A program made the position numbers and the translations under genes. This document shows positions 1 to 64,000 of a DNA stretch of 64,000 nt, in pieces. Source of the DNA: Spirochaetaceae bacterium 4572_59 (lineage in GTDB: Bacteria > Spirochaetota > Spirochaetia > DSM-2461). Numbering within the stretch: position 1 is the stretch's first letter; each line of letters begins with the position of its first letter. The DNA lies in contig NBMC01000024.1 of assembly GCA_002084805.1 (NCBI GenBank), forward strand, positions 1-64,000. The letters are read 5' to 3'. A model generated the notes under the pieces. It saw only the letters and a list, made by a program, of their open reading frames with translations. It did no database searches and was not told where the DNA came from.

Positions 1-768
1 AACTGTCAGGACAAACAGAAAAATAGAAATTGAGGAGACCAGTTCCCAGCGCCCCAGTGTCGTTCCATACTGCTGTACCAGTGTTGCAAGAACAACAGTC
101 CTTGTCCCTCCCAGAATATTGGGGGTTGTATACGCTGTCAGTGTTGCAGTAAAAACTAAAACAATACCTACAATAATACCGCTTACGGAATTGGGAATGA
201 TAATAGTAAAGAAGGTTTTAAAACGGGATGCCCCAAGACTTATCGAAGCCTCTTCTATCTCTTCTGATATATTATCCATAACTCCTATTAACGAGATAAT
301 CATCAATGGAAGAAATATATATGTGGAACCGATAATAACGGCAAGTTTGGAATACATAAAGCTTATGGGTTCTTTCAGCAGACCCAGATTGTTTAACAAT
401 CTGCTGAAAACTCCGTCATAACCTAAAATAATCATCCAGGAAATACTGCGAACAACCGCATTGGTTAAAAGAGGGAACAGTACTAACAACAATAAAACAT
501 TTTTCAGTCTTCCCTGAGTTCTCGATACATAGTATGCCGTAGGCAGGCCCAGAAGCAGAGTGGCAAGTACTACATAGAAAGAGATGGAAAATGTGTTTCT
601 CAGGGCTTTTTTAAAAGTTGAATCTCTAAAAAGCTCTAAATAATTGGCAATACTTATTGAACCCTCAACTGATAATGATTTATGAGCCAGCATAATCAGC
701 GGTATAAAAACCAATACAGCAATCAGACATAAACTGGGTATAAATATGATCGATTTTTCCTTATTCAT
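1..768 (-). CDS. ABC transporter permease, PotB-like (3' end outside window)
   Basis: Inner-membrane permease of a spermidine/putrescine-type ABC importer; 256 codons are visible and the frame is still open at the window edge. It starts MNKEKSIIFIPSL and shows several hydrophobic segments. The cytoplasmic EAA loop that docks on the ATPase is clear: EEASISLGASRFKTF followed by IIIPNS. The ATG at 766-768 overlaps the end of the amidohydrolase gene by 8 nt, so the two are translationally coupled. The binding-protein gene lies two genes upstream in the same operon; the second permease and ATPase are presumably beyond the left edge. Family assignment is firm, substrate is not. Confidence 0.9.
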   Translation of the reverse strand, partial: MNKEKSIIFIPSLCLIAVLVFIPLIMLAHKSLSVEGSISIANYLELFRDSTFKKALRNTFSISFYVVLATLLLGLPTAYYVSRTQGRLKNVLLLLVLFPLLTNAVVRSISWMIILGYDGVFSRLLNNLGLLKEPISFMYSKLAVIIGSTYIFLPLMIISLIGVMDNISEEIEEASISLGASRFKTFFTIIIPNSVSGIIVGIVLVFTATLTAYTTPNILGGTRTVVLATLVQQYGTTLGRWELVSSISIFLFVLTV

Positions 769-2086
769 TTTCTTTTGCTCTCTCCATTAATTCCCGGCTT
801 TTTTCTTTTACAATGTAGTAAGCGGCCATAAATTTCTTAATAATATCTTCCTCGCCGGCATTTACCAGGCTGGAGTCCTTTACGACCAGCCTGCCGTTGA
901 CAAAAACATGTTCAATGTTATTGGGAAGCATCGAATATACAATTGCCGCGTAATAGTCATAGAGGGGTAACATATTGATTGTATTGGGATTTATAACTAT
1001 CAGATCTGCCTTTTTCCCTACCTCCACGCTGCCGACCAGATGATCAATATTTAAAGCCTTTGCCCCGTTTATGGTTGCCATTTTTACAATTTCTTTTGCA
1101 GGGCATATACTTCTGTTCAGATATTTCACTTTTTGCATTTTAGGAGTGCAGTTCATAACACTCATCATATCCATATGATTCCCGCTCATAGGACCGTCGG
1201 TGGCGATACTGACGTTTACCCCTTTTTTCAGGTAATCGAAAACAGGAGCTATGGCTCTGCCGCTTTTACTGTTTCCGGCAGGACAGTGTGAAATTGATGC
1301 ATTGTGCTTAGCCAGAATCTTCTGATCCTCGTTGTCCACCAATATTCCATGGGCACCGACAAAGCGCTTACTGAGTACATCTATGTTCTCTAAATACCTG
1401 ACCACAGAACCATGCTTTTTCAGATATGGATCTGCTTCCCACAATTGTTCCGCCAGGTGAATTAAAAAAGGAACTTCATAGCTATCGGAAAGCTCTCTGC
1501 ATTTTTTCAGCAGCGGTTCTGATGTCATATAGACCGAATGGGGGGCCAGTGCACCATTTATCAGGGGATTGTTTTTATATTTATAGGCAAATTTTTCAAA
1601 TAACTCAAACCCGTGATCACCGTCCACTTGCTCACCCGACTTTTCGTCTGTTATCCCCTGGCCGATAAATGCTCTGATTCCCAATTCAATGGAGGCCCTG
1701 GCTGTTGAAGCGGTAAATGTATACATGTCTGCAAAACATGTGGTTCCGCTCAGCAGCATCTCTGACAAACTCAAAAGGGAAGATGCATATACGATATCGC
1801 CATTAAGACATGAATTTTCCAGTGGAAACAGAAGCCTGGTAAGACGATCCTTCATATCATCTCCCAAGCCTCTGAAGATTGTCATAGGAACATGTGTATG
1901 TGTATTAATAAAACCGGGGAGCAGCAGCTTGGCTGTACCATCAATGATTAAATCATATTTTTCTGATGTTTTGTCAAAAAAAATGCGAAGTATCTCATCA
2001 TTTTCAATATGGATATTCGCATTTTCTAAAACATCAAGATTATCATTCATTGTAATAATGGTAATATTCTTGATTAATGTTTTCAT
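761..2086 (-). CDS. Amidohydrolase / deaminase of the SsnA-MtaD type
   Basis: A 441-residue cytoplasmic metal-dependent hydrolase of the amidohydrolase superfamily, in the subgroup of 5-methylthioadenosine/S-adenosylhomocysteine deaminases and aminohydrolases acting on ring C-N bonds. Metal ligands are visible: HTH at residues 63-65 in PGFINTHTHVPM, a His in LIHLAEQ, a His in VGAHGIL and the late Asp in SIATDGPMSGNHMDM. Length is normal for the family. It overlaps the binding-protein gene by one base (TAATG) and the permease gene by 8 nt, so it is embedded inside an ABC import operon. It probably deaminates the imported compound or a product of it (inference). The exact substrate cannot be read from the sequence. 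Confidence 0.88.
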   Translation of the reverse strand: MKTLIKNITIITMNDNLDVLENANIHIENDEILRIFFDKTSEKYDLIIDGTAKLLLPGFINTHTHVPMTIFRGLGDDMKDRLTRLLFPLENSCLNGDIVYASSLLSLSEMLLSGTTCFADMYTFTASTARASIELGIRAFIGQGITDEKSGEQVDGDHGFELFEKFAYKYKNNPLINGALAPHSVYMTSEPLLKKCRELSDSYEVPFLIHLAEQLWEADPYLKKHGSVVRYLENIDVLSKRFVGAHGILVDNEDQKILAKHNASISHCPAGNSKSGRAIAPVFDYLKKGVNVSIATDGPMSGNHMDMMSVMNCTPKMQKVKYLNRSICPAKEIVKMATINGAKALNIDHLVGSVEVGKKADLIVINPNTINMLPLYDYYAAIVYSMLPNNIEHVFVNGRLVVKDSSLVNAGEEDIIKKFMAAYYIVKEKSRELMERAKENE

Positions 2087-3087
2087 TATTCTGTAAACAG
2101 CTCATTCCACTTGGAAATCCAGGCGGCTCTGTTTTTATTAACCAGGTCAATGTCTGTAAGAACAGCATCGGGGTATAAAGCAAGGTCGGTCTTTCCATCT
2201 TTCTGACCGGCTTCAAACTCAACATTTTTATTTACGGGAGAATCAATCCCGCGGTCTAAAGACTCATTCTGAACTTCTGCAGAAAGCAGGAAGTCTATGA
2301 ACTTCATAGCCAAATCGTTATTTTTTGTTCCTTTAACAATATTCACTGTATTTCCGTTTAATAACACTTTATCCAGATCACCCCAGTTCAGATCAGGAGT
2401 GTAACCGAAATCTGCTAAAAGGGCGTAATCATACTCTCCGTTAATAACGGCTTTTCTTGTGCTGAATGTGCTGACATAAGCATCTACATTAGCACTTGAA
2501 ACCCAGTTTTCGATTTTTGCAATGTTTTCTGAAGCATCACCGGAAACTTCACCTGCACCATATAATACCATTGGTCCAAAAGTAGAGGTCATATGGGGTA
2601 TGGCAACTTTGCTTTTCTTGTCGGCAAAAATTTCTGCCCAGCTTGTTGGAATATTCTCTGAATTACCGGCCACTCTTAATCTGTTAACCGTATAGCACAT
2701 ACCGTAATCTTCACCATTCGGATTTTTAGCAAGTTCAAATATGCTGGCGAAATTTTCCAGATCAGATTTGTTTATTTTTTCAAACAGACCATCTTCAATA
2801 CCCTTTTGAGCAGTAGCCTGCGTGGCCAGAAAAATATCAATATCTGTAATATCGATTTCGTTCTTCAGTTTAGTATACCGGTCTCCGTCACGACCTAAAT
2901 CCAGTTCGATGATAACATTGTTCTCTTCTTCAAAGGGAGTAAACAGAAACTCATCCAGGGCCTCAATATCGTAGTCCCATGTTGAAACAACCAGTGTTCT
3001 GGGTTCGTTTGACTCTTCCTGTGATCCACTTGCAAAGACAGGCAGAAACATAATCGTCAGTAATAATAACGTTAAAAATTTTTTCAC
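2086..3087 (-). CDS. Periplasmic binding protein, PotD/PotF-like
   Basis: A 333-residue extracellular solute-binding protein for a polyamine-type ABC importer. It has a Lys-initiated hydrophobic signal peptide (MKKFLTLLLLTIMFLPVFA) and a likely signal peptidase I site before SGSQEE. There is no lipobox Cys, so it is predicted to be soluble in the periplasm. The mature part begins LVVSTWDYDIEALDEF, the typical first strand of PotD-like proteins. Start is a GTG (3085-3087) with an AAGGAG site at 3095-3100. First gene of the visible operon: binding protein, amidohydrolase, permease. The ligand is probably a cationic or amine compound (inference). Confidence 0.9.
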   Translation of the reverse strand: MKKFLTLLLLTIMFLPVFASGSQEESNEPRTLVVSTWDYDIEALDEFLFTPFEEENNVIIELDLGRDGDRYTKLKNEIDITDIDIFLATQATAQKGIEDGLFEKINKSDLENFASIFELAKNPNGEDYGMCYTVNRLRVAGNSENIPTSWAEIFADKKSKVAIPHMTSTFGPMVLYGAGEVSGDASENIAKIENWVSSANVDAYVSTFSTRKAVINGEYDYALLADFGYTPDLNWGDLDKVLLNGNTVNIVKGTKNNDLAMKFIDFLLSAEVQNESLDRGIDSPVNKNVEFEAGQKDGKTDLALYPDAVLTDIDLVNKNRAAWISKWNELFTE

Positions 3088-3247
3088 TTTTTTTCTCCTT
3101 AATTAACTTTCCGGGAAATTCTACTTTAATAATCACCTTAAACCAGGAATTTCCAGAATTCAAGAGCTAAATTGTCAATTACAGCTGATCTTCTGATCAA
3201 TCAACAAATCTCTTTTCCTTCAGCTATTTCGTCAATGATGTTATCCC

Positions 3248-3262
3248 CCTTGTAAAACAAGG
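3248..3262. promoter_or_regulatory. 15-bp palindrome, candidate operator
   Basis: The perfect inverted repeat CCTTGT-AAA-ACAAGG ends 5 nt before the -35 box of the MATE promoter. A MarR-type regulator is encoded in the same operon, and such regulators commonly bind palindromes of this size at their own promoter. The operator role is inferred. Confidence 0.4.
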
Positions 3263-3267
3263 AAATC

Positions 3268-3296
3268 TTGACACTTGTAAGAATTCTCACTATTTT
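3268..3296 (+). promoter_or_regulatory. Sigma-70 promoter for the MATE-MarR operon
   Basis: Perfect TTGACA at 3268-3273, 17-nt spacer and TATTTT at 3291-3296. The predicted start near 3303 gives a leader of about 37 nt before the TTG start at 3340. Confidence 0.65.
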
Positions 3297-3339
3297 AGGC
3301 GTATTAAGTTAGATTTCTTACTACTAAAGAAGTATATAA

Positions 3340-4728
3340 TTGCAGAATAAAACCAGAGCCTTGGGCAGCGAACCTATTGGCAGACTAATAGCAAAGTATT
3401 CTATACCGTCGGTTATAGCCATGATGGTCAACGCCATCTACAACGTTGTCGACCGTATCTTTATCGGAAAGTTTGTGGGAGAAGCGGCACTCGCCAGTCT
3501 TACCATCGCCTTCCCCATCATGATGCTAACCTTTGCCTTCGCCGCTCTTATCGGAGCCGGTGGTTCCGCCCTCATGTCAATCAAACTGGGAGAAAAAGAT
3601 GAACGAGGGGCTTCTCACGTCTTCGGAAATACCCTGGGAGCAGGATTTCTCGTTATTGTGACTACAGTAACCGTCCTCTTTTTCAATCTTCAGAGCATTC
3701 TCACGCTCTTTGGAGCCAACAGTGAGGTGATGGGTCTGGCCGAGGCTTATATGAAAATCATACTCTTAGGCTCTATCATTCAGATGGGTAGTTTCATACT
3801 GACAAATACAGTACGTACTGAAGGCAACCCCGTGCTGCCAATGAAGTCCATGATCAGCTCGGCTCTGACCAATATTGTGCTGGACTACATCTTCATTGCC
3901 CACTTTGGATGGGGTGTCGAGGGAGCGGCCCTGGCTACCGTTATCGGCCAGTCCATCGGTCTGATTATGCTGCTCGGTTTTTATATCAGAAAGCAGAGCC
4001 ATCTCAAACTCAGAATAAAAGATTTTATTCCTGAACCGCGGCTTGTAGGAGCCATCGCAACCATCGGTTTTGCCACCTTCATCGGAACCGTGGGAAACAG
4101 TGTATCCATGACCTTTATGAACCGAGCTCTCAGTCAATACGGGGGAACCGCTGCTATTACATCCATGGGCGCCATCAACAGTCTCTTTACTATCTGCATC
4201 ATGCCTTTGATAGGAATTCAGCAGGGACTGCAGCCTATCATGGGCTATAACTACGGTGCCGGAAATTATAAAAGGGTCTACAAGACTCTTGGACTGGGAA
4301 CGGGGGTCGCCGTGACCTTCGCTACGGTAGTATTCCTTATACTACAGAGCTTCCCTGTTTTCAGTATCTCCCTGTTTATCGACTCCTCATCACCAACCAT
4401 CCCCACAGCTGTCACAGGACTGCGCTATTTCATCCTTCTTCTGCCCCTTATCAGTGTAAACCTCATCGGAACATCCTTTTTCCAGTCCACAAACCGGGGA
4501 AAAACAGCCCTCTGGCTCAGTATGCTCAGACAGTTCTTCTTTCTCATCCCCCTGGTTCTGATCCTACCACGATTCTTCGCTCTGACGGGTGTATGGGCAG
4601 CCGCCCCACTTTCCGACAGCCTCTCCATACTGATAACATTCGTCGTGCTGTTTGCAGATTACAAACGACACGGAAAAAAAGAGGATAGCCCGACGGACGA
4701 AAAGCCTCTCCAGACATTGAGAGCATAA
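3340..4728 (+). CDS. MATE family multidrug/cation exporter (MepA-like)
   Basis: A 462-residue inner-membrane antiporter of the MATE family, normal length, with about 12 hydrophobic segments in two homologous halves. The N-terminal half shows the typical IPSVIAMMVNAIYNVVDRIF segment and the second half a matching GIQQGLQPIMGYNYGAG segment, the MepA-type hallmark. Start is TTG at 3340 with a weak AAAGAAG site upstream; no better start lies downstream within the conserved region. Stop and the next start overlap as TAATG, so it is coupled to a MarR-type regulator, a common arrangement for drug-responsive exporters. Substrate unknown. Confidence 0.92.
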   Translation: MQNKTRALGSEPIGRLIAKYSIPSVIAMMVNAIYNVVDRIFIGKFVGEAALASLTIAFPIMMLTFAFAALIGAGGSALMSIKLGEKDERGASHVFGNTLGAGFLVIVTTVTVLFFNLQSILTLFGANSEVMGLAEAYMKIILLGSIIQMGSFILTNTVRTEGNPVLPMKSMISSALTNIVLDYIFIAHFGWGVEGAALATVIGQSIGLIMLLGFYIRKQSHLKLRIKDFIPEPRLVGAIATIGFATFIGTVGNSVSMTFMNRALSQYGGTAAITSMGAINSLFTICIMPLIGIQQGLQPIMGYNYGAGNYKRVYKTLGLGTGVAVTFATVVFLILQSFPVFSISLFIDSSSPTIPTAVTGLRYFILLLPLISVNLIGTSFFQSTNRGKTALWLSMLRQFFFLIPLVLILPRFFALTGVWAAAPLSDSLSILITFVVLFADYKRHGKKEDSPTDEKPLQTLRA

Positions 4729-5054
4729 TGGAAAAAAAACACTTTTCCGGACATAATCAGAATATCAGCAGAATATTCGAACTGAGACGGAATATGGATC
4801 ATGTCTTCTTTAAAAGATTTGAAGGCGAGTTCCCCCTGCCGGCAGGGATGAACTTCACCCATATGAAGGCTCTACTCCTGGCAGGACTGTATCAGCCGAT
4901 AAACATGACGATCCTGAGTCGCTATATGCAGCTGGAAAAGGGTTCATTCACACCGGTAGCATCCAAACTGATAAGATTGGGCTATATGGAAAAAATACGG
5001 GACGAACATGATAAAAGAGCCTTCAATCTCGAACTGACCGGCAAGATGGATTAA
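4728..5054 (+). CDS. MarR family regulator, C-terminally truncated
   Basis: 108 residues containing the MarR winged helix-turn-helix: HMKALLLAGLYQPINMTILS, then a recognition region KGSFTPVASKLIRLGYMEK and the wing RDEHDKRAFNLELT. MarR proteins normally continue about 35-45 residues after LTxxG with helices 5 and 6, which complete the dimerisation interface; here the frame stops right after LTGKMD. Only 19 nt separate this stop from the next gene, so the missing part is deleted rather than shifted into another frame. It is coupled to the MATE gene (TAATG). It may be non-functional, or dimerise through helix 1 only. Confidence 0.75.
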   Translation: MEKKHFSGHNQNISRIFELRRNMDHVFFKRFEGEFPLPAGMNFTHMKALLLAGLYQPINMTILSRYMQLEKGSFTPVASKLIRLGYMEKIRDEHDKRAFNLELTGKMD

Positions 5055-5073
5055 GCAATTAGAAGGATTATAA

Positions 5074-5862
5074 ATGGATATATCAGCTCAGGCTTTCCGC
5101 TGGTTTACAAGTTATGTTAGTGATTTTAAGACAGAACAGAATATTATTTTAAAGGAGGAACATACTGAGAAGGTTGTTCTTGAAGCTGTTTCTCTGGCCA
5201 GGATTCTGGATTGGCCGGAAGAGGACATTATTTTAGCGGGTCTTATTGCCCGCTTTCATGATCTGGCCCGTTTTGAACAGTTTTCCAGGTTTAAGACTTT
5301 TAAAGACAAAGATTCAAAAGATCATGGAGATTGGGGTGTTGAGCTTTTTGAAGAACTTAACCCTCTTCCTCCTCTTATGGGTGAAGACCGAAGGATTCTT
5401 CTTTCAGCTATTCGTTATCATAACAAGAAATCCATTCCGGGAGGATTAACAGAAAGAGAACGACAGCATTGTCGCCTTATCAGGGATGCTGACAAAATTG
5501 ATATCTATCGTGTGGTTACCGGGTCGGATGTCTCTTTTACGGGAGTCGGAAGCTGTGAAGATAATACGACTTCTCCTTATTTATCACTTCTCATTGATAA
5601 TCTTCTTAATGGAATCCAATCGGACAATACACATTTAAAGACCAGAGAAGAGTTAATCCTTCTTCAACTGGGATGGATTTATGATCTTAACTATTTAGAA
5701 AGCCTTCGGATTATTGATCGTCGGGGGTATTTGAATTTATTGATTGAAGAGCTTCCGGAAGGACAGGATCGAGACAGAATCGAAAAACATATTCAAAAGA
5801 CCGTGGCTGAGAAGTTATCAAATCGTATTACAGGCTCGAAGGCCGGTCAGATGGCTTATTAA
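5074..5862 (+). CDS. HD-domain phosphohydrolase
   Basis: 262-residue cytoplasmic protein with an HD metal-dependent phosphohydrolase domain. Candidate metal ligands: His30 (EEHTEKV), His62-Asp63 (ARFHDLARFEQ), His84 (KDHGDWG), His116 (RYHNKK) and the distal Asp of RDADKIDIYRVV near 138-140. The order H...HD...H...H...D fits the family. No sensor or GGDEF domain is attached. AAGGAT precedes the ATG at a normal distance. Substrate (nucleotide or second messenger) cannot be determined. The 3' end touches the GNAT fragment on the other strand, where the decayed region begins. Confidence 0.8.
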   Translation: MDISAQAFRWFTSYVSDFKTEQNIILKEEHTEKVVLEAVSLARILDWPEEDIILAGLIARFHDLARFEQFSRFKTFKDKDSKDHGDWGVELFEELNPLPPLMGEDRRILLSAIRYHNKKSIPGGLTERERQHCRLIRDADKIDIYRVVTGSDVSFTGVGSCEDNTTSPYLSLLIDNLLNGIQSDNTHLKTREELILLQLGWIYDLNYLESLRIIDRRGYLNLLIEELPEGQDRDRIEKHIQKTVAEKLSNRITGSKAGQMAY

Positions 5863-6062
5863 TTCCCTTTCTGAGCCCGGGGAAGGCTGTTTATGATTGA
5901 TTTTGGAAACCCTGCTTTGGATAGTAGATAGATCTCAGCCATATTTTTCCTGTTTGCCAACCAGTACTCTGCCGGAATGAAATCATGTGCCTTTCGGGAT
6001 GTTTCGTACCACAGCTCCACGACCTCTGCGATATCCTTTTGTTCTAACAATCTAATTTCCAT
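5859..6062 (-). pseudogene. GNAT acetyltransferase, N-terminal fragment
   Basis: A 67-codon frame beginning MEIRLLEQKDIAEVVELWYE, the usual first strand and helix of a GNAT acetyltransferase, up to about NRKNMAEIYL. The reading then becomes unrelated (SKAGFPKSIINSL) and stops. The acetyl-CoA binding core (motif A, R/Q-x-x-G-x-G/A) is absent, so the product cannot be an active acetyltransferase. It is the first of several gene remnants. Confidence 0.7.
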
Positions 6063-6148
6063 TAACAGCGCTCCTCTGTTTCTCTCAGTTCGGTGAATGA
6101 TACAGAAAGGAGAATACTATGGATTGTATAATAGCGACATGATGTAGT

Positions 6149-6497
6149 TTATTCGAAATTTCCATAGATATGGATAATCAGGTTTTGTTTCCGGATATAT
6201 TCTCCGGGGGGATTGCCTATATATACAAGCATGACAGCCAGTCGTTCCATGGAATAGTACTGCTTGAAAACCCGGCTGAAGTAGTGCTGATTATTGAATC
6301 CCAGAAGATCGGATATGGCGCTGATAGAGAGGCATATTGATATCGGCAATGATGATGTCGGATTTGAATGTGTTGACAATCTCAAGCATTTCCACCCCGT
6401 TCTTTGCCTGGGGAGCAATATCCAGGGGCAGATCAAAGGACGAGATGATCTGCTCGTCATCGGCGATAAGCACCCTGAAACAGGGAGTTTTCTTCAA
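6149..6497 (-). pseudogene. Response regulator with AraC HTH, collapsed remnant
   Basis: Two frames carry the ends of one YesN-like regulator. From 6497 downward: receiver N-terminus FRVLIADDEQII and the phosphoacceptor strand SDIIIADINMP, with an internal loss between them. Shortly after, in another frame, the second AraC helix-turn-helix appears (AISDLLGFNNQHYFSRVF) followed by the terminal NPPGEYIRKQ. The middle of the protein is deleted and the two ends are out of phase, so no working regulator can be made. Its 5' end abuts the flavoprotein fragment on the plus strand at 6487-6499. Confidence 0.75.
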
Positions 6498-6831
6498 GGC
6501 CGAGACCCTTGAAGAGGTTGCTGATCACTTTGGAATCAATGCAGAAAACCTTGTAAAGACTGTTTTTAAGTACAACGAGTCCATGAAAAACGGTGTGGAT
6601 GAGGAGTTCGGCAGAACCGACTGTATGGGCGGTGTTGAGATCGACGAGAACTGTCATGTTATAGACACAGACGGTAACATCATTCCCGGCCTGTACCGAG
6701 CGTATCGGGTCCTGTGCGGGAACGGACGTCATGGCACTGGGTCGGATCTCTGAAATGACGGAAACGGATCAGGAACCGGAAAAGGCCGCCCGTCAAGTTG
6801 CCTACGAGATCTTTTCTCTGAATAAAAAGGA
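6487..6831 (+). pseudogene. Fumarate reductase-type flavoprotein, C-terminal fragment A
   Basis: VFFKAETLEEVADHFGIN, a helical YNESMKNGVDEEFGR segment, then GGVEIDENCHVIDTDGN and IPGLYRA match the capping-domain end and the C-terminal FAD-domain segment of flavocytochrome c/fumarate reductase flavoproteins. About 40 residues normally between DEEFGR and GGxxID are missing. Near 6720 the homologous reading moves to another frame (VMALGRIS) and ends near 6831. No start codon, FAD-binding N-terminus or full catalytic core is present. Confidence 0.7.
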
Positions 6832-6837
6832 AGTGAC

Positions 6838-7068
6838 CTGGGCCCCTACTACATGCTTTTTGGAGTCCCCTTCATCCACTACACCCCGGGCGGTCTGAAG
6901 ATAGACAAAAAGGCCCGTGTTCTGGATGAGAATGATAATCCCATCCCCCGTCTCTACGCGGCGGGCGAGGTCACCGGGGGAATCTTCGGCAAGGACAGGC
7001 TGGGAACCTGCGCCGTTCCGGACGCCCTGGTATTCGGCAGGATAGCGGGGGGCTATGAACCGGAATAA
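6838..7068 (+). pseudogene. Fumarate reductase-type flavoprotein, C-terminal fragment B
   Basis: A second, separate C-terminus of the same superfamily: LGPYYMLFGVPFIHYTPGG, LKIDKKARVLDENDN, IPRLYAAGEVTGGIFGKD, RLGTCAVPDALVFGRIAGG. This segment is well preserved and ends with a proper stop, but a stop codon lies in frame at 6823-6825 and nothing upstream encodes the rest. It repeats the domain present in fragment A, so two paralogous genes, or a duplicated end, stood here. Confidence 0.72.
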
Positions 7069-7079
7069 TGACAATGGGT

Positions 7080-7104
7080 TTTGATGGAATAACCGTTATT
7101 ATAC
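7080..7104. repeat. 25-bp direct repeat, copy 1
   Basis: Contains TGGAATAACCGTTATT and matches the segment at 9079-9103 in 22 of 25 positions, same orientation; similarity extends about 7 nt further left with a 1-nt gap. The core AATAA-CCG-TTATT is a near palindrome. It lies just after flavoprotein fragment B and before the end of the AAA ATPase gene. Confidence 0.55.
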
Positions 7105-7124
7105 GTTTCAGGAAAATTATTCAA

Positions 7125-8360
7125 CTACGGCTGGAATAGATTCATTTTATTTTTTTCAAGAAGAAAATCCGGCAGATACTGATGCAGAATTCCATCTTTT
7201 ATTCCTACAGGAAGATAATCCATTGAAAGTACGATTTTAGGGTAGGCATCTCGGATCGACATAAGGGAACCGTATTCACGCATAATGACCTCTTCCGATG
7301 CAAGCAGATAGCAGACCTGAATATAAAGACGACGGTCTTTCAGTTCAGCAATAAAATCAACCTCTTTTGTTCCTTCCTTTCCGACATAAACCGTATAACC
7401 CCTTGACCGCAGCTCCATATAGACCACATTCTCAAGCAGCTGTGAGATATCATTATTCCTGAAACCAATATCTGCATAGCGAAGTCCCAGATCGCAGAGA
7501 AAATACTTCTCCAGTCTCTGCATCAATCTTTTGCCCTTGATATCATAACGGGGAGCGGCATGGATAATCATGGAATCTTCCAAAGCCTTAATATAAGACG
7601 TTACTGCTTCCAGAGATGCCTTTATTCCGATACTTTTCAGATAATCAGTCACTTTTTTTGCAGAAAAGATCTGGCCGACATTATCAAATATATAAAGAAG
7701 GACCCTTTCAAGTATTCCAACATCTCTAATCTGATGACGTTGAATCGTATCTTTAAGAATAACAGTATTTCGTATTCCTTTTAGATATTGACGCCTGGCT
7801 TCATCATCATCAATTACCGTATTGAGCCCGGGAAATCCCCCGTATCTCAGGTATTCATTGAACAAATCCTCAACAGACCGGTCCTTGCTTACTTTGACAT
7901 CGGAAAATTTTCGATACTCTCGAAAGGTCAGAGGATAGACTTCCACCTCTATATAACGTCCTGCTATATGAGTAGCCAAATCCCCCGAAAGCATTTGGGC
8001 GTTGGAGCCTGTAAGATAGAGATCATATCCTCCATCAGCCAACAGTGAGGCAGCAGCCCTTTCCCAGCCGATGCAGTTCTGCACTTCGTCGATAAAAACA
8101 TAAAAAGTTTCTGATTGATCCGCTTTCATTGCTTTAATATAGCTATGAAGCTTTTCAAAAGATCTGAGATGATCATTTTCCAGGAGTTCAAAATTCACAA
8201 AGATAATGTGATCTTTTTTAATTCCCCTCTCAAGAAGTACATTTTGAAGCATTTGCAGGAGATAGGATTTTCCGCTCCGTCTTACACCCGAGATGATTTT
8301 AATAACAGGTTGATCAATCCATTTGATCAGTTTATCAAGGTATAACTCTCTTTTTACCAT
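7125..8360 (-). CDS. AAA ATPase with DUF4143
   Basis: 411-residue P-loop ATPase of the AAA_14/DUF4143 family. Walker A GVRRSGKS at residues 25-32, Walker B YVFIDEVQ near 87-94 (Asp91, Glu92), a sensor-like LTGSNAQ, and the AGRYIEVEVYPLTFREY segment typical of the family. The C-terminal half is DUF4143, with a PD-(D/E)XK-like core: LENVVYMELRSRGY, GKEGTKEVDFIAE, LYIQVCY. Length is normal and the gene appears intact. The cellular role of these widespread proteins is unclear; mobile and defence-like contexts are common. It is the only complete gene in the decayed region, bounded by 25-bp direct repeats. Confidence 0.87.
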   Translation of the reverse strand: MVKRELYLDKLIKWIDQPVIKIISGVRRSGKSYLLQMLQNVLLERGIKKDHIIFVNFELLENDHLRSFEKLHSYIKAMKADQSETFYVFIDEVQNCIGWERAAASLLADGGYDLYLTGSNAQMLSGDLATHIAGRYIEVEVYPLTFREYRKFSDVKVSKDRSVEDLFNEYLRYGGFPGLNTVIDDDEARRQYLKGIRNTVILKDTIQRHQIRDVGILERVLLYIFDNVGQIFSAKKVTDYLKSIGIKASLEAVTSYIKALEDSMIIHAAPRYDIKGKRLMQRLEKYFLCDLGLRYADIGFRNNDISQLLENVVYMELRSRGYTVYVGKEGTKEVDFIAELKDRRLYIQVCYLLASEEVIMREYGSLMSIRDAYPKIVLSMDYLPVGIKDGILHQYLPDFLLEKNKMNLFQP

Positions 8361-8444
8361 ATAATGCTCCGTATATTGGCTATAAACATATTATCACCTT
8401 TATTAGCAGAATAACAGGTGATAAACCATTTATAGGAGTAGTAT

Positions 8445-8936
8445 GTGTGCATATTGAAACTTAAACTCTCAATTTACACAATTTCGACATATACTTTTCT
8501 TATGATATCGAGAAAAAGTGCTGATAAGGTTAAAAAACTGGCTTTCCATGCTGGAAGCAGGCTACATCATCTTTTTTTTTATCTTGCCGGGATTTATGAA
8601 GAGTCCCAAATGAATACGCATCCCTTGAGAAGAGCTTTTTTTGAGACCCTTGTCGTTTCAGATCAGATTAAAAGACATCTCTATGATAAAATACCTCCGG
8701 AATGGTATTTCTGGTCTGCTCCAAGAGGTCCGGAAGTGGATCTGCTGAGGGAACAGGGTACGTCTCTTAAAGCTATAGATATAAAATCATCAAAGACCTT
8801 TAAAACGCAGCATCTCAAGCATCTTCATTCATTCTCGACTCTATCGGGGAATTCCGGGCTCTCTCTTGAGCTGAAATATGATGGAGATGATGAGTTTATA
8901 CAGGAAGGAGTAGAAGTTCGTCCATGGCAGCGATAA
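8445..8936 (+). pseudogene. DUF4143 ATPase, C-terminal fragment
   Basis: The homologous part runs from LFFYLAGIYEESQ through THPLRRAFFETLVVSDQIK and EWYFWSAPRGPEVDLLRE to KAIDIKSSKTFK, the nuclease-like C-terminal half of an AAA_14/DUF4143 ATPase. The whole P-loop domain is missing and the first 30 codons are unrelated. It is a different paralogue from the intact gene at 7125-8360, and lies on the opposite strand. Confidence 0.75.
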
Positions 8937-8977
8937 CATATTTTCCGCCTTTGAGTCAAATCTGCTCCCGCTCCTTC

Positions 8978-9078
8978 TTTTTGAAGCGATTTAACAACCA
9001 GCTCGTATGACATATCAATCATTTCCCTAATCTCCCCCTCCGGTAGATTCCCCTGAACATTCACACTATTCCAATGCG
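8978..9078 (-). pseudogene. MmcQ/YjbR family protein, C-terminal fragment
   Basis: The minus strand reads HWNSVNVQGNLPEGEIREMI then DMSYELVVKSLQK, the C-terminal end of YjbR-like DNA-binding-fold proteins. Upstream coding sequence is lost exactly where repeat copy 2 begins, and the frame downstream continues into unrelated residues through the end of the DUF4143 fragment on the other strand. Confidence 0.65.
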
Positions 9079-9103
9079 TTTAATGGAATAAACGTTATTG
9101 TAC
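9079..9103. repeat. 25-bp direct repeat, copy 2
   Basis: Contains TGGAATAAACGTTATTGTAC and pairs with 7080-7104 (22 of 25 identical, same orientation). It forms the junction between the YjbR fragment and the RelE/ParE fragment. The two copies enclose about 2 kb holding the AAA/DUF4143 ATPase and the DUF4143 and YjbR fragments. Confidence 0.55.
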
Positions 9104-9122
9104 ACGGCTTTATATTATTGAA

Positions 9123-9239
9123 ATTCTTAAACTACTGGTCGATAATTATCTGGTTTTTTACACCGTAAATGATTCCAAAAAGAAAGTTTCAATAATCCGT
9201 GTTCTTTACAGCAGAAGAGATTGGGAAAAGTTAATTTAG
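9123..9239 (+). pseudogene. RelE/ParE toxin, C-terminal fragment
   Basis: 38 codons plus stop, ending DNYLVFYTVND then VSIIRVLYSRRDWEKLI. This is the C-terminal strand pair and catalytic-region tail of RelE/ParE toxins (V-x-x-IRxLYxRRDWE). The first half of the toxin is absent: reading upstream in frame passes into the 25-bp repeat. No cognate antitoxin is visible. From 9240 to about 9386 I see nothing else. Confidence 0.65.
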
Positions 9240-9386
9240 TTTATCCTCCTCCCGCTCCATATGAGAAAATGGCCTTTGAAAGTTTCCAGCAAAAGCTACT
9301 CACATTTCAGTCCATTTTTATTCCTGTCTATTTTTCTCTGAAGTTGTTATGATATTTTTATTTTTTCTCTGCTGTAAAAAAATGAA

Positions 9387-9414
9387 TTGAATTTCCTCTT
9401 GTAGCTGTTAGTAT
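9387..9414 (+). promoter_or_regulatory. Possible promoter for the HATPase-fold gene
   Basis: TTGAAT, 16-nt spacer, TAGTAT; predicted start about 9421, 27 nt before the ATG at 9448. Both boxes deviate from consensus. Confidence 0.35.
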
Positions 9415-9447
9415 GGTAAAACCAACTTGACAGGACTATGCAAAATC

Positions 9448-10101
9448 ATGAATTTTAATCTTGTAGAATATGCGATCCATGAATCAAAGACTCTCACTAT
9501 TAAAACGGTTTCATACCTCTCCAGAGAGAGAAATTACATTGATAAGATCCTGAAACAGTATCTTCGGGAGATTGAAAAGCCCTATATGGTGAACCAGGTA
9601 GCCTACTGTCTGCATGAACTGGCGGGAAATGCAAACCGGGCCAATGCCAAACGGGTTTACTTTGAAGAAAAAGGCCTGGATATCAGCCATCCGGAAGAGT
9701 ACCGGAAGGGTCTGGATACATTCCGAGCCGAAACATTTACCCAAATTGAAAAATTTCAGATCAAACAGAAAAAAGCCGGGCTTTATATCAAGATTGATTT
9801 TAAGTTGCAGGAAGAGAAACTGCGAATCCGAGTCCGGAATAATTCTCTTATGACAGATGAGGAAAAAATCAGAATTAACAATAAATTCGAAACCATGAAA
9901 AATTATACATCCATTACAGATGCTTACCAGGTCATAGAGGATACCAGTGAAGGGGCCGGATTGGGTCTTGTCATGATTATTCAACTACTTTTCAAACTTG
10001 GATTTGGATCGGATGCTCTCAGTATCGACAGTGATAAAAAAGAGACTATCGCGACCCTATTTCTGGATGCCAAAGAAGCCTCAAATCAGGACATTGCCTG
10101 A
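9448..10101 (+). CDS. HATPase-fold (GHKL) protein without kinase core
   Basis: About 217 residues. It carries an N-box-like HELAGNAN (residues 56-63) and a G-box GAGLGLVMIIQLL near 166-178, as in the ATP-binding domain of histidine kinases and anti-sigma kinases. There is no dimerisation/phosphoacceptor domain and no membrane segment, so it resembles a stand-alone serine-kinase-like or sensor ATPase. The preferred start is the ATG at 9448 (MNFNLVEYA), preceded by AGGA; a TTG at 9427 would add seven residues. No partner gene lies next to it. Function unknown; similar proteins occur in spirochaetes as I recall. Confidence 0.65.
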   Translation: MNFNLVEYAIHESKTLTIKTVSYLSRERNYIDKILKQYLREIEKPYMVNQVAYCLHELAGNANRANAKRVYFEEKGLDISHPEEYRKGLDTFRAETFTQIEKFQIKQKKAGLYIKIDFKLQEEKLRIRVRNNSLMTDEEKIRINNKFETMKNYTSITDAYQVIEDTSEGAGLGLVMIIQLLFKLGFGSDALSIDSDKKETIATLFLDAKEASNQDIA

Positions 10102-10119
10102 TTAAAGAATTTCTCATTT

Positions 10120-10139
10120 GGCCGGAAATTAACCCGGCC
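10120..10139. terminator. Hairpin between convergent genes
   Basis: GGCCGG and CCGGCC separated by 8 nt, between the HATPase-fold gene (plus) and pheT (minus). Only weak T tracts follow on either strand, so termination may be inefficient. Confidence 0.4.
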
Positions 10140-10161
10140 CATTTATTCAATTAACGGCTAA

Positions 10162-12579
10162 TCAGCTCATTTTCAGGGGAAATCCCGCTTTTTTCAGGGT
10201 TTCCACGACCTTATCCTCTGCTTCCCTGATAAAGTCTCCCGAAAGAGTTTTATCAGGATCACTGAAAGAGGTCCTGACTGTAATAGTCTTCTGATCATCC
10301 GACAGCTGAAAAACATCCACAATCTTCACCCAGTCCAGCTCTTTCATCTTCATTCTTCCCATGGCTTTTACCACATCCTCAACGGGAGTACGGCTCTCAG
10401 CCACAACGGTACAGTCAAAGGTAGAAGAGGGAAACTTGGCCAGAGGCTTATACCTGGTCTTGTCTTTCATTTTCTTGTCCTGGAAGTCTGTCAGGTCCAG
10501 AATGGCCATAACCAACTGTCCCTTGATCTTGAATCTCCGACAAACCAGAGGGTGTACGGAAGTAATAAAACCGCAGCTTCTTCCCATCACCTGAATATCC
10601 AAGTAATCCGAAGGGTGACGTCCCGGCCACTTTTCCGGCAGCAGGGGATTCTGTTTATTGTATCCTGTAATAATCCTGTATGGGAGGTTCAGGGAGTTCA
10701 TCAGTCCTTCTATTGTGTCAGACACCTGCAGAAAGGGAGATTTTTTCTTATCATAGAAAACCACAGCAAGCTGGTAACGTTCTTTCGAAAACTCTTTTTC
10801 ATCCTGCCGATAAACTCTTCCCATCTCAAACATCCTGAAGGAACTCCATGTTTTCTGATTGAGAGACGCAGTATTCAACATACTGGGTATCATGGAGGGA
10901 CGCATTCTGTCAGATTCCGGACTCATAGCATTAAGCAGAACAAGTTTTTCATTCTTCTCAGGCCAGAAAGCCTTATCCAGAAGTTTTTCCCCCACCATGG
11001 GATAGGTCATGATTTCCAGAGATTTCCCGCTGTAAACCATATAATCTTTGATTTTCCGGGACATCTGAAGCGCTTCGGACAAACGGACCGCCGTAATAGC
11101 ATTCATAGGAGAGGCAGGAGTAATATTGTCATATCCGATAATTCTCCCGATCTCTTCGATAATGTCGGCTTCACATTCAATATCCTTGGTAGAACGATAG
11201 GAGGGAACCGTAACAGTCAGAGAATCTTCATCCTGAGCTATTGCAAAGTCCAGAGACTCCAGAATGCGGACGACCTCAGCCTGAGGAATATCCTTACCCA
11301 GAACCTGGCAGACTCTTCCGGCTGATATTGTAATGACCAGAGGAGTATACTCAGGCATATTATCTTCAACAATTCCGCCCACGACAGCTGCCTCAGGGCA
11401 ACTTTCTTTTATCAGTTCAACAAGACGGTAGAGTGTTTTTTCAAGCATCTGGCTGTCCAAAGATTTCTCATATCGCTGCAGGGCATCTGTTCTCAAACCC
11501 AGACGGGTTGAGGTCCGGCGGACTTCCGCATCCACCCAGTTGGCGGCTTCCAGAAAAATACGGCTTGTTGTATCGGCAATACCGCTATGCAGTCCTCCCA
11601 TAATTCCGGCAATACTGGCAGGTCCTTCCGCATCACAGACCATGGTGTCAGAAGGAATCATATCCCGTTCCACTTCATCCAGGGTTGTAAACTTCATATT
11701 TTCCCCGGCTCTTTTAACGATGATCTTTCCGCCGCGGTTGGTCTCCCGGTCAAAAATATGATTCGGTATACCCAGTTCCAGCATAACGTAATTGGAAATA
11801 TCTACAATATTGTTGATTGGACGCATTCCACAGGCGGTCAGACGGTCCTGCATCCATTTAGGACTGCTCTTAATGGTAATATTATCCATGGAAAGACCTT
11901 TAAATCCAAGATTGGCCGAGTCTTTCTCCACTTCAATTGTAACAGGAGGATTTTCATTGCTAAACCAGCTCTGAACCTTTTTCTCCCACTCAGGGCCGAA
12001 GGGATTCTTCAGCTCTTTATGAAATACGGCGGCAAATTCCCGGGCCATTCCATAATGTCCCCAGAGATCAGGACGGTGGGTGATGGATTTATTATCGATA
12101 TCGAAAAGGATATCACCCTTCTCTCCAAGGTACTCTGCAATTGAAATACCAAGAGGAGTATCCTCCGGAAAGATCTTCAAGCCGGAATCGTCATCTCCAA
12201 TCTCCAGTTCTGTTTCACTGCAGAGCATCCCCTCAGACATAACACCACGGATTTTTTTGGGAACCAGAGTGAATCCTTCGGCAAAAGTTGTTCCAAGAGG
12301 AGCGTAGGGCACTTTTTCCCCGATGACAACATTAGGCGCACCACAGACAACTTCCCGACTATCTTTCCCGTCGGTAAATTTCACCAGATGGAGATGGTCG
12401 GAATCAGGATGATCCTCAATCCCGGTAACCTCTACAATCCGAACCTTTTCCTGCAGTTCCCCTGTGGTTTTAACTTCTTCCACCTCACAGGTGGCCATGG
12501 TAAAACGAACAGCCAGCTCTTCCGGGGGAAGATCCGGCAACTCCACATAATCTTTAATCCAGTCTATTGATATATACAT
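10162..12579 (-). CDS. pheT: Phenylalanyl-tRNA synthetase beta subunit
   Basis: 805 residues, full length. Starts MYISIDWIKDYVELPD; an EMAP/tRNA-binding domain follows at about 40-150 (HPDSDHLHLVKFTDG, EVVCGAPNV). The B3/4 editing region (NNIVDISNYVMLELG) and B5 domain lie in the middle, and the C-terminal anticodon-binding FDX-ACB domain occupies about 710-805. It forms the alpha2-beta2 enzyme with PheS and attaches Phe to tRNA-Phe. It lies 14 nt after pheS and shares the pheS leader, so it should be under the same attenuation. Confidence 0.97.
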   Translation of the reverse strand: MYISIDWIKDYVELPDLPPEELAVRFTMATCEVEEVKTTGELQEKVRIVEVTGIEDHPDSDHLHLVKFTDGKDSREVVCGAPNVVIGEKVPYAPLGTTFAEGFTLVPKKIRGVMSEGMLCSETELEIGDDDSGLKIFPEDTPLGISIAEYLGEKGDILFDIDNKSITHRPDLWGHYGMAREFAAVFHKELKNPFGPEWEKKVQSWFSNENPPVTIEVEKDSANLGFKGLSMDNITIKSSPKWMQDRLTACGMRPINNIVDISNYVMLELGIPNHIFDRETNRGGKIIVKRAGENMKFTTLDEVERDMIPSDTMVCDAEGPASIAGIMGGLHSGIADTTSRIFLEAANWVDAEVRRTSTRLGLRTDALQRYEKSLDSQMLEKTLYRLVELIKESCPEAAVVGGIVEDNMPEYTPLVITISAGRVCQVLGKDIPQAEVVRILESLDFAIAQDEDSLTVTVPSYRSTKDIECEADIIEEIGRIIGYDNITPASPMNAITAVRLSEALQMSRKIKDYMVYSGKSLEIMTYPMVGEKLLDKAFWPEKNEKLVLLNAMSPESDRMRPSMIPSMLNTASLNQKTWSSFRMFEMGRVYRQDEKEFSKERYQLAVVFYDKKKSPFLQVSDTIEGLMNSLNLPYRIITGYNKQNPLLPEKWPGRHPSDYLDIQVMGRSCGFITSVHPLVCRRFKIKGQLVMAILDLTDFQDKKMKDKTRYKPLAKFPSSTFDCTVVAESRTPVEDVVKAMGRMKMKELDWVKIVDVFQLSDDQKTITVRTSFSDPDKTLSGDFIREAEDKVVETLKKAGFPLKMS

Positions 12580-12593
12580 AATTGATTCCCCTG

Positions 12594-13637
12594 TCAGTAC
12601 GCTTTAAATTGTGAGACGAATGAAAGATTTCCGCTGTGAAGATGCCGGATATCATCAATTCCATAACGCATCATAACAAGGCGATCCAGTCCGAGACCGA
12701 AGGCAAAACCATTATACTCTTCAGGATCCACACCACCGCTTTTCAGGACATTGGGATGAACCATACCGCAGGGCAACAGTTCCACCCAACCGGACTGCTT
12801 ACAAACGGAACAACCCTTTCCACCACAGATGAGACATTCAATATCCAGCTCAAAACCGGGTTCCACAAAGGGAAAGAATCCCGGACGGAGACGAACGTTG
12901 ACTTCTTTCTGGAAGATCTCACTCAAGAGTGTCTTCATAAAGTAGATCAGATTGGCAACGGAAATATCCTTTCCCACCATCATTCCTTCCAGCTGGTGGA
13001 AAGCCGCTTCATGGGACGCATCGGTAGCCTCACAGCGGAAAACCTTACCGGGTCCTATAAATTTAAAAGGGGGTTTACGAGTTTCCATACCGCGGGCCTG
13101 GATACAAGACGTATGAGTTCTTAGAAGGTGCTGCATATCGGAAAACCAGAAGGTATCCTGCATATCACGGGCCGGATGAGTATCGGGAATATTCAGTGCT
13201 TCAAAGTTATGATAATCATCTTCAATATGGGGTCCGTCCAGGATCTCAAATCCCATGGAAAGGAAAATATCCTCAATCTCTCTTTGAATGATACTTACCG
13301 GATGATATCCGACGGCACTCAGGCCGTTGTCCCTGACAGAACCACGGAAACTTACATCCTGCCAATTCTTCATCAGACCTTCGTTGATTTCAGACAGTTC
13401 CAGATGAGTCATCTTTTTCTCGACACCCGCCAGTACGGCCTCTTTCAGTTGATTGGATTTCATTCCCAGAGATTTTTTAACCTCGGGAGATGCGTCTTTC
13501 AGGGATTTTAGGATAGAATTCAACTTTCCTTTTTTCCCAAGGAAATCCGCCTTAAGGTTTACCAGTTCCGAACGGTTTTTTACCGTTTCCAGAGCATGAG
13601 CAAACTCGTTTTTCAGATCTTCCAGATTCTGTTTCAT
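12594..13637 (-). CDS. pheS: Phenylalanyl-tRNA synthetase alpha subunit
   Basis: About 347 residues; catalytic class II subunit. N-terminal coiled coil (about 1-90), then motif 2/3 core: FEILDGPHIEDDYHNFEALN, THPARDMQDTF, and GLGLDRLVMMRYGIDDIR at the C-terminus. Cys-rich CLICGGKGCSVCKQSGW is typical of bacterial PheS. A longer frame extends to 13703, but the ATG at 13637 (MKQNLEDLKNEF) has a good AGAGG site and matches family N-termini; the upstream 22 codons lie in the leader RNA. Regulated by a Phe-codon attenuator upstream (13702-13898). Confidence 0.97.
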   Translation of the reverse strand: MKQNLEDLKNEFAHALETVKNRSELVNLKADFLGKKGKLNSILKSLKDASPEVKKSLGMKSNQLKEAVLAGVEKKMTHLELSEINEGLMKNWQDVSFRGSVRDNGLSAVGYHPVSIIQREIEDIFLSMGFEILDGPHIEDDYHNFEALNIPDTHPARDMQDTFWFSDMQHLLRTHTSCIQARGMETRKPPFKFIGPGKVFRCEATDASHEAAFHQLEGMMVGKDISVANLIYFMKTLLSEIFQKEVNVRLRPGFFPFVEPGFELDIECLICGGKGCSVCKQSGWVELLPCGMVHPNVLKSGGVDPEEYNGFAFGLGLDRLVMMRYGIDDIRHLHSGNLSFVSQFKAY

Positions 13638-13701
13638 CCCGGACCTCTTATTTATTAAAATATAAAAATTACTATTAAAACGCCGCAAACGACTATTATG
13701 C

Positions 13702-13758
13702 AAAAAAAAAAGAGCCGCAGCCGGTCTCCATCCCTCGGGAAGAAACCCTCTGCGGCTC
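13702..13758 (-). terminator. pheST attenuator (intrinsic terminator in leader)
   Basis: On the minus strand GAGCCGCAG (13750-13758) pairs perfectly with CTGCGGCTC (13712-13720), followed by ten T residues. It lies between the Phe-rich leader peptide and pheS, the position expected for a transcription attenuator. A short hairpin TGAAC-TGAC-GTTCA lies just after the leader stop. The exact antiterminator pairing was not resolved by eye. Confidence 0.85.
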
Positions 13759-13775
13759 AGCTGAACGTCAGTTCA

Positions 13776-13835
13776 CTATGAAAGCCCCGGTCCCTTCCTG
13801 CTCATAAAGCTAAAAAAGAAAAAGAAACTAAACAT
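13776..13835 (-). CDS. pheST leader peptide (Phe-rich, PheM-like)
   Basis: A 19-codon frame encoding MFSFFFFFSFMSRKGPGLS; seven of its first ten codons are Phe. It begins about 28 nt after the predicted transcription start and ends 17 nt before the attenuator stem. The layout parallels E. coli pheM upstream of pheST: scarce charged tRNA-Phe stalls the ribosome on the Phe codons, which should favour readthrough into pheS. A run of T residues, not a clear Shine-Dalgarno, precedes the ATG. The peptide itself is probably not functional. Confidence 0.85.
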   Translation of the reverse strand: MFSFFFFFSFMSRKGPGLS

Positions 13836-13869
13836 AAAAAAAAAACTGGCTTTGTTCATATTGAAAGAT

Positions 13870-13898
13870 ATTGTATCGGGAGCAAATTATCATGTCAA
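13870..13898 (-). promoter_or_regulatory. pheST promoter
   Basis: On the minus strand TTGACA (13893-13898), 17-nt spacer, TACAAT (13870-13875). Predicted start near 13863, upstream of the leader peptide. Confidence 0.8.
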
Positions 13899-14047
13899 GG
13901 AATCGGCTCGACCGAATCCGGGAATATCCATCTGAATCAGAGCCTTTGAAGATCTCTTCTGAATTGATTCAACCTTCTTTTAGTGTTATGCTCTTGATGA
14001 CAGTTCCGGTACTTGTAACATTTCTGATACTGGGCTGTTTACCTTAA
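13892..14047 (+). CDS. Possible 51-residue membrane-anchored small protein
   Basis: An ATG at 13892 is preceded by GGGAG at about 10 nt and opens a 51-codon frame: a charged N-terminus ([19 protein letters not shown]) and a single hydrophobic C-terminal segment ([20 protein letters not shown]). It ends 25 nt before the first isomerase gene, so the two could be co-transcribed. Against it: the start overlaps the opposite-strand pheST promoter and no family is recognised. Confidence 0.35.
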
Positions 14048-14072
14048 CAGAATATCAAACACAGGAGGAAGT

Positions 14073-15104
14073 ATGGGTAAGCCTTTATTAGGAAAAAATA
14101 TTTTCCTGACGGGAATGCTGCTCATATCAACTATTATGAGTGCTTGCGCAGTAGACAAAAGTAATCTGAGCGATGGTTTATACGCTCTGATCAATACAAA
14201 CAGAGGAGAGATTCTGATCTCTCTTGAATACGAAAAGACCCCTTTGACAGTTATCAACTTTAGCGGACTGGCAGAAGGAAAGATGGAGACAGCCGTAAAG
14301 GACGGTCCCTTCTATGACGGTCTGAAGTTCCACCGTGTCATCGAAAATTTCATGATCCAGGGTGGAGATCCTCAGGGGAACGGAACAGGCGGTCCCGGAT
14401 ACAAATTCGAAGACGAGATTGATGATTCCCTTCAGTTCGACGGACCTGGAAAACTGGCAATGGCCAATTCCGGACCCGGCACAAACGGTAGCCAGTTTTT
14501 TATTACTCATGTAGAAACACCCTGGCTGCAGGGAAAACACACTATTTTCGGAACAGTTCTTGAGGGTCAGAATGTTGTAGATATGATCAAACAGAATGAT
14601 TCTATCAAAACAGTCGAAATTATCCGTGTAGGAGCCAAAGCAGAGGCGTTCCAAAATGATCAGAAGGCCTTTGATTCCTACAAGGCTGTTCAGGCCGCGG
14701 CCTCTCAGAAAAAAATGGAAGAATCTCAGAAATCTGTCATTGAAGAGATTAATGCCAAATGGCCCGATGCTCAGATCAGTGATTCCGGAATCCGCTATAT
14801 TATTGAAGTAGAAGGATCCGGAGACAAACCTTCCATCGGAACAAAAGTAACCGCCCATTACACAGGTATGTTTATGGATGGAAAGGTCTTTGATAGCTCC
14901 GTACAGAGAGGAACTCCCTTTGACGTACAGGTAGGTGTAGGGCAGGTAATTTCCGGTTGGGACGAAACTCTTCTGGATATGAAAAAAGGCGAGAAGAGAA
15001 CCATTATTCTTCCTCCCGAACTTGCCTACGGCAGCAGCGGAGCCGGCGGTGTGATTCCCCCCAATGCTTGGTTGGTATTTGAAGTGGAACTGCTGGATTT
15101 CTAA
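14073..15104 (+). CDS. Cyclophilin-FKBP fusion peptidyl-prolyl isomerase lipoprotein
   Basis: 343 residues with a lipoprotein-type signal (lipobox around IMSAC near residue 25). Residues about 38-190 are a cyclophilin domain with all catalytic positions seen: [42 protein letters not shown] helical linker ([14 protein letters not shown]) leads to an FKBP domain (about 235-343): [43 protein letters not shown]. It should catalyse prolyl isomerisation of exported proteins at the cell envelope. AGGAGG precedes the start. A tandem paralogue follows after 31 nt. Confidence 0.92.
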
Positions 15105-15135
15105 GTAATATTTGTAAAACTGGAGAGATCATAAG

Positions 15136-16131
15136 ATGAAACGTATTCTATTTTTTATTACAAGCCTGCTTGTCAGCTCGTTTTTTCTGACGTCTGAAGA
15201 AGCTGTTGAGTTGGATAATGGTGTTTATGCCAAGATATCCACTCAAAAGGGTGAACTCGTTTTTGAACTGGATTATAAGAACCTTCCCCTGACTGTGTCA
15301 AACTTTGTTGCCCAGGCAGAAGGGAAAATGGGTACCCCCCTTTATCAGGATCTCTCCGTTTACCGGGTCGTCCCCGGTTACGCCCTCTTCTCAGGAGATC
15401 CTGATGGAAGCGGAACCGGCGGTGCAGATTATACCTTCTCCAGAGAAGAAGGATCTTCCTTTTCCAACGGGACAGCCGGGGCTCTGACAATGGAATCCCG
15501 TAATGGAGAAGATCATGGAAGCCGCTTTATGATCCTTTTAAAAGGAGACTCCTTTCTTGATCGGAAATACACATCTTTCGGCCGTCTTATACGCGGTGTG
15601 GAAAAGCTCAATAAAATCAAAGCCGGGCAAAAAATCTCTATTGAGATCCTGAGAATCGGCTCTGAAGCGAACGCCTTCCAGCCTGACAAAGACAGTATAA
15701 CAGCTATGATTGAACAGGCCAGAGAAGCTGAAAGACTACAGTTCAGCGAAAAGAACCCAGAGGTAGCTGGTATACTTGAATCCCTTGGTGATGGGCTTAA
15801 GCAAAGTGAAACCGGCATATTTTATGCTATTCACAAAGAAGGAAAAGGGGGCAATCCCCGTCCGGGCGACACGGTACGAATGCACTATTCCGGACATCTG
15901 GTAACAGGTCAGGAATTTGACAACTCATACCAGCGAGGCGAACCGTTCTCCTTTACCATCGGAAAAGATGGTGTTATTCCAGGATGGATAGAAACAGCCC
16001 TCAGTATGCAAGCGGGAGAACAGAGGACTATTATTCTTCCCCCCGAACTGGGATACGGTGATAATGGTTACGGCCCTATCCCCGCAGATTCCTGGCTGAT
16101 TTTCGATATTGAACTGATTGATTTTAAATAA
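15136..16131 (+). CDS. Second cyclophilin-FKBP protein, cyclophilin site degenerate
   Basis: 331 residues with an N-terminal signal peptide (MKRILFFITSLLVSSFFL) and no lipobox. It has the same two-domain order as its neighbour, from which it arose by tandem duplication. In the cyclophilin half most active-site positions have changed: FHR-x-FMxQGG has become VYR...YALFSG, MANxG has become MESRNG, QFF has become RFM, and the W and H of PWLxGKH are now F and Y. Only the catalytic Arg remains. The FKBP half is intact (MHYSGHL, EFDNS, VIPGWIE, LGYGDNGYG, IFDIELI). So only the FKBP domain is likely to be catalytic. Confidence 0.9.
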   Translation: MKRILFFITSLLVSSFFLTSEEAVELDNGVYAKISTQKGELVFELDYKNLPLTVSNFVAQAEGKMGTPLYQDLSVYRVVPGYALFSGDPDGSGTGGADYTFSREEGSSFSNGTAGALTMESRNGEDHGSRFMILLKGDSFLDRKYTSFGRLIRGVEKLNKIKAGQKISIEILRIGSEANAFQPDKDSITAMIEQAREAERLQFSEKNPEVAGILESLGDGLKQSETGIFYAIHKEGKGGNPRPGDTVRMHYSGHLVTGQEFDNSYQRGEPFSFTIGKDGVIPGWIETALSMQAGEQRTIILPPELGYGDNGYGPIPADSWLIFDIELIDFK

Positions 16132-16140
16132 GGCCTGTTC

Positions 16141-17517
16141 ATGGCTAAGTCAAAGAATAAAACTGTTTTTTTCTGCACAAACTGCGGTCATGAAGAAGCG
16201 AAATGGCTGGGACACTGTCCTGGTTGCGGTGAATGGAACAGCTTTCGGGAACAGAAAGTACTAAGTGAATCAGTCTCTCCCGCCGGTCAAATCAGACCGG
16301 TTTCAAAACCTCTTTCCCTCAAAGACATAGAACCAAATCCCGAAGCCCGCCGTTCCTGTGGTATTCAGGAAGCGGATCAGGTACTGGGCGGTGGTCTAGT
16401 TGCAGGTTCTTCCATACTCCTCGGAGGAGAACCGGGTATCGGAAAATCAACCATGATGCTTCAGATAGCCAAAGAGTCTGCCCGCAACAGAGAGGTTCTG
16501 TATATTTCAGGAGAAGAATCATCCGGTCAGATAAAATTACGAGCTGAAAGACTGGGAGTGGATGAGGCAAACCTCATCATATATTGTGAATCCCGCATAG
16601 AAAAGATCCTCACCGTTCTGGCAGACAGAAAACCCGGCATTGTTATCATCGATTCAATCCAAACCATGCACTCTCCGACACAGGGCCTTGTTCCCGGTAC
16701 GGTGAATCAGCTGAAATACGGCTGCTTTGAACTGATCAACTGGGCAAGAGAATCCGGAGCTGTTCTGTTTCTGGTAGCCCATGTAACCAAAGAAGGCAGC
16801 ATTGCTGGTCCAAAAGTAATCGAACACCTGGTTGATACGGTTCTCTACTTCGATCATACTTCCGGAACGGATTTGAGGATACTGCGTTCAACAAAAAACC
16901 GCTTTGGGTCGGTGGATGAGATTGGTATTTTCCGTATGGAGGCATCCGGGCTGAAACAGATTGGAAATCCCGAGGGACTCTTCCTTGAAAATAGAGAAGG
17001 CTCCTTTCCCCCGGGAATAGCGGTGGCCCCTGTTTATGAGGGTTCACGGGTTCTTCTGGTAGAGATCCAGGCTCTTACGGTCCCCGCAAAAGGAGCGATG
17101 TCCCGCATCTTCTCGGACAGAGTTGAATCCGGAAGGATTTCAAGGTTGGCTGCCATTATGGAAAAACATGTGGGAATCCGCTTTTCCGATCAGGATATCT
17201 ATATCAATGTTGCCGGTGGAATGAAAATAGCCGAAATAGGAATAGAGCTTCCTCTGGCACTGGCCATATACTCCGCCCGTACAGGGATTCCCCTTCCTCC
17301 AGATCTTATTGCCTTGGGGGAAATGAGTCTAACCGGAGAGATCCGGCCTGTATCTCATCTGAAACGACGCTTGAAAGCTGCTGGAGAGATGGGATTCAAA
17401 CGCATCCTGCTTCCGGGACCAAGCTCAGAAACGGATGAGTGGAAGGGAAGTGCTCCTGTAATCGCATCGGATATCCGGGAGAGTATCAAAAAAGTCTTTT
17501 CTCCCGAAAAATCCTGA
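16141..17517 (+). CDS. radA: DNA repair protein RadA/Sms
   Basis: 458 residues, normal length. N-terminal C4 zinc finger (CTNCGHEEAKWLGHCPGCGEW), RecA-like ATPase with Walker A GGEPGIGKST near 98-107, the RadA-specific KNRFG motif (STKNRFGSVDEIG), and a C-terminal Lon protease-like domain (INVAGGMKIAEIGIELPLAL). It is a branch-migration helicase that acts with RecA in recombination. It starts 10 nt after the isomerase stop, so it is likely in the same transcript. It ends directly against the convergent TraB-family gene with no terminator between. Confidence 0.96.
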   Translation: MAKSKNKTVFFCTNCGHEEAKWLGHCPGCGEWNSFREQKVLSESVSPAGQIRPVSKPLSLKDIEPNPEARRSCGIQEADQVLGGGLVAGSSILLGGEPGIGKSTMMLQIAKESARNREVLYISGEESSGQIKLRAERLGVDEANLIIYCESRIEKILTVLADRKPGIVIIDSIQTMHSPTQGLVPGTVNQLKYGCFELINWARESGAVLFLVAHVTKEGSIAGPKVIEHLVDTVLYFDHTSGTDLRILRSTKNRFGSVDEIGIFRMEASGLKQIGNPEGLFLENREGSFPPGIAVAPVYEGSRVLLVEIQALTVPAKGAMSRIFSDRVESGRISRLAAIMEKHVGIRFSDQDIYINVAGGMKIAEIGIELPLALAIYSARTGIPLPPDLIALGEMSLTGEIRPVSHLKRRLKAAGEMGFKRILLPGPSSETDEWKGSAPVIASDIRESIKKVFSPEKS

Positions 17518-18741
17518 TTAGCTTCCCAGCAGAAAAGAGATTCTGGGAAGGGCATAGAATGTTCCGATAGAACTTCCCAGAGAAGATAAGAAGAATACCA
17601 GAAATACCCGGGATATTCTGTTTCTATACCAACCCTTCAGAGTGGTAACATCATCCTGCAGAGTCTGCATATCCTGAACCCGGGGTTTCCTGAAAAAATA
17701 TTCCATGATTCCCGATACCATTCCTACCCCGATTGTAGGGTTCATACTTGTAATGGGTGCAGCCAGAAAAGACCCCAGAATTGTAAGGGGGTGACCCAGG
17801 GCAATCAAAGCTCCCAGTGCCGCCAGGGTTCCATTTGACAGGACCCAGATTACAAGCATTCTCAAACCTACTTCCACTCCCGAAGTAAGAAAACCGCTTA
17901 CTACTATAGCAAGGATAATAACGGGGATAACCCATGGCAGAATTTTACTTCCCAGTTTTTTAGGGGGAAGCTTGGAAATTTCACTCAAATCATCGCTGAC
18001 ATTATTTTCCGAAAGATCATTGATCCAGCGTACGATTCCTGCCATATGGCCCGCGCCGACGACTGCCAGAACTTTCTTTCCCTCTGCTTTATATAGATTA
18101 GTTGCCAGATACTGGTCCCGTTCATCAATTAACACGGCTTTGACCGAAGGCAGATAATCCGCAAGCTCTCCCATCATATCTTCCAGGGCACCCTTCTCTT
18201 TCAGGGTTTCCACCTCTTCCGCATCCACCTCTTCCCTGGTAAATACAGAACTGATCAGAGAAGCCAGTAGCTTCATTTTGTTCCATAAATTACTCATAGC
18301 CCAAGCTCTCTGCAGTGTCATCTGTACGGGGCGGTCACTAAAGGAAAAGGGTATTCCAAGCTCCGTTGCCACTTCTACAGCCCGCTTTAACTCTTCACCG
18401 GGTTTTACTCCCGTATTCATCCCTATCTTTCTCTGAAAGGATGTCATAACCAGATTCGCCAGCATAAGAAAACCTTTTTTCTCTCTGAAGATCTTATTCA
18501 GATTCATTTGCTGATAGTTTTCTTTTTTACTTAAACTCTGAAAACGTCCCGAGTCAATTTCCACACAGAGCCTGTCCGGATTCTCTTCCCTGATCGCATT
18601 AGCGACCTGCTCAACACTTTCTTTAGAAACATGCGCCGTTCCCATCAGAATGATTTCCCGGTCTTCCAGAGTAATACGTGTAACCGTATCACTTTCATTA
18701 ACTGCAGTCATTTTTTTATCCTGTGTTATTGAATTATTCAT
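17518..18741 (-). CDS. TraB family membrane protein
   Basis: 407 residues. The N-terminal domain is of the TraB/PrgY-GumN superfamily with GTAHVSKESVEQV and DRLCVEIDSGR near residues 34-65 and VVGAGHMAGIV near 230; the conserved His and Glu are candidate metal ligands. The C-terminal third has several membrane segments (ILPWVIPVIILAIVVSGFL and others). Enterococcal PrgY/TraB limits peptide pheromone activity; in other bacteria the function is unknown. It follows the TPR lipoprotein gene by 8 nt and is probably co-transcribed. Confidence 0.85.
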   Translation of the reverse strand: MNNSITQDKKMTAVNESDTVTRITLEDREIILMGTAHVSKESVEQVANAIREENPDRLCVEIDSGRFQSLSKKENYQQMNLNKIFREKKGFLMLANLVMTSFQRKIGMNTGVKPGEELKRAVEVATELGIPFSFSDRPVQMTLQRAWAMSNLWNKMKLLASLISSVFTREEVDAEEVETLKEKGALEDMMGELADYLPSVKAVLIDERDQYLATNLYKAEGKKVLAVVGAGHMAGIVRWINDLSENNVSDDLSEISKLPPKKLGSKILPWVIPVIILAIVVSGFLTSGVEVGLRMLVIWVLSNGTLAALGALIALGHPLTILGSFLAAPITSMNPTIGVGMVSGIMEYFFRKPRVQDMQTLQDDVTTLKGWYRNRISRVFLVFFLSSLGSSIGTFYALPRISFLLGS

Positions 18742-18749
18742 ATTCTGTC

Positions 18750-20147
18750 TTATTCCTCTATCCGGTTCAGTTCCCAGACAGCCAAATCTGATTCATAAAA
18801 CTCACTTTTTTCCATGACATTACCATAGGCTGCCAGGGCACTCTTTCTCAGATCAATCATGTCATACTGAGCACCCAGATAAAAATACATGCGGCTGCGA
18901 AGCTCTTCATTTTTTTCTTTCTTGATTTTATCACTGATAAAAAAATCCGATCCGGGAGAAAGATAATAACGGAACATCTCATATTCCAGAGTGCCCCGTG
19001 TAACCCTGGGAGCCACATCTTTCAGAACTTGTTTGGCAGATCGCTTATCACCTGTTTTCTCCATACAGATTGCTGCAGAAAGGATATAACAGACATCTCC
19101 CGGTTCAAAATCATAAGCCTGTATGAAATGATTTTTCGCATCCTCAAACCGGCCGTTCATATAGGCAATTTTGGCCAGAGGTTCATGGGCAAACCCGTAA
19201 TTTGGTCTGGCATCCAGAACCTTAAGATACTGCTCTTCGGCTTCATCATAGCGTTTCCAGTCATCCAGGATCCCCGCCATATAAACATTTCCGAAAAAGT
19301 TATCCGGATTGAGACTCTCCAGTTTTAGCAGATCCTCATAGGCGCCTTCTAAATCATGAAAATACTGAATCCGGATACGGGCCCGGTCCAGATAGTGCCA
19401 TTCCACATCCGGTTCAAGCTTGATAGCTTTCGTTAAATTGTCTTCAGCCTTGCCGTATTTTTTCAACCCCTTCCAGGCCCTGGCCCGGTCAACATAAAGG
19501 TAGGCATATTCCGGTTCCAGCTCTATGGCCCGATCTAATAGTTCGATAGAATCATTAATATTATCCAGGTTCATCTGAACCGTAGCGGCACCGGATAAAG
19601 CCAGAAAGTTATCCGGCTGTATATTAAGAATAAAGGAAAAGTTCTCATTAGCATGAGCATAATCACGATTTACCAGACGGACCATTCCCTGAAAAAGGTG
19701 GGCATCCACATGAGAGGGATCCAGACGAAGAGCCTCTTCCAGCCTGGCATCTCTGGCATCGGGAAGGTTTTCCGCATCCTCCAGGAGTGCATATGTATAA
19801 ACTGCATCAGGATTTTCAGGTTCTTCTATCAGTACCACATCCAGGGTTTCCCTGGCATCCTGCAGTTTTCCTTCAGAAATCTGTAAAGCAGCCATGACTA
19901 TTTTTTCATCCCTTGAAAGTTTCCCGGAAGAATTCTCAAAAACCCGTAAAGCCTCAGCCGTATCTTCAACAGATTGCAGAGAGGATAACTGTTCCACCAT
20001 AGAGGGCTGTTCTTCTTGCGGTTTTTCAACAGCAGAATCATTATCAGCTGTGTTTTCAGGGGGGAGCGTACTACAACCTGAAAGCATAATGGTTAAGACA
20101 AGGGCAGAGATTCCAATAATTCTGCTCCTGAGTATACATTTTAACAT
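18750..20147 (-). CDS. TPR-repeat lipoprotein
   Basis: 465 residues with a lipoprotein signal ending LTIMLSGCS (Cys about 25), a short acidic linker, then about ten tetratricopeptide repeats, e.g. SIELLDRAIELEPEYAYLYV and KAEDNLTKAIKLEP. TPR arrays are protein-protein scaffolds; the lipid anchor places it in the periplasm or on a membrane. AAGGAG precedes the ATG. First gene of a two-gene unit with the TraB-family protein. Specific partner unknown. Confidence 0.85.
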   Translation of the reverse strand: MLKCILRSRIIGISALVLTIMLSGCSTLPPENTADNDSAVEKPQEEQPSMVEQLSSLQSVEDTAEALRVFENSSGKLSRDEKIVMAALQISEGKLQDARETLDVVLIEEPENPDAVYTYALLEDAENLPDARDARLEEALRLDPSHVDAHLFQGMVRLVNRDYAHANENFSFILNIQPDNFLALSGAATVQMNLDNINDSIELLDRAIELEPEYAYLYVDRARAWKGLKKYGKAEDNLTKAIKLEPDVEWHYLDRARIRIQYFHDLEGAYEDLLKLESLNPDNFFGNVYMAGILDDWKRYDEAEEQYLKVLDARPNYGFAHEPLAKIAYMNGRFEDAKNHFIQAYDFEPGDVCYILSAAICMEKTGDKRSAKQVLKDVAPRVTRGTLEYEMFRYYLSPGSDFFISDKIKKEKNEELRSRMYFYLGAQYDMIDLRKSALAAYGNVMEKSEFYESDLAVWELNRIEE

Positions 20148-20228
20148 ATTTTCTCCTTGAAGAACCCCCGACTGAAACGGGTATTCCGGTGAGTTTAAAT
20201 ATACTCATGGATCCCTATTTGGACAAGG

Positions 20229-20257
20229 TTGCTTTTTTGGATTCCTGCTGATACTAT
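20229..20257 (+). promoter_or_regulatory. Promoter placed directly before a start codon
   Basis: TTGCTT, 17-nt spacer, TACTAT ending 9 nt before the ATG at 20267. Predicted transcription start 20264-20267, leaving at most a few untranslated bases, and no Shine-Dalgarno is present. Confidence 0.5.
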
Positions 20258-20266
20258 TCGTGCGTT

Positions 20267-22045
20267 ATGGAAAGAAAAATCGGTTCGGGATTATTATTCA
20301 TCCCAGTACTTTACGCCTTGTTCATCCTAATTTTATTGTTTCTTCATTTTACACAATTTGAAGATTTTTCCCGACAAATGGAAAATGTCTCTTACCGCGG
20401 AACAATAACATCCGGCAGAGGTTTGAAACCATCAAAAATCTCACAGTTATCGCTTAAAAGCAACGGCTTGGAAATGAATTTTTCCTCCCGAAGCCCCCTT
20501 AGCTTAATAACAGAAGATAATATCAAACGCAATCTATATCTGCAGAAAATAAACCGAGTTGAAAATTCCCTTCAACTGGAATTCAAGTATGACACGTTCA
20601 TCCGCTTTACAAGTGATCCCCTCAGTAATAACTGTTCTGTTGATTTTTCCATTCCGAAGACGCTTCCTCCAGTTAAAGAAATTCAACTTTCCACAGAAGC
20701 ATATGCACCTTTTCAAATGACTAGGGACGATGAGAACAGATATATGCTGACCGATGGAACAAGTTCTTTTTTTCTAGATATGGATCAGGAATTTAAGTTC
20801 AATCCCCGTAATAAGATTTTAACAATTTCCATGAAAAACAGAACATCCACAACTCTGGCCCTGGAAGATAAAGCTCCCGGACTGGGAAGGACCGTACGGG
20901 AGTGGCTGGCCGAAGAAAAACAGATCAATGACAGCCAATACAAAAATATCATCAATAAATACAGACTCCTGGCATACCGTGGATGGAAATCCCGTTTTGA
21001 TAAAAACCTGGGAGAGTGGTCCCTGCCTAATGGAAAATTTCAATTTGAAGAAGGGACACTAATACAGCATATAAGTGCTTCTTTAAAAAATAATGAGTAT
21101 TCCATAGTCCTACCGGACCTTTTGAAAGCGGCAGAAAAGAATAATGCAAAACTGACTTGGTACTCTGCTCTCTTTACGGGGAATATTATCAATAAGGGAG
21201 CCCCTCTTTTGAGGGGGGACCCACAACAGCTACTGAGTAATGTTGTAAACCTTCCCATAGAGGGAAACCCCGAATCATCTCCTTACCGGGAGATAATGGA
21301 ACTGAAAGCCCTGTTAAGTGATCCTGAAGCTCAGGATTATGATGCCTGGATAGAGGAAAATATCTTTCCCCTGATTGTCTGGCTTGAAGAAGGTCTCTTT
21401 ATTTTTCACCCTGAGAATCCAATTTCAGATACCCTCCTGAACCTCCAGGCCTCGGATATGCTTATTAAGGTTGGAGAACAAACCGCTAATGATAGACTGG
21501 TCCAAATCGGTCAGAAAATCATTGCCAGCCTTCTGGCAAAAGCGGATGAGAATGGTTTTCTCCCGAAACAGATTACATTTTCCAGAGAACGGGCGTCTCA
21601 GGAAGAAGGTTATCTTAAACCCGAAGAAATTATGTCCCTTTTTCCAGACCCTGAGTATTCTCCCCGAATTATTGATATATCTGAGAAGGCAGGAGAAGGC
21701 AGCTGGTTATATACTGTAGCAAAAACAGCAAGGGTACAATCTTCTGATAAAGCCCTGAATATTGATCTATATTATCCCAAAGGACAGATACATCACGTTA
21801 TTCTCCGGGGAATTGATCCCTTTGACCGTATCCTCCTGCATGGTATTCAGTGGAAAAGCGACCCCCATTTTCAGAGATATTCTGATGGATGGGTCTACGA
21901 TTCGGTTAAACGGACATTATATGTAAAATTACGACAGAGAAGCTCCAAAGAGTCCATCAATATTCAGAAAGCCCTTCCGGCTGTAGCTGTACCAGTAAGC
22001 GAACCCGACAAGACCCAAGTTGAAGCAGTGATTGAGACAAATTAA
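20267..22045 (+). CDS. Membrane-anchored periplasmic protein of unknown function
   Basis: 592 residues. One N-terminal membrane segment (LLFIPVLYALFILILLFLHF, about 9-28) is followed by a long soluble part predicted to be periplasmic. That part has a beta-rich N-terminal region and a helical C-terminal region, with no enzyme motif I recognise. It looks like a spirochaete-restricted conserved protein. No Shine-Dalgarno precedes the ATG, and the promoter -10 box is 9 nt upstream, so the mRNA may be leaderless. The next gene follows after about 95 nt. Confidence 0.7.
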   Translation: MERKIGSGLLFIPVLYALFILILLFLHFTQFEDFSRQMENVSYRGTITSGRGLKPSKISQLSLKSNGLEMNFSSRSPLSLITEDNIKRNLYLQKINRVENSLQLEFKYDTFIRFTSDPLSNNCSVDFSIPKTLPPVKEIQLSTEAYAPFQMTRDDENRYMLTDGTSSFFLDMDQEFKFNPRNKILTISMKNRTSTTLALEDKAPGLGRTVREWLAEEKQINDSQYKNIINKYRLLAYRGWKSRFDKNLGEWSLPNGKFQFEEGTLIQHISASLKNNEYSIVLPDLLKAAEKNNAKLTWYSALFTGNIINKGAPLLRGDPQQLLSNVVNLPIEGNPESSPYREIMELKALLSDPEAQDYDAWIEENIFPLIVWLEEGLFIFHPENPISDTLLNLQASDMLIKVGEQTANDRLVQIGQKIIASLLAKADENGFLPKQITFSRERASQEEGYLKPEEIMSLFPDPEYSPRIIDISEKAGEGSWLYTVAKTARVQSSDKALNIDLYYPKGQIHHVILRGIDPFDRILLHGIQWKSDPHFQRYSDGWVYDSVKRTLYVKLRQRSSKESINIQKALPAVAVPVSEPDKTQVEAVIETN

Positions 22046-22140
22046 AAGCATTTTTAATGAGAATCCTAAAAAAAAATAGGATAAACCTTTATACATCCTG
22101 TATAATAACTAAGAATCTTTATCGAATTTGGGAGCTGGAA

Positions 22141-22419
22141 ATGAGAACTGGCGTATTTTTTGTACAAATAAGAAAAAACTATACAAAACAAAGGAAAGAT
22201 TTTTTTCCCTATATCTCTGCTGAATATATAAAAATAGCAAAGAATTTTCAAGGGGATAAGGATTATCCTGTCCTGGCAGTTAAAGACGTAACTATCATCG
22301 CGGAAGATGAATCCAACATTGAAACTTCACAGTTTCTGGTTCCTACAGAAAACCAGAATTTCATGTGGGTACAGTCTGAGATCTTCCAGTATGCGGGAGT
22401 TACTACCAAAAAAAAATGA
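22141..22419 (+). CDS. Small protein coupled to nnr, function unknown
   Basis: 92 residues starting MRTGVFFVQIRKNYTKQRKD. A longer frame opens at 22057, but the ATG at 22141 has a GGAG site 5-8 nt upstream and the extra 28 codons look non-coding. No signal peptide or membrane segment. The C-terminal region includes VLAVKDVTIIAEDES and ENQNFMWVQSEIFQYAGV. Its stop overlaps the nnr start (ATGA), so the two are translationally coupled. No family recognised. Confidence 0.6.
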   Translation: MRTGVFFVQIRKNYTKQRKDFFPYISAEYIKIAKNFQGDKDYPVLAVKDVTIIAEDESNIETSQFLVPTENQNFMWVQSEIFQYAGVTTKKK

Positions 22420-23960
22420 AATTGCTAACACCCGCAGAGATGCGGGAGCTGGACAAATCGGCAATTGAAAATCTCGGAATACCTGAATCTGTTCTAATGG
22501 AAAATGCCGCATCTGCGGCACTTTCTGTCTTATCAATACAATTCAAAGCGGAAGAGAGAAAAGGTCTGATCCTCTGCGGGACAGGAAACAACGGCGGAGA
22601 CGGTCTTGCCCTGGCCAGAAAAATTCATTCCCTTAACTGGGATGTGGAAGTTCTTCTTTTTGGTTCCGTAGAAAAGCTATCCCCCCCGTCAAAAAATAAT
22701 TACAACACATTGAAAAGAATTTCTCTTACTCTCCATGAAAATCCGGATAAATCTTACTGGAGCGACTGCATCAACTCCTCCGGATATATTGTTGATGCCC
22801 TTTTGGGAACCGGATTAAACCGGCCTGTCCGGGGAATTCTGTCAGAACTGATTCAGGCTGTTAATGCAGCGGGGAAAGCTGTACTTTCCCTGGATATCCC
22901 CTCGGGAGTTCAGGGTGAAACGGGGCAGATCGAAGGCAATGCCGTCAAGGCTGATGCCTGTGTAAGCTTCGGGAATCCTAAAAGGGGAAATATCCTCTAT
23001 CCAGGATTTTCCAAACAGGGAAAGATCTTTTGCTCACACTTATCCTTTCCTCCGGAGTACTACAATCACCACAAGTACCGGTCAGAACTGAATCTACCAC
23101 CGCCTCTTCCCGAAAGAGACCAGGAGGGATATAAAAACAGTTTCGGCAAAATTCTGATAATCGGAGGCGGAAAAAACTACTTCGGAGCAGTGGCCCTGGC
23201 TGCCAATGCGGTATTCCGTGGCGGTGGCGGTTATGTTACGGCTGCTATTCCTTCTTCTCTGAGCTCTTCATTTTCCGCCCTCTGCCCGGAGGCTGTTCTG
23301 GAAGCACTCAGCTGTACCGGAGACAACAGTATCCATCCGGAAAATTTTGAAAAACTTCTGAAAATAACGGAAAACCATGATGGAGTCATCCTGGGACCGG
23401 GAATAAGCCGGAATCCACAGACAATGGATCTTGTGAGGCAGCTGATTCCCGCCATAAGAGTTCCCCTTCTTATTGATGCAGACGGTCTGCATGCCCTGGC
23501 CGGGCATCCGGAATTAACCGCATCCCGTAAGGAAACAACAATCCTGACACCCCACAAGGGAGAGCAGGAGGTTCTTCTAAGTGATATAAAAAGCGCTACA
23601 ATAGAAAATGCCTACAATGCCATATGTGTTTACAAGGGCCCCCATAGCGCCATAAGAACAGCTGACGGCAGAGAATATATTAACCTGACAGGGAATTCTG
23701 GCTTGGCAAGCGCCGGCAGCGGCGATGTACTGACCGGTATTATTATGGGTCTGATCAAGTCCATGCCTGCAGAGGATGCTGTAAGAACCGGAGTTCTCCT
23801 CCATGGTCTGTCTGCAGAGCAGGCTTGTATCAGACTTTGTGAAGACAGCCTAAACGCTACGGATATTATCGAATATCTGCCGCAGGCAATCCGATTCTAT
23901 CGGAAAAATCACTCAATCCTCTGCAAAAACGCCTATAATACAATTAATAGATTACTCTAG
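22416..23960 (+). CDS. nnr: Bifunctional NAD(P)HX epimerase/dehydratase
   Basis: 514 residues. The N-terminal YjeF epimerase domain (about 1-215) shows ESVLMENAASAALSVL and LCGTGNNGGDGLALAR; the C-terminal ADP-dependent dehydratase, a ribokinase-like fold (about 225-505), shows GKILIIGGGKNYFGAVALAA, DADGLHALAG, LTPHKGEQ and the nucleotide loop GLASAGSGDVLTGII. It repairs hydrated NADH and NADPH. Coupled to the small upstream gene by ATGA; the monooxygenase-like gene follows after 23 nt. Confidence 0.95.
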   Translation: MKLLTPAEMRELDKSAIENLGIPESVLMENAASAALSVLSIQFKAEERKGLILCGTGNNGGDGLALARKIHSLNWDVEVLLFGSVEKLSPPSKNNYNTLKRISLTLHENPDKSYWSDCINSSGYIVDALLGTGLNRPVRGILSELIQAVNAAGKAVLSLDIPSGVQGETGQIEGNAVKADACVSFGNPKRGNILYPGFSKQGKIFCSHLSFPPEYYNHHKYRSELNLPPPLPERDQEGYKNSFGKILIIGGGKNYFGAVALAANAVFRGGGGYVTAAIPSSLSSSFSALCPEAVLEALSCTGDNSIHPENFEKLLKITENHDGVILGPGISRNPQTMDLVRQLIPAIRVPLLIDADGLHALAGHPELTASRKETTILTPHKGEQEVLLSDIKSATIENAYNAICVYKGPHSAIRTADGREYINLTGNSGLASAGSGDVLTGIIMGLIKSMPAEDAVRTGVLLHGLSAEQACIRLCEDSLNATDIIEYLPQAIRFYRKNHSILCKNAYNTINRLL

Positions 23961-23983
23961 AATTTCTGAAAGGAGTGCAATTG

Positions 23984-24292
23984 ATGATCGTATACTGTGT
24001 CGAAGTTTCCCTTATAAAAGGCAGGGAGAAGGACTTCCTGAACGCTACCGAAGAAAACCATCTGAATACACGAAAAGAGACCGGTAATGTTCGCTTTGAT
24101 GTCCTGCAGCAGCAGGATGATCCCAGCCGCTTTTTCCTCTATGAAGTGTATAAGTCCGACGAGGCAGTCAAATCTCACAAAGAAACGGCACACTATCTGA
24201 AATGGCGGGAAACCGTGGCCCCCTGGATGGCTTCTCCCCGAAAAGGAACATGCCACCTCCCTCATTTTCCGAAGGACGAAACAAAATGGTAA
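23984..24292 (+). CDS. Antibiotic biosynthesis monooxygenase-like protein (YgiN/LsrG fold)
   Basis: 102 residues from the ATG at 23984 (MIVYCVEVSLIKG), which has AGGAG at 23971-23975; a GTG at 23975 overlaps that site and is unlikely. The ferredoxin-like ABM fold is recognisable: NHLNTRKETGNVRFDVLQ and DPSRFFLYEVYKSDEAVKSH, then HYLKWRETVAPWM. Members range from quinol monooxygenases to LsrG isomerase; the reaction here is not determinable. Overlaps the alcohol dehydrogenase gene by 7 nt. Confidence 0.85.
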   Translation: MIVYCVEVSLIKGREKDFLNATEENHLNTRKETGNVRFDVLQQQDDPSRFFLYEVYKSDEAVKSHKETAHYLKWRETVAPWMASPRKGTCHLPHFPKDETKW

Positions 24293-25452
24293 ATTTTTCC
24301 TTTGCGGCAAATAAGAAAATCATTTTCGGCTGGGGGAAATCATCTGACCTAATCACTCTCCTTCCAGAAGACAACGGGATGATTTTGTTTCTCACAGGCC
24401 GTTCGGTCAGAGAAACAACCTACTTTGAAACTCTCTCCGCTGCTCTGGGCGAGAAAAGATTCAATATAGAATTCGTCCGGATCAGCGGAGAGCCTTCTCC
24501 TGAAACCATAAACGATATTACTGCATCCTTCAGAGACAAATCTGTCCGCTGTGTGCTTGCTTTAGGTGGCGGTAGTGTTCTGGATGCGGGGAAAGCCGTA
24601 TCCGCCATGCTCTGCGAAAAGGGGAAAATTGAGGATTACCTTGAAGGAGTCGGCAACAAAACCCCTTCGGGAGAGAAAATTCCTTTTATTGCCCTTCCCA
24701 CAACAGCCGGAACCGGGAGTGAATGCACAAAAAATGCCGTAATCAGCCGGCCGGGACCGGGGGGATTCAAAAAGTCTCTCAGACACGACAATTACATCCC
24801 GGATATTACCATAATTGATCCTAAATGGACAGAATCCCTGCCTACCCAGATAGCTGCATCCTGCGGGATGGATGCGTTCAGCCAGCTCCTGGAATCTTAT
24901 CTTTCTACAGAAGCATCTCCTTTGACAGACAGCCTTGCCAAAACAGGACTGGAGAATTTTTTCACTTCCTTTTCCCGTATGCTGGAGGGAAATGCCTCGG
25001 ATAAGGACAGGGAGAATATTTCATTGGGGGCAGCCCTCTCGGGTCTCACCCTTGCCAATGCCGGACTCGGAACAGTTCATGGAATTGCCGCTGTTCTCGG
25101 CGGCCTCTACACCATCCCTCATGGTTCTGCCTGCGGGATCCTGATGCCCTCGGTTATGAGGCAGACCTTCACAGCTCTCATCGACAGGAATCCGACTCAT
25201 CCATCCCTTCAGAAAGCAACAGATCTCGGAAAGTTTCTAAAGGGAAACAACGAGATCTCAACAGAAAATGCTGTTCTGACCCTGATCAGCCAATTGGATC
25301 TCTGGGCAGACCAAGCATCACTTCCCTCGCTGAAGGAGTACGGTATTAAAGAAAAAGACTTAAAGGACGTAGCTGAACTAGCGGGCAATAAAAACAACCC
25401 CTACAGTTTCTCAACTATAGAGATCCTTGAAATTCTGGAAAACTGTTACTGA
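24286..25452 (+). CDS. Iron-containing alcohol dehydrogenase
   Basis: 388 residues from the ATG at 24286 (MVNFSFAANKKIIFGWG), which has GAAGGACG upstream; the longer frame from 24202 lies inside the previous gene and is rejected. Group III dehydrogenase: NAD(P) site ALGGGSVLDAGKAVS, then TTAGTGSECTKNAV, and metal ligands in CGMDAFSQLLESY, TVHGIAAVLGG and TIPHGSACG. It should reduce or oxidise an aldehyde/alcohol pair. Coupled to the ABM-like gene; convergent with mnmA. Confidence 0.92.
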   Translation: MVNFSFAANKKIIFGWGKSSDLITLLPEDNGMILFLTGRSVRETTYFETLSAALGEKRFNIEFVRISGEPSPETINDITASFRDKSVRCVLALGGGSVLDAGKAVSAMLCEKGKIEDYLEGVGNKTPSGEKIPFIALPTTAGTGSECTKNAVISRPGPGGFKKSLRHDNYIPDITIIDPKWTESLPTQIAASCGMDAFSQLLESYLSTEASPLTDSLAKTGLENFFTSFSRMLEGNASDKDRENISLGAALSGLTLANAGLGTVHGIAAVLGGLYTIPHGSACGILMPSVMRQTFTALIDRNPTHPSLQKATDLGKFLKGNNEISTENAVLTLISQLDLWADQASLPSLKEYGIKEKDLKDVAELAGNKNNPYSFSTIEILEILENCY

Positions 25453-25483
25453 TGGAGAATCGTTTTAACACCATGCTCCGATC

Positions 25484-26536
25484 TTAGACGATTCTGGCAC
25501 CACCCAGACAAATTTCACCTTCATAGAAAACCGCAAACTGACCGGGAGCGATACCCTTATCGCCCTCATCCATACTAACTTCAAGACGATCTGTATCGAG
25601 CCATTTAATAGTACAATTATTGATCCTCGGTCCATGACGAAGCTTAAGGCTTAGATTCTCAGTAGAAGGTTTCCGGCTGATCCAGTTGAGTTCGCAGACC
25701 GTAAACTGACTGCGTTTTTGTTCCAGGACATTCATACGGGATGAGACATAGATGATATTTTTTTCAAGATCCTTACCACTAACGTACCAGGGACCATTAC
25801 TGAGTCCTAGTCCCTGCCTCTGTCCAATGGTGTAAAACCAGAACCCCTTATGCTTTCCGAGAACGGCTCCGCTCTCCTTCTCAAGGATGTCACCCTCTTT
25901 TTCACCAAGATAATGCTTGATAAAGTCAGAGTACTTGATTTTTCCCAGGAAACAGATTCCCTGACTGTCCTTACGATCCTTATTGGGAAGATCATACTTC
26001 TCCGCAAGAACCCGGACGTCCTCTTTCATCATTTTACCGATGGGAAAAATTATCTTGGAAATCTGCTGTTGAGAGAGATGAGATAGAAAATAAGACTGAT
26101 CCTTTACGGGATCAGGAGAACGCTTAAGGTAGAAAAGTCCGTCTTTCTCTTCCACAGTACCGTAATGTCCTGTGGCAACCTTATCGTACTCTTCATTGAT
26201 TTTATCGTAAAAGGCTCCGAATTTGATCCTCTGATTACAGAAAATATCCGGACTGGGCGTGCGACCTTTTTTGAGTTCATTAACGGTATAGGAAACAACC
26301 TGGTCAAAATACTCCTTCTGGAGATTCAAAACCTTTAGGGGTACATCTACCTGACTGCACACTGCACGGGCAAAGGCCAGATCTTCCTCCCAGGGACACT
26401 CTCCCAGAAAACTTAATTCATCTTCCAGCCAGATTTTCAGATAATAGGCTGTAATATCGGTATATCCCTGATCAAGAAGGACCCGAAGCGCAACGGAACT
26501 GTCCACGCCCCCTGATAGTAATAATGCAATTTTCAT
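25484..26536 (-). CDS. mnmA: tRNA-specific 2-thiouridylase
   Basis: 350 residues from MKIALLLSGGVDSSVAL. The PP-loop SGGVDSS activates the wobble uridine; PSPDIFCNQRIKFG holds the first catalytic Cys, DQSYFLSHL and KDSQGICFLGKIKYSDF the second. It makes 2-thiouridine at position 34 of tRNA for Lys, Glu and Gln. A longer frame reaches 26626 but its first 30 residues do not belong to the family. No clear Shine-Dalgarno precedes the ATG at 26536. Confidence 0.95.
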   Translation of the reverse strand: MKIALLLSGGVDSSVALRVLLDQGYTDITAYYLKIWLEDELSFLGECPWEEDLAFARAVCSQVDVPLKVLNLQKEYFDQVVSYTVNELKKGRTPSPDIFCNQRIKFGAFYDKINEEYDKVATGHYGTVEEKDGLFYLKRSPDPVKDQSYFLSHLSQQQISKIIFPIGKMMKEDVRVLAEKYDLPNKDRKDSQGICFLGKIKYSDFIKHYLGEKEGDILEKESGAVLGKHKGFWFYTIGQRQGLGLSNGPWYVSGKDLEKNIIYVSSRMNVLEQKRSQFTVCELNWISRKPSTENLSLKLRHGPRINNCTIKWLDTDRLEVSMDEGDKGIAPGQFAVFYEGEICLGGARIV

Positions 26537-26722
26537 GGATAGGATTTTTACAGAGAATAGGCGGAAAAGCAAGATGACTGATTCTGAATTATTAAAAAAA
26601 TACTCTCTAACATCATTTGCCAGCAAGATGCCCCTGTTTAAGGAGTATTATTCAATCATTCTTTCTACACAAAAGAAAATCTCACGTTATTATCCTCTTA
26701 CTACGCTTTGCGTATTATTTTA

Positions 26723-26751
26723 TTGCATATTTCCGCTTATCGATTTATTAT
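26723..26751 (+). promoter_or_regulatory. Promoter for ald-lrp
   Basis: TTGCAT, 17-nt spacer, TATTAT; predicted start about 26758, 45 nt before ald. This lies in the AT-rich 26537-26802 gap, where I see no other gene. Confidence 0.5.
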
Positions 26752-26802
26752 TCTATTACAAATATGCCTATCGCATTTTCAACAATACAATGAGGAGATC
26801 CT

Positions 26803-27945
26803 ATGATAGTAGCCGTTGCAAAAGAGATCAAAACACACGAATACAGAGTTGGTCTGACCCCAGACAATGTCCGGGCTTACCGGAAAAAGGGACATTCCGT
26901 ACTTGTAGAAAAGGATGCCGGGGCTTCTTCCGGTTATCCTGACGAAGAGTATCTTGGGGCAGGTGCTGAGATAATCACTGATAAAAAAACACTTTTCAAC
27001 AAAGCACAGATGATTGTAAAGGTCAAAGAACCTCAGTCCTCTGAATATGATCTATTTCATGAAGGACAGATTCTCTATACCTATCTTCACCTGGCCGCTG
27101 ATCAAAAACAGACCAATGCCCTGATAAACAAGAAGGTAAAAGCAATTGCCTATGAAACAATTGAAGAGCATGGAAAACTGCCCTGCCTAAATCCCATGAG
27201 TGAAATAGCGGGAAGACTTTCCGTACAGGAAGGAGCCCGTTTTCTGGAAAAGCCTCAGGGCGGGAGAGGTGTTCTCCTGGGGGGGGTTCCCGGTGTCCAC
27301 AGAGGTAAAGTTGCCATATTGGGAGGCGGTGCGGTTGGAACAAATGCTGCTAAAATGGCAGTGGGTTTGGGTGCGGAAGTGACGATTCTCGATATCAATG
27401 CGGAGAGACTCGCCTACCTGGATGATATTTTCCACGGACAGCTGACAACCCTGTATAGTACGGATGAAAATATTCATAAGTTAATCCGTGAAAGCGACCT
27501 GGTCATCGGAGCGGTACTGATTCCCGGAGCAAAAGCCCCTCAGCTTATAAAGAGGAAAGATCTGAAAGAGATGAGAACCGGAGCCGTCATTGTAGATGTA
27601 GCAGTTGACCAGGGGGGGTGTTTTGAAACAAGCAGAGTGACAAGCCATGATGATCCAGTCTTTACAATTGATGGAGTTGTTCACTACTGTGTTAGCAATA
27701 TGCCCGGCGCTGTCGCACTGACGTCTACTCAGGCTCTGACAGGAGCAACATTGAAATACGGTCTGATCATTGCCGATCTCGGAGTTGAGAAAGCAGTCTG
27801 TCATAGTAAGGCCATATCTAAAGGAGTAAATACCTACGGTGGTCATCTATGCTGTGAAAGAGTTGCTCAAGCCTGGGATTTACCCTATACTCCCTTGGAG
27901 GAATGTATACAGTGCAACCCGACGAAATTGACTGGAAAATCATAA
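26803..27945 (+). CDS. ald: Alanine dehydrogenase
   Basis: 380 residues. Converts L-alanine, water and NAD to pyruvate, ammonia and NADH, or the reverse. Conserved segments: [20 protein letters not shown], Lys in MIVKVKEPQ, His in TYLHLAAD, the NAD-binding loop [19 protein letters not shown], and [23 protein letters not shown] precedes the ATG. The last 14 codons overlap the Lrp-type regulator gene in another frame, so the two are coupled and the regulator probably controls this gene (inference). Confidence 0.96.
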
Positions 27946-28346
27946 ACACTCTGAGAGAGTCTCATCAGAATAACAATGCTATTGCCAGACAGCTTGGTAT
28001 TTCAGAAGGGACGGTCCGTCAGAGACTGAAAAGACTGAAAGAAGCCGGAATCGTAAAGATTCGGGCTCTTATAAATCCCGAAGTTCTGGATAAACAACAG
28101 CTGGCAACCATTGCGGTTAATGTTTCAGAGTCTTCCCTGCTTGAGTCAAAAGCCATAGAAATCGCCGCACTTCCCAATGTACTGGACGTCTCAATAACAT
28201 CAGGACGTTATGATCTTTTTGTTCAGGTATTGATTGATTCCAACCGTGGTCTGGTTCATTTTCTGACGGAGGAGCTTTCTACGGTCAATAACGTGACATC
28301 CACCGAAAGTTTTCTGATGCTGAAAAGTTTTAATAAATACGTCTGA
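27903..28346 (+). CDS. Lrp/AsnC family regulator
   Basis: 147 residues: N-terminal helix-turn-helix ([39 protein letters not shown]) and a C-terminal RAM/ACT-like ligand domain (NVLDVSITSGRYDLFVQVLI). The marked ATG lies one base after GGAGG, too close; a GTG at 27912 gives ideal spacing and a protein three residues shorter. The gene overlaps the end of ald by 34-43 nt. Likely an amino-acid-responsive local regulator of ald. Confidence 0.88.
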   Translation: MYTVQPDEIDWKIINTLRESHQNNNAIARQLGISEGTVRQRLKRLKEAGIVKIRALINPEVLDKQQLATIAVNVSESSLLESKAIEIAALPNVLDVSITSGRYDLFVQVLIDSNRGLVHFLTEELSTVNNVTSTESFLMLKSFNKYV

Positions 28347-28514
28347 TTTCAAATCTTCTCAATATTTTAATGCATACTGATATTATTGAAGTTTGCCTTT
28401 TTTACTGAAAAAATGTAGCATATGAATATTAGTACACTATATGAAGAATAATTAACTTCAAGAACACTGCTCTGTGCAGAGATACTCACTTATTTCAAGA
28501 AATTGGAGATTTAA

Positions 28515-29369
28515 ATGAACACGATTCTAGAGAAGAAACAACTCTCAGCAGATGTTTTTCGGATGAAAATTAATGCTCCCCTTATTGCAGAAGAAAGAAA
28601 AGCAGGACAGTTTCTCATCCTTCAGGTAGACAAGGATTATGGGGAGCGAATTCCTCTCACTATCGCCAATGCAGATGCGCAGAAAGGGTTTGTCGAAATT
28701 ATTTTTCAGGCTGTCGGAGCTACAACCAGAAAATTAAGCCGCATCGAACCCGGTCAGAAAATTGAAGCCCTGCTTGGTCCTCTGGGACAGCCCACCCATA
28801 TTGAAAAACAGGATGCTCCTGTCGTTTGTGTCGGGGGAGGAATTGGTGTTGCTCCCATGTACCCCATTGTAGAAGCACATAAAAATGCAGGGAACAAGGT
28901 TATCGTCATTATGGGAGCCCGAAATAAGGACCTTCTCATAATGGAAGAAGAGATGAACGCTCTTGCAGATGAACTGATAGTCTGTACCGATGACGGCTCA
29001 TACGGAAGAAAAGATCTTGTAACTATTCCTCTGAAGGAACTATGCGAAAGTGAGACCCCTCCTTCTGAAGTAGTAGCAATAGGTCCTCCTATCATGATGA
29101 AATTCTGTGCTGAAACAACACGGCCTTTTAAAGTGAAAACAATGGTTTCCCTGAATACCATTATGGTTGACGGAACGGGGATGTGCGGTGGATGTCGTGT
29201 TACCGTAGGAGATAAAACAAAATTTGTTTGTGTTGACGGCCCTGAGTTTGACGGACATCTTGTCGATTTCGATAATATGATGCTCCGCCTGAAATCCTAC
29301 AAGGATCAGGAAAATCATCGTTGTCAACTGGATATTCAGGCACATGAACTGGAGGAGAAAAGAAAATAA
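28515..29369 (+). CDS. nfnA: NfnA-type ferredoxin-NADP reductase subunit
   Basis: 284 residues of the sulfide dehydrogenase/NfnA (DHOD electron-transfer-like) family. The FAD domain includes GQFLILQVDKDYGERIPLTI; the NAD(P) domain VCVGGGIGVAPMYPI; the [2Fe-2S] ligands lie in GTGMCGGCRVTV and FVCVDGPEFDGH. Together with NfnB it carries out flavin-based electron bifurcation between NADH, NADPH and ferredoxin. GGAG precedes the start. Stop and the nfnB start overlap (TAATG). Confidence 0.92.
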   Translation: MNTILEKKQLSADVFRMKINAPLIAEERKAGQFLILQVDKDYGERIPLTIANADAQKGFVEIIFQAVGATTRKLSRIEPGQKIEALLGPLGQPTHIEKQDAPVVCVGGGIGVAPMYPIVEAHKNAGNKVIVIMGARNKDLLIMEEEMNALADELIVCTDDGSYGRKDLVTIPLKELCESETPPSEVVAIGPPIMMKFCAETTRPFKVKTMVSLNTIMVDGTGMCGGCRVTVGDKTKFVCVDGPEFDGHLVDFDNMMLRLKSYKDQENHRCQLDIQAHELEEKRK

Positions 29370-30856
29370 TGAGCGAATACAAAAATCCCCAGCAGTTAAA
29401 AGAAGAAGCCTCCGCGCAACTGAAGAGTCTCAATATCGGAGAATTGACCGCCAAAAGCAGAAGAGAGATTCCCCAGCAGGACATGCCTACACAGGATCCC
29501 GCTATACGCCGTTCCAATATGGAAGAGGTGGCTCTTGGCTATACGGAAGAACAGGTTATAGTTGAAGCTCAGCGCTGTCTTCAATGTAAAAACGCCCCCT
29601 GTATCAAGGGATGCCCCGTCGGTATCGATATTCCCCGCTTTATTAAAGAAGCGGGAGAGGGCAAATTCGGAGATGCTATCTCCACAATAAAAGAGAGCAG
29701 TATGCTCCCCGCTATCTGCGGCCGTGTCTGTCCCCAGGAAAAACAGTGTATGATAGAGTGTACTCTGGGTAAGATACTGAAAGATCCTGAAAAATCCGTA
29801 GCCATTGGTCGGATAGAGCGTTATCTGGCAGACTGGGAACGGGAAAATGCCTCTGAATCCCATGTCGAGATTGCTGAAGCAACAGGCAAAAAAGTTGCCA
29901 TTATCGGTAGCGGACCTTCCGGTCTTACCGCAGCGGGAGACATCCGGAAAGCCGGACATGACGTGACAATTTTTGAAGCCTTCCATAAGCCCGGTGGTGT
30001 TACCGTATACGGAATTCCTGAATTCCGTCTCCCCAAATCTATTGTAGAACTGGAAGTCCAGGGTCTTATCGATATGGGTGTAAAACTGGAAACAAGTTTT
30101 CTGGTGGGCCGGACAAGGAAACTGAAAGACCTGATGGAAAAAGACGGATATAATGCCATATACATCGCAACAGGTGCAGGGCTGCCCAAGTTTATGCATA
30201 TTGAGGGCGAAAACCTAGTGGGAGTTTTCTCGGCTAATGAGTACCTGACTCGATCCAACCTTATGAAGGCCTACGATCAAAAAAGATCCGAGACACCCAT
30301 ATACAAGTCTAAAAAAGTGGCTGTATTCGGTGGTGGAAATGTTGCTATGGATGCAGCAAGAACAGCTGTCCGTCTTGGGGCGGAAGAAGTCCATATAATC
30401 TACCGCAGAACAGAGAAGGAAATGCCCGCCCGAGTTGAGGAAGTTCACCATGCCGGAGAAGAAGGAATTATCTTTGACATGCTGACCAGTCCTGTCAAGA
30501 TTCTGGGTGATGAGGGCGGAAGAGTCAGAGCCATTGAATGTCTGAAGTATGAACTGGGAGATGCTGATGATTCCGGGAGAAGACGTCCGATAGCCATCAA
30601 AGGCAGTGAGTTTGAGATTGAGGTTGATACCTGTATCCCCGCTATCGGAAACTCATCGAACCCTCTGATAAAACAGACAACACCCGGCCTGGAGTTCAGT
30701 GATTGGGGAACCATTCTGGTCGATGAAAATCAGAAAACCTCTCTAGATATGGTTTATGCCGGTGGTGATATTTCACAGGGGGCAGCCACGGTAATCCTGG
30801 CAATGGGAGACGGACGCCGCGGTGCAGCTGCCATTAACAAGGCTCTAGCTGAATAA
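29369..30856 (+). CDS. nfnB: NfnB / glutamate synthase small-subunit-like flavoprotein
   Basis: 495 residues. N-terminal iron-sulfur domain with CLQCKNAPCIKGCPVG and CGRVCPQEKQCMIECTLG, then two dinucleotide-binding folds: VAIIGSGPSGLTAAGDIRKA (FAD) and VAVFGGGNVAMDAARTAVRL (NADPH), and the terminal GGDISQGAATVILAMGDGR. Annotated in many genomes as homotetrameric GltA, but the upstream NfnA partner, coupled by TAATG, makes the bifurcating transhydrogenase NfnAB the better call. Followed by a strong terminator. Confidence 0.92.
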   Translation: MSEYKNPQQLKEEASAQLKSLNIGELTAKSRREIPQQDMPTQDPAIRRSNMEEVALGYTEEQVIVEAQRCLQCKNAPCIKGCPVGIDIPRFIKEAGEGKFGDAISTIKESSMLPAICGRVCPQEKQCMIECTLGKILKDPEKSVAIGRIERYLADWERENASESHVEIAEATGKKVAIIGSGPSGLTAAGDIRKAGHDVTIFEAFHKPGGVTVYGIPEFRLPKSIVELEVQGLIDMGVKLETSFLVGRTRKLKDLMEKDGYNAIYIATGAGLPKFMHIEGENLVGVFSANEYLTRSNLMKAYDQKRSETPIYKSKKVAVFGGGNVAMDAARTAVRLGAEEVHIIYRRTEKEMPARVEEVHHAGEEGIIFDMLTSPVKILGDEGGRVRAIECLKYELGDADDSGRRRPIAIKGSEFEIEVDTCIPAIGNSSNPLIKQTTPGLEFSDWGTILVDENQKTSLDMVYAGGDISQGAATVILAMGDGRRGAAAINKALAE

Positions 30857-30884
30857 TCCACTGTAAATAGTTTTAGATAGATAA

Positions 30885-30916
30885 AAAAACCGCCGGATGA
30901 TCATTCGGCGGTTTTT
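30885..30916. terminator. Bidirectional terminator
   Basis: AAAAACCGCCGGATGA is followed immediately by its near-complement, ending GGCGGTTTTT. It serves nfnAB (plus) and the hisIE end of the minus-strand operon. Confidence 0.85.
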
Positions 30917-30951
30917 ACTTACAGGCCTCTTGGATAGCAGCCGGAGAAAGA

Positions 30952-31530
30952 CTAACTATCCCGTGTTTTCAGTTCCAGAAGAACATCCTGAATGGAAAGC
31001 CCCTCTTCTTCAAGCAACACCATTAGGTGATAGATCAAATCGGCAGATTCATAGATCAGGTCTTCCCTAGTTTTGGCCAGAACAAGCTCAATGGCCTCTT
31101 CTCCGGTCTTTTTCCGGATTTTTTCAGATCCCTTCTGAAAAAGATGAGTTGTATAGGAACCTTTGGGCATTTCGGCATGCCGTGTGGCAATGGTCCGGGT
31201 CAGCTTAGCCAGAATGTCACTATATTCTGCATCGCTGGAACTGAGTTCAACCGTAGCATGGGCTTCTACATCTGTTTCTTTTATTTCAAATTCATAGGCT
31301 TCGGGGGAAGCATCAGAAGGCAGTTCGGCGTAATAAAAGTTTCCTTTTTTCTCCAGTTTCAGGAATTCAGGATCTCCTTGATAAGGAAGAATCCGTCCTG
31401 TTTCCGGATGACAGATCCACAAAACACCATTTTCACGACTTTTGGAAAAACTCTTATCATTCATAAGGGCTCCGCAACGGACACCTCCCTGTATTTCAGC
31501 CACTAAGGGCAGTACGATTCCCTGACTCAC
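30952..31530 (-). CDS. hisIE: HisE with degenerate HisI half
   Basis: 192 residues. The C-terminal half (about 105-192) is a full phosphoribosyl-ATP pyrophosphatase: LAKLTRTIATRHAEMPKGSY, EKIRKKTGEEAIELVLA, YESADLIYHLMVLL. The N-terminal half resembles the first part of the HisI cyclohydrolase (MNDKSFSKSRENGVLWI, HPETGRILPY) but lacks the Asp-rich metal site and the Cys/His zinc ligands that follow in HisI. So only the second histidine-pathway step is convincing. The start overlaps the hisA stop by 4 nt. Confidence 0.85.
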   Translation of the reverse strand: MSQGIVLPLVAEIQGGVRCGALMNDKSFSKSRENGVLWICHPETGRILPYQGDPEFLKLEKKGNFYYAELPSDASPEAYEFEIKETDVEAHATVELSSSDAEYSDILAKLTRTIATRHAEMPKGSYTTHLFQKGSEKIRKKTGEEAIELVLAKTREDLIYESADLIYHLMVLLEEEGLSIQDVLLELKTRDS

Positions 31531-32273
31531 CAGTCTATCTCCTCATCTACTTTTTGAAACTCTTTTACTGCGGATTCCACATTAATCCGCCCCTCATAAA
31601 CAGCCTTTCCTGTAATGATTCCTCTAATTCCCGGCAGACCTTCCCGGCAGACCTTCTCCATATCTTCCAGAGAACTGATTCCCCCTGAAAGGGTCACGGC
31701 CAATCCGGAAGCTTCTGCTATATGGTTGGTCCGTTTCAGATCGGGTCCGGCCAGGGTTCCGTCTTTTGCTATATTTGTATAAATAATATTGGCAATACCC
31801 ATTTTGGCACATTTCACCGCCAGATCGACATCGCTGAAAACGGATCCTTTCTCCCAGCCAGAGACTTTCACTTCTCCATTAAGAGCATCAATACCCGCAA
31901 TAAAAATCGGGCCGAATTCTTCTATCCAGGAAGCCACAAGATCAGGATCTTTTGCCAGAACGGTTCCGACGATCAGGCGATCCACACCGGCATCCTGAAG
32001 TTCCAGGATATCTTCGGCTGTTCTGACCCCACCTCCGACTTCAATCAATCCGCTAAAAACCTTACGGACATCCCTTATATGTTTCCGGTTATTTTGCCCC
32101 TGTCCTCTTGCTGCATCCAGGTCTACCAGATGCAGACGACGGACACCCATCTTTTGAAAGCGGGCTGCCATGGCGGCAGGATTCAGATCATAAGAACTGA
32201 CTTCGTTATAATCCCCTTTTAAAAGACGGACACACTGTCCGTTTAACAAATCAATTGCTGGAATAATTATCAT
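31527..32273 (-). CDS. hisA: ProFAR isomerase HisA
   Basis: 248-residue TIM barrel. Catalytic Asp8 in IIPAIDLLNGQCVRLLKGDY and a second Asp in FIAGIDALNGEVKVSGW; phosphate-binding loops EVGGGVRTAEDI and TLSGGISSLEDM. It catalyses the Amadori rearrangement of ProFAR in histidine synthesis. GAGG precedes the ATG. In an operon with pyrC upstream and hisIE downstream. Confidence 0.96.
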   Translation of the reverse strand: MIIIPAIDLLNGQCVRLLKGDYNEVSSYDLNPAAMAARFQKMGVRRLHLVDLDAARGQGQNNRKHIRDVRKVFSGLIEVGGGVRTAEDILELQDAGVDRLIVGTVLAKDPDLVASWIEEFGPIFIAGIDALNGEVKVSGWEKGSVFSDVDLAVKCAKMGIANIIYTNIAKDGTLAGPDLKRTNHIAEASGLAVTLSGGISSLEDMEKVCREGLPGIRGIITGKAVYEGRINVESAVKEFQKVDEEIDW

Positions 32274-32300
32274 AATAACCTCATTTTAACGGAATCTTAT

Positions 32301-33302
32301 TTAAGGGAGAACCCTCCAGAAAAGTTCCGTCCCCGCAAGGAGGGGTACAGCGCCTCCTATCAGATCAGGAACCATCCAGGATTCTTTTCTCAATGTCAGG
32401 GTTTCCCTGTTCAATGGGAGCCCATAAAAGGAGGCTCCCCGTTCACTGACAAATGCCTCCAAGTTCGAAAGACATCCTTCTCTTTCGAAAAAGTCGGCCA
32501 ACAGGGGCATAAGTATTGGTGATGTGAAAACACCGGCGCTGACTACTGCATTTTCTTTATTCTCCTTCAAATGAGGAGCACTGTCGGATCCGAAGAAGAG
32601 ACGGGAATGTCCGTTTAATACAGCCTCTGCCAGGGCCTGCCTATCCTCTTCAGTCTTAACAACGGGTTTACAGAAAAGGTGCGGTTTCAGGGCAGCCCCC
32701 ATCAGATCATCCAGTGTATACAGAAGATGGTGGGCCGTGATGGTCCCTGCCACTCTTTCGGGAAGTTCATTCAAAAAGAGGAGACTTTCTCGCCTGGAGA
32801 TATGCTCAAATACAATCTTCAACTTTCCGTATGAGGAGACAAGTTTCTCCAACTGAGGCAGGAAACGGATTTCACGTTCCAGAATGGAGGCATTCGGATC
32901 CTCTCCGTGTATGCTGAGAACCAGGCCTTCCTCTTCCATGGCAAAGAGAACATCCCGTATCTGATCTAGAGAGCTGATACCGTCCTCAGCATTGGTTGTC
33001 ACACCGGCCGGATACAGTTTCCCCGCCAGGGCTCCGGCCTCTTTCAATGGTTTGATATCCTCGGCTTTCATATGGGGAAGAATTTTAAATGTCATAAGGG
33101 GAGTAAATCCCTCACAACTCTTCTGAATTTCATCCCGGTATGCTTTCAATCCGGCAGGATCGCAAACAGGAGGAAGAATATTGGGCATAATCAGAGCTCT
33201 GCTGAAAGAGGCAGCACTCGCTGCCGCATATTTTTTCATATTCTCACCCTGCCGGAGATGAAGATGAAAGTCATCGGGTCTGCGAATTGTTAATTCCTTC
33301 AT
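32301..33302 (-). CDS. pyrC: Dihydroorotase, class II
   Basis: 333 residues of the E. coli PyrC type. Metal site HLHLR (residues 13-17), the carboxylated Lys in AGKLYPAGVTTN, His in LSIHGED and TAHHLLY, and the catalytic Asp in FFGSDSAPHLKE. It closes carbamoyl aspartate to dihydroorotate in pyrimidine synthesis. AAGGAAGG precedes the ATG. It lies between the WG lipoprotein and hisA on the same strand. Confidence 0.95.
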   Translation of the reverse strand: MKELTIRRPDDFHLHLRQGENMKKYAAASAASFSRALIMPNILPPVCDPAGLKAYRDEIQKSCEGFTPLMTFKILPHMKAEDIKPLKEAGALAGKLYPAGVTTNAEDGISSLDQIRDVLFAMEEEGLVLSIHGEDPNASILEREIRFLPQLEKLVSSYGKLKIVFEHISRRESLLFLNELPERVAGTITAHHLLYTLDDLMGAALKPHLFCKPVVKTEEDRQALAEAVLNGHSRLFFGSDSAPHLKENKENAVVSAGVFTSPILMPLLADFFEREGCLSNLEAFVSERGASFYGLPLNRETLTLRKESWMVPDLIGGAVPLLAGTELFWRVLP

Positions 33303-33316
33303 TTTTGCCTTCCTTA

Positions 33317-34294
33317 TTAAAACTCTTCTCCTGATTCAGCGCTCCAGACTATATGTCCTTTTCGATCAATATAGACAAGTAGATTATCCTTAACCATTAA
33401 GGCCAGACCATCCCTGAAATCTTCTCCATAATCAAATTCTGCTGGAATGACAAGCACCCCTTTCGTATCAATAAATCCCATATAATCATCAATTTGGACC
33501 TTTGCCAGTTTCTCTGAAAAATTCCCGGCAAAACTATATTGAGGAGAGATTGCAACGGATCCTTTTTTATCAATATATCCGGCTTTTTCCTCTTCCACAT
33601 AGAGGGCTCTTCCTGATGAGAAATCACCTGAATATGAAAACCTGGGAGAAATTACGACCTCACCCTTTTTATTGATATAGCCGCCCTTTCCGTCCTTTAC
33701 AATCAAAGCAAGTCCGTCGAAGAAACTTCCCGCATACTCAAACTGAGGTTCAATTTGAACAACTCCGTTCTTGTCCATAAATCCGCAGAGCCCATCACGG
33801 ATAATAAGGGCCAGTCCATTCCTGAATTCTCCCAGATATTCAAAGGGTAGTTCTTTCAAAACCCTACCCTGTGTATCGATCAGAAATGTTTTACCTTCTT
33901 CGCTGTGAACGGATGCTCTTCCTTCTGAAAAATTCCCTCCCCGGACATAAACAGGTTCAACAAGGTAATTTCCTTTTTTATCGATATATCCGACTTTTTC
34001 ATCCAGAATCACCATTGCAATTCCCTCATGAAACGGCCCCGCCTGATCAAAGCTGAGAGGTATGACAAGTTGACCTTTGTTATTAATAAAACCAAGTTTT
34101 CCATCCTGCGAGACGATTGCCATTTTATCGGAGAATACATCACCTTTCTCATAGGAAGGCGAAACGACCTCTTCGCCTTTACTGTTGATATAAGCGACTT
34201 TGCCTCCAACATAAACAGGATATAAAGATTTGGAACAGCTTATCAATGAAAAAAGAACAACTGCAACGGCCATTCCGTGTAAATATCGTTTCAT
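33317..34294 (-). CDS. WG-repeat lipoprotein
   Basis: 325 residues; lipoprotein signal with lipobox LISC (Cys about 20). The rest is about eight WG (KWG/beta-propeller-like) repeats of about 37 residues, each with a core such as KLGFINNKGQLVIPLSFDQA, KVGYIDKKGNYLVEPVY or KGGYINKKGEVVISPRF. WG-repeat proteins are surface or periplasmic binding scaffolds of unknown ligand. First gene of the minus-strand pyrC-hisA-hisIE unit; AAGGAA before the ATG. Confidence 0.88.
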   Translation of the reverse strand: MKRYLHGMAVAVVLFSLISCSKSLYPVYVGGKVAYINSKGEEVVSPSYEKGDVFSDKMAIVSQDGKLGFINNKGQLVIPLSFDQAGPFHEGIAMVILDEKVGYIDKKGNYLVEPVYVRGGNFSEGRASVHSEEGKTFLIDTQGRVLKELPFEYLGEFRNGLALIIRDGLCGFMDKNGVVQIEPQFEYAGSFFDGLALIVKDGKGGYINKKGEVVISPRFSYSGDFSSGRALYVEEEKAGYIDKKGSVAISPQYSFAGNFSEKLAKVQIDDYMGFIDTKGVLVIPAEFDYGEDFRDGLALMVKDNLLVYIDRKGHIVWSAESGEEF

Positions 34295-34390
34295 ACATTT
34301 TCCTTAAAAAATCGAGATAAAGTCTGTTTATTGTAATGGATCACTGTGTGAAATGAAAGAGATACTCTCTCTCCACCTTTTTTCTCCCTA

Positions 34391-34419
34391 TTCCCATAGA
34401 GATTCTTTTGTCATACAAT
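34391..34419 (+). promoter_or_regulatory. Promoter for the PLP decarboxylase
   Basis: TTCCCA, 17-nt spacer, TACAAT; predicted start about 34426. Confidence 0.5.
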
Positions 34420-34465
34420 AATTGAAATCAATTCACAGAGAGCTAATTAAACAATGAGGTATCCC

Positions 34466-35716
34466 ATGAATAGATCACTGCCATTTTCCAAAGAGGAAAT
34501 CACTGCCATAAACCAAAATCATCCTACCCCTTTTCACATTTATGACCAAAAGGCCATTCAGAAGAATGCCGAGGCTTTTTTAAATGCTTTTGCATGGGCG
34601 CCGGGAGGCTTCAGAAACTATTTTGCCGTTAAAGCTCTTCCCAACCCGCATATTCTGAAAATGCTTCACTCTCAGGGTATGGGAGCGGACTGTTCTTCCA
34701 TGGCGGAACTGATCCTGGCGGAAAAAGTGGGAATGAGGGGAGAGGAAATCATGTTTACCTCCAACGATACTCCCATGGATGAATATGAAAAAGCTCTGGA
34801 ACTGGGAGCTGTTATCAACCTTGATGATATTAGCCATCTGGATTTTATTAAACAAGGTCCCGGCCTTCCCGAACTGCTCTGTTTCCGTTACAACCCCGGG
34901 CCTCTTAAAGAGGGCAACGCTATTATCGGATCTCCGGAAGAGGCAAAATACGGTTTTACACGTGAACAGCTGAAAGAAGGTTACAGAAAGGCTTCCGCAT
35001 GGGGGGTGACACGCTTCGGCCTGCACACAATGGTAGCCTCCAATGAACTGAATGCGGATTACTTTATCGAAACAGCGGTTCTCCTGATTGATCTGGTAAA
35101 AGAGATTTCCGAAGAGCTTGATATTAACTTTGAATTTATCAATCTGGGCGGCGGAATCGGAATCCCCTACAAAGCGGAAGAAAAAGCGGTAGACCTTAAA
35201 TATGTTTCCGCTGGAATCAAAAAGTATTACAGTAAAATTCTGAGTGGAACAAAATTGGATGGTATAAAGATCTATATGGAATGCGGAAGAATGGTTACCG
35301 GTCCTTATGGATACCTTGTAACCAAAGCCATTCACAAGAAAGATACCTATAAACACTACATAGGAGTAGATGCCTGTATGGCAGATCTTATGAGACCTGG
35401 TCTATACGGTGCCTACCACCATATAACCATTCCGGGAAAGGAAAACCTGTCAGAAGATCATACCTACGATGTTGTGGGTTCTCTTTGCGAAAATAATGAC
35501 AAGTTTGCGATCAACCGTCCTCTTCCCCTGATTGAAGCTGATGATTTTATTGTCATCCATGACACCGGAGCCCACGGTTCTGCCATGGGTTTCAACTACA
35601 ACGGGAAACTGCGGCCTGCGGAACTTCTTCTGATGGAAGACGGGTCTGTCAAAGAGATTCGGCGAAAAGAAACTATTGAAGATTATTTTGCCACATTGGA
35701 TTTTGCCACTTTATAA
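34466..35716 (+). CDS. lysA: PLP-dependent decarboxylase, LysA (diaminopimelate) type
   Basis: About 416 residues of the fold-type III alanine racemase-like family. The PLP Lys lies in NYFAVKALPNPHIL, the phosphate-binding segment in INLGGGIGIPY, the substrate/cofactor loop in MECGRMVTGPYGYLV, and CEN, which contributes the catalytic Cys, in VGSLCENNDKF. Diaminopimelate decarboxylase is the likeliest activity; a carboxynorspermidine or ornithine decarboxylase cannot be excluded. ATG 34466 has GAGG at 6 nt and is preferred over ATG 34454. Confidence 0.87.
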   Translation: MNRSLPFSKEEITAINQNHPTPFHIYDQKAIQKNAEAFLNAFAWAPGGFRNYFAVKALPNPHILKMLHSQGMGADCSSMAELILAEKVGMRGEEIMFTSNDTPMDEYEKALELGAVINLDDISHLDFIKQGPGLPELLCFRYNPGPLKEGNAIIGSPEEAKYGFTREQLKEGYRKASAWGVTRFGLHTMVASNELNADYFIETAVLLIDLVKEISEELDINFEFINLGGGIGIPYKAEEKAVDLKYVSAGIKKYYSKILSGTKLDGIKIYMECGRMVTGPYGYLVTKAIHKKDTYKHYIGVDACMADLMRPGLYGAYHHITIPGKENLSEDHTYDVVGSLCENNDKFAINRPLPLIEADDFIVIHDTGAHGSAMGFNYNGKLRPAELLLMEDGSVKEIRRKETIEDYFATLDFATL

Positions 35717-35767
35717 TATGACTTAAAAAATATGGCTAAAAAAACCAATACAGCTGTCGGAGGAATT

Positions 35768-38700
35768 ATGAAACTTAACAATTCACTATATTTGGAAAAT
35801 TCCATCCGCCGACAGCTTAAATTGAAAAAAAATGACCTTAATAAGGAAGGGCGTTTACCCCTTCCGGATTTTACATTATCCAGAGCCATTGCTTCAAAAA
35901 TCAACAGTATAATTGCTCCCCGGAAAGCTGTTTCCGGGAGTGACCTGTTTTTATTGTCTATCCTGAATCTGTTTTCTCAGGAGCTGATCGACTATTACTT
36001 CAGCAAAGTTAAAAATAAATACGCATCAGAACTCAAGCTCGCAGATCTTCCGGAACATAAGAGGAAAAAGGAATGGACCCACTATCTGGAAACTCAAAGA
36101 AATTCCTATCCCTATGCCGATCCTGAAAAGGAAATAATGGACAGCCGGATCAGCGATGCTATCCTGCTCTACCTGTCCAACAGGAATCCGGCATGTTCTC
36201 ATCTGAGTTTTCTATTTAGTGACAGGAAGCTGTCTCTTCCCGTCAGAAATACAATTCTGACCGATCTCAAATTATATCTCAGCCAAGAGGCTGACCTGAA
36301 TTCAGTATTAATGACTGAAAATGGAGACAAAAAAGCTGGAAAATTTGATCTTGTTGAACTGGGGCCTGGATTTCTACAGGGAAGAACACTTCTGCCATAT
36401 GGGCGGTCCCGGACCGGTGGAATCCATCGATTTTTCCTGTATGGATCATGACCTGGCAAACTTCAGTCAGGATTCCTGCTGGATGCCCAATATTATTCTC
36501 ATTGCCAAAAATGCCTTTGTCTGGCTTGATCAGCTTTCTAAAAGATATGGCCACCCCATTGAAACATTAAGGGATATACCTGATGAAGAACTGGATGAGC
36601 TGGCAGGAAGAGGCATCACAGGACTCTGGCTGATCGGATTATGGGAAAGAAGTACGGCTTCCAAAACCATAAAGAGAATCTGTGGAAATTCCGAGGCGGA
36701 AGCCTCTGCCTACTCCCTTGATAAATACGAGATAGCCCTTGTTCTGGGAGGCTGGGAAGCTCTTGAAAATCTGAAAGAAAGAAGTCTGCAGAGAGGCATA
36801 CGTCTCGCCAGTGATATGGTTCCTAATCATAGCGGGCTGGATTCCCGATGGGTTATCAATCACCCGGAATACTTTCTCAGCAGAAAGGATCTGCCCTTTC
36901 CCTCCTACAGTTTTAACGGGCCGGATCTTTCATCAGATGACAGTATTAGTCTCTTTCTGGAGGACGGTTATTACAATCAAAGCGATGCATCGGTTGTCTT
37001 TAAAAGGGTGGACAAGCGGAGTGGGGAAACCCTCTTCATGTACCATGGAAATGACGGAACTACTATGCCCTGGAACGACACAGCCCAGATTAATTTCCTT
37101 GAACCTAATATCAGAGAGGAGGTTATACAGCAGATCCTGCAGGTAGCGCGCCATTTCCCCATTATACGCTTTGATGCTGCTATGACTCTGGCTCGCAAAC
37201 ATATTCAAAGGCTTTGGTATCCGGAACCGGGAAAGGGTGGAGCCATACCCTCCCGCAGCGAATTCTGTATGAGCGATAGGGAGCTCCGGGAGAAAATTCC
37301 CGTGGAGTTCTGGAGAGAAGTTGTTGACCGGATTGCCGAGGAACAACCTGAAACATTACTTCTGGCAGAAGCCTTCTGGATGATGGAGGGATATTTTGTC
37401 CGAAATTTGGGGATGCACAGGGTATACAACTCTGCCTTTATGAATCTGCTGAAGATGGAAGACAATAAGGAATATCGTAAGATTCTGAAAGAAACTCTGG
37501 ATTATGATCCTAAAATTCTGAAACGATTTGTTAATTTTATGAACAATCCCGATGAGGATACGGCGGTTGCCCAGTTCGGAAAGGGTGATAAATATTTCGG
37601 TGTCTGTACACTGATGATGACTCTGCCTGGACTTCCTATGATCGGTCATGGACAGTTTGAAGGGTTCGAAGAAAAATATGGCATGGAGTATAAAAAAGCC
37701 TATTGGGAGGAAATTTCCGATAATTCCCTCCTGGAAAGACATGAAAGAGAAATTGTTCCGCTCATGAAAAAAAGATCGATCTTTGCCGGAGCCCGGGGAT
37801 TTCAAATGTTTGACTTCATAGAATTGAACGGGCAAGTCAATGACAATATTTATGCCTTTAGCAATTCACGGGATGACCTACAGGCCCTGGTTCTTTTCAA
37901 CAATAGTAATAATCAGACCAAAGGTGTTATCCAGATCACAGTTCCCAAGGCTGTCAATAATTCTGATGGGGACAAGATAGGAACTCAAACCCTGAATCTT
38001 CAGGAAGTCCTGGGACTGCAGAAAAATGGATATTCACTTCTGTTTGATATGAAAGAAAGGCTCTGGTACCTGTACAGAAATTCTGATCTTATACAGAACG
38101 GCCTGTCCTTACAATTGAAGGCTTATCAATCCAGAGTCTATTTTCCACTTGAACAGAGAGGGGTTGATGAGAAACTCTCTCTGGAAAAACTGATCAAGCG
38201 CTACGGCCGTAGGGGAATCCCCAATCTGGACAGGGCAATCAAATACTCGGAGCTGGAACCCGCCGTTAATATGCTGCAGGAATTCTTCAGGAACGGGACA
38301 ATCGATACCCCTGTAATGACCGATCTTATAACCATGCTTTCCTCGGAATTGAATACAATCCGCAAAATGAAAAAAAATCAGAAAAAAGAACGTCCGGACA
38401 GGATAAATACAAGAAACAGAATAAGAATGGAGTCTGTTATACTGCCTGCAGTTCAGGCTTTTCAACTATTTGAACTGCCCGATGATGTTCTTTTTCAGAT
38501 GGTAAAATTCTATGAAATCTATAGAGTCTGGTTAAAAGAGAGTTATGACCATGATTACAGAAAACTATTCCTCTATCTTCTTGAAAATCATGATTTTTAT
38601 GAATGGTTTGGTATCAATGAGCATAAGAATATCCTCTGGTATAATAATGAAAAGATGGAAGAAGCTGTCTGGTGGTTTACATCTGTGGGTGCTATAAATT

Positions 38701-38843
38701 TCTGCTCTCCCCGGACAGACCGTGAATTCATGATAAAACTGCAGCGTTATGAACATTTTCTGTGGGACCTGCAAAATGCGTTGGCTGAATCTGAATACAG
38801 AATTCTCAGAGTTATTGAATATCTTCAAAAGGCAACTGTGTAG
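35768..38843 (+). pseudogene. Large GH13 alpha-amylase-family enzyme, interrupted by a frameshift
   Basis: Two overlapping frames encode one protein of about 1,024 residues. Frame 1 (35768-36451) begins after a strong GGAGG site (MKLNNSLYLENSIRR) and reads to about YG near 36402. From there homology continues in the +1 frame as GGPGPVESIDFSCMDHD to 38843. The catalytic barrel shows the GH13 regions: SDMVPNHSG, IRFDAAMTLARK (nucleophile Asp), LLLAEAFWMMEG (acid/base Glu) and NFMNNPDEDTAVAQFG. Removing one base in the GGGCGG run at about 36399-36404 gives a single open frame. It is a real disruption, a sequencing error, or less likely recoding. The next gene is only 43 nt on. Confidence 0.82.
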
Positions 38844-38849
38844 TTATTG

Positions 38850-38878
38850 TTGACCCGTAAAGCCGAAGAAGCTACTAT
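38850..38878 (+). promoter_or_regulatory. Promoter directly before the SDR-like gene
   Basis: TTGACC, 17-nt spacer, TACTAT ending 8 nt before the ATG at 38887; no Shine-Dalgarno, so a leaderless mRNA is predicted. Confidence 0.55.
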
Positions 38879-38886
38879 AGCAGTAT

Positions 38887-39549
38887 ATGGATAAGGTTGT
38901 ACTAATCATTGGTAGTGAAACTCTACTGGGAAGAAAACTGATAGAACTGAGCTTGAATAAGGGTTATAAAGTCATTGCACCCGTTATGACCTCACAGGAA
39001 AAGTTGAAAGAGTCCAGTAAAAAAACTCTGCAGATTATCCCATGGAACAGGTCCTCAGTCATATCATCAAAAACAGTTATCAGAGAATCTCTCCGTGCTT
39101 TTGGCAAAATTGATAGTGTTCTCTTTGTACACCCCGATGTTAAGATCAATGATAACTTGCAGGATACAAGCATTGAAATGATAGAAGAAACACTGAATAC
39201 CTTGCTTCACGGTTCAATTTATCTGATCAAAGAACTTCTGGGATATTTCATCAGAGAAGAGAAGGGTTCTATTGCTTTTGCAGAGACTGAAAAAGCACAT
39301 CAAACAGTTTCACCGCTGACCAATCTGATCTCCGGTGGTTTTCACTCTTTTTCAGACAGTATTCTGCAATCTCTTTTACCGGGGATCTATAAATGTGCGT
39401 TTACAACAAAGATCACAGAAATGGATGATTATGCGGAATTTATATTGAATATCCTTTCTTCATCAGATGACAGGGCAGATGGAGAGTGGTTGAAATTTAC
39501 AGAAAAGAAAGGTATTTTCCAAAGCTTACCAATTATTAAAAGAAAATAA
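38887..39549 (+). CDS. SDR-like Rossmann protein without catalytic Tyr/Lys
   Basis: 220 residues. A nucleotide-binding start (VVLIIGSETLLGRKLIELSL) and an SDR-type core (FGKIDSVLFVHPDVKINDNL, EKGSIAFAETEKA) place it in the short-chain dehydrogenase fold. The usual YxxxK catalytic pair after the Ser strand is missing (LTNLISGGFHSFSDSIL there). It may bind a dinucleotide without catalysis or be a decaying paralogue. Begins without Shine-Dalgarno; the symporter follows after 28 nt. Confidence 0.7.
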   Translation: MDKVVLIIGSETLLGRKLIELSLNKGYKVIAPVMTSQEKLKESSKKTLQIIPWNRSSVISSKTVIRESLRAFGKIDSVLFVHPDVKINDNLQDTSIEMIEETLNTLLHGSIYLIKELLGYFIREEKGSIAFAETEKAHQTVSPLTNLISGGFHSFSDSILQSLLPGIYKCAFTTKITEMDDYAEFILNILSSSDDRADGEWLKFTEKKGIFQSLPIIKRK

Positions 39550-39577
39550 TTCCGTCCAGGAAAAAGTAGAGGTTCTC

Positions 39578-40831
39578 ATGAAACTATGGTTAAAATACAC
39601 ACTGGCCGGTATGGTCGGAATAATATTCGGAATAATTCTCCAGGCAGATTCATCAATATACGGATATATCCTAGGACTGGCGGAATTCAGTCTAAGACTT
39701 GGAAGATTCATTATCTTTCCTCTCTTCTTCTTTACACTTTCCGTCTCTGTCTGCCAACTCAGGAGAGACAGGGTTCTGATCAAGACAAGTCTTAAACTGC
39801 TTGTATTGGCTCTCTTGACTGTGGTCCTGCAGATTCTGATCAGTATGGGAGTCTCTTTTATACTTCCCCTGGATAGAATCCCTATTATTACGGAAACATC
39901 CGGATGGCAGTCTCCCTACCCCTTCAGAAATCTGATAGAAAACGGATCCATCCCGGAAACCCTCAGGAAGTTGCTTCCCATCAATGGATTTGAAGTTTTC
40001 AATCAGTCTGGAGATTTCATTCTGCCGGCTCTGATTTTATCCTTCTTCCTGGGAACTCAGTTATTTTATGATAAAGAAGAAGCGGAACCTGTTTTCAACC
40101 TGTTTGACTCTTTCAGCCGCATGCTCTATAGAATGAATACCTTTTTTACAAAGATCTTTGTATTTTTTATTATTCCGGTCACTAGTATTCTGATTGTACA
40201 GATCAAAGGGATCAATGATTTCAGCGCTTATATGGGACTCCTTAAAATTGTAGCCATCTCTAGCGTTCTGATTCTATTCGTTCTATATCCTGTCTCATAT
40301 TTCCTGATTACGAAGAGAAAACCATTTTCAGATATGGGGGTATTTTCTGCTGCTCTCGTAGGGGCACTTTTCACAGGTGATAATTTTATTAACGCCCAGA
40401 TCCTTATGAGAACCCTAAAGGAAAACGGTGGTATGAAAAGAAAAGCAAGCGGTTTATCCCTCCCGTTATTAACCATGTTTTCCAGAGCGGGAACAGCAAT
40501 GATTACCAATATTTGTCTTTTAACTATCCTGAAATCCTATTCCAGCCTCGAATTGACAGCTTTTCAAGTTTTCTGGGTAATGGGTGTTTCGATTCTTGTG
40601 TCACTGCTGTTGTTTTCCCAGTCCTATATGGGTGTTTATTCTGCTTTGATTATAAGCTGTAGTCTTTACGGCCGAGGACTCATTGAAGGGTATGTTCTGA
40701 TCCTGCCGATTCTTCCTGTACTGATTATTTTTGCCTGTTTACTGGATGCTGCCAATATTGCCTTTATTATATTGGCATTGGGAAATGAAAAGGAATTCCG
40801 TTTTCCCGAGGCAAGGGAAGATTTTATCTGA
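39578..40831 (+). CDS. Dicarboxylate/amino acid:cation symporter (DAACS family)
   Basis: 417 residues with eight or more hydrophobic segments. Family features: N-terminal LKYTLAGMVGIIFGIILQ, the FPLFFFTLSVSV segment, and a re-entrant loop with a Ser/Gly-rich motif near 285-310 (LSLPLLTMFSRAGTAMITNI). It imports C4-dicarboxylates or acidic amino acids with Na+ or H+. The second half is less like GltP than usual, so the substrate is open. Converges on the outer-membrane-like gene with 5 nt between. Confidence 0.82.
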   Translation: MKLWLKYTLAGMVGIIFGIILQADSSIYGYILGLAEFSLRLGRFIIFPLFFFTLSVSVCQLRRDRVLIKTSLKLLVLALLTVVLQILISMGVSFILPLDRIPIITETSGWQSPYPFRNLIENGSIPETLRKLLPINGFEVFNQSGDFILPALILSFFLGTQLFYDKEEAEPVFNLFDSFSRMLYRMNTFFTKIFVFFIIPVTSILIVQIKGINDFSAYMGLLKIVAISSVLILFVLYPVSYFLITKRKPFSDMGVFSAALVGALFTGDNFINAQILMRTLKENGGMKRKASGLSLPLLTMFSRAGTAMITNICLLTILKSYSSLELTAFQVFWVMGVSILVSLLLFSQSYMGVYSALIISCSLYGRGLIEGYVLILPILPVLIIFACLLDAANIAFIILALGNEKEFRFPEAREDFI

Positions 40832-40836
40832 AAGAA

Positions 40837-41496
40837 CTATTGAACAATAACCCGGATTCCAACCATAGCCATAACGGTTAAACCATCAGAGAAGGATAGA
40901 CCTCTGTTCATAAACAGATTGTACACAGGAAGATTAACTTCCGTACGAAATGTAAAACCAAAACGGTCTGTCAGAGGGTTGTAGTACCAGAATCCGGGAT
41001 TTATATAGAGCCACTCCTTCAGCAGGGCAGTTTGCATATCACTTCTATCATCACTGCCCGGACCCCATAAGGGTATCTGCAGATTGAATCCCAATCCGCT
41101 TTGTACGCCAAATGTATGACGTTCTCTGACAACCCAACTATACCCTATAGAGGGTTCAATCATTAAGGCCAGAACATTCATAGAACCAGCATGGGAAATA
41201 TCTTCCGGAATAGCATAAGCATAATCTTCGATGTATCTCATCGTCTGGTTATATAGAAACAGACTTGGCTTGAAAAACCAGTTTTCATTGAAGGTGAAAA
41301 AAGCGGAAACTCCTGGAAAGAAGGTAAAAAGGTCCGGTCCGCTGTCTCCATCGCTCCTATCATAGCCTTCATTATGTTTCCATAGAAATCCTATTTCCCC
41401 ATCCATTCCTTTATAATCCAGTTCCAGACCAGACAAAGTTACGGGTATAAACAGGGCCAGAATAAAAATGATAAATAATAAACGAAGTACTCTCAT
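40837..41496 (-). CDS. Outer-membrane beta-barrel-like protein
   Basis: 219 residues from ATG 41496. Signal peptide MRVLRLLFIIFILALFIPVTLS, then alternating aromatic strands typical of a small barrel (GEIGFLWKHNEG, FFTFNENWFFKPSLFLYNQ, PGFWYYNPLTDRFGFTFRTE) and a terminal GIRVIVQ. A TTG at 41523 would add nine residues but runs into the proS terminator. No specific family recognised. It lies just after that terminator, so it may have its own promoter or depend on readthrough. Confidence 0.65.
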   Translation of the reverse strand: MRVLRLLFIIFILALFIPVTLSGLELDYKGMDGEIGFLWKHNEGYDRSDGDSGPDLFTFFPGVSAFFTFNENWFFKPSLFLYNQTMRYIEDYAYAIPEDISHAGSMNVLALMIEPSIGYSWVVRERHTFGVQSGLGFNLQIPLWGPGSDDRSDMQTALLKEWLYINPGFWYYNPLTDRFGFTFRTEVNLPVYNLFMNRGLSFSDGLTVMAMVGIRVIVQ

Positions 41497-41521
41497 AACT
41501 ACAATATATATCTCCTGAGTC

Positions 41522-41554
41522 AAAAAAAAAAGGCGAAGAGTTAAACTCTTCGCC
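41522..41554 (-). terminator. proS terminator
   Basis: Perfect 11-bp stem GGCGAAGAGTT with its complement (41532-41554, 1-nt centre), followed on the minus strand by nine or ten T residues. Confidence 0.9.
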
Positions 41555-41576
41555 CGGTATTGCTTTAATAATAATT

Positions 41577-43295
41577 TCAGCTCTTTTCGTTCTGTATAAA
41601 TTCCTGCACAAAACTGACAATTTCTCCGAGGGGAAGATTTTTCTTCTCCCCGGTTTTCCGGATTTTCACTTCCAGCTCTCCATTTTCGAGAGATCTTGCT
41701 CCAATGACAATCTGCAGGGGATATCCTATCAGATCCGCATCTTTAAATTTGAATCCGGCACGCTCTTCTCTATCATCCAGAGCTACATCAATTCCAGCAT
41801 CCTTCAGCTTTTTATAAAGATCTTCACCTGTCTGAACAACCTCTTCCTTATTCATCTGCAGAGGCAGTACTACCACTTCATAGGGAGCTATAGCGACGGG
41901 CCAGATAATTCCGTCATCATCATGGTGCTGCTCAATAGCAGCGGCCATAGTCCGACCAACTCCTATTCCGTAACAGCCCATAACAGCCAGCTGCTCCTTT
42001 CCGTCTTTATCCAGATAGGTACATTTCATAGCTTCACTGTATTTAGTCCCCAGAAAGAAAACCTGACCGACTTCTATCCCCCGGTGTTCCTCCAGAGTTC
42101 CCTCACAGAGCGAACAGCTGTCCCCTGCTGCAGCAAAGCTGATATCGCTGATCTGATCAGCGATATAGTCTCTTCCATAATTCACATTAAGAAGATGATG
42201 ATCATCCTCATTGGCTCCACAGACCATGTTTAAACCATGGGAAACGGAGTAGTCTGCAATGATTCTAAGCTTCTTCTTCAGTCCTACAGGACCGGCAAAG
42301 CCGGTGGAAGCTCCGGTGATATCACGTACTGTTTTATCATCTGCCAGAGCCACACTATTGGCTCCCATCAGGGTCTGAAGCTTTGATTCATTGATCTCGA
42401 GATCCCCCTGTATAAGAACCAGAACAGGCTCTTCATCTATTACATAAATAATACTCTTAAGAAAGTTGTTCGCAGGCAGCTTCAAAAATTCCGCAACCTC
42501 TTCAATCGTTCTACTACCGGGAGTATGAACTTTTTCATTTGCGGAAAGTGCCGATGCATCCATTTTCCCTTCAGATCTTTTTGTAAGTGCTTTTTCCACA
42601 TTGGCTGCGTAGTCACATTTATCACAGCTGAGAATCAGATCCTCACCAGACTTGGCTAATACTTGAAATTCATGACTCATATCACCACCGATATTTCCGG
42701 TTGCCGCATCCACCGCACGAAATTCCAATCCGCAACGATTAAAGATAGCCGTGTAGGCATCATACATTTTTTTGTAGGTGACTTTTGACGCTTCTTCATC
42801 CACATCAAAACTGTATGCATCTTTCATTATGAATTCCCGGCCTCTCATCAAACCGAAACGGGGACGGACTTCATCCCTGAATTTTGACTGAACCTGAAAA
42901 AGATTCCATGGCAGCTGCTTGTAGGATTTTAAATTCCGGCGGACCATATCTGTTACAACTTCTTCATGGGTCGGTCCCAGACAGAAATCATTACCTTTGC
43001 GATCTTTTAAACGGAGAAGTTCGGGACCATAATATCCCCAACGACCACTCTCTTCCCACAATTCTGAAGGCTGTACCATGGGTAAAAGTACTTCCTGACA
43101 GCCTTTTTTTTCTAATTCTTCCCGAATAATTGCTTCAAGCTTGTTAAGACTTTTCCGGGCAAGGGGCAGATAATTGTAAATGCCGCTAGCTAACTGCTGA
43201 ATCATTCCAGCACGGAACATCAGCTGATGGCTCGGAATCTGAGCATCCCTTGGTACTTCTTTCAAAGTTTGATAAAACAGCTGACTAATTCGCAT
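41577..43295 (-). CDS. proS: Prolyl-tRNA synthetase
   Basis: 572 residues, bacterial type. Class II motifs: SHQLMFRAGMIQQLASGIYN, motif 2 VQSKFRDEVRPRFGLMRGRE, motif 3 GCYGIGVGRTMAAAIEQ. The YbaK-like editing insertion (about 230-390) deacylates Ala-tRNA-Pro, and the C-terminal anticodon domain ends FKDADLIGYPLQIVIG. AGGAG precedes the ATG. Single-gene unit ending in a strong terminator. Confidence 0.97.
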   Translation of the reverse strand: MRISQLFYQTLKEVPRDAQIPSHQLMFRAGMIQQLASGIYNYLPLARKSLNKLEAIIREELEKKGCQEVLLPMVQPSELWEESGRWGYYGPELLRLKDRKGNDFCLGPTHEEVVTDMVRRNLKSYKQLPWNLFQVQSKFRDEVRPRFGLMRGREFIMKDAYSFDVDEEASKVTYKKMYDAYTAIFNRCGLEFRAVDAATGNIGGDMSHEFQVLAKSGEDLILSCDKCDYAANVEKALTKRSEGKMDASALSANEKVHTPGSRTIEEVAEFLKLPANNFLKSIIYVIDEEPVLVLIQGDLEINESKLQTLMGANSVALADDKTVRDITGASTGFAGPVGLKKKLRIIADYSVSHGLNMVCGANEDDHHLLNVNYGRDYIADQISDISFAAAGDSCSLCEGTLEEHRGIEVGQVFFLGTKYSEAMKCTYLDKDGKEQLAVMGCYGIGVGRTMAAAIEQHHDDDGIIWPVAIAPYEVVVLPLQMNKEEVVQTGEDLYKKLKDAGIDVALDDREERAGFKFKDADLIGYPLQIVIGARSLENGELEVKIRKTGEKKNLPLGEIVSFVQEFIQNEKS

Positions 43296-43416
43296 AAGCT
43301 CTCCTGATAAAATATTTAATTGCTGAGGTAAATTATTATATCCAATAAGGTTAAATTCTCAATAGAGGTATAAGAAAAATAACGGCATATCGTGTTAAAG
43401 TGCAGAAAATTCAGAC

Positions 43417-43459
43417 AAAAAAAAGGGATATACCATAAGAAAACTTATGGAACATCCCG
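43417..43459 (-). terminator. Terminator of the DUF2259 gene
   Basis: On the minus strand GGGATGTTCCATAAG, a TTTT loop, then CTTATGGTATATCCC and a run of eight T. Confidence 0.8.
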
Positions 43460-43480
43460 TGTACAGAAGACTGTATTACT

Positions 43481-44173
43481 TTACTGAATTTTCAGAGTCT
43501 CTACCATGTAGCGAACATTGAGATCCTTATCAATTTTTGCCAGAACAATCACAATAGAATGACCTTCGGGATCCGTAATAACTCTCTCGATTCTATAGCC
43601 GCTGATATCCTTTCTACGGTAATCAGGATGTCCTATTGAAAAGGGAACTTCCTTTCCCGCAGAAGAGGTATAGGACAAATCAATAAAGAAGGAAGAGTTT
43701 GTAAGCGTACCCTCTGAATCAGATTTTACATCCTGATTCAGATCCAGCAGATAGTGACTTCCGGTTTCAAAGTCTCTGAAATCCAGAGACTCCAATGATT
43801 CTTCGGATTCCTCAATTCTGATATACAAGGGACGACCTTTTTTCAAGTAATCAATATGGTATTTATTTTTAACAGAGACGACAGATTCCAATAATGTAAA
43901 AAGGGCACCATCCGTAGATTGGCCCGGTTCAAGAGAACTGACATATTCTCCTTTAAAAACGCCACCGTTTACAAATAGATTTGTTTCTACATCTACCAGA
44001 AATATCTCTGCGTAGCTTTTTGAATATTCTTCATTAAAACCGTATTGTCCAAACAGAAAGTACCGTCCATCCGGTGAAAATCCCAGATTAACAAACTCCG
44101 CTTTATCCCCTGCAGACAGTGCTGCTGCAAGAGTAAATGAGAGGATCAGCAAAAGTATGAGTCTTTTTTTCAT
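43481..44173 (-). CDS. Predicted secreted protein, DUF2259
   Basis: 230 residues with signal peptide MKKRLILLLILSFTLAAALSA. The mature start (FVNLGFSPDGRYFLFGQYGF) and IFLVDVETN look like a beta-propeller-type strand pair; the C-terminal YRIERVITDPEGHSIVIVLA segment fits DUF2259, a family common in spirochaetes. Role unknown. GAGG precedes the ATG. Monocistronic, with its own terminator. Confidence 0.75.
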   Translation of the reverse strand: MKKRLILLLILSFTLAAALSAGDKAEFVNLGFSPDGRYFLFGQYGFNEEYSKSYAEIFLVDVETNLFVNGGVFKGEYVSSLEPGQSTDGALFTLLESVVSVKNKYHIDYLKKGRPLYIRIEESEESLESLDFRDFETGSHYLLDLNQDVKSDSEGTLTNSSFFIDLSYTSSAGKEVPFSIGHPDYRRKDISGYRIERVITDPEGHSIVIVLAKIDKDLNVRYMVETLKIQ

Positions 44174-44234
44174 CGTTATACCTCATATACATTATCGAAC
44201 AACTGCAAATATACTGTAAATTTTTTTTCATATT

Positions 44235-44263
44235 TTGACGTTTTCCAACTTTTAGTTTTAAAT
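44235..44263 (+). promoter_or_regulatory. Promoter directly before membrane-protein gene
   Basis: TTGACG, 17-nt spacer, TTAAAT ending 7 nt before the ATG at 44271. No Shine-Dalgarno, so a leaderless transcript is predicted. Confidence 0.45.
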
Positions 44264-44270
44264 AGAGATT

Positions 44271-45092
44271 ATGATACTATTTTTTAGAAAATACCTGGTG
44301 AAGATACTTCTTATCGTCTCAATTATAACGGTCATAGCGGGAATTCTGTTTTATACTATGGAATTTATGAACCCTCACATTCTATCAAAGGATTTCAGCT
44401 CCGGGCAGAGCTGGTGGCTTGCCTACTATTCTGCTGAAAATTTCAATCCTCTGGAAACCTGGCTATTTCTGATGGTCTCCGACCTGTACTCTCTTATATT
44501 CGGGTTCTTTGTATATAGACAAATTAAAAAAAATCCATCTCCCCAGCTCTCTTTTTTATACCTGTTTATCTTTACATTTTCTCTTCAAATAATAAGGCTG
44601 GGATATTTGCTGCCCCAAAGCAGTGCATTCCACATAGATAAGGAATTGATCACAAGGATTATCTATTTCAGCCGTTTATTCGCTTTGACCGCTTTTTTTT
44701 CAACATCCCTGTTCAGTACGGGTCTGCAAATTCAAAAATTCAATATGGTTCTTCTTATAACAGTTCTACTCTCTTTTTCTATGTCAATAATAATTCCTCT
44801 GAATACAATAGAACTGACCACATCCCTACTTTTCCGTATAGCTGCAGAAAAGAGCCTTGCCCTCTTCTGCATTGCCCTTGAAATATTGACAGCAATGAAT
44901 TTCTTCTATGCCGCCATAAAACAGGCCAGAGTAGAGTTTTATCGCTTATTTCTTTTCAGCATTATGATCCTTAACGGGTATGAGCTGATGTTCTTTCTGT
45001 ATATACCTTTCCTTCTACCGGGAAGTATTCTGCTTCTGGCCGGAACGATTTTATATATAAGAACAAGCCAGAAAATGTTTCTCTGGGCGTAA
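44271..45092 (+). CDS. Integral membrane protein, function unknown
   Basis: 273 residues with about eight membrane segments, e.g. LVKILLIVSIITVIAGILFY and FFYIPFLLPGSILLLAG-like C-terminal helices. A soluble loop follows the first helix (HILSKDFSSGQSWWLAYYS). The pattern is reminiscent of seven-helix receptor-type membrane domains, but no motif supports a function. Converges with the polyprenol kinase-like gene, 8 nt apart. Confidence 0.65.
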   Translation: MILFFRKYLVKILLIVSIITVIAGILFYTMEFMNPHILSKDFSSGQSWWLAYYSAENFNPLETWLFLMVSDLYSLIFGFFVYRQIKKNPSPQLSFLYLFIFTFSLQIIRLGYLLPQSSAFHIDKELITRIIYFSRLFALTAFFSTSLFSTGLQIQKFNMVLLITVLLSFSMSIIIPLNTIELTTSLLFRIAAEKSLALFCIALEILTAMNFFYAAIKQARVEFYRLFLFSIMILNGYELMFFLYIPFLLPGSILLLAGTILYIRTSQKMFLWA

Positions 45093-45100
45093 ATTAAAGA

Positions 45101-45712
45101 TTACAACAGGCTGGCTAGCAGACCAGTCCCTATGGGGATAATGATATTATCCAAATCTCTTGAAGGAAGAGCCTCTAGGACGGTAGCAACAAAAGCTATA
45201 ATTAAAGAGTTAATAAAATTATTTGTCAGACGAAATGTAATAAGCAATACTGCGGCGAAGCAGGTAAAAGAACCGGCTATCGTTTTTCCCCCGGTAAAGG
45301 GAATCTTTTTTAAACCGAAAAGTTTCCCCGCAAGGCTGGATAAACCATCACCGAATGCAAGGGCATAAATTGCAATTGCCGCTGCCGGATGGGGGTAGAG
45401 GAGCAATGCCATAAGAGCTCCGAACGCCAGAGTAATAGGACCTAGTACAAAATGTCCTTTATCTCTATCTCTGGATGCAAACATCGTGATATCAGAAATA
45501 ATAAAGATGTATTTCCCGACACTTCTCAAATACTCCGAATATGTATAGGCTAGGATTCCACACAGCAGTAATGAAACTGTAAAGGTAAAATTCCAAGCAG
45601 CTAAAGCCGGAACAAAAGCAATCATCAAATGAATCGCCTTTCTGACTAGTTCCTTCTGGATATTATGTAGGACTAAACTTTTCGGACTTGCATATAAATT
45701 GCTATAAACCAT
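45101..45712 (-). CDS. Diacylglycerol/polyprenol kinase-like membrane protein (SEC59/DGK1/VTE5 type)
   Basis: 203 residues, mostly hydrophobic with six or seven segments. Family features: ELVRKAIHLMIAFVP near residues 21-35, RDRDKGHFVLGPITL, ALAFGDGLSSLAGKLFG and the C-terminal EALPSRDLDNIIIPIG. Members are CTP-dependent lipid kinases (dolichol, phytol, diacylglycerol); phosphatidate cytidylyltransferases are relatives. AGGTGAG precedes the ATG. The lipid substrate is not known. Confidence 0.8.
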   Translation of the reverse strand: MVYSNLYASPKSLVLHNIQKELVRKAIHLMIAFVPALAAWNFTFTVSLLLCGILAYTYSEYLRSVGKYIFIISDITMFASRDRDKGHFVLGPITLAFGALMALLLYPHPAAAIAIYALAFGDGLSSLAGKLFGLKKIPFTGGKTIAGSFTCFAAVLLITFRLTNNFINSLIIAFVATVLEALPSRDLDNIIIPIGTGLLASLL

Positions 45713-45894
45713 TATCTCACCTGAATTTCATGATATACTTATTGTTTAATGCAAGAATTACGCCAACAATATCTTAAAAAATATTTATTTTATATATCTT
45801 TATGTTAAAAGTAATTGTTTTCATGAACAATTCCTATAGAATAGCTAAAAATCCGGGCTGTCTACTTTATTAGACAAGTTAAATTCATAATTTA

Positions 45895-47064
45895 CTATTC
45901 TTTTATATAAATATTTTTCTCTTCTGGGTTATCAAGAGATATGACAACCCAGTTATTCATGTCTGCCATATCCTGGTTGATCATGCCGATATCAACCTTT
46001 TTGGTCATTTCCGCAACGATATATCTACGTTCTCCAAACTGAAACCCCGCTCCTTTACGGTCGATGCTGACAGCTGCCATGGAATGGCTGTATTGGTAGG
46101 AAGCCATCAAAAGAGCGGGTATTTCCATTTTATTCATAAGACAACAGTAAACAAGAGCAAGAGCATCACAGTCGCCTGTCTGCTTCAGGACAACACTGAC
46201 CGGAGCCAAAAGATCCGAAAAACTGTTACTGCTACCGTATTCATACTCCTGCAGCCAGGACAATAGGATTTCAGCTTTTTCTGCATTAGTTTTATCTTTC
46301 AGAATATCCTGGATGTCCGCTGCAAGTTCATCCAGATCCGTTCCACTGTCCCGGTAGACCATTTGATAGTACCTTTTCCAGGCAACAGCAAATTCTGCGG
46401 GATCCTTATAGGAACTCAGTATAGAGGCTTCTCTTTCTATCATAAGCTGTGTAATTTCTTCTCTTACTGGATTATAGCGGAAAGATATCCTTTGTCCTTC
46501 AAAGCCAAGAGGAAAAGCGGCTGAATCATTTGATCCGGAGATCAGAAGGGAACTGATAACTCCGGGATTCTTTCTTCCCTCATCATCCACTGAGAACCCG
46601 TCCAGACAGGAAAGTATCCAAGGAAGAGATTCACTATAGTTTTCCAGGCTGCAAATGCCAGTCAGGTAATAATCATAATCATCCCGGTCAATAAACAGAA
46701 ACCATCCCCTGAGTTGATTCCCAGCTGACATAAAAATGCTATCTGACAGAGAAACCATATGTCCCTGATATAAAAAACGGGAAGAATCTGATTCTATTTT
46801 TTCCAGATCACGGAGATGACTATCCATCATTTCCTGATCACTCTGATAAGTACTTCCAGGATAGACAGTAAGCTGAAAGATAACAGTATTATCCGGTTTT
46901 ATGAATGAGAGGCGCCCTGCCTCGCTGTCATCATGCAGACTCCAGCCCTCGGGAAGTAAAAGACTACTGTCCGTAGGCTCTATATGCCATTCCAGTGAGA
47001 ATAAAGTCTGCATGAAACAGATAAGGAATATACCTGCCAGAGCCTTTACCCTGAAATTATGCAT
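45895..47064 (-). CDS. Secreted transglutaminase-like protein
   Basis: 389 residues; N-terminal signal peptide (VKALAGIFLICFMQTLFS). The C-terminal part (about 250-360) fits the transglutaminase-like fold: Cys in TGDCDALALVYCCLMNKM, His in YSHSMAAVSI and an acidic residue in YIVAEMTKKVDIG form a plausible triad. The N-terminal 200 residues are beta-rich and unrecognised. It overlaps the end of lgt by 8 nt as the last gene of the MinD-DUF342-lgt unit. Probably a periplasmic peptidase or protein modifier. Confidence 0.7.
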   Translation of the reverse strand: MHNFRVKALAGIFLICFMQTLFSLEWHIEPTDSSLLLPEGWSLHDDSEAGRLSFIKPDNTVIFQLTVYPGSTYQSDQEMMDSHLRDLEKIESDSSRFLYQGHMVSLSDSIFMSAGNQLRGWFLFIDRDDYDYYLTGICSLENYSESLPWILSCLDGFSVDDEGRKNPGVISSLLISGSNDSAAFPLGFEGQRISFRYNPVREEITQLMIEREASILSSYKDPAEFAVAWKRYYQMVYRDSGTDLDELAADIQDILKDKTNAEKAEILLSWLQEYEYGSSNSFSDLLAPVSVVLKQTGDCDALALVYCCLMNKMEIPALLMASYQYSHSMAAVSIDRKGAGFQFGERRYIVAEMTKKVDIGMINQDMADMNNWVVISLDNPEEKNIYIKE

Positions 47065-48001
47065 TGGATTTCCTTTTTTCCCTGAAACTCAAAAAGAACA
47101 TCAACAGCAGTCCGGAAAGTATCATCACAAAACAGAAAATTTGACCTGTTGTGAAATTGAACAGAGACTCCATCAGATAGTTGGGTGACCCTCCCCCCCA
47201 TTGAAGGGGAAAATCCAGTCCTTTGTCCGGTTCTCTGAAATACTCGATAATAAAACGGAAAAATCCATAACCAACCAGATACATTCCTGTAACGGCTCCT
47301 TCAAATTTCTTGACTTTTCTAACAACAAACCAAAGGATCAGCCATAATAGAATTCCTTCGGCAAAGGCTTCATACAACTGAGAGGGGTGACGGGGCAGGT
47401 TTACCATAGCGACGCCGCTAATATTCATGTTTATCTCTTTAGCAACATCCACAACCCAAGCCTGTTTTGTAGAAAAACGTTCCGCATAGGGAAAGACAAT
47501 ACCGCATTTAGCCGTAGTAACCCTGCCGTAAAGTTCTCCATTTATAAAATTGCCCAGCCTTCCGAAGGTATATCCCAAAGGAACAACCGCCGTAACCCTG
47601 TCGGACATATGGAAAAAATTCCATTTATACTTTTTGCTGTAGAGTACCCCGCCCAGAATTCCACCAATCAGTCCACCATGATAGGACATACCCTGCAGAC
47701 CAACAAATTGTCCCTCTGAAAACGGCCAGAATATTAACCAGGGTTTTCTCCAGTAGATTCCGCTTGTATCATAAACGAGAGTAGAAAAAATTCTGGCTCC
47801 CAGAATTAAACCAAGAATAACCCAGAAAAAAAGATTGGAAACATCATCATCCGAACAATTCAGATGATCTTGTTTCACCTGAATGCGGAACAATATATAA
47901 GCTGTTGCAAAGGCAAAAAGGTACATCAATCCGTACCATCGGACCGGTAAACCTGGTATTATTTCGGGTGATAACCATGCGGGAAAGTGTATATATAGCA
48001 T
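47057..48001 (-). CDS. lgt: Prolipoprotein diacylglyceryl transferase
   Basis: 314 residues, seven membrane segments. Signature GRLGNFINGELYGR and the GMSYHGGLIGGILGG segment with the essential His; HPSQLYEAFAEG and FIIEYFREPD are also typical. Adds diacylglycerol to the lipobox Cys, needed by the several lipoproteins in this window. AAGGGG precedes the ATG. It lies 12 nt after the DUF342 gene. Confidence 0.96.
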   Translation of the reverse strand: MLYIHFPAWLSPEIIPGLPVRWYGLMYLFAFATAYILFRIQVKQDHLNCSDDDVSNLFFWVILGLILGARIFSTLVYDTSGIYWRKPWLIFWPFSEGQFVGLQGMSYHGGLIGGILGGVLYSKKYKWNFFHMSDRVTAVVPLGYTFGRLGNFINGELYGRVTTAKCGIVFPYAERFSTKQAWVVDVAKEINMNISGVAMVNLPRHPSQLYEAFAEGILLWLILWFVVRKVKKFEGAVTGMYLVGYGFFRFIIEYFREPDKGLDFPLQWGGGSPNYLMESLFNFTTGQIFCFVMILSGLLLMFFLSFREKRKSNA

Positions 48002-48013
48002 TAAAGCCCCTTG

Positions 48014-49444
48014 TCAGATTTGTTTTATCGATATTTTACCGGTTTCGCTGTCAAAAAACACGGTCTGAGATGTTATTCTTTCATTAATTTCAAGTTTTCT
48101 ACCATGACTTTCAAATACAGTCCCGGGAAATATCGTTCCGCTTACTTTTATTTCAGAATCAAAATGTAGTTCAAATTTATCCTTCATCAAAAAGTTTTTA
48201 ACAACTTTTTTCTCTTGGACTTTCAGATACTGAATTTTTTTCTTTCTCAATCCCATCAATTTTTTCTGCTGTCCCTTATGTTCAGCTGTCTTCATCATAA
48301 GTTCAAGAGATTCAAGATGGCTGTTAAGCTGCTCAATCTCCCTGTCCATCACATTAATCTGATCCTCAACAAGATAATCCTGACCAAAGGAGATAAATGT
48401 TACCGCCCCTCTCTCAGAACCGATTGAATCTGCAGAAAGCCCGTTTTTTACCTTTATCCTGCCCCCAATAATACGGGTACCTTCTGCCTGGGATAGGATT
48501 TTTCCATTACATTTTATTTGACAGTTCATTAAGGCTTTTTTATAGAGGATGTTTCCGTTTGACATAAGATTTGAATTCTCGGCAAATCCAAGATTGATGT
48601 CTTTATTTGACCGGAGTACTGCTTTCCGGTCACCCTTAACACCCCGTCCAATAAGAATGGACCCGCTGGAACTGAGCAGAGAAGCCTCGACAACATCTCT
48701 GACTTTCAAATCATTTCCGGCGTTAATATAGATACCAGAAAGAACCGATCCGATAATTTCGATTGTACCGGGAAACTGGATATTACCATTTGTTCTGGAA
48801 ACGTCCCCCTTAAAAACTTTTTTGGATTTGATAATAAGACGGTTCTCTTCAATACAGATCAATCCCTTTACGCCGGCGATCAGTTGTTTTCCCGTTTCAT
48901 CCTCTTTTATCTTAAAATGCTCATCCACTTTCAAAGACTTGTTCTCATCTTCACTTAAAGGTTCACCCAGTACATTAAGACCGATGGAATCACCATCCTC
49001 ACAGGAGACAATCTCTGCGATCACATCTCCCGCTTCCACCGGAATAAGGACTTCCTGATCAGCTTGGATATCAATTAAAAATTTAAGTGCTTCACTCTCC
49101 TGAAAGGGTATCAGTCCCTGGGCCACAATCTCATCTGTAACCAGTTCTTCCCTTCCGCTTCGTTCCAATATGGAATTCAGAATTTCCTCAGAAATCCCTT
49201 CGACAATACCGTTTTCTCCCAGGACCGTCATAAGAGAAGACTTTGTTGGAAGACATCCGCTGCCAACTGCTGGAATAATTGATAGCAAAGCTTTCATCTT
49301 ATCTTCTGATACGGAAACAAGAATCCTGGCGTCCATATGCTTTCTGACTCTGAAAGAATATATGGTATTCCGACTGGAATAATCCAAAATTCCATCAATG
49401 CCAGAGATAGCCTTCCCTTCCTGTAAATTTATGTTCTCATACAA
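48014..49444 (-). CDS. FapA/DUF342 protein, C-terminal reading frame
   Basis: 476 residues from a TTG (MYENINLQEGKAIS). DUF342 layout: N-terminal alpha/beta part (ARILVSVSEDKMKALLSIIP), a right-handed beta-helix-like polymer core (RTNGNIQFPGTIEIIGSVLSG, SGSILIGRGVKGDRKAVLRS), a coiled coil (IEQLNSHLESLELMMKTAEH) and a C-terminal strand region. The frame stays open about 110 nt upstream of the TTG and encodes convincing family sequence there (GKDIFGKKIEGIEGNDPLVR), overlapping the end of the neighbouring frame. So this is probably the second part of one 932-residue protein split by a frameshift. FapA family members are implicated in flagellar assembly or in nucleoid/envelope functions; role here unproven. 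Confidence 0.82.
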   Translation of the reverse strand: MYENINLQEGKAISGIDGILDYSSRNTIYSFRVRKHMDARILVSVSEDKMKALLSIIPAVGSGCLPTKSSLMTVLGENGIVEGISEEILNSILERSGREELVTDEIVAQGLIPFQESEALKFLIDIQADQEVLIPVEAGDVIAEIVSCEDGDSIGLNVLGEPLSEDENKSLKVDEHFKIKEDETGKQLIAGVKGLICIEENRLIIKSKKVFKGDVSRTNGNIQFPGTIEIIGSVLSGIYINAGNDLKVRDVVEASLLSSSGSILIGRGVKGDRKAVLRSNKDINLGFAENSNLMSNGNILYKKALMNCQIKCNGKILSQAEGTRIIGGRIKVKNGLSADSIGSERGAVTFISFGQDYLVEDQINVMDREIEQLNSHLESLELMMKTAEHKGQQKKLMGLRKKKIQYLKVQEKKVVKNFLMKDKFELHFDSEIKVSGTIFPGTVFESHGRKLEINERITSQTVFFDSETGKISIKQI

Positions 49445-49484
49445 GCGGACAAGCGGATCGTTACCTTCAATACCTTCAATTTTT

Positions 49485-50813
49485 TTACCAAAAATATCCT
49501 TGCCGTTTTTCCCCTCGTGTTGTTTCCCCGAAAGAATCCGGTTTTTTCCGGAGCTGTTTCATTCTTTCCAGGATAACGTTGATCTGCTCCTGATCAATAT
49601 ATTCCGCATCCACAATAATTTCTCTGTCTTTTCCTCTTTCAGGATTCTCTCCCTTTGCCAGAAGGATAGATATTTCAAGCTGATTGGAAGAGTTAAAATC
49701 AAGGATTTCTTTCTTTATTTTATCCGCTTCAAAATCTTTTATTTTCAGTCCCAGAACTTTCTGCCATGTTTTTTTCAAATCAAGGCTGTGGCCTTTTCCC
49801 GAACCTTTCTTCAGATGAAGTTTCGCTTCTGTTGCCAAAGAGTTAATTTCAATATCAGACTCACTATTTCGGTCCTGAGTCAAACAGAAAGTTTGAGAAG
49901 ATCCAGACTTACATCCCATACGAAGAACCCGCAGGATTTTGTCGTCTGAAATAAGATTCTCCAAAGGATAATTCTTCTCTTCAACAGAGGCTTTAATGGA
50001 AGCAACTTCCGGTAGAGGCGCCCCTTTATGCCCTACTGTAAAATCCAAAAAACAGTCAGCTCTATTTTCACTGATACGCACTGTATAAGAATGAGTTTCA
50101 AAAGGGACAATATCCATCCAGTTTTCACCTTTTCTGGCAAATCCTGAAACTTCAGCAAAGAACTCATTCTTTTCTTTTCGAATATTTCTGCCAAAATAGA
50201 ATTGATCACGGGAAACCGGTAGAGGCTTCAAAATATTTCCTCGTATATCCTTACCGGGAGCTTCAATCCCAGTTGATTTCTCAATTGTACAAATAAGATC
50301 TCCCTGCCTGAAAAACCCTATTTCTGAAATAGTAGGAGAGACATCTATGCGTACTTTTTTTTCTACCTGCTCTTCAACGATGATGATTTTCTCTTTTCCA
50401 CCCTTAAATAAACCCTTGTCTTTGACCCTTCGGTCTTTCTTTACAGTTGATTTGATTGTACTGAAAATTTGGGGTGCCATATTGATGGACCGGATTTTTT
50501 CTACAACCTTTTCCAGTTCCGGAGAGAAGGTCAATGAGGAAAAATCATATACATCGCCCTCTCCGGACGTCGGCTCTTCACCCTCTGCAACAGGATCAGA
50601 TTCCGTTTTTTCCATTGCCTCAGAAAAATCTTCCACTGCATTCTTCAGAGCAGTTTCATTAATACCATATACTATATTTTCCCTTTGGAGTAAGTGATGG
50701 AGAGTGTCTATATTGTGTGTTTCACCATTTTCATCCGGTAAAAACAGCAGTTTCGCCGATATAGCCTTATTATCAAGTATTAACTTGATCTGACCGTTGA
50801 ATTCCTGACTCAT
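49485..50813 (-). CDS. DUF342-related protein, N-terminal reading frame
   Basis: 442 residues. Begins GQIKLILDNKAISAKLLFLP with a FapA-type N-terminal domain (ENIVYGINETALKNAVEDF), an acidic linker, then a second DUF342-like block (GFFRQGDLICTIEKSTG, APGKDIRGNILKPLP) and LEISILLAKGENPERGKDRE near 385-405. The last codons (ETTRGEKRQGYFW) depart from family sequence, while the +1 frame reads smoothly into the next DUF342 frame; deletion of one base in the GGGGAAAAAC run near 49526-49535 would join them. 8 nt follow the MinD-like gene. Confidence 0.72.
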   Translation of the reverse strand: MSQEFNGQIKLILDNKAISAKLLFLPDENGETHNIDTLHHLLQRENIVYGINETALKNAVEDFSEAMEKTESDPVAEGEEPTSGEGDVYDFSSLTFSPELEKVVEKIRSINMAPQIFSTIKSTVKKDRRVKDKGLFKGGKEKIIIVEEQVEKKVRIDVSPTISEIGFFRQGDLICTIEKSTGIEAPGKDIRGNILKPLPVSRDQFYFGRNIRKEKNEFFAEVSGFARKGENWMDIVPFETHSYTVRISENRADCFLDFTVGHKGAPLPEVASIKASVEEKNYPLENLISDDKILRVLRMGCKSGSSQTFCLTQDRNSESDIEINSLATEAKLHLKKGSGKGHSLDLKKTWQKVLGLKIKDFEADKIKKEILDFNSSNQLEISILLAKGENPERGKDREIIVDAEYIDQEQINVILERMKQLRKKPDSFGETTRGEKRQGYFW

Positions 50814-50821
50814 ATACTCTT

Positions 50822-51964
50822 TTATACTTCAAAACCGGCTTCTGAAGCTTTCACTAATTTTGATTTGATAAAGCGGTTTTCCTTTTTTAATTTTTTTATT
50901 TCATATTGCTGCATTTTAATTGTTTCGATTAGATCGCCCTGGGTCAAAACACCACTGTGAAGAAGTTCCTCCAGAGATTCTACCTTATCGTTGAAATCTG
51001 ATTCGGCCTCCATTTCAGCAGCCTGATATGAATACTCGGCATCAAGATTAGTAATTTTAATATTCTCTTCCAGATCCATTTCCATTATTTTATCACAGAT
51101 TCTGAAAACTCCCTGAGAAAGAACTGATTTCGGTTTATAGACTATAACGGGCAATCTGGAATTCAATGCTTTTTTCTGGAATTCATCACGGTACAGAACA
51201 CCGAGGAATTCCATATTAACACCAAGATAGTCCCTGACAGAAAGGATTAAACGGTCTGATTTTTGCATTTCTTCCGGATTTTCCAACATATTCATAACAA
51301 GGCGAGGCTGAAAATGTGTCTTTTTTTCCAGAAAGACTTCTGTCCCTTCCGGATCCAACTCTTTCAATTTATCCAAAAGGCTGGATAAATAAATTTTCTG
51401 CAGGGTAATACCGTCTTTTCTTAACTTTTCCAGGTATGCCATTGCAGGAGATTTTCTATCAAAGGATGAATAAAGCAGTCTGAAAAGAACACTTTTGATA
51501 AAAAGATAGGCATTTAAAGTTGCTGTTAATGTAGGCGTTGTAACAATCACTCCACAGCCGGCAATAAGGAAAAAATCTAATATTGTATTATTACTTCCCG
51601 CGCCAAGATCCACAATAAGATAATCCGCATCCAGTTTCATCAAGCGGTTGATAAGCTTTTTCTTTTGAGGAGTGGTAATATTGGCGGCTCCGGGAACTTC
51701 TCCCTCCCCTGAAATGAAAAATAGATTCTGATAATCAGTGGGATGAACAATATTCTCAATTTTCTGTTTTGGGTTGTTAAGAAAGGATCCCAATCCTTCA
51801 ACTGTCGGATTTTGGCCAATTACAAGATGCAGGTTTGATCCACCCAGATCCAGATCCGCAAGAATAACTTTTTTATTATTCTTGGCCAGACCGATAGCCA
51901 TATTGGCAGCAAGAAGAGATTTTCCTACTCCACCTTTGCCACTTGCCACAGCAATTATTTGCAT
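50822..51964 (-). CDS. MinD/ParA-like ATPase
   Basis: 380 residues from ATG 51964 (MQIIAVASGKGGVGKSLLAA), with AGGAG upstream. Deviant Walker A KGGVGKS with signature Lys, ADLDLGGSNLHLVIG as switch I, and DYLIVDLGAGSNNTILDFF as switch II. Resembles FlhG/MinD-type position ATPases, but is longer, with a C-terminal extension ending in a coiled coil (LIETIKMQQYEIKKLKKENRFI). It starts an operon with the DUF342 proteins, lgt and a transglutaminase-like protein, suggesting that the ATPase positions or times the DUF342 protein (inference). Confidence 0.87.
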   Translation of the reverse strand: MQIIAVASGKGGVGKSLLAANMAIGLAKNNKKVILADLDLGGSNLHLVIGQNPTVEGLGSFLNNPKQKIENIVHPTDYQNLFFISGEGEVPGAANITTPQKKKLINRLMKLDADYLIVDLGAGSNNTILDFFLIAGCGVIVTTPTLTATLNAYLFIKSVLFRLLYSSFDRKSPAMAYLEKLRKDGITLQKIYLSSLLDKLKELDPEGTEVFLEKKTHFQPRLVMNMLENPEEMQKSDRLILSVRDYLGVNMEFLGVLYRDEFQKKALNSRLPVIVYKPKSVLSQGVFRICDKIMEMDLEENIKITNLDAEYSYQAAEMEAESDFNDKVESLEELLHSGVLTQGDLIETIKMQQYEIKKLKKENRFIKSKLVKASEAGFEV

Positions 51965-52106
51965 GAATATCACTCCTGCTGAATATAAATAACACAGGTT
52001 CTATGTTTTCTGAACCTAGGTCTTTGTGAAAATGGACGCATTCTATTATTATATACTATATAGTGTTCAGTTTAAAACTGATTGAATAGCTGGTCAAGTA
52101 AAGGTG

Positions 52107-52134
52107 TTGACAAAGAACATACAGATCTTACAAT
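52107..52134 (+). promoter_or_regulatory. ctpA promoter
   Basis: Perfect TTGACA, 16-nt spacer, TACAAT; predicted start near 52141, immediately before the AAAGGAG site (52142-52148). Confidence 0.7.
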
Positions 52135-52155
52135 ACCTTTCAAAGGAGATAATTT

Positions 52156-53556
52156 ATGAAAAGAAAAACTGAACGGGTTTTATGGGTTTCTCTGACATTT
52201 TCTCTTTTACTTGTTCTTTCTGTGATTTTGCTGGCACCTACTGTTTCTGCTCAATCCTCAGGGACATCTACAGAGAATTACATCAGGATGTTCGAAACAG
52301 CCTATTACTTATTATTAAGAAATTACGTCGATGAGATTCCTCCCGAAACTCTTTTTGAAGGCGCCATGACAGGATTATTTGAAAGCCTGGAGGATCCCTA
52401 CTCTCTTTATCTGAAAGAAGATCAACTCAGATCCCTCACGGACACTACCAGCGGCCGCTTCGGTGGTGTTGGTTTGTATATATCAAAAGAATTCTTCGAT
52501 GCGGAGAATCCAAATGGTCGAAAACCCTACGTTAAAGTTGTTGCTCCCATTGAAGGCACTCCCGCCTATAAATCCGGAATTCATGCTGGTGACTATATTT
52601 ATAAGATCGACCAGGAAAGTGCAAAAGACCTGACTACCGATGAAGTTTCCAATCTTCTCAGAGGCGTTGCCGGAACAGATGTAGATGTTACATTTTTACG
52701 GGGAAACAATATTACATTTGAAGTAATTCTTACACGGGACAATATTGAGATTCCCACGGTCAAATGGGATTATGTTGACAACAAAACCGGATATCTGCGG
52801 ATCATTCAATTTACCCCTTATACTGCAATAAGAGTGGAAGAAACCCTAAAAGCTTTCAACAGAAAAAATGTCAATACCATTATCATAGATGTCCGCAGCA
52901 ATCCCGGAGGGCTATTGAATTCTGTTGTAGAGATAAGTGATTATTTTTTTGATAACGGTACAATAGTCAGTACCCGTTCCAGAATTCCCGGTGAAAATGA
53001 AATATACAAAGCGGAAAATGGAAAAATTGTTTCCGATTCCACTGATATTTATATGATCATAGATAATGGTTCAGCATCGGCTGCAGAAATACTCACCGGC
53101 GTCATGAAAGACCGTGGTAGAGCCGTTATAGTTGGAGATACCAGCTATGGTAAAGGATCTGTACAGCAGATGCTGATGCTGGGTGACAGCGCCATCAAAC
53201 TGACAATGGCCCGCTATTATACTCCCAGCGGTGTCAATATTGATAAAACTGGTATTGATCCGGATGTCAGAGTTGAAGAGGAAGATCTGTCTGAAACTGA
53301 TATTCTTGACTATAAAACCCTTATTGAAAATAACCGGATAGGAAATTTTGTGAGTGACAATACAACTCCCAACGAAAAGGATATTGATAATCTGATTATA
53401 AAACTCAGAGAAGAGGGAATCAGTCTGGAAGAGCAATTTCTTAAAATAATGATTCGGAATGAGGTAAACAGAAGAATGGATGATCCTCCGGTTTTCGATT
53501 TGGAATATGATAAATCTCTTCAGAAAGTTATGGAATTGATTAGGGAAACCAAATGA
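52156..53556 (+). CDS. ctpA: C-terminal processing peptidase (S41)
   Basis: 466 residues. Signal segment about 8-32 (LTFSLLLVLSVILLAPTVSA), PDZ domain about 100-190 (GGVGLYIS, GIHAGDYIYKIDQES), then the S41 core: IIIDVRSNPGGLLNSVVEIS, the catalytic Ser within GSASAAEIL (305-313) and Lys333 in YGKGSVQ. Processes periplasmic proteins at the C-terminus. AAAGGAG precedes the ATG. Followed by rsmE after 49 nt. Confidence 0.95.
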   Translation: MKRKTERVLWVSLTFSLLLVLSVILLAPTVSAQSSGTSTENYIRMFETAYYLLLRNYVDEIPPETLFEGAMTGLFESLEDPYSLYLKEDQLRSLTDTTSGRFGGVGLYISKEFFDAENPNGRKPYVKVVAPIEGTPAYKSGIHAGDYIYKIDQESAKDLTTDEVSNLLRGVAGTDVDVTFLRGNNITFEVILTRDNIEIPTVKWDYVDNKTGYLRIIQFTPYTAIRVEETLKAFNRKNVNTIIIDVRSNPGGLLNSVVEISDYFFDNGTIVSTRSRIPGENEIYKAENGKIVSDSTDIYMIIDNGSASAAEILTGVMKDRGRAVIVGDTSYGKGSVQQMLMLGDSAIKLTMARYYTPSGVNIDKTGIDPDVRVEEEDLSETDILDYKTLIENNRIGNFVSDNTTPNEKDIDNLIIKLREEGISLEEQFLKIMIRNEVNRRMDDPPVFDLEYDKSLQKVMELIRETK

Positions 53557-53605
53557 CAAATTTAAATATTTCATCAATTCAGATACAGACAGGAGAAGAT
53601 CAGGA

Positions 53606-54337
53606 TTGAAACAATATCTCATAAACCAGCATTGTAACAGCGGTCAGACTCTCCTTCTGAGGGATGAAGAATTTCATTATCTCTGCCATGTGAGACGACA
53701 GAAAATACAACAGTCTTTTAATATTAAAGATTGTCGCGGGAAATGTTTTAAAGCAGTCCTCAGTGATATCGTGGAGTCCTCCTGCACTCTATTAATTCAG
53801 GATGAAGTTGAAAAACGTGCCAAAACATACGAGATTGAACTCTATTGCTGTCTCCCGAAAGGTAAAAAACTGGATGGAATTATCAGACAGGCAACGGAAG
53901 CCGGTGTATCTCGGATAATTCCCCTTTTCAGCGACCATTCACTTATTCATTATCAGAAAGAGAATGATTTTGACAGAAAAAAGGTCCGATGGGAAAAAAT
54001 AATAAAAGAAGCACAGCAGCAAAGCGGATCTGCCATGATGACAACGCTGACAAATCCTTTAAAAGTTTGTAATATTCCCGATGTCAGAGAGAATGAGAAA
54101 GGGTATTATTGCCATCAGGATTATATCCGTGAAAACAGTTTGAGAAGTTTATTACAGGAAGATCCCTGGCTTATACGGATAGTAATAGGACCAGAGGGTG
54201 GATTATCCAATAATGAAATCCAGATACTGGAGGATAAAAAATTCAATCCTTTTTACCTGGGAGACAATGTTCTCAGAACAGAAACAGCTTGTCTGTTTGC
54301 CATCTCATCAATTATTACGGCTATGGAGTTATTGTAA
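53606..54337 (+). CDS. rsmE: 16S rRNA m3U1498 methyltransferase
   Basis: 243 residues. PUA-like N-terminal domain (DEEFHYLCHVRRQKIQQSF) and SPOUT knot C-terminus with VIGPEGGLSNNEIQIL and YLGDNVLRTETACLFAISSI. Methylates U1498 of 16S rRNA. Starts at a TTG with GGAG 10 nt upstream. Its stop is followed immediately by the GTG of the GT26-like gene. Confidence 0.94.
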   Translation: MKQYLINQHCNSGQTLLLRDEEFHYLCHVRRQKIQQSFNIKDCRGKCFKAVLSDIVESSCTLLIQDEVEKRAKTYEIELYCCLPKGKKLDGIIRQATEAGVSRIIPLFSDHSLIHYQKENDFDRKKVRWEKIIKEAQQQSGSAMMTTLTNPLKVCNIPDVRENEKGYYCHQDYIRENSLRSLLQEDPWLIRIVIGPEGGLSNNEIQILEDKKFNPFYLGDNVLRTETACLFAISSIITAMELL

Positions 54338-55066
54338 GTGAATCAGAATCGAATATTTGTACTCAGGGTTCCCATTGATATAATCAATGAAGATGAAATT
54401 GAAAAAACCATTATTGGTATACTGGATAATAATAAAAGTAATCAAATCTGTTTTGTAAACTACCGGGATATAATGCGAGCTCAATTTAACAGAGAATTCA
54501 TGAACTGCTTAAAAAAATCATCTCTTAATATTCCTGTAACCGTATCTGTCAGATTTGCCGCAAAATGGTTAAAGCTAAAAATGCCCACGGTTTATAATCC
54601 TTTTACCTTTATAATCCGTCTGTTGGGAGTTCTGGAAAAGTATAATAAATCCATATATATACTTGGTTCTCGCAAACAGAACATTCAATTATCTGAAAAA
54701 AATCTTCGTGCTTCTTTTCCAGGTCTTCAGATAGTCGGCCGTTATGCCGGTTCATTAAGCAATCAGCAGGAAGACAATGTGCTTACAGCCATACAGAAAT
54801 CCACCCCCTCGCTACTATTAACAGGAAAGGGTTTGAAAGGAAATAATCTCTGGATTAGCAGAAAAAGCGGATTCTTTACTCCCGGACTGACCATGTGGGG
54901 TAAGAGCTGTTTTGAAATATTTTCAGGAAAGAAAAATAAACCTGCGGATATGAAGGGTTTTAAAAAAATACGTGAAACTATACTTTCTGTCATTCTGCCA
55001 TGGCGTTTATTAAGAACGCTGCTCTTTTTCATACTGCTGACCATAGATAAAATCAAATTAAGATAA
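54338..55066 (+). CDS. WecG/TagA/CpsF-like (GT26) protein, active site altered
   Basis: 242 residues with the GT26 outline: QICFVNYRDIMRAQFNREFM, a middle KSIYILGSRKQNIQLSEKNL and FPGLQIVGRYAGSLSN, then STPSLLLTGKGLKGNNLWIS. Functional family members carry a GxPxQExW motif and GVGGxFD after these strands; here they read GKGLKGNNLWI and TMWGKSCFEIFSG. A hydrophobic C-terminal helix (LRTLLFFILLTIDKI) may anchor it to the membrane. Catalysis of N-acetylmannosamine transfer is doubtful. GTG start directly after rsmE TAA. Confidence 0.72.
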   Translation: MNQNRIFVLRVPIDIINEDEIEKTIIGILDNNKSNQICFVNYRDIMRAQFNREFMNCLKKSSLNIPVTVSVRFAAKWLKLKMPTVYNPFTFIIRLLGVLEKYNKSIYILGSRKQNIQLSEKNLRASFPGLQIVGRYAGSLSNQQEDNVLTAIQKSTPSLLLTGKGLKGNNLWISRKSGFFTPGLTMWGKSCFEIFSGKKNKPADMKGFKKIRETILSVILPWRLLRTLLFFILLTIDKIKLR

Positions 55067-55068
55067 TA

Positions 55069-55097
55069 TTGCTGTTACAAGTAAATAATGATAATAT
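55069..55097 (+). promoter_or_regulatory. Promoter directly before the FxsA-like gene
   Basis: TTGCTG, 17-nt spacer, TAATAT ending 6 nt before the ATG at 55104; no Shine-Dalgarno. Confidence 0.5.
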
Positions 55098-55103
55098 CGC
55101 CAT

Positions 55104-55550
55104 ATGCTGAATCTGAAATTTCTTATCCATATACTGGAACCCGATTTTACTAAAAAAATTCTATATCTTATTCTCATTCTGGCCATGATACCCATCATGG
55201 ACTGTATTTTATTCATTAATTTTTCATATCTCATGGGTGAATATCTTTTTCTGGCAATATTGTTACTACTGAGTCTTAGCGGTTTTATTTTTTCTCGTCA
55301 TCTGGTACGGAGAACACATATTAGACTAAAAACTAATCTTCATGACAATATATTCCTTTTGAAAGATTACAATTCTCTACCAGCTGCTCTTATGGTATCC
55401 TTTTTATTGATAATGCCTGGAATTATCAGCACTATTATCGCTCTGGTATTTTCCATACCCTGTTTCCGGAACAATTTAGGAAAGAGAATTTCACTCATAC
55501 TGAAAATTGACTGGAAAGAAATTCATGAATATTTGAATATTATTGATTGA
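55104..55550 (+). CDS. FxsA-like membrane protein
   Basis: 148 residues with three or four hydrophobic segments. ILYLILILAMIPIMDCILF and a later LIMPGIISTIIALVFSIPCF segment, followed by a basic tail, resemble FxsA, a cytoplasmic-membrane protein that interferes with phage F exclusion in E. coli but is widespread with unknown general function. Predicted leaderless start. Confidence 0.6.
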   Translation: MLNLKFLIHILEPDFTKKILYLILILAMIPIMDCILFINFSYLMGEYLFLAILLLLSLSGFIFSRHLVRRTHIRLKTNLHDNIFLLKDYNSLPAALMVSFLLIMPGIISTIIALVFSIPCFRNNLGKRISLILKIDWKEIHEYLNIID

Positions 55551-55603
55551 TTATCCAAATTAATAAGTTACAATTATGTCATAGAACTTTTAAAGGATAA
55601 TAT

Positions 55604-56692
55604 ATGACATTATATTTTTCCACACATTCCAGTACTTACCATTTGCTCAGGTCTTTCATACCAGTGTCTATTCAAACTCATTTTTCCAAAAAATTTTCAC
55701 TCTCAGAATATCTGGAATTAAATCCCATCTATGTTATTACGGAATCTTTCGATACTGAAAACATTCTGGAGATACCCGATTTCCCCTATGAAAAATGTAT
55801 TTTACTTGGTTCCAAAAGTGATACTCTACAAAATATTTTCCCGTTGATGGATAAGATTCTTAAATATTTTCCCTATGGATATAATGAAGAAGAAGTCTTT
55901 AGATATTTAATTCAGCTCTACTATGTTCAAAAGAAAGGTTCCATAAAATCTTTAAAAAACGCTGACATGAATATAATTGGCTCATCCGATTGTATTCAAA
56001 AGGTAAATAGGGATATTGCCCAATACGGACCTGTTGATGAAACAGTGACCATACTGGGAGAAACCGGAACAGGAAAAGAACTTATCGCCTTAGCCCTTCA
56101 TAAATACAGTGGATATTCTGGAGAATTTGTTCCTAAAAGTTGCTGTAATTTACAGGAATCTATCATGGAATCCGATTTATTCGGTTCGAGAAGAGGAGCC
56201 TTTACGGATTCCATTAATAGAATTGGACTTTTTGAAAAAGCAATAAATGGAACGCTCTTTCTTGATGAAATAGGAGATATGTCTCTGACTGCCCAGTCAA
56301 AATTACTGAGAGTTGTTGAGACCAAAACAATAAATCCTGTTGGTAGTACAGATTTTAAGAGTGTAAATACCAGAATTATTACAGCCACATCCCGAGATCT
56401 GAAATCCATGGTTAAAAAGGGGACATTCCGTGAGGATTTATACTATAGATTGAATACTCTTATTATTAATATTGCACCTTTAAGGCACAGGAAAGAGGAT
56501 ATCCCACTCCTCTGCCATTATTTTCTTGATAAGAAAAAAATAAAAAAAAATCTCACTTTGAAAGCTTTTAACAAATTGCTGGATTATAACTGGCCGGGAA
56601 ATATAAGAGAATTGAAATCAACTATTTCGAGAGCGGCCATACGTTCTGGGTATGAAGATGAAATATGTGAAAAACATATTATTTTTCATTAG
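55604..56692 (+). CDS. Sigma-54-type AAA+ protein without GAFTGA loop or HTH
   Basis: 362 residues. The N-terminal 110 residues are a receiver-sized unrecognised domain (FSTHSSTYHLLRSF) with no phosphoacceptor motif. The AAA+ domain follows: Walker A GETGTGKE (152-159), Walker B GTLFLDEIGD (about 216-225), sensor I TRIITATSRDL, R-finger REDLYYRLNT. The loop that contacts sigma-54, normally GAFTGA, is GAFTDS (198-203). The protein stops after the AAA+ lid (WPGNIRELKSTISRAA), with no Fis-type DNA-binding helix-turn-helix. It may act on another target, or from solution. AAAGGA precedes the ATG. Confidence 0.85.
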   Translation: MTLYFSTHSSTYHLLRSFIPVSIQTHFSKKFSLSEYLELNPIYVITESFDTENILEIPDFPYEKCILLGSKSDTLQNIFPLMDKILKYFPYGYNEEEVFRYLIQLYYVQKKGSIKSLKNADMNIIGSSDCIQKVNRDIAQYGPVDETVTILGETGTGKELIALALHKYSGYSGEFVPKSCCNLQESIMESDLFGSRRGAFTDSINRIGLFEKAINGTLFLDEIGDMSLTAQSKLLRVVETKTINPVGSTDFKSVNTRIITATSRDLKSMVKKGTFREDLYYRLNTLIINIAPLRHRKEDIPLLCHYFLDKKKIKKNLTLKAFNKLLDYNWPGNIRELKSTISRAAIRSGYEDEICEKHIIFH

Positions 56693-57165
56693 GGAATAAC
56701 TCTTATCTGTTCTACCAGAAGATAGGGAATTTTTCTGTTCTCCATATTTTCAAAACTGACAACTTTCCCAAGAACCAAAACATGGGAATTCAGCAGAATC
56801 ATACCTTCTTTTACCTTTCTAGGTGTTTTGTCCGGAACAATTTCTTTCCAGTTATTTCCCCTAAAAATCAGCTTACACTCATATTTCAAGACCTGATCCA
56901 ATCCTCTCCATTCACCCTGAACAAGAAGTGCTTCGAGAAGATAGTCCTCATTTCTGCCGGATAAACGCGTAATAGAAGAGAGAGAACCATCCAGAATTAT
57001 CCATGTCTTATTTTCAATAAGATCATTAATATGAGTATCTGAGTCTATATTCAGACTTTTTATTGTTTCAAGAAAAGAAAAATTATCAGGAGATGTGCTA
57101 TAATTCTCTTGAGCTTGAAGGGATAATGTAACTATTAGAACAAAAAATATGCACATTTTTTTCAT
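56689..57165 (-). CDS. Small secreted protein, function unknown
   Basis: 158 residues with signal peptide MKKMCIFFVLIVTLSLQA. The mature part contains ETIKSLNIDSDTHINDLIEN and a beta-rich C-terminal half (KTWIILDGSLSSIT, ILLNSHVLVLGKVVSFENM). No family recognised. GAGG precedes the ATG. Its last 4 nt overlap the end of the convergent AAA+ gene. Confidence 0.6.
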   Translation of the reverse strand: MKKMCIFFVLIVTLSLQAQENYSTSPDNFSFLETIKSLNIDSDTHINDLIENKTWIILDGSLSSITRLSGRNEDYLLEALLVQGEWRGLDQVLKYECKLIFRGNNWKEIVPDKTPRKVKEGMILLNSHVLVLGKVVSFENMENRKIPYLLVEQIRVIP

Positions 57166-57277
57166 AAATGACCTCTCTAGAGATAAAACGGTTAACTTTA
57201 TGTTATACCCGGATTAATCATATATCAAGAAGCCATATAATTTTTCATAATAATAATAATTTACTATTTTTATTTAT

Positions 57278-57306
57278 TTGACAAATCATCGGCAGATTAA
57301 TAGAAT
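57278..57306 (+). promoter_or_regulatory. Promoter of the STAS-zinc ribbon gene
   Basis: Perfect TTGACA, 17-nt spacer, TAGAAT; predicted start about 57313, 48 nt before the ATG, which has AAAGGTG upstream. Confidence 0.65.
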
Positions 57307-57360
57307 AGAAGTTGTATATTTTAATTACACAAGCTACATAATTTAAAAGGTGATATATTT

Positions 57361-57915
57361 ATGAGTGGGAACAACGAGATAGTACCCGGATTTGATATTG
57401 AAAAAGATGACAGCCTTAAAATCAGGTTACAGAAAATTGATTCTGTTAAAGGTTGCCTCGTTTTATATCTTACAGGTTATATCGACACATATAACTCAAA
57501 TCTTTTTCAGAAAAGAGTTAATAAGTCCATTGAAGCTGGTTATACAAGATTAATATTCCATTGTGGAAGTTTAAATTATGTATCAAGTACAGGTATCGGA
57601 TCTTTTACTGCATTTCTCAAAACAGTAAAACCAAGAGGAGGAAATCTGGTCCTTCTTGAAATTCAACCTAAGGTATATGAGGTCTTTCAGTTGCTCGGAT
57701 TTTCTCAGTTTTTCAATATCAAGGATAATCTTGATGAAGCTGTTGCATTTTTTGAGAGCGAGGGTGAAACAAAATCCAGTGATATTTTCCCTAAAATATT
57801 CAGATGCCCTATTTGTTCCAAAAAATTGAAAGCAACAAAACCGGGACGTTTTCGCTGCAGTGAATGCAAAACCATACTGGCCATTGATAATACCGGTCAG
57901 GTTTTTCTGGGATAA
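57361..57915 (+). CDS. STAS-domain anti-anti-sigma-like protein with C-terminal zinc ribbon
   Basis: 184 residues. The STAS domain (about 20-130) has the SpoIIAA-type phosphorylation site YVSSTGIGSF near residues 73-81 (Ser75/76), and GGNLVLLEIQPKVYEVFQLL. A C4 zinc ribbon follows: Cys149/152 (CPIC) and Cys166/169 (CSEC). STAS proteins are partners of serine kinase/anti-sigma factors; the ribbon fusion is unusual and could bind nucleic acid or protein. No partner kinase is adjacent. Ends at a strong terminator. Confidence 0.83.
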   Translation: MSGNNEIVPGFDIEKDDSLKIRLQKIDSVKGCLVLYLTGYIDTYNSNLFQKRVNKSIEAGYTRLIFHCGSLNYVSSTGIGSFTAFLKTVKPRGGNLVLLEIQPKVYEVFQLLGFSQFFNIKDNLDEAVAFFESEGETKSSDIFPKIFRCPICSKKLKATKPGRFRCSECKTILAIDNTGQVFLG

Positions 57916-57918
57916 TTC

Positions 57919-57945
57919 AACCGGGCTGAAAAGCCCGGTTTTCTT
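57919..57945 (+). terminator. Terminator after STAS gene
   Basis: CCGGGCT-GAAA-AGCCCGG followed by TTTTCTT; the next gene's ATG is at 57946. Confidence 0.85.
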
Positions 57946-58569
57946 ATGAAGTCAATTTTTTGTATAAATTTTCCAATTGAATTGATTACACATCTTAAAC
58001 TAGAGTATCCTGACTATTATCAACTATTCCACTTTCAAAATAAATTTACTGATTATCAGCACTGCAGCGTCCTCATACTTCCCGTAGAACAATTTATTAC
58101 TTTCCATAAACAGATCTCTCCCATTCCCGCTATTCCCTATGGATCAAAAGAATTTCTAAAAGATGCGTTTCTTCTGGGAGCTGAAGATTATTTAAAGGAT
58201 TCCTGGGATTGTGGGGAATTGATAATCAGAGTGGATAAGATACTGAATCTCAAACAATTATGTATCCCTGGTTATAATATTGAAATCAACTTCAAAGTCA
58301 TGAAGGTTAATGGAAAAGCTGTTTCTTTGACTAAAAGAGAAACTCAAATAATGTATCTGCTATATAAAAATTTCAATTCCATTGTGGAATATGAATCCTT
58401 TAGAAAGTATTTGGACATGGAATCTCAGCATTATGAACAATCACTCTATGTAACTTTCAGTATGCTGAAGAAAAAGCTAAACAATTATCTACCAGAATTA
58501 TTTCCAGATAAAATAGCCATACGGAATATTTCATCAATGGGATACCAATTAAAATTTCCTTGTGGATAA
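57946..58569 (+). CDS. OmpR-type winged-helix protein with non-canonical receiver
   Basis: 207 residues. Residues about 1-105 have the size of a receiver domain, but conserved Asp and Lys positions are not evident (SVLILPVEQFITF, LLGAEDYLKD). The C-terminal winged helix is clear: VSLTKRETQIMYLLYKNFNS, YVTFSMLKKKLNNYLPEL, IRNISSMGYQLKF. The ATG follows the STAS terminator by 8 nt and lacks a Shine-Dalgarno, so expression probably needs readthrough. Its last codons coincide with the first copy of a DnaA-box repeat. Confidence 0.75.
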   Translation: MKSIFCINFPIELITHLKLEYPDYYQLFHFQNKFTDYQHCSVLILPVEQFITFHKQISPIPAIPYGSKEFLKDAFLLGAEDYLKDSWDCGELIIRVDKILNLKQLCIPGYNIEINFKVMKVNGKAVSLTKRETQIMYLLYKNFNSIVEYESFRKYLDMESQHYEQSLYVTFSMLKKKLNNYLPELFPDKIAIRNISSMGYQLKFPCG

Positions 58570-58580
58570 CTTGTGTAAAG
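58556..58580. repeat. 25-bp direct repeat with DnaA box, copy 1
   Basis: Identical to 58760-58784. It begins TTCCTTGTGGATAACTTG and contains TGTGGATAA (58561-58569), the complement of the perfect DnaA box TTATCCACA, followed by a weaker box-like TTGTGTAAA. It overlaps the stop codon of the winged-helix gene. Confidence 0.75.
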
Positions 58581-58759
58581 TTGTTAATAAGTGGCTCATA
58601 TATCTGTAAAACTAAAAAAAGACATTAATATAACTCCGCTGCTACAACAGTTTTTAAGTTCTACAGACATCTATAACCTTATTATATATACATTTAACAA
58701 ATAAAAAGGAACTCAGGTCATATTCAAGCTATATATAGGAAAGATTATAACAAGCAGAA

Positions 58760-58784
58760 TTCCTTGTGGATAACTTGTGTAAAG
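58760..58784. repeat. 25-bp direct repeat with DnaA box, copy 2
   Basis: Exact copy of 58556-58580 in the same orientation, 204 bp on, with its DnaA box at 58765-58773. The interval 58581-58801 is AT-rich (about 75-80 percent by eye) and has no recognisable gene. Confidence 0.75.
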
Positions 58785-58801
58785 AATATTTAAAAATCTT
58801 T

Positions 58802-60079
58802 TTACTCTTTTATTTTCTTTATATTTGCCCCAAGACTGCTCAGCTTATCAGACAGTGATTCATAACCTCTTTCTATCTGATAAACATTATGAATTGTACT
58901 CTTCCCTCTGGCACACATAGCGGCAATAACCATTGCCATTCCCGCACGGACATCAGGAGAAACCAAATCAGAACCAGTAAGGATTCTGGAACCGCTGACA
59001 ACTGCACGATGGGGATCACACAAAATGATACCCGCCCCCATGGATATGAGTTTATCTACAAAGAACATACGTGACTCAAACATCTTTTCATGTATAAGAA
59101 TTGTTCCTTCTACCTGAGTGGCAACGACTGTAATAATACTTGTTAAATCCGGAGGAAAACCCGGCCAGGGGGCATCATCAATTTGAGGAATCATTCCACC
59201 AATATCACTCATGACTTTTAGATTCTGACCGGGAGGAACATAAATGCTATTCCCTTCACACTGCCAGTGAATTCCCAGTTTTCCAAAGGCTATTTTACAC
59301 ATTCGCAGGTTTTCAGGATTGGCATTAGTAATTTCCACTTCTCCTCTAGTGACAGCAGCTAAACCAATATAAGAACCTACTTCCATAAAGTCAGCACCTA
59401 TGGAAAAACTAGTTCCTCCCATTTTTTTGACACCATCAATATAGAGAATATTAGAACCAATCCCTGTTATTTTTGCACCCATTTCATTCAGCATATTGCA
59501 TAGATCCTGTACATGAGGTTCTGATGCCGCATTCTGTATTACCGTTCTGCCTTCAGCCAATACCGCCGCCATAACAGCATTCTCAGTTGCCGTAACAGAT
59601 GCTTCATCCAGAAACATATCTACACCCACAAGCTTATTAGCTGTTATTGTAAACTGGCCGTCCATTTCAACTCTGGCACCAAGGGAAGTCAATGCTAAAA
59701 AATGCGTATCAAGTCTTCTTCTACCAATTACATCTCCACCGGGAGGAGGAAGTATAACTTTCCCTGTTCTTGCCAGTAGGGGTCCAGCAAAAAGAATCGA
59801 TGCCCTCACAATAGAAGCCAAAGCGGCCGGGACATCATTCTTAATATCTGTCATTTGAAATCTAAAATGATTGGCCTTAACTTTTTCAACCTTACATCCA
59901 AGGTGTTTTAATATGTCAATCATGACTTTTACATCTTCGATTTCTGGAATATTCTTCAATTCAACCGCTTCATCGGTCAGTAAAACGGCCGCAATACAGG
60001 GCAAAGCCGCATTTTTATTACCACTGGCTCTAATTTTCCCTTTTACGGGAAAACCGCCTTCAATTTCATATTTATGCAT
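58802..60079 (-). CDS. murA: UDP-GlcNAc enolpyruvyl transferase with Asp at the catalytic Cys position
   Basis: 425 residues, full length. First committed step of peptidoglycan synthesis. Lys22-Asn in GNKNAALPCIAA, SIVRASILFAGPLLAR, and the catalytic loop reads PPPGGDVIGRRRLDTHF, so Asp116 replaces the Cys115 of E. coli. This substitution is known from Mycobacterium, Chlamydia and Borrelia and gives fosfomycin resistance with activity retained. Also VTATENAVMAAVLAEG and APWPGFPPDLTSI. No Shine-Dalgarno; the promoter -10 box is 7 nt before the ATG. Confidence 0.95.
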   Translation of the reverse strand: MHKYEIEGGFPVKGKIRASGNKNAALPCIAAVLLTDEAVELKNIPEIEDVKVMIDILKHLGCKVEKVKANHFRFQMTDIKNDVPAALASIVRASILFAGPLLARTGKVILPPPGGDVIGRRRLDTHFLALTSLGARVEMDGQFTITANKLVGVDMFLDEASVTATENAVMAAVLAEGRTVIQNAASEPHVQDLCNMLNEMGAKITGIGSNILYIDGVKKMGGTSFSIGADFMEVGSYIGLAAVTRGEVEITNANPENLRMCKIAFGKLGIHWQCEGNSIYVPPGQNLKVMSDIGGMIPQIDDAPWPGFPPDLTSIITVVATQVEGTILIHEKMFESRMFFVDKLISMGAGIILCDPHRAVVSGSRILTGSDLVSPDVRAGMAMVIAAMCARGKSTIHNVYQIERGYESLSDKLSSLGANIKKIKE

Positions 60080-60085
60080 AATTAA

Positions 60086-60114
60086 AATCTATCGTTTGAA
60101 TAACGTTTAGTCAA
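60086..60114 (-). promoter_or_regulatory. murA promoter, predicted leaderless
   Basis: On the minus strand TTGACT, 17-nt spacer, TAGATT; the base 7 nt downstream is the A of the ATG at 60079. Confidence 0.6.
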
Positions 60115-60209
60115 GAATCTGATTAATCTATTCATCCTATTATATGGGTATAGAAAAAATACGGTATAAAGGCTATAACAAATAAAACTGATTATAAGGA
60201 ATTTTTCTC

Positions 60210-61586
60210 ATGAAAGTTATGAAATTCGGTGGCAGTTCTTTAGCTGATTCCGAAAGAATAAAACAAACTGTACAAATCATTTCTGACGTTGAAGAACCCG
60301 TAAGTATTATTCTTTCCGCAATGAAGGGTGTAACAAATCTATTAATCGACGCAGCCGAAAAAGCCGAAGAAGGGAATGAAGAATATAAACAGAATATTAC
60401 TACTATTAAAGAGACACATTTAAAATGTATAAGTGAACTTTTTGGAGAGAATATTCCAGACGTTCTTTTAAGCGGAATTGATAAAAAATTGAGCGAGTTA
60501 AAAGATATTCTGCATGGTGTTGAACTGGTACAGGAATGCTCATTAAAGACAAAAGATATCGTTATGAGTTTTGGAGAAAGACTTAATTGTTATCAATTCA
60601 CCTTTTATATGAATTATTTGAAAAAACCAGCTTCTTATATTGATGCCCGGACTTTTATTAAAACTGATAGCAACTATGGCAAAGGTTCAGTCAATTTTCA
60701 GAAGAGTTATAAACTTATTAACGAAAAAATTGAATCTATCGGTAATACTATCGGAATAATCACAGGTTTTATATCTTCTGATTCTGATAATAGAACAACG
60801 ACTCTGGGTCGTAATGGAAGTGATTATACTGCCAGTTTAATTGGTGCAGCTCTTGATGCTGATGTGGTTGAAATATGGACTGATGTAGATGGGGTCCTGA
60901 CAGCCGATCCCAGGATAGTAGAAAATGCTTTTGTTATTCCCCAGCTAAGTATACAGGAAGCAATGGAACTTTCATATTTCGGTGCTGAGGTTATTCATCC
61001 TTATACCCTCATTCCTACGATAGATAAAAAAATTCCTGTTTATATTAAAAATACTTTGAATCCTACGGCAAAAGGGACTCTTATTACTGATAAAAGCAGT
61101 GAAAAAGATCGTATTATTACAGGTCTGGCATCCATCGATAATGTTTCGCTCATAAATATTGAGGGGGGAGGAATGGTAGGTATGCCCGGTATTGCTTCCC
61201 TTATTTTTAATTCTCTGGCAGAGGCGGATGTTAATATAATAATGATTACACAGGCTTCTTCTGAACACAGTATATCTATTTTGTGCCGTACAGAAGAAGT
61301 AGCTCTGGCTAAACAAAAACTGAAAAAAAATCTTGACCTTGCTATCCAATCCAGGAAAATTCAAAATATTGAAGTTGTAGATGATCTTGTTATCATCGCT
61401 GTTATCGGTGAAAAAATGATTGGTCAAATCGGATTAACCGGCGATCTGTTCAGTACCGTTGGAAAAGCAAATCTGAATATTTTTGCTATTGCTCAGGGAT
61501 CTTCTGAAAGAAATATATCCTTTGTTATCCATAAGGATGATAAGAACTTAGCATTAAATGAAATTCATAAAAGATTTATTGGTTAA
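60210..61586 (+). CDS. lysC: Aspartate kinase, monofunctional
   Basis: 458 residues; ThrA/LysC-type amino acid kinase domain (KVMKFGGSSLADSERI, TTLGRNGSDYTASLIGAALD, IWTDVDGVLTADPR) and two ACT domains at the C-terminus (NVSLINIEGGGMVGMPGIAS, VVDDLVIIAVIGEKM) that usually give feedback inhibition. It phosphorylates aspartate for lysine, threonine and methionine. The sequence is closer in layout to the kinase half of ThrA but has no homoserine dehydrogenase domain. AAGGA precedes the ATG. Co-transcribed with thrC, 15 nt on. Confidence 0.94.
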   Translation: MKVMKFGGSSLADSERIKQTVQIISDVEEPVSIILSAMKGVTNLLIDAAEKAEEGNEEYKQNITTIKETHLKCISELFGENIPDVLLSGIDKKLSELKDILHGVELVQECSLKTKDIVMSFGERLNCYQFTFYMNYLKKPASYIDARTFIKTDSNYGKGSVNFQKSYKLINEKIESIGNTIGIITGFISSDSDNRTTTLGRNGSDYTASLIGAALDADVVEIWTDVDGVLTADPRIVENAFVIPQLSIQEAMELSYFGAEVIHPYTLIPTIDKKIPVYIKNTLNPTAKGTLITDKSSEKDRIITGLASIDNVSLINIEGGGMVGMPGIASLIFNSLAEADVNIIMITQASSEHSISILCRTEEVALAKQKLKKNLDLAIQSRKIQNIEVVDDLVIIAVIGEKMIGQIGLTGDLFSTVGKANLNIFAIAQGSSERNISFVIHKDDKNLALNEIHKRFIG

Positions 61587-61601
61587 AAGGAGATAATTCA
61601 T

Positions 61602-62906
61602 ATGGTATTTGCCAGTACTAGAAACAAGGAATTAAAAATGTCTTTTCAGAAAGCCCTTTTTCAGGGACTTTCCCCCGACGGAGGACTGTTTTATCCTTGC
61701 AAAATGCCTGATATGACAGATATTATCAAGAGCTTTTCTGAAAATGAAAATTTTAAGAATGTGGCCTCTTCTGTCATATACCATCTTTTAAATGAAGATA
61801 TGAGTGAGACTGATTCAAAAATTCTAGCCGAAAGAGCCTTTCCATTTTCTCCAAAACTGAAAAAAATTAATGATAAGCTTCACGTTTTGGAGCTGTATCA
61901 TGGTCCCAGTTCGGCTTTTAAAGATTTTGGAGCCTCTTTTCTGGCAACTTCAATGGAATACTTTTTGCAATCAAATGATAAAAAAGCAGTTATTCTGACG
62001 GCTACCTCTGGTGATACTGGAAGTGCTGTCGCCAGGGCTTTTTATGAAAAGAAAAATATAGATGTTGTCATTCTCTATCCTAAAGGCAGAATAAGTCCTC
62101 TTCAGGAAAAACAGATGACCACATTGGGTAAAAATATTCATGCCTTGGAGGTTGAAGGTTCCTTTGATGATTGCCAGAAAATGGTAAAAGATGCATTTAC
62201 AGATCCCGAATTGAAAAATATAAATCTCAGTTCTGCCAATTCTATCAATCTTGGACGCCTTATTCCTCAGTCACTCTATTATTTTTGGGCTGTTAATCAG
62301 CTTAAAAAAATTCCGGAAGAACAACAGGTCTTTTGTGTACCCAGTGGAAATTTTGGGAATTTGACGGCGGGGTTATACGCGAAATACTGGGGACTTTCCA
62401 TCAGGAAATTCATTGCTTCCACCAATCAAAATGATGTTATTCCTGAATTTTTGAAAACGAGTGTTTATACCCCCAGACCTTCTATACAAACTTATTCAAA
62501 TGCCATGGATGTTGGCTCTCCCAGTAATTTTGAAAGGATGCAGACTCTTTATCAGAATGATGTAGAAAGCATGAGAAAAGATGTCCGGGGTATATGTATA
62601 GATGATGATTCAACCCTTGAAACCATAAGAAAATATAACAACGAGTTCAATTATGAGATTTGTCCTCATACAGCTGTGGGACTGAAAGCCGCAGAAATAT
62701 ACGCTCAGAAGCATCCTTTTGACCATATTACCGTTTTATCCACTGCTCATCCCGGAAAGTTTCTAGAAGTCTTTAACAAGGCTGTGGGTCATGATCCCGA
62801 ATTGCCCCTATCTCTTCTTGAACTGAAGGACAAAACAAAGGTTTCTGAAGTAATAGGAAATACTCTTACAGATCTGAAAACTATTCTTAATAAAATGTAT
62901 AGATAA
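61602..62906 (+). CDS. thrC: Threonine synthase
   Basis: 434 residues of the fold-type II PLP family. Start VFASTRNKELKMSFQKALFQ, PLP Lys in HGPSSAFKDFGASFLAT, phosphate-binding TSGDTGSAVARAF, VPSGNFGNLTAGLYA, and STAHPGKFLEV near the end. Converts phosphohomoserine to threonine. AAAAGGAG precedes the ATG. Ends at a bidirectional terminator. Confidence 0.95.
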   Translation: MVFASTRNKELKMSFQKALFQGLSPDGGLFYPCKMPDMTDIIKSFSENENFKNVASSVIYHLLNEDMSETDSKILAERAFPFSPKLKKINDKLHVLELYHGPSSAFKDFGASFLATSMEYFLQSNDKKAVILTATSGDTGSAVARAFYEKKNIDVVILYPKGRISPLQEKQMTTLGKNIHALEVEGSFDDCQKMVKDAFTDPELKNINLSSANSINLGRLIPQSLYYFWAVNQLKKIPEEQQVFCVPSGNFGNLTAGLYAKYWGLSIRKFIASTNQNDVIPEFLKTSVYTPRPSIQTYSNAMDVGSPSNFERMQTLYQNDVESMRKDVRGICIDDDSTLETIRKYNNEFNYEICPHTAVGLKAAEIYAQKHPFDHITVLSTAHPGKFLEVFNKAVGHDPELPLSLLELKDKTKVSEVIGNTLTDLKTILNKMYR

Positions 62907-62930
62907 TTGATTAAAGAAGAATAAAATTAA

Positions 62931-62960
62931 AAAAGGCTGTTCAAATGAACAGCCTTTTTT
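62931..62960. terminator. Bidirectional terminator between thrC and jag
   Basis: AAAAGGCTGTTCA and TGAACAGCCTTTT form a 13-bp stem with A tract before and T tract after, serving both convergent genes. Confidence 0.9.
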
Positions 62961-62971
62961 TCATTAAAGGA

Positions 62972-63652
62972 TCAGGAATTGCTTCCTTTATAGATGATGC
63001 GGACTTGTTTAAAGAGTCCTTCACCTTCACTTTTTGTCATAACTTCATCCATATCATTTAGAGCCATATGAACAAGTCTTCTTTCGAAGGGGTTCATAGG
63101 TTCAAGCAATTTGGACGATTTGGATTTACAAACCTGTTCAGCTGTTTTATTGGCCAGTCTGACAAGATTTTCTTCTCTGCGCTGTCTGTAGTTTTCTGTA
63201 TCAATGATAACCTTACCACTGTAGTCACTACCTCCTATTTTACTGGCATAAACATTAACCAGCATCTGCAAAGCATCAAGATTTTTTCCCTTTTTACCTA
63301 TTAAAATAGCAGAATGGGAAGATGAAATATCCAACCCGAGTTTTTCACCCTCTCTAAATCCAATTTTTACCTCTCCGGGATATCCCATATACTCAATCAG
63401 TTTATTAAGAAAGCTGATCAGTTTATTTTCAATATTCCCTGAAGGTTCAATAACCTTTTTGACCTGGAAAGTCTTAGAACCATGTACTTCATCCAGATGA
63501 ACCCGGATTTTTACATTTCCCCTTTTAAAAAAGAAGCCATGCTGTTCAGATTCTATAATCTCAACATCAAATTGATCCTGGGTTAATCCAAGTTCAATTG
63601 CCGCTTTTTCTATGGCCTCCCGTTCAGTCTTACCTTCAAACTCTTTTACCAT
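62972..63652 (-). CDS. jag: Jag/KhpB RNA-binding protein
   Basis: 226 residues. N-terminal Jag_N domain (VKEFEGKTEREAIEKAAIEL), a KH-like domain with AILIGKKGKNLDALQMLVN, and an R3H domain at the end (RRLVHMALNDMDEVMTKSEG). Binds RNA and acts with KhpA in envelope or cell-division control. AGGAG precedes the ATG. It follows yidC by 50 nt, the standard arrangement. Confidence 0.95.
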   Translation of the reverse strand: MVKEFEGKTEREAIEKAAIELGLTQDQFDVEIIESEQHGFFFKRGNVKIRVHLDEVHGSKTFQVKKVIEPSGNIENKLISFLNKLIEYMGYPGEVKIGFREGEKLGLDISSSHSAILIGKKGKNLDALQMLVNVYASKIGGSDYSGKVIIDTENYRQRREENLVRLANKTAEQVCKSKSSKLLEPMNPFERRLVHMALNDMDEVMTKSEGEGLFKQVRIIYKGSNS

Positions 63653-63701
63653 ATATATCTCCTGGTTAACGAAATTACTTATCAGGAGCTTACTCTTATA
63701 A

Positions 63702-64000
63702 CTATGCTTGTTTCTTCTTTTTCTTACTGATTAATCCCTGCTGAACTGCAGTCAGGAGGTTTGTGACTGTCCAGTACAACAGTAAACCTGAAGGCATATC
63801 ATACAATATAAAGAAGAACATAATCGGCATACCGAGAGTAAGCATCTTTGTTTGCATGGCATTCTGTCCGCCCCCTGAAGGTGCCTGAGTAAATTTACTC
63901 ATAAGCAGCTGTGTTCCTAAATACAGGATTGGAAGTAGACGAAGATCATTCCATCCTAAAATAGGCAGGGTAAAAGCACCAAAATTCCATATAGACTCAG
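63702..64000 (-). CDS. yidC: Membrane protein insertase YidC (C-terminal part)
   Basis: The last 99 codons: GAFTLPILGWNDLRLLPILY, LGTQLLMSKFTQAP, MLTLGMPIMFFFILYDMPSG, LLLYWTVTNLLTAVQQGL and a Lys-rich tail SKKKKKQA, the final membrane helices of YidC/Oxa1. The ATG at 63902 is internal; the frame is open to the window edge. Inserts membrane proteins with or without Sec. Its typical neighbours rnpA, rpmH and dnaA would be just to the right. Confidence 0.93.
   Translation of the reverse strand, partial: ESIWNFGAFTLPILGWNDLRLLPILYLGTQLLMSKFTQAPSGGGQNAMQTKMLTLGMPIMFFFILYDMPSGLLLYWTVTNLLTAVQQGLISKKKKKQA

Follow-up and report, generated by a model that had tools for sequence, protein, structure and literature searches.

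Expression of pheST, which encodes phenylalanyl-tRNA synthetase (PheRS), is governed in Escherichia coli by the pheM leader, in which a Phe-rich leader peptide led by a Shine-Dalgarno sequence precedes a terminator and an alternative antiterminator. Leaderless short open reading frames (ORFs) with poly-Cys runs were reportedly described in mycobacteria by Canestrari et al. in 2020; in these, as predicted for the locus described here, an operon is preceded by a leaderless ORF in which the regulating codon occurs in a run, but the phylum and the amino acid differ. For the ilvBNC attenuator of Corynebacterium glutamicum, leaderless initiation is discussed in excerpts of PMC11857589, where the first hairpin is described as preventing translation initiation in the state in which the terminator forms. 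That attenuator differs from the present one in serving branched-chain amino acid biosynthesis in Actinobacteria and in involving no tRNA synthetase. The uORFC-13-1 motif, in the excerpted description of PMC8632094, is likewise a proposed Phe-sensing upstream ORF ahead of a terminator, but it precedes aroF in Acholeplasma, has a ribosome-binding site and is required to contain only 'at least one' Phe codon. An excerpt of PMC1262725 names pheST as a classical attenuator of gamma-proteobacteria. Leader-peptide attenuation in general is known mainly from Proteobacteria and Actinobacteria (in part from excerpts of PMC4833913), and for Spirochaetales the same excerpts deal with leader genes near structural genes, not with attenuators. 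The main text of PMC2965389 mentions neither spirochaetes nor pheS, and our literature search, which is weak evidence, found no spirochaete pheST attenuator and no leaderless Phe leader.

Here we describe the region upstream of pheST in a 64 kb stretch of spirochaete DNA, the whole of which is referred to as the window. With a probability of roughly 0.87, comparison of sequences points to a ribosome-mediated attenuator of pheST transcription that senses Phe-tRNA and whose leader peptide is predicted to be leaderless. The preliminary description of this DNA had proposed attenuation of the pheM-pheST kind, and the conserved frame of the Phe run, the terminator and two coevolving helices support it. 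The likeness to E. coli is one of layout, and the two differ in that only 2-6 nt are predicted to precede the ATG in the spirochaete transcript and that region 1 of the leader includes or adjoins the AUG. What appears novel over the pheM-pheST kind is this predicted leaderless start and the unexpected spread, with attenuation kept across eight lineages of one spirochaete class in predicted leaderless form. The system offers a compact test case for the coupling of leaderless initiation to transcription attenuation.

Organization of the pheST upstream region

The minus strand carries, in this order, a promoter, a leader ORF, a terminator stem, a T10 tract, pheS and pheT (Table 1). The consensus promoter and the GC stem with its T10 had been noted in the preliminary description, and both held up, the former read directly and the latter recovered by folding (-32.4 kcal/mol). 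That description also gave a Phe leader of 19 codons; the Phe run is present, but the true ORF is longer and the 19-codon form starts at an internal ATG (13835). The first ATG was overlooked there, and with it the leaderless geometry.

Table 1 Features of the pheST locus in the window, with one further locus found in another genome
Feature	Position	Strand	Remarks
Sigma-70-type promoter TTGACA-17-TACAAT	13870..13898	minus	-35 TTGACA 13898-13893, -10 TACAAT 13875-13870
Leader peptide ORF, 27 codons, 10 Phe	13776..13859	minus	ATG 10 nt past -10 hexamer; peptide MNKASFFFMFSFFFFFSFMSRKGPGLS
Phe codon tract (TTT/TTC)	13806..13844	minus	
Region 1 core AAAGCC, 5' arm of predicted 1:2 helix	13848..13853	minus	Outer pairs include AUG
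Region 2 part for pairing with region 1, GGCTTT	13781..13786	minus	
Region 2 part for pairing with region 3, GGAAGGGACC, predicted antiterminator 5' arm	13789..13798	minus	Antiterminator core: 13798-13789 paired with 13747-13738
Region 3 core GGTTTCTTCC, common to antiterminator and terminator	13738..13747	minus	
Terminator stem-loop (3:4)	13712..13758	minus	By folding
T10 tract of terminator	13702..13711	minus	
pheS, bacterial-type PheRS alpha subunit	12594..13637	minus	ATG 13637; TIGR00468 over cut-off
pheT, bacterial-type PheRS beta subunit	10162..12579	minus	TIGR00472 over cut-off
TrpX-like locus of G272	L245 328-2508		Found via covariance model R1

The promoter matches 11 of 12 consensus positions and is the second best of the 12 promoter-like sites listed in 6 kb, where shuffles gave 9.0, such sites being frequent by chance. 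The gene upstream of pheST starts at 14073 on the plus strand and is divergent, and pheST therefore needs a promoter in the intergenic gap. A simple terminator scan did not list the window terminator, probably because the stem has interior bulges. Only one in 200 shuffles of the leader folded as well as the leader itself (z -3.4). ORFs with at least nine Phe in 12 codons were absent from 40 dinucleotide shuffles of the 64 kb window. The only other window ORF that reached at least six Phe in 12 codons (60419, minus strand, seven in 12) was considered as a second Phe leader and rejected, as it lies antisense within an aspartokinase-like ORF. The divergent neighbor is a cyclophilin-FKBP fusion and the first of two tandem plus-strand genes (14073-15104 and 15136-16131), each encoding a cyclophilin domain fused to an FKBP domain (Pfam).

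Distribution of the leader among spirochaetes

In order to place the leader in its class, Spirochaetia, 394 genomes were searched with the window PheS at E <= 1e-50, with a query that started at 13658, seven in-frame codons upstream of the likely ATG. A bacterial-type PheS was found in 46 genomes, and the remaining 348 had no match at this threshold. This agrees in part with the surprise that the preliminary description expressed at attenuation in a spirochaete, as does the result of an ORF scan of 20 chosen pheS upstream regions from other classes of the phylum, which found no Phe leader. Within up to 700 nt upstream of pheS, the ORF scan recovered a Phe-run leader in 24 of the 46 PheS-bearing genomes, and a covariance model (R1), for which 18 of the 24 leaders served as input, added that of G002, near the end of another contig, for a total of 25. 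Comparison with the pheS leaders of related spirochaetes had been suggested in the preliminary description, which took their lack of a Phe-rich frame and terminator as an argument against attenuation; all six genomes of the window's genus carry the Phe-run leader, an outcome in favor of attenuation.

A Phe-poorer leader precedes pheS in five genomes of genus g2 (G011, G021, G023, G024, and G025), with a conserved SVYSxF, a terminator and only about three to four Phe codons. The covariance model matched four of these at pheS (G011, G023, G024, and G025). The g2 leaders may have decayed, may have been retuned or may act as arrest peptides. Counting either type, a leader is present in 30 of the 46 genomes. 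One genome (G016) was set apart with only 4 nt upstream of pheS, and no leader was found in the other 15 (G006, G008, G013, G015, G017, G029, G031, G045, G046, G056, G083, G097, G238, G288, and G294). A few of these may have been overlooked, because the readable upstream sequence of G029 is only 254 nt and the model misses known leaders. It failed to match four of the 24 (G007, G009, G020, and G054), all from lineages outside its training set, and its silence is therefore weak evidence. Across the 394 genomes it gave 50 matches at E <= 0.05, half of them at pheS. Twelve of the 25 matches away from pheS were read and two were kept, in G272 (C53, 41.3 bits) and G043 (C25, 30.7 bits); the other ten resembled chance terminators or U tracts.

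Reading frame and helices are conserved across lineages

The Phe tracts of the 24 leaders contain 258 codons, 198 of which are TTT or TTC. Among the 206 pyrimidine-only codons of these tracts, C is absent from codon position 1 and is found 8 times at position 2 and 59 times at position 3, a count somewhat biased by the choice of leaders for Phe richness. The near confinement of C to the third position indicates that a reading frame is kept, beyond a merely U-rich tract, which alone would hardly account for the lack of C at position 1.

Three regions were defined in each leader, comprising the start of the ORF (region 1), the stretch between the Phe run and the terminator (region 2), and the 5' arm of the terminator (region 3), and the pairing of each leader's own regions was compared with that of regions swapped across eight lineages, as grouped in the present analysis. 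Own 1:2 pairing averaged -16.8 kcal/mol versus -10.7 kcal/mol between lineages, and own 2:3 pairing -18.7 versus -13.9 kcal/mol. When lineage averages were permuted, values as low were reached by 1 of 40320 arrangements for 1:2 and by 2 of 40320 for 2:3, the true one included in each case. Leader by leader, own pairing was stronger than the average of the swaps in all 24 for 1:2 and in 20 of 24 for 2:3, the four weaker ones being G007, G012, G048, and G068; 2:3 pairing is weak across lineage B as a whole.

The antiterminator was also scored in an alignment of 18 leaders (A2) that excludes the six of lineages B and C. Paired cells made up 73.5% versus 70.2% in shuffles (8 of 500 as high), 12 cells had changed on both sides versus 4.3 (0 of 500), and the covariation score was 0.254 versus 0.172 (0 of 500). 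Two measures separated less clearly from the shuffles, with only 5 pairs changed on both sides versus 2.7 (43 of 500 as high) and 14 further pair types versus 12.2 (70 of 500). The true register scored above all slides of one to three columns, slide -1 coming close (0.231 versus 0.254). RNAalifold applied to the same alignment returned the terminator stem only, with compensatory changes in three of its eight pairs. By folding, a terminator-like stem followed by at least six T is present in all 24 leaders, with the pick for G012 corrected by hand.

The preliminary description had suggested folding the leader in search of an antiterminator, and the window transcript up to region 3 does fold as 2:3, while a longer transcript folds as 3:4. 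For the untranslated window transcript to region 3, the minimum-energy fold is 2:3 and not 1:2, and therefore the state without a ribosome would depend on 1:2 forming first. The predicted 1:2 duplexes involve the AUG in 22 of the 24 leaders, and in 15 of them all three of its bases are paired; ribosome loading could therefore be blocked by 1:2 as well. At the other end of the ORF, the position of the region 2 arm of 2:3 depends on the lineage. In lineages B and C it coincides with the leader stop codon or closely follows it; elsewhere it does not extend beyond that codon, except in G090 (3 nt past). Most or all of the arm would therefore be expected to be covered by a ribosome positioned on the stop codon.

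Promoter position predicts a leaderless leader

The best promoter in each of the 24 leaders matches 11 or 12 of 12 consensus positions, with a spacer of 16 or 17 nt, and the ATG lies 8-12 nt past the -10 hexamer in every case, most often 10. Transcription generally starts about 7 nt past a -10 hexamer. The predicted 5' untranslated region (UTR) is therefore about 2-6 nt long, and the leader is predicted to be leaderless in all 24 from promoter position. In six of them (G009, G012, G014, G030, G043, and G098) the spacing is partly the analyst's choice, because extra in-frame ATGs lie upstream and the one nearest the predicted start was taken. Across 26 genomes of the family, an exact consensus promoter is followed by an ATG 7-12 nt past the -10 hexamer at 26 sites, 6 of them pheS leaders, versus 6 in a reversed control. 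Leaderless transcripts have been reported, in excerpts of PMC5243855, to be common in another spirochaete, Leptospira interrogans, which makes the premise plausible. Three long ORFs in G010 (at L128, L152, and L153) also start 7-12 nt past an exact consensus promoter and by eye are two regulator-like and one DAHP-synthase-like; other leaderless messages are therefore likely in their family.

Proposed mechanism and alternatives

The codon-position bias and the coevolving 1:2 and 2:3 helices support classical attenuation, and the parts, found in conserved order, would act as follows. RNA polymerase would start a few nt ahead of the leader AUG, and a ribosome would load at the 5' end without a Shine-Dalgarno sequence, as the promoter geometry suggests. 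With charged tRNA-Phe scarce, the ribosome would stall in the Phe run and mask region 1, leaving region 2 to pair with region 3 as the antiterminator, and pheST would be transcribed. With charged tRNA-Phe plentiful, the ribosome would reach the stop codon and mask region 2; 3:4 would then fold, and transcription would stop in the U tract. Without a loaded ribosome, 1:2 would form, could conceal the AUG and would leave 3:4 to terminate. Transcript ends, leader translation, stalling and the Phe response are what we infer from this arrangement.

The leader might instead be translated from a longer 5' UTR, off a promoter further upstream, in which case the locus would be an attenuator but not a leaderless one. 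The chance frequency of promoter-like sites leaves room for this, as do the Shine-Dalgarno-like motifs at most aromatic leader starts of another family (f9, below). The near-exact promoter and narrow ATG gap kept in 24 of 24 leaders (six ATGs chosen) argue against it, as does the excess of promoter-ATG pairs over the reversed control, and in the window the divergent gene leaves little room; we regard it as improbable. Less probable again is that arrest by the nascent peptide takes the place of stalling at specific codons, at least in g2, with its few Phe codons and conserved SVYS-x-F. The motif and the terminator are kept in all five g2 genomes with so few Phe codons, four of which the covariance model matches, but the leaders of other lineages have no such motif besides Phe, and the SVYS stretch may be kept as RNA.

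About as improbable as peptide arrest, and if anything slightly more so, is a U-rich leader with a constitutive terminator that acts through an RNA-binding protein, Rho or polymerase slippage, with the Phe codons as a by-product. The tract is indeed U-rich and the window leader has a run of ten U, but this account would predict neither the near limitation of C to third codon positions nor the coevolution of region 2 with regions 1 and 3, and a comparable layout with Tyr codons stands ahead of the TrpX-like genes of family f9. The preliminary description had held that a T-box or no control might be expected, and the excerpted text of PMC1262725 gives T-box riboswitches as the usual control of aminoacyl-tRNA synthetase genes in Firmicutes. 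Rfam gave no match to any family, T-box included, at the gathering threshold in the whole window, and ORF accounts for roughly half of the predicted transcript upstream of the T tract and the terminator for most of the rest; a T-box or other tRNA-binding leader is the least probable reading. The Phe-tRNA-sensing attenuator with a leaderless leader peptide remains our preferred reading.

PheS history and horizontal transfer

Of 98 relatives, 40 have a window-type PheS and 54 have weak matches only. The weak-match PheS of one of the latter (G033, 545 residues) scores 564 bits against NF003210 (cut-off 350), which we take to be archaeal-type PheS, and also passes TIGR00468. Its length agrees with the description of the archaeal type excerpted from PMC3191353, in which an archaeal origin of PheRS in Spirochaeta, Borrelia and Treponema is proposed as a uniting character. 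Yet 46 of the 394 class genomes have the bacterial type, 30 of them with the leader. None of the 40 genomes with window-type PheS has a second weak match of the G033 kind. The PheS match of G021 is in two long pieces on two contigs. On a midpoint-rooted PheS tree of 72 rows, with some long branches and with the G002 and g2 leaders unlabelled, the leader requires 5 changes versus 21.0 in shuffles.

Two members of the Desulfobulbia, Desulfopila sp. IMCC35008 (L038) and Desulfogranum marinum (L037), have a PheS that groups with those of G054, G014 and G009 (100/99), with poorly supported order inside the group. In a search of 78 genomes of Desulfopila's class, the PheS of the 75 other matching genomes was 41-46% identical to that of Desulfopila. 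By eye, Desulfopila has a Phe-run leader and terminator resembling those of the G054/G014/G009 lineage and no clear promoter at the usual distance. In Desulfogranum, also by eye, a promoter and the terminator flank a shorter stretch of Phe codons, but no ATG stands at the expected position of the leader. A scan of related pheS loci covered 77 of 80, several with less than 300 nt upstream, after exclusion of three with almost no upstream DNA. It flagged Desulfopila, the sole Phe leader kept from it outside spirochaetes, and left Desulfogranum unflagged; four other Phe-rich ORFs outside spirochaetes were dropped, L048 on its upstream DNA and L071, L079, and L098 on the peptide alone. The simplest reading is that pheST was transferred together with the leader, either by a spirochaete or out of a source common to both groups. 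Horizontal movement of the genes along with their leader seems to occur.

A more speculative extension, which we hold only tentatively and think rather less likely than its converse, is that the switch forms a self-contained mobile pheST cassette, taken up by scattered Spirochaetia, where it would have replaced archaeal-type PheRS, and passed on to Desulfobulbia, and that it acts as a dual sensor of charged tRNA-Phe and of the capacity for leaderless (70S) initiation. The dual sensing is suggested because the 1:2 helix lies over or beside the AUG at the 5' end.

Other leaders in the class

The covariance model match in G272, of family f9, led to an aromatic leader ahead of a gene for a TrpX-like ABC substrate-binding protein (Table 1), which scored 224.7 bits against NF041285, below the cut-off of 390, and was over the cut-off for PF04392. 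A search of 61 f9 genomes for TrpX-like genes gave 25 matches, from which four distant (G091, G141, G149, and G161), two partial (G682) and one with short upstream sequence (G674) were excluded. A Tyr- or Phe-rich leader and then a T run were found at 14 of the remaining 18 genes, and reading found no leader at the other four (G076, G252, G358, and G687). Phe-rich ORFs flagged in front of this gene in G358 and G687 were dismissed on visual inspection. Of the tandem TrpX-like genes in G272, and likewise in G675, one is preceded by a Tyr run and the other by a Phe-rich run. Attenuation is therefore not foreign to spirochaetes. A Shine-Dalgarno-like motif precedes 11 of 13 f9 leader starts, with start codons assigned by eye, and is absent in G307 and G311. 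The f9 leaders (L245, L254-L278) resemble an additional attenuation system with mostly Shine-Dalgarno-led starts, which would serve the uptake of aromatic amino acids.

Leaders for His and branched-chain amino acids were sought in the window's genus in a loose scan of 16 loci, comprising hisG (6) and the best ten ilvB-family matches; the weak, scattered ORFs that it returned shared no run common to genomes and were rejected. The second match kept from the covariance model, in G043 (L280; L286 11276-12196, minus strand), is a possibly leaderless Phe/Tyr leader, MNANRSYFTSYFFFFYFAWYAPGPVCGRSSK, with a terminator ahead of an HMGL-like gene.
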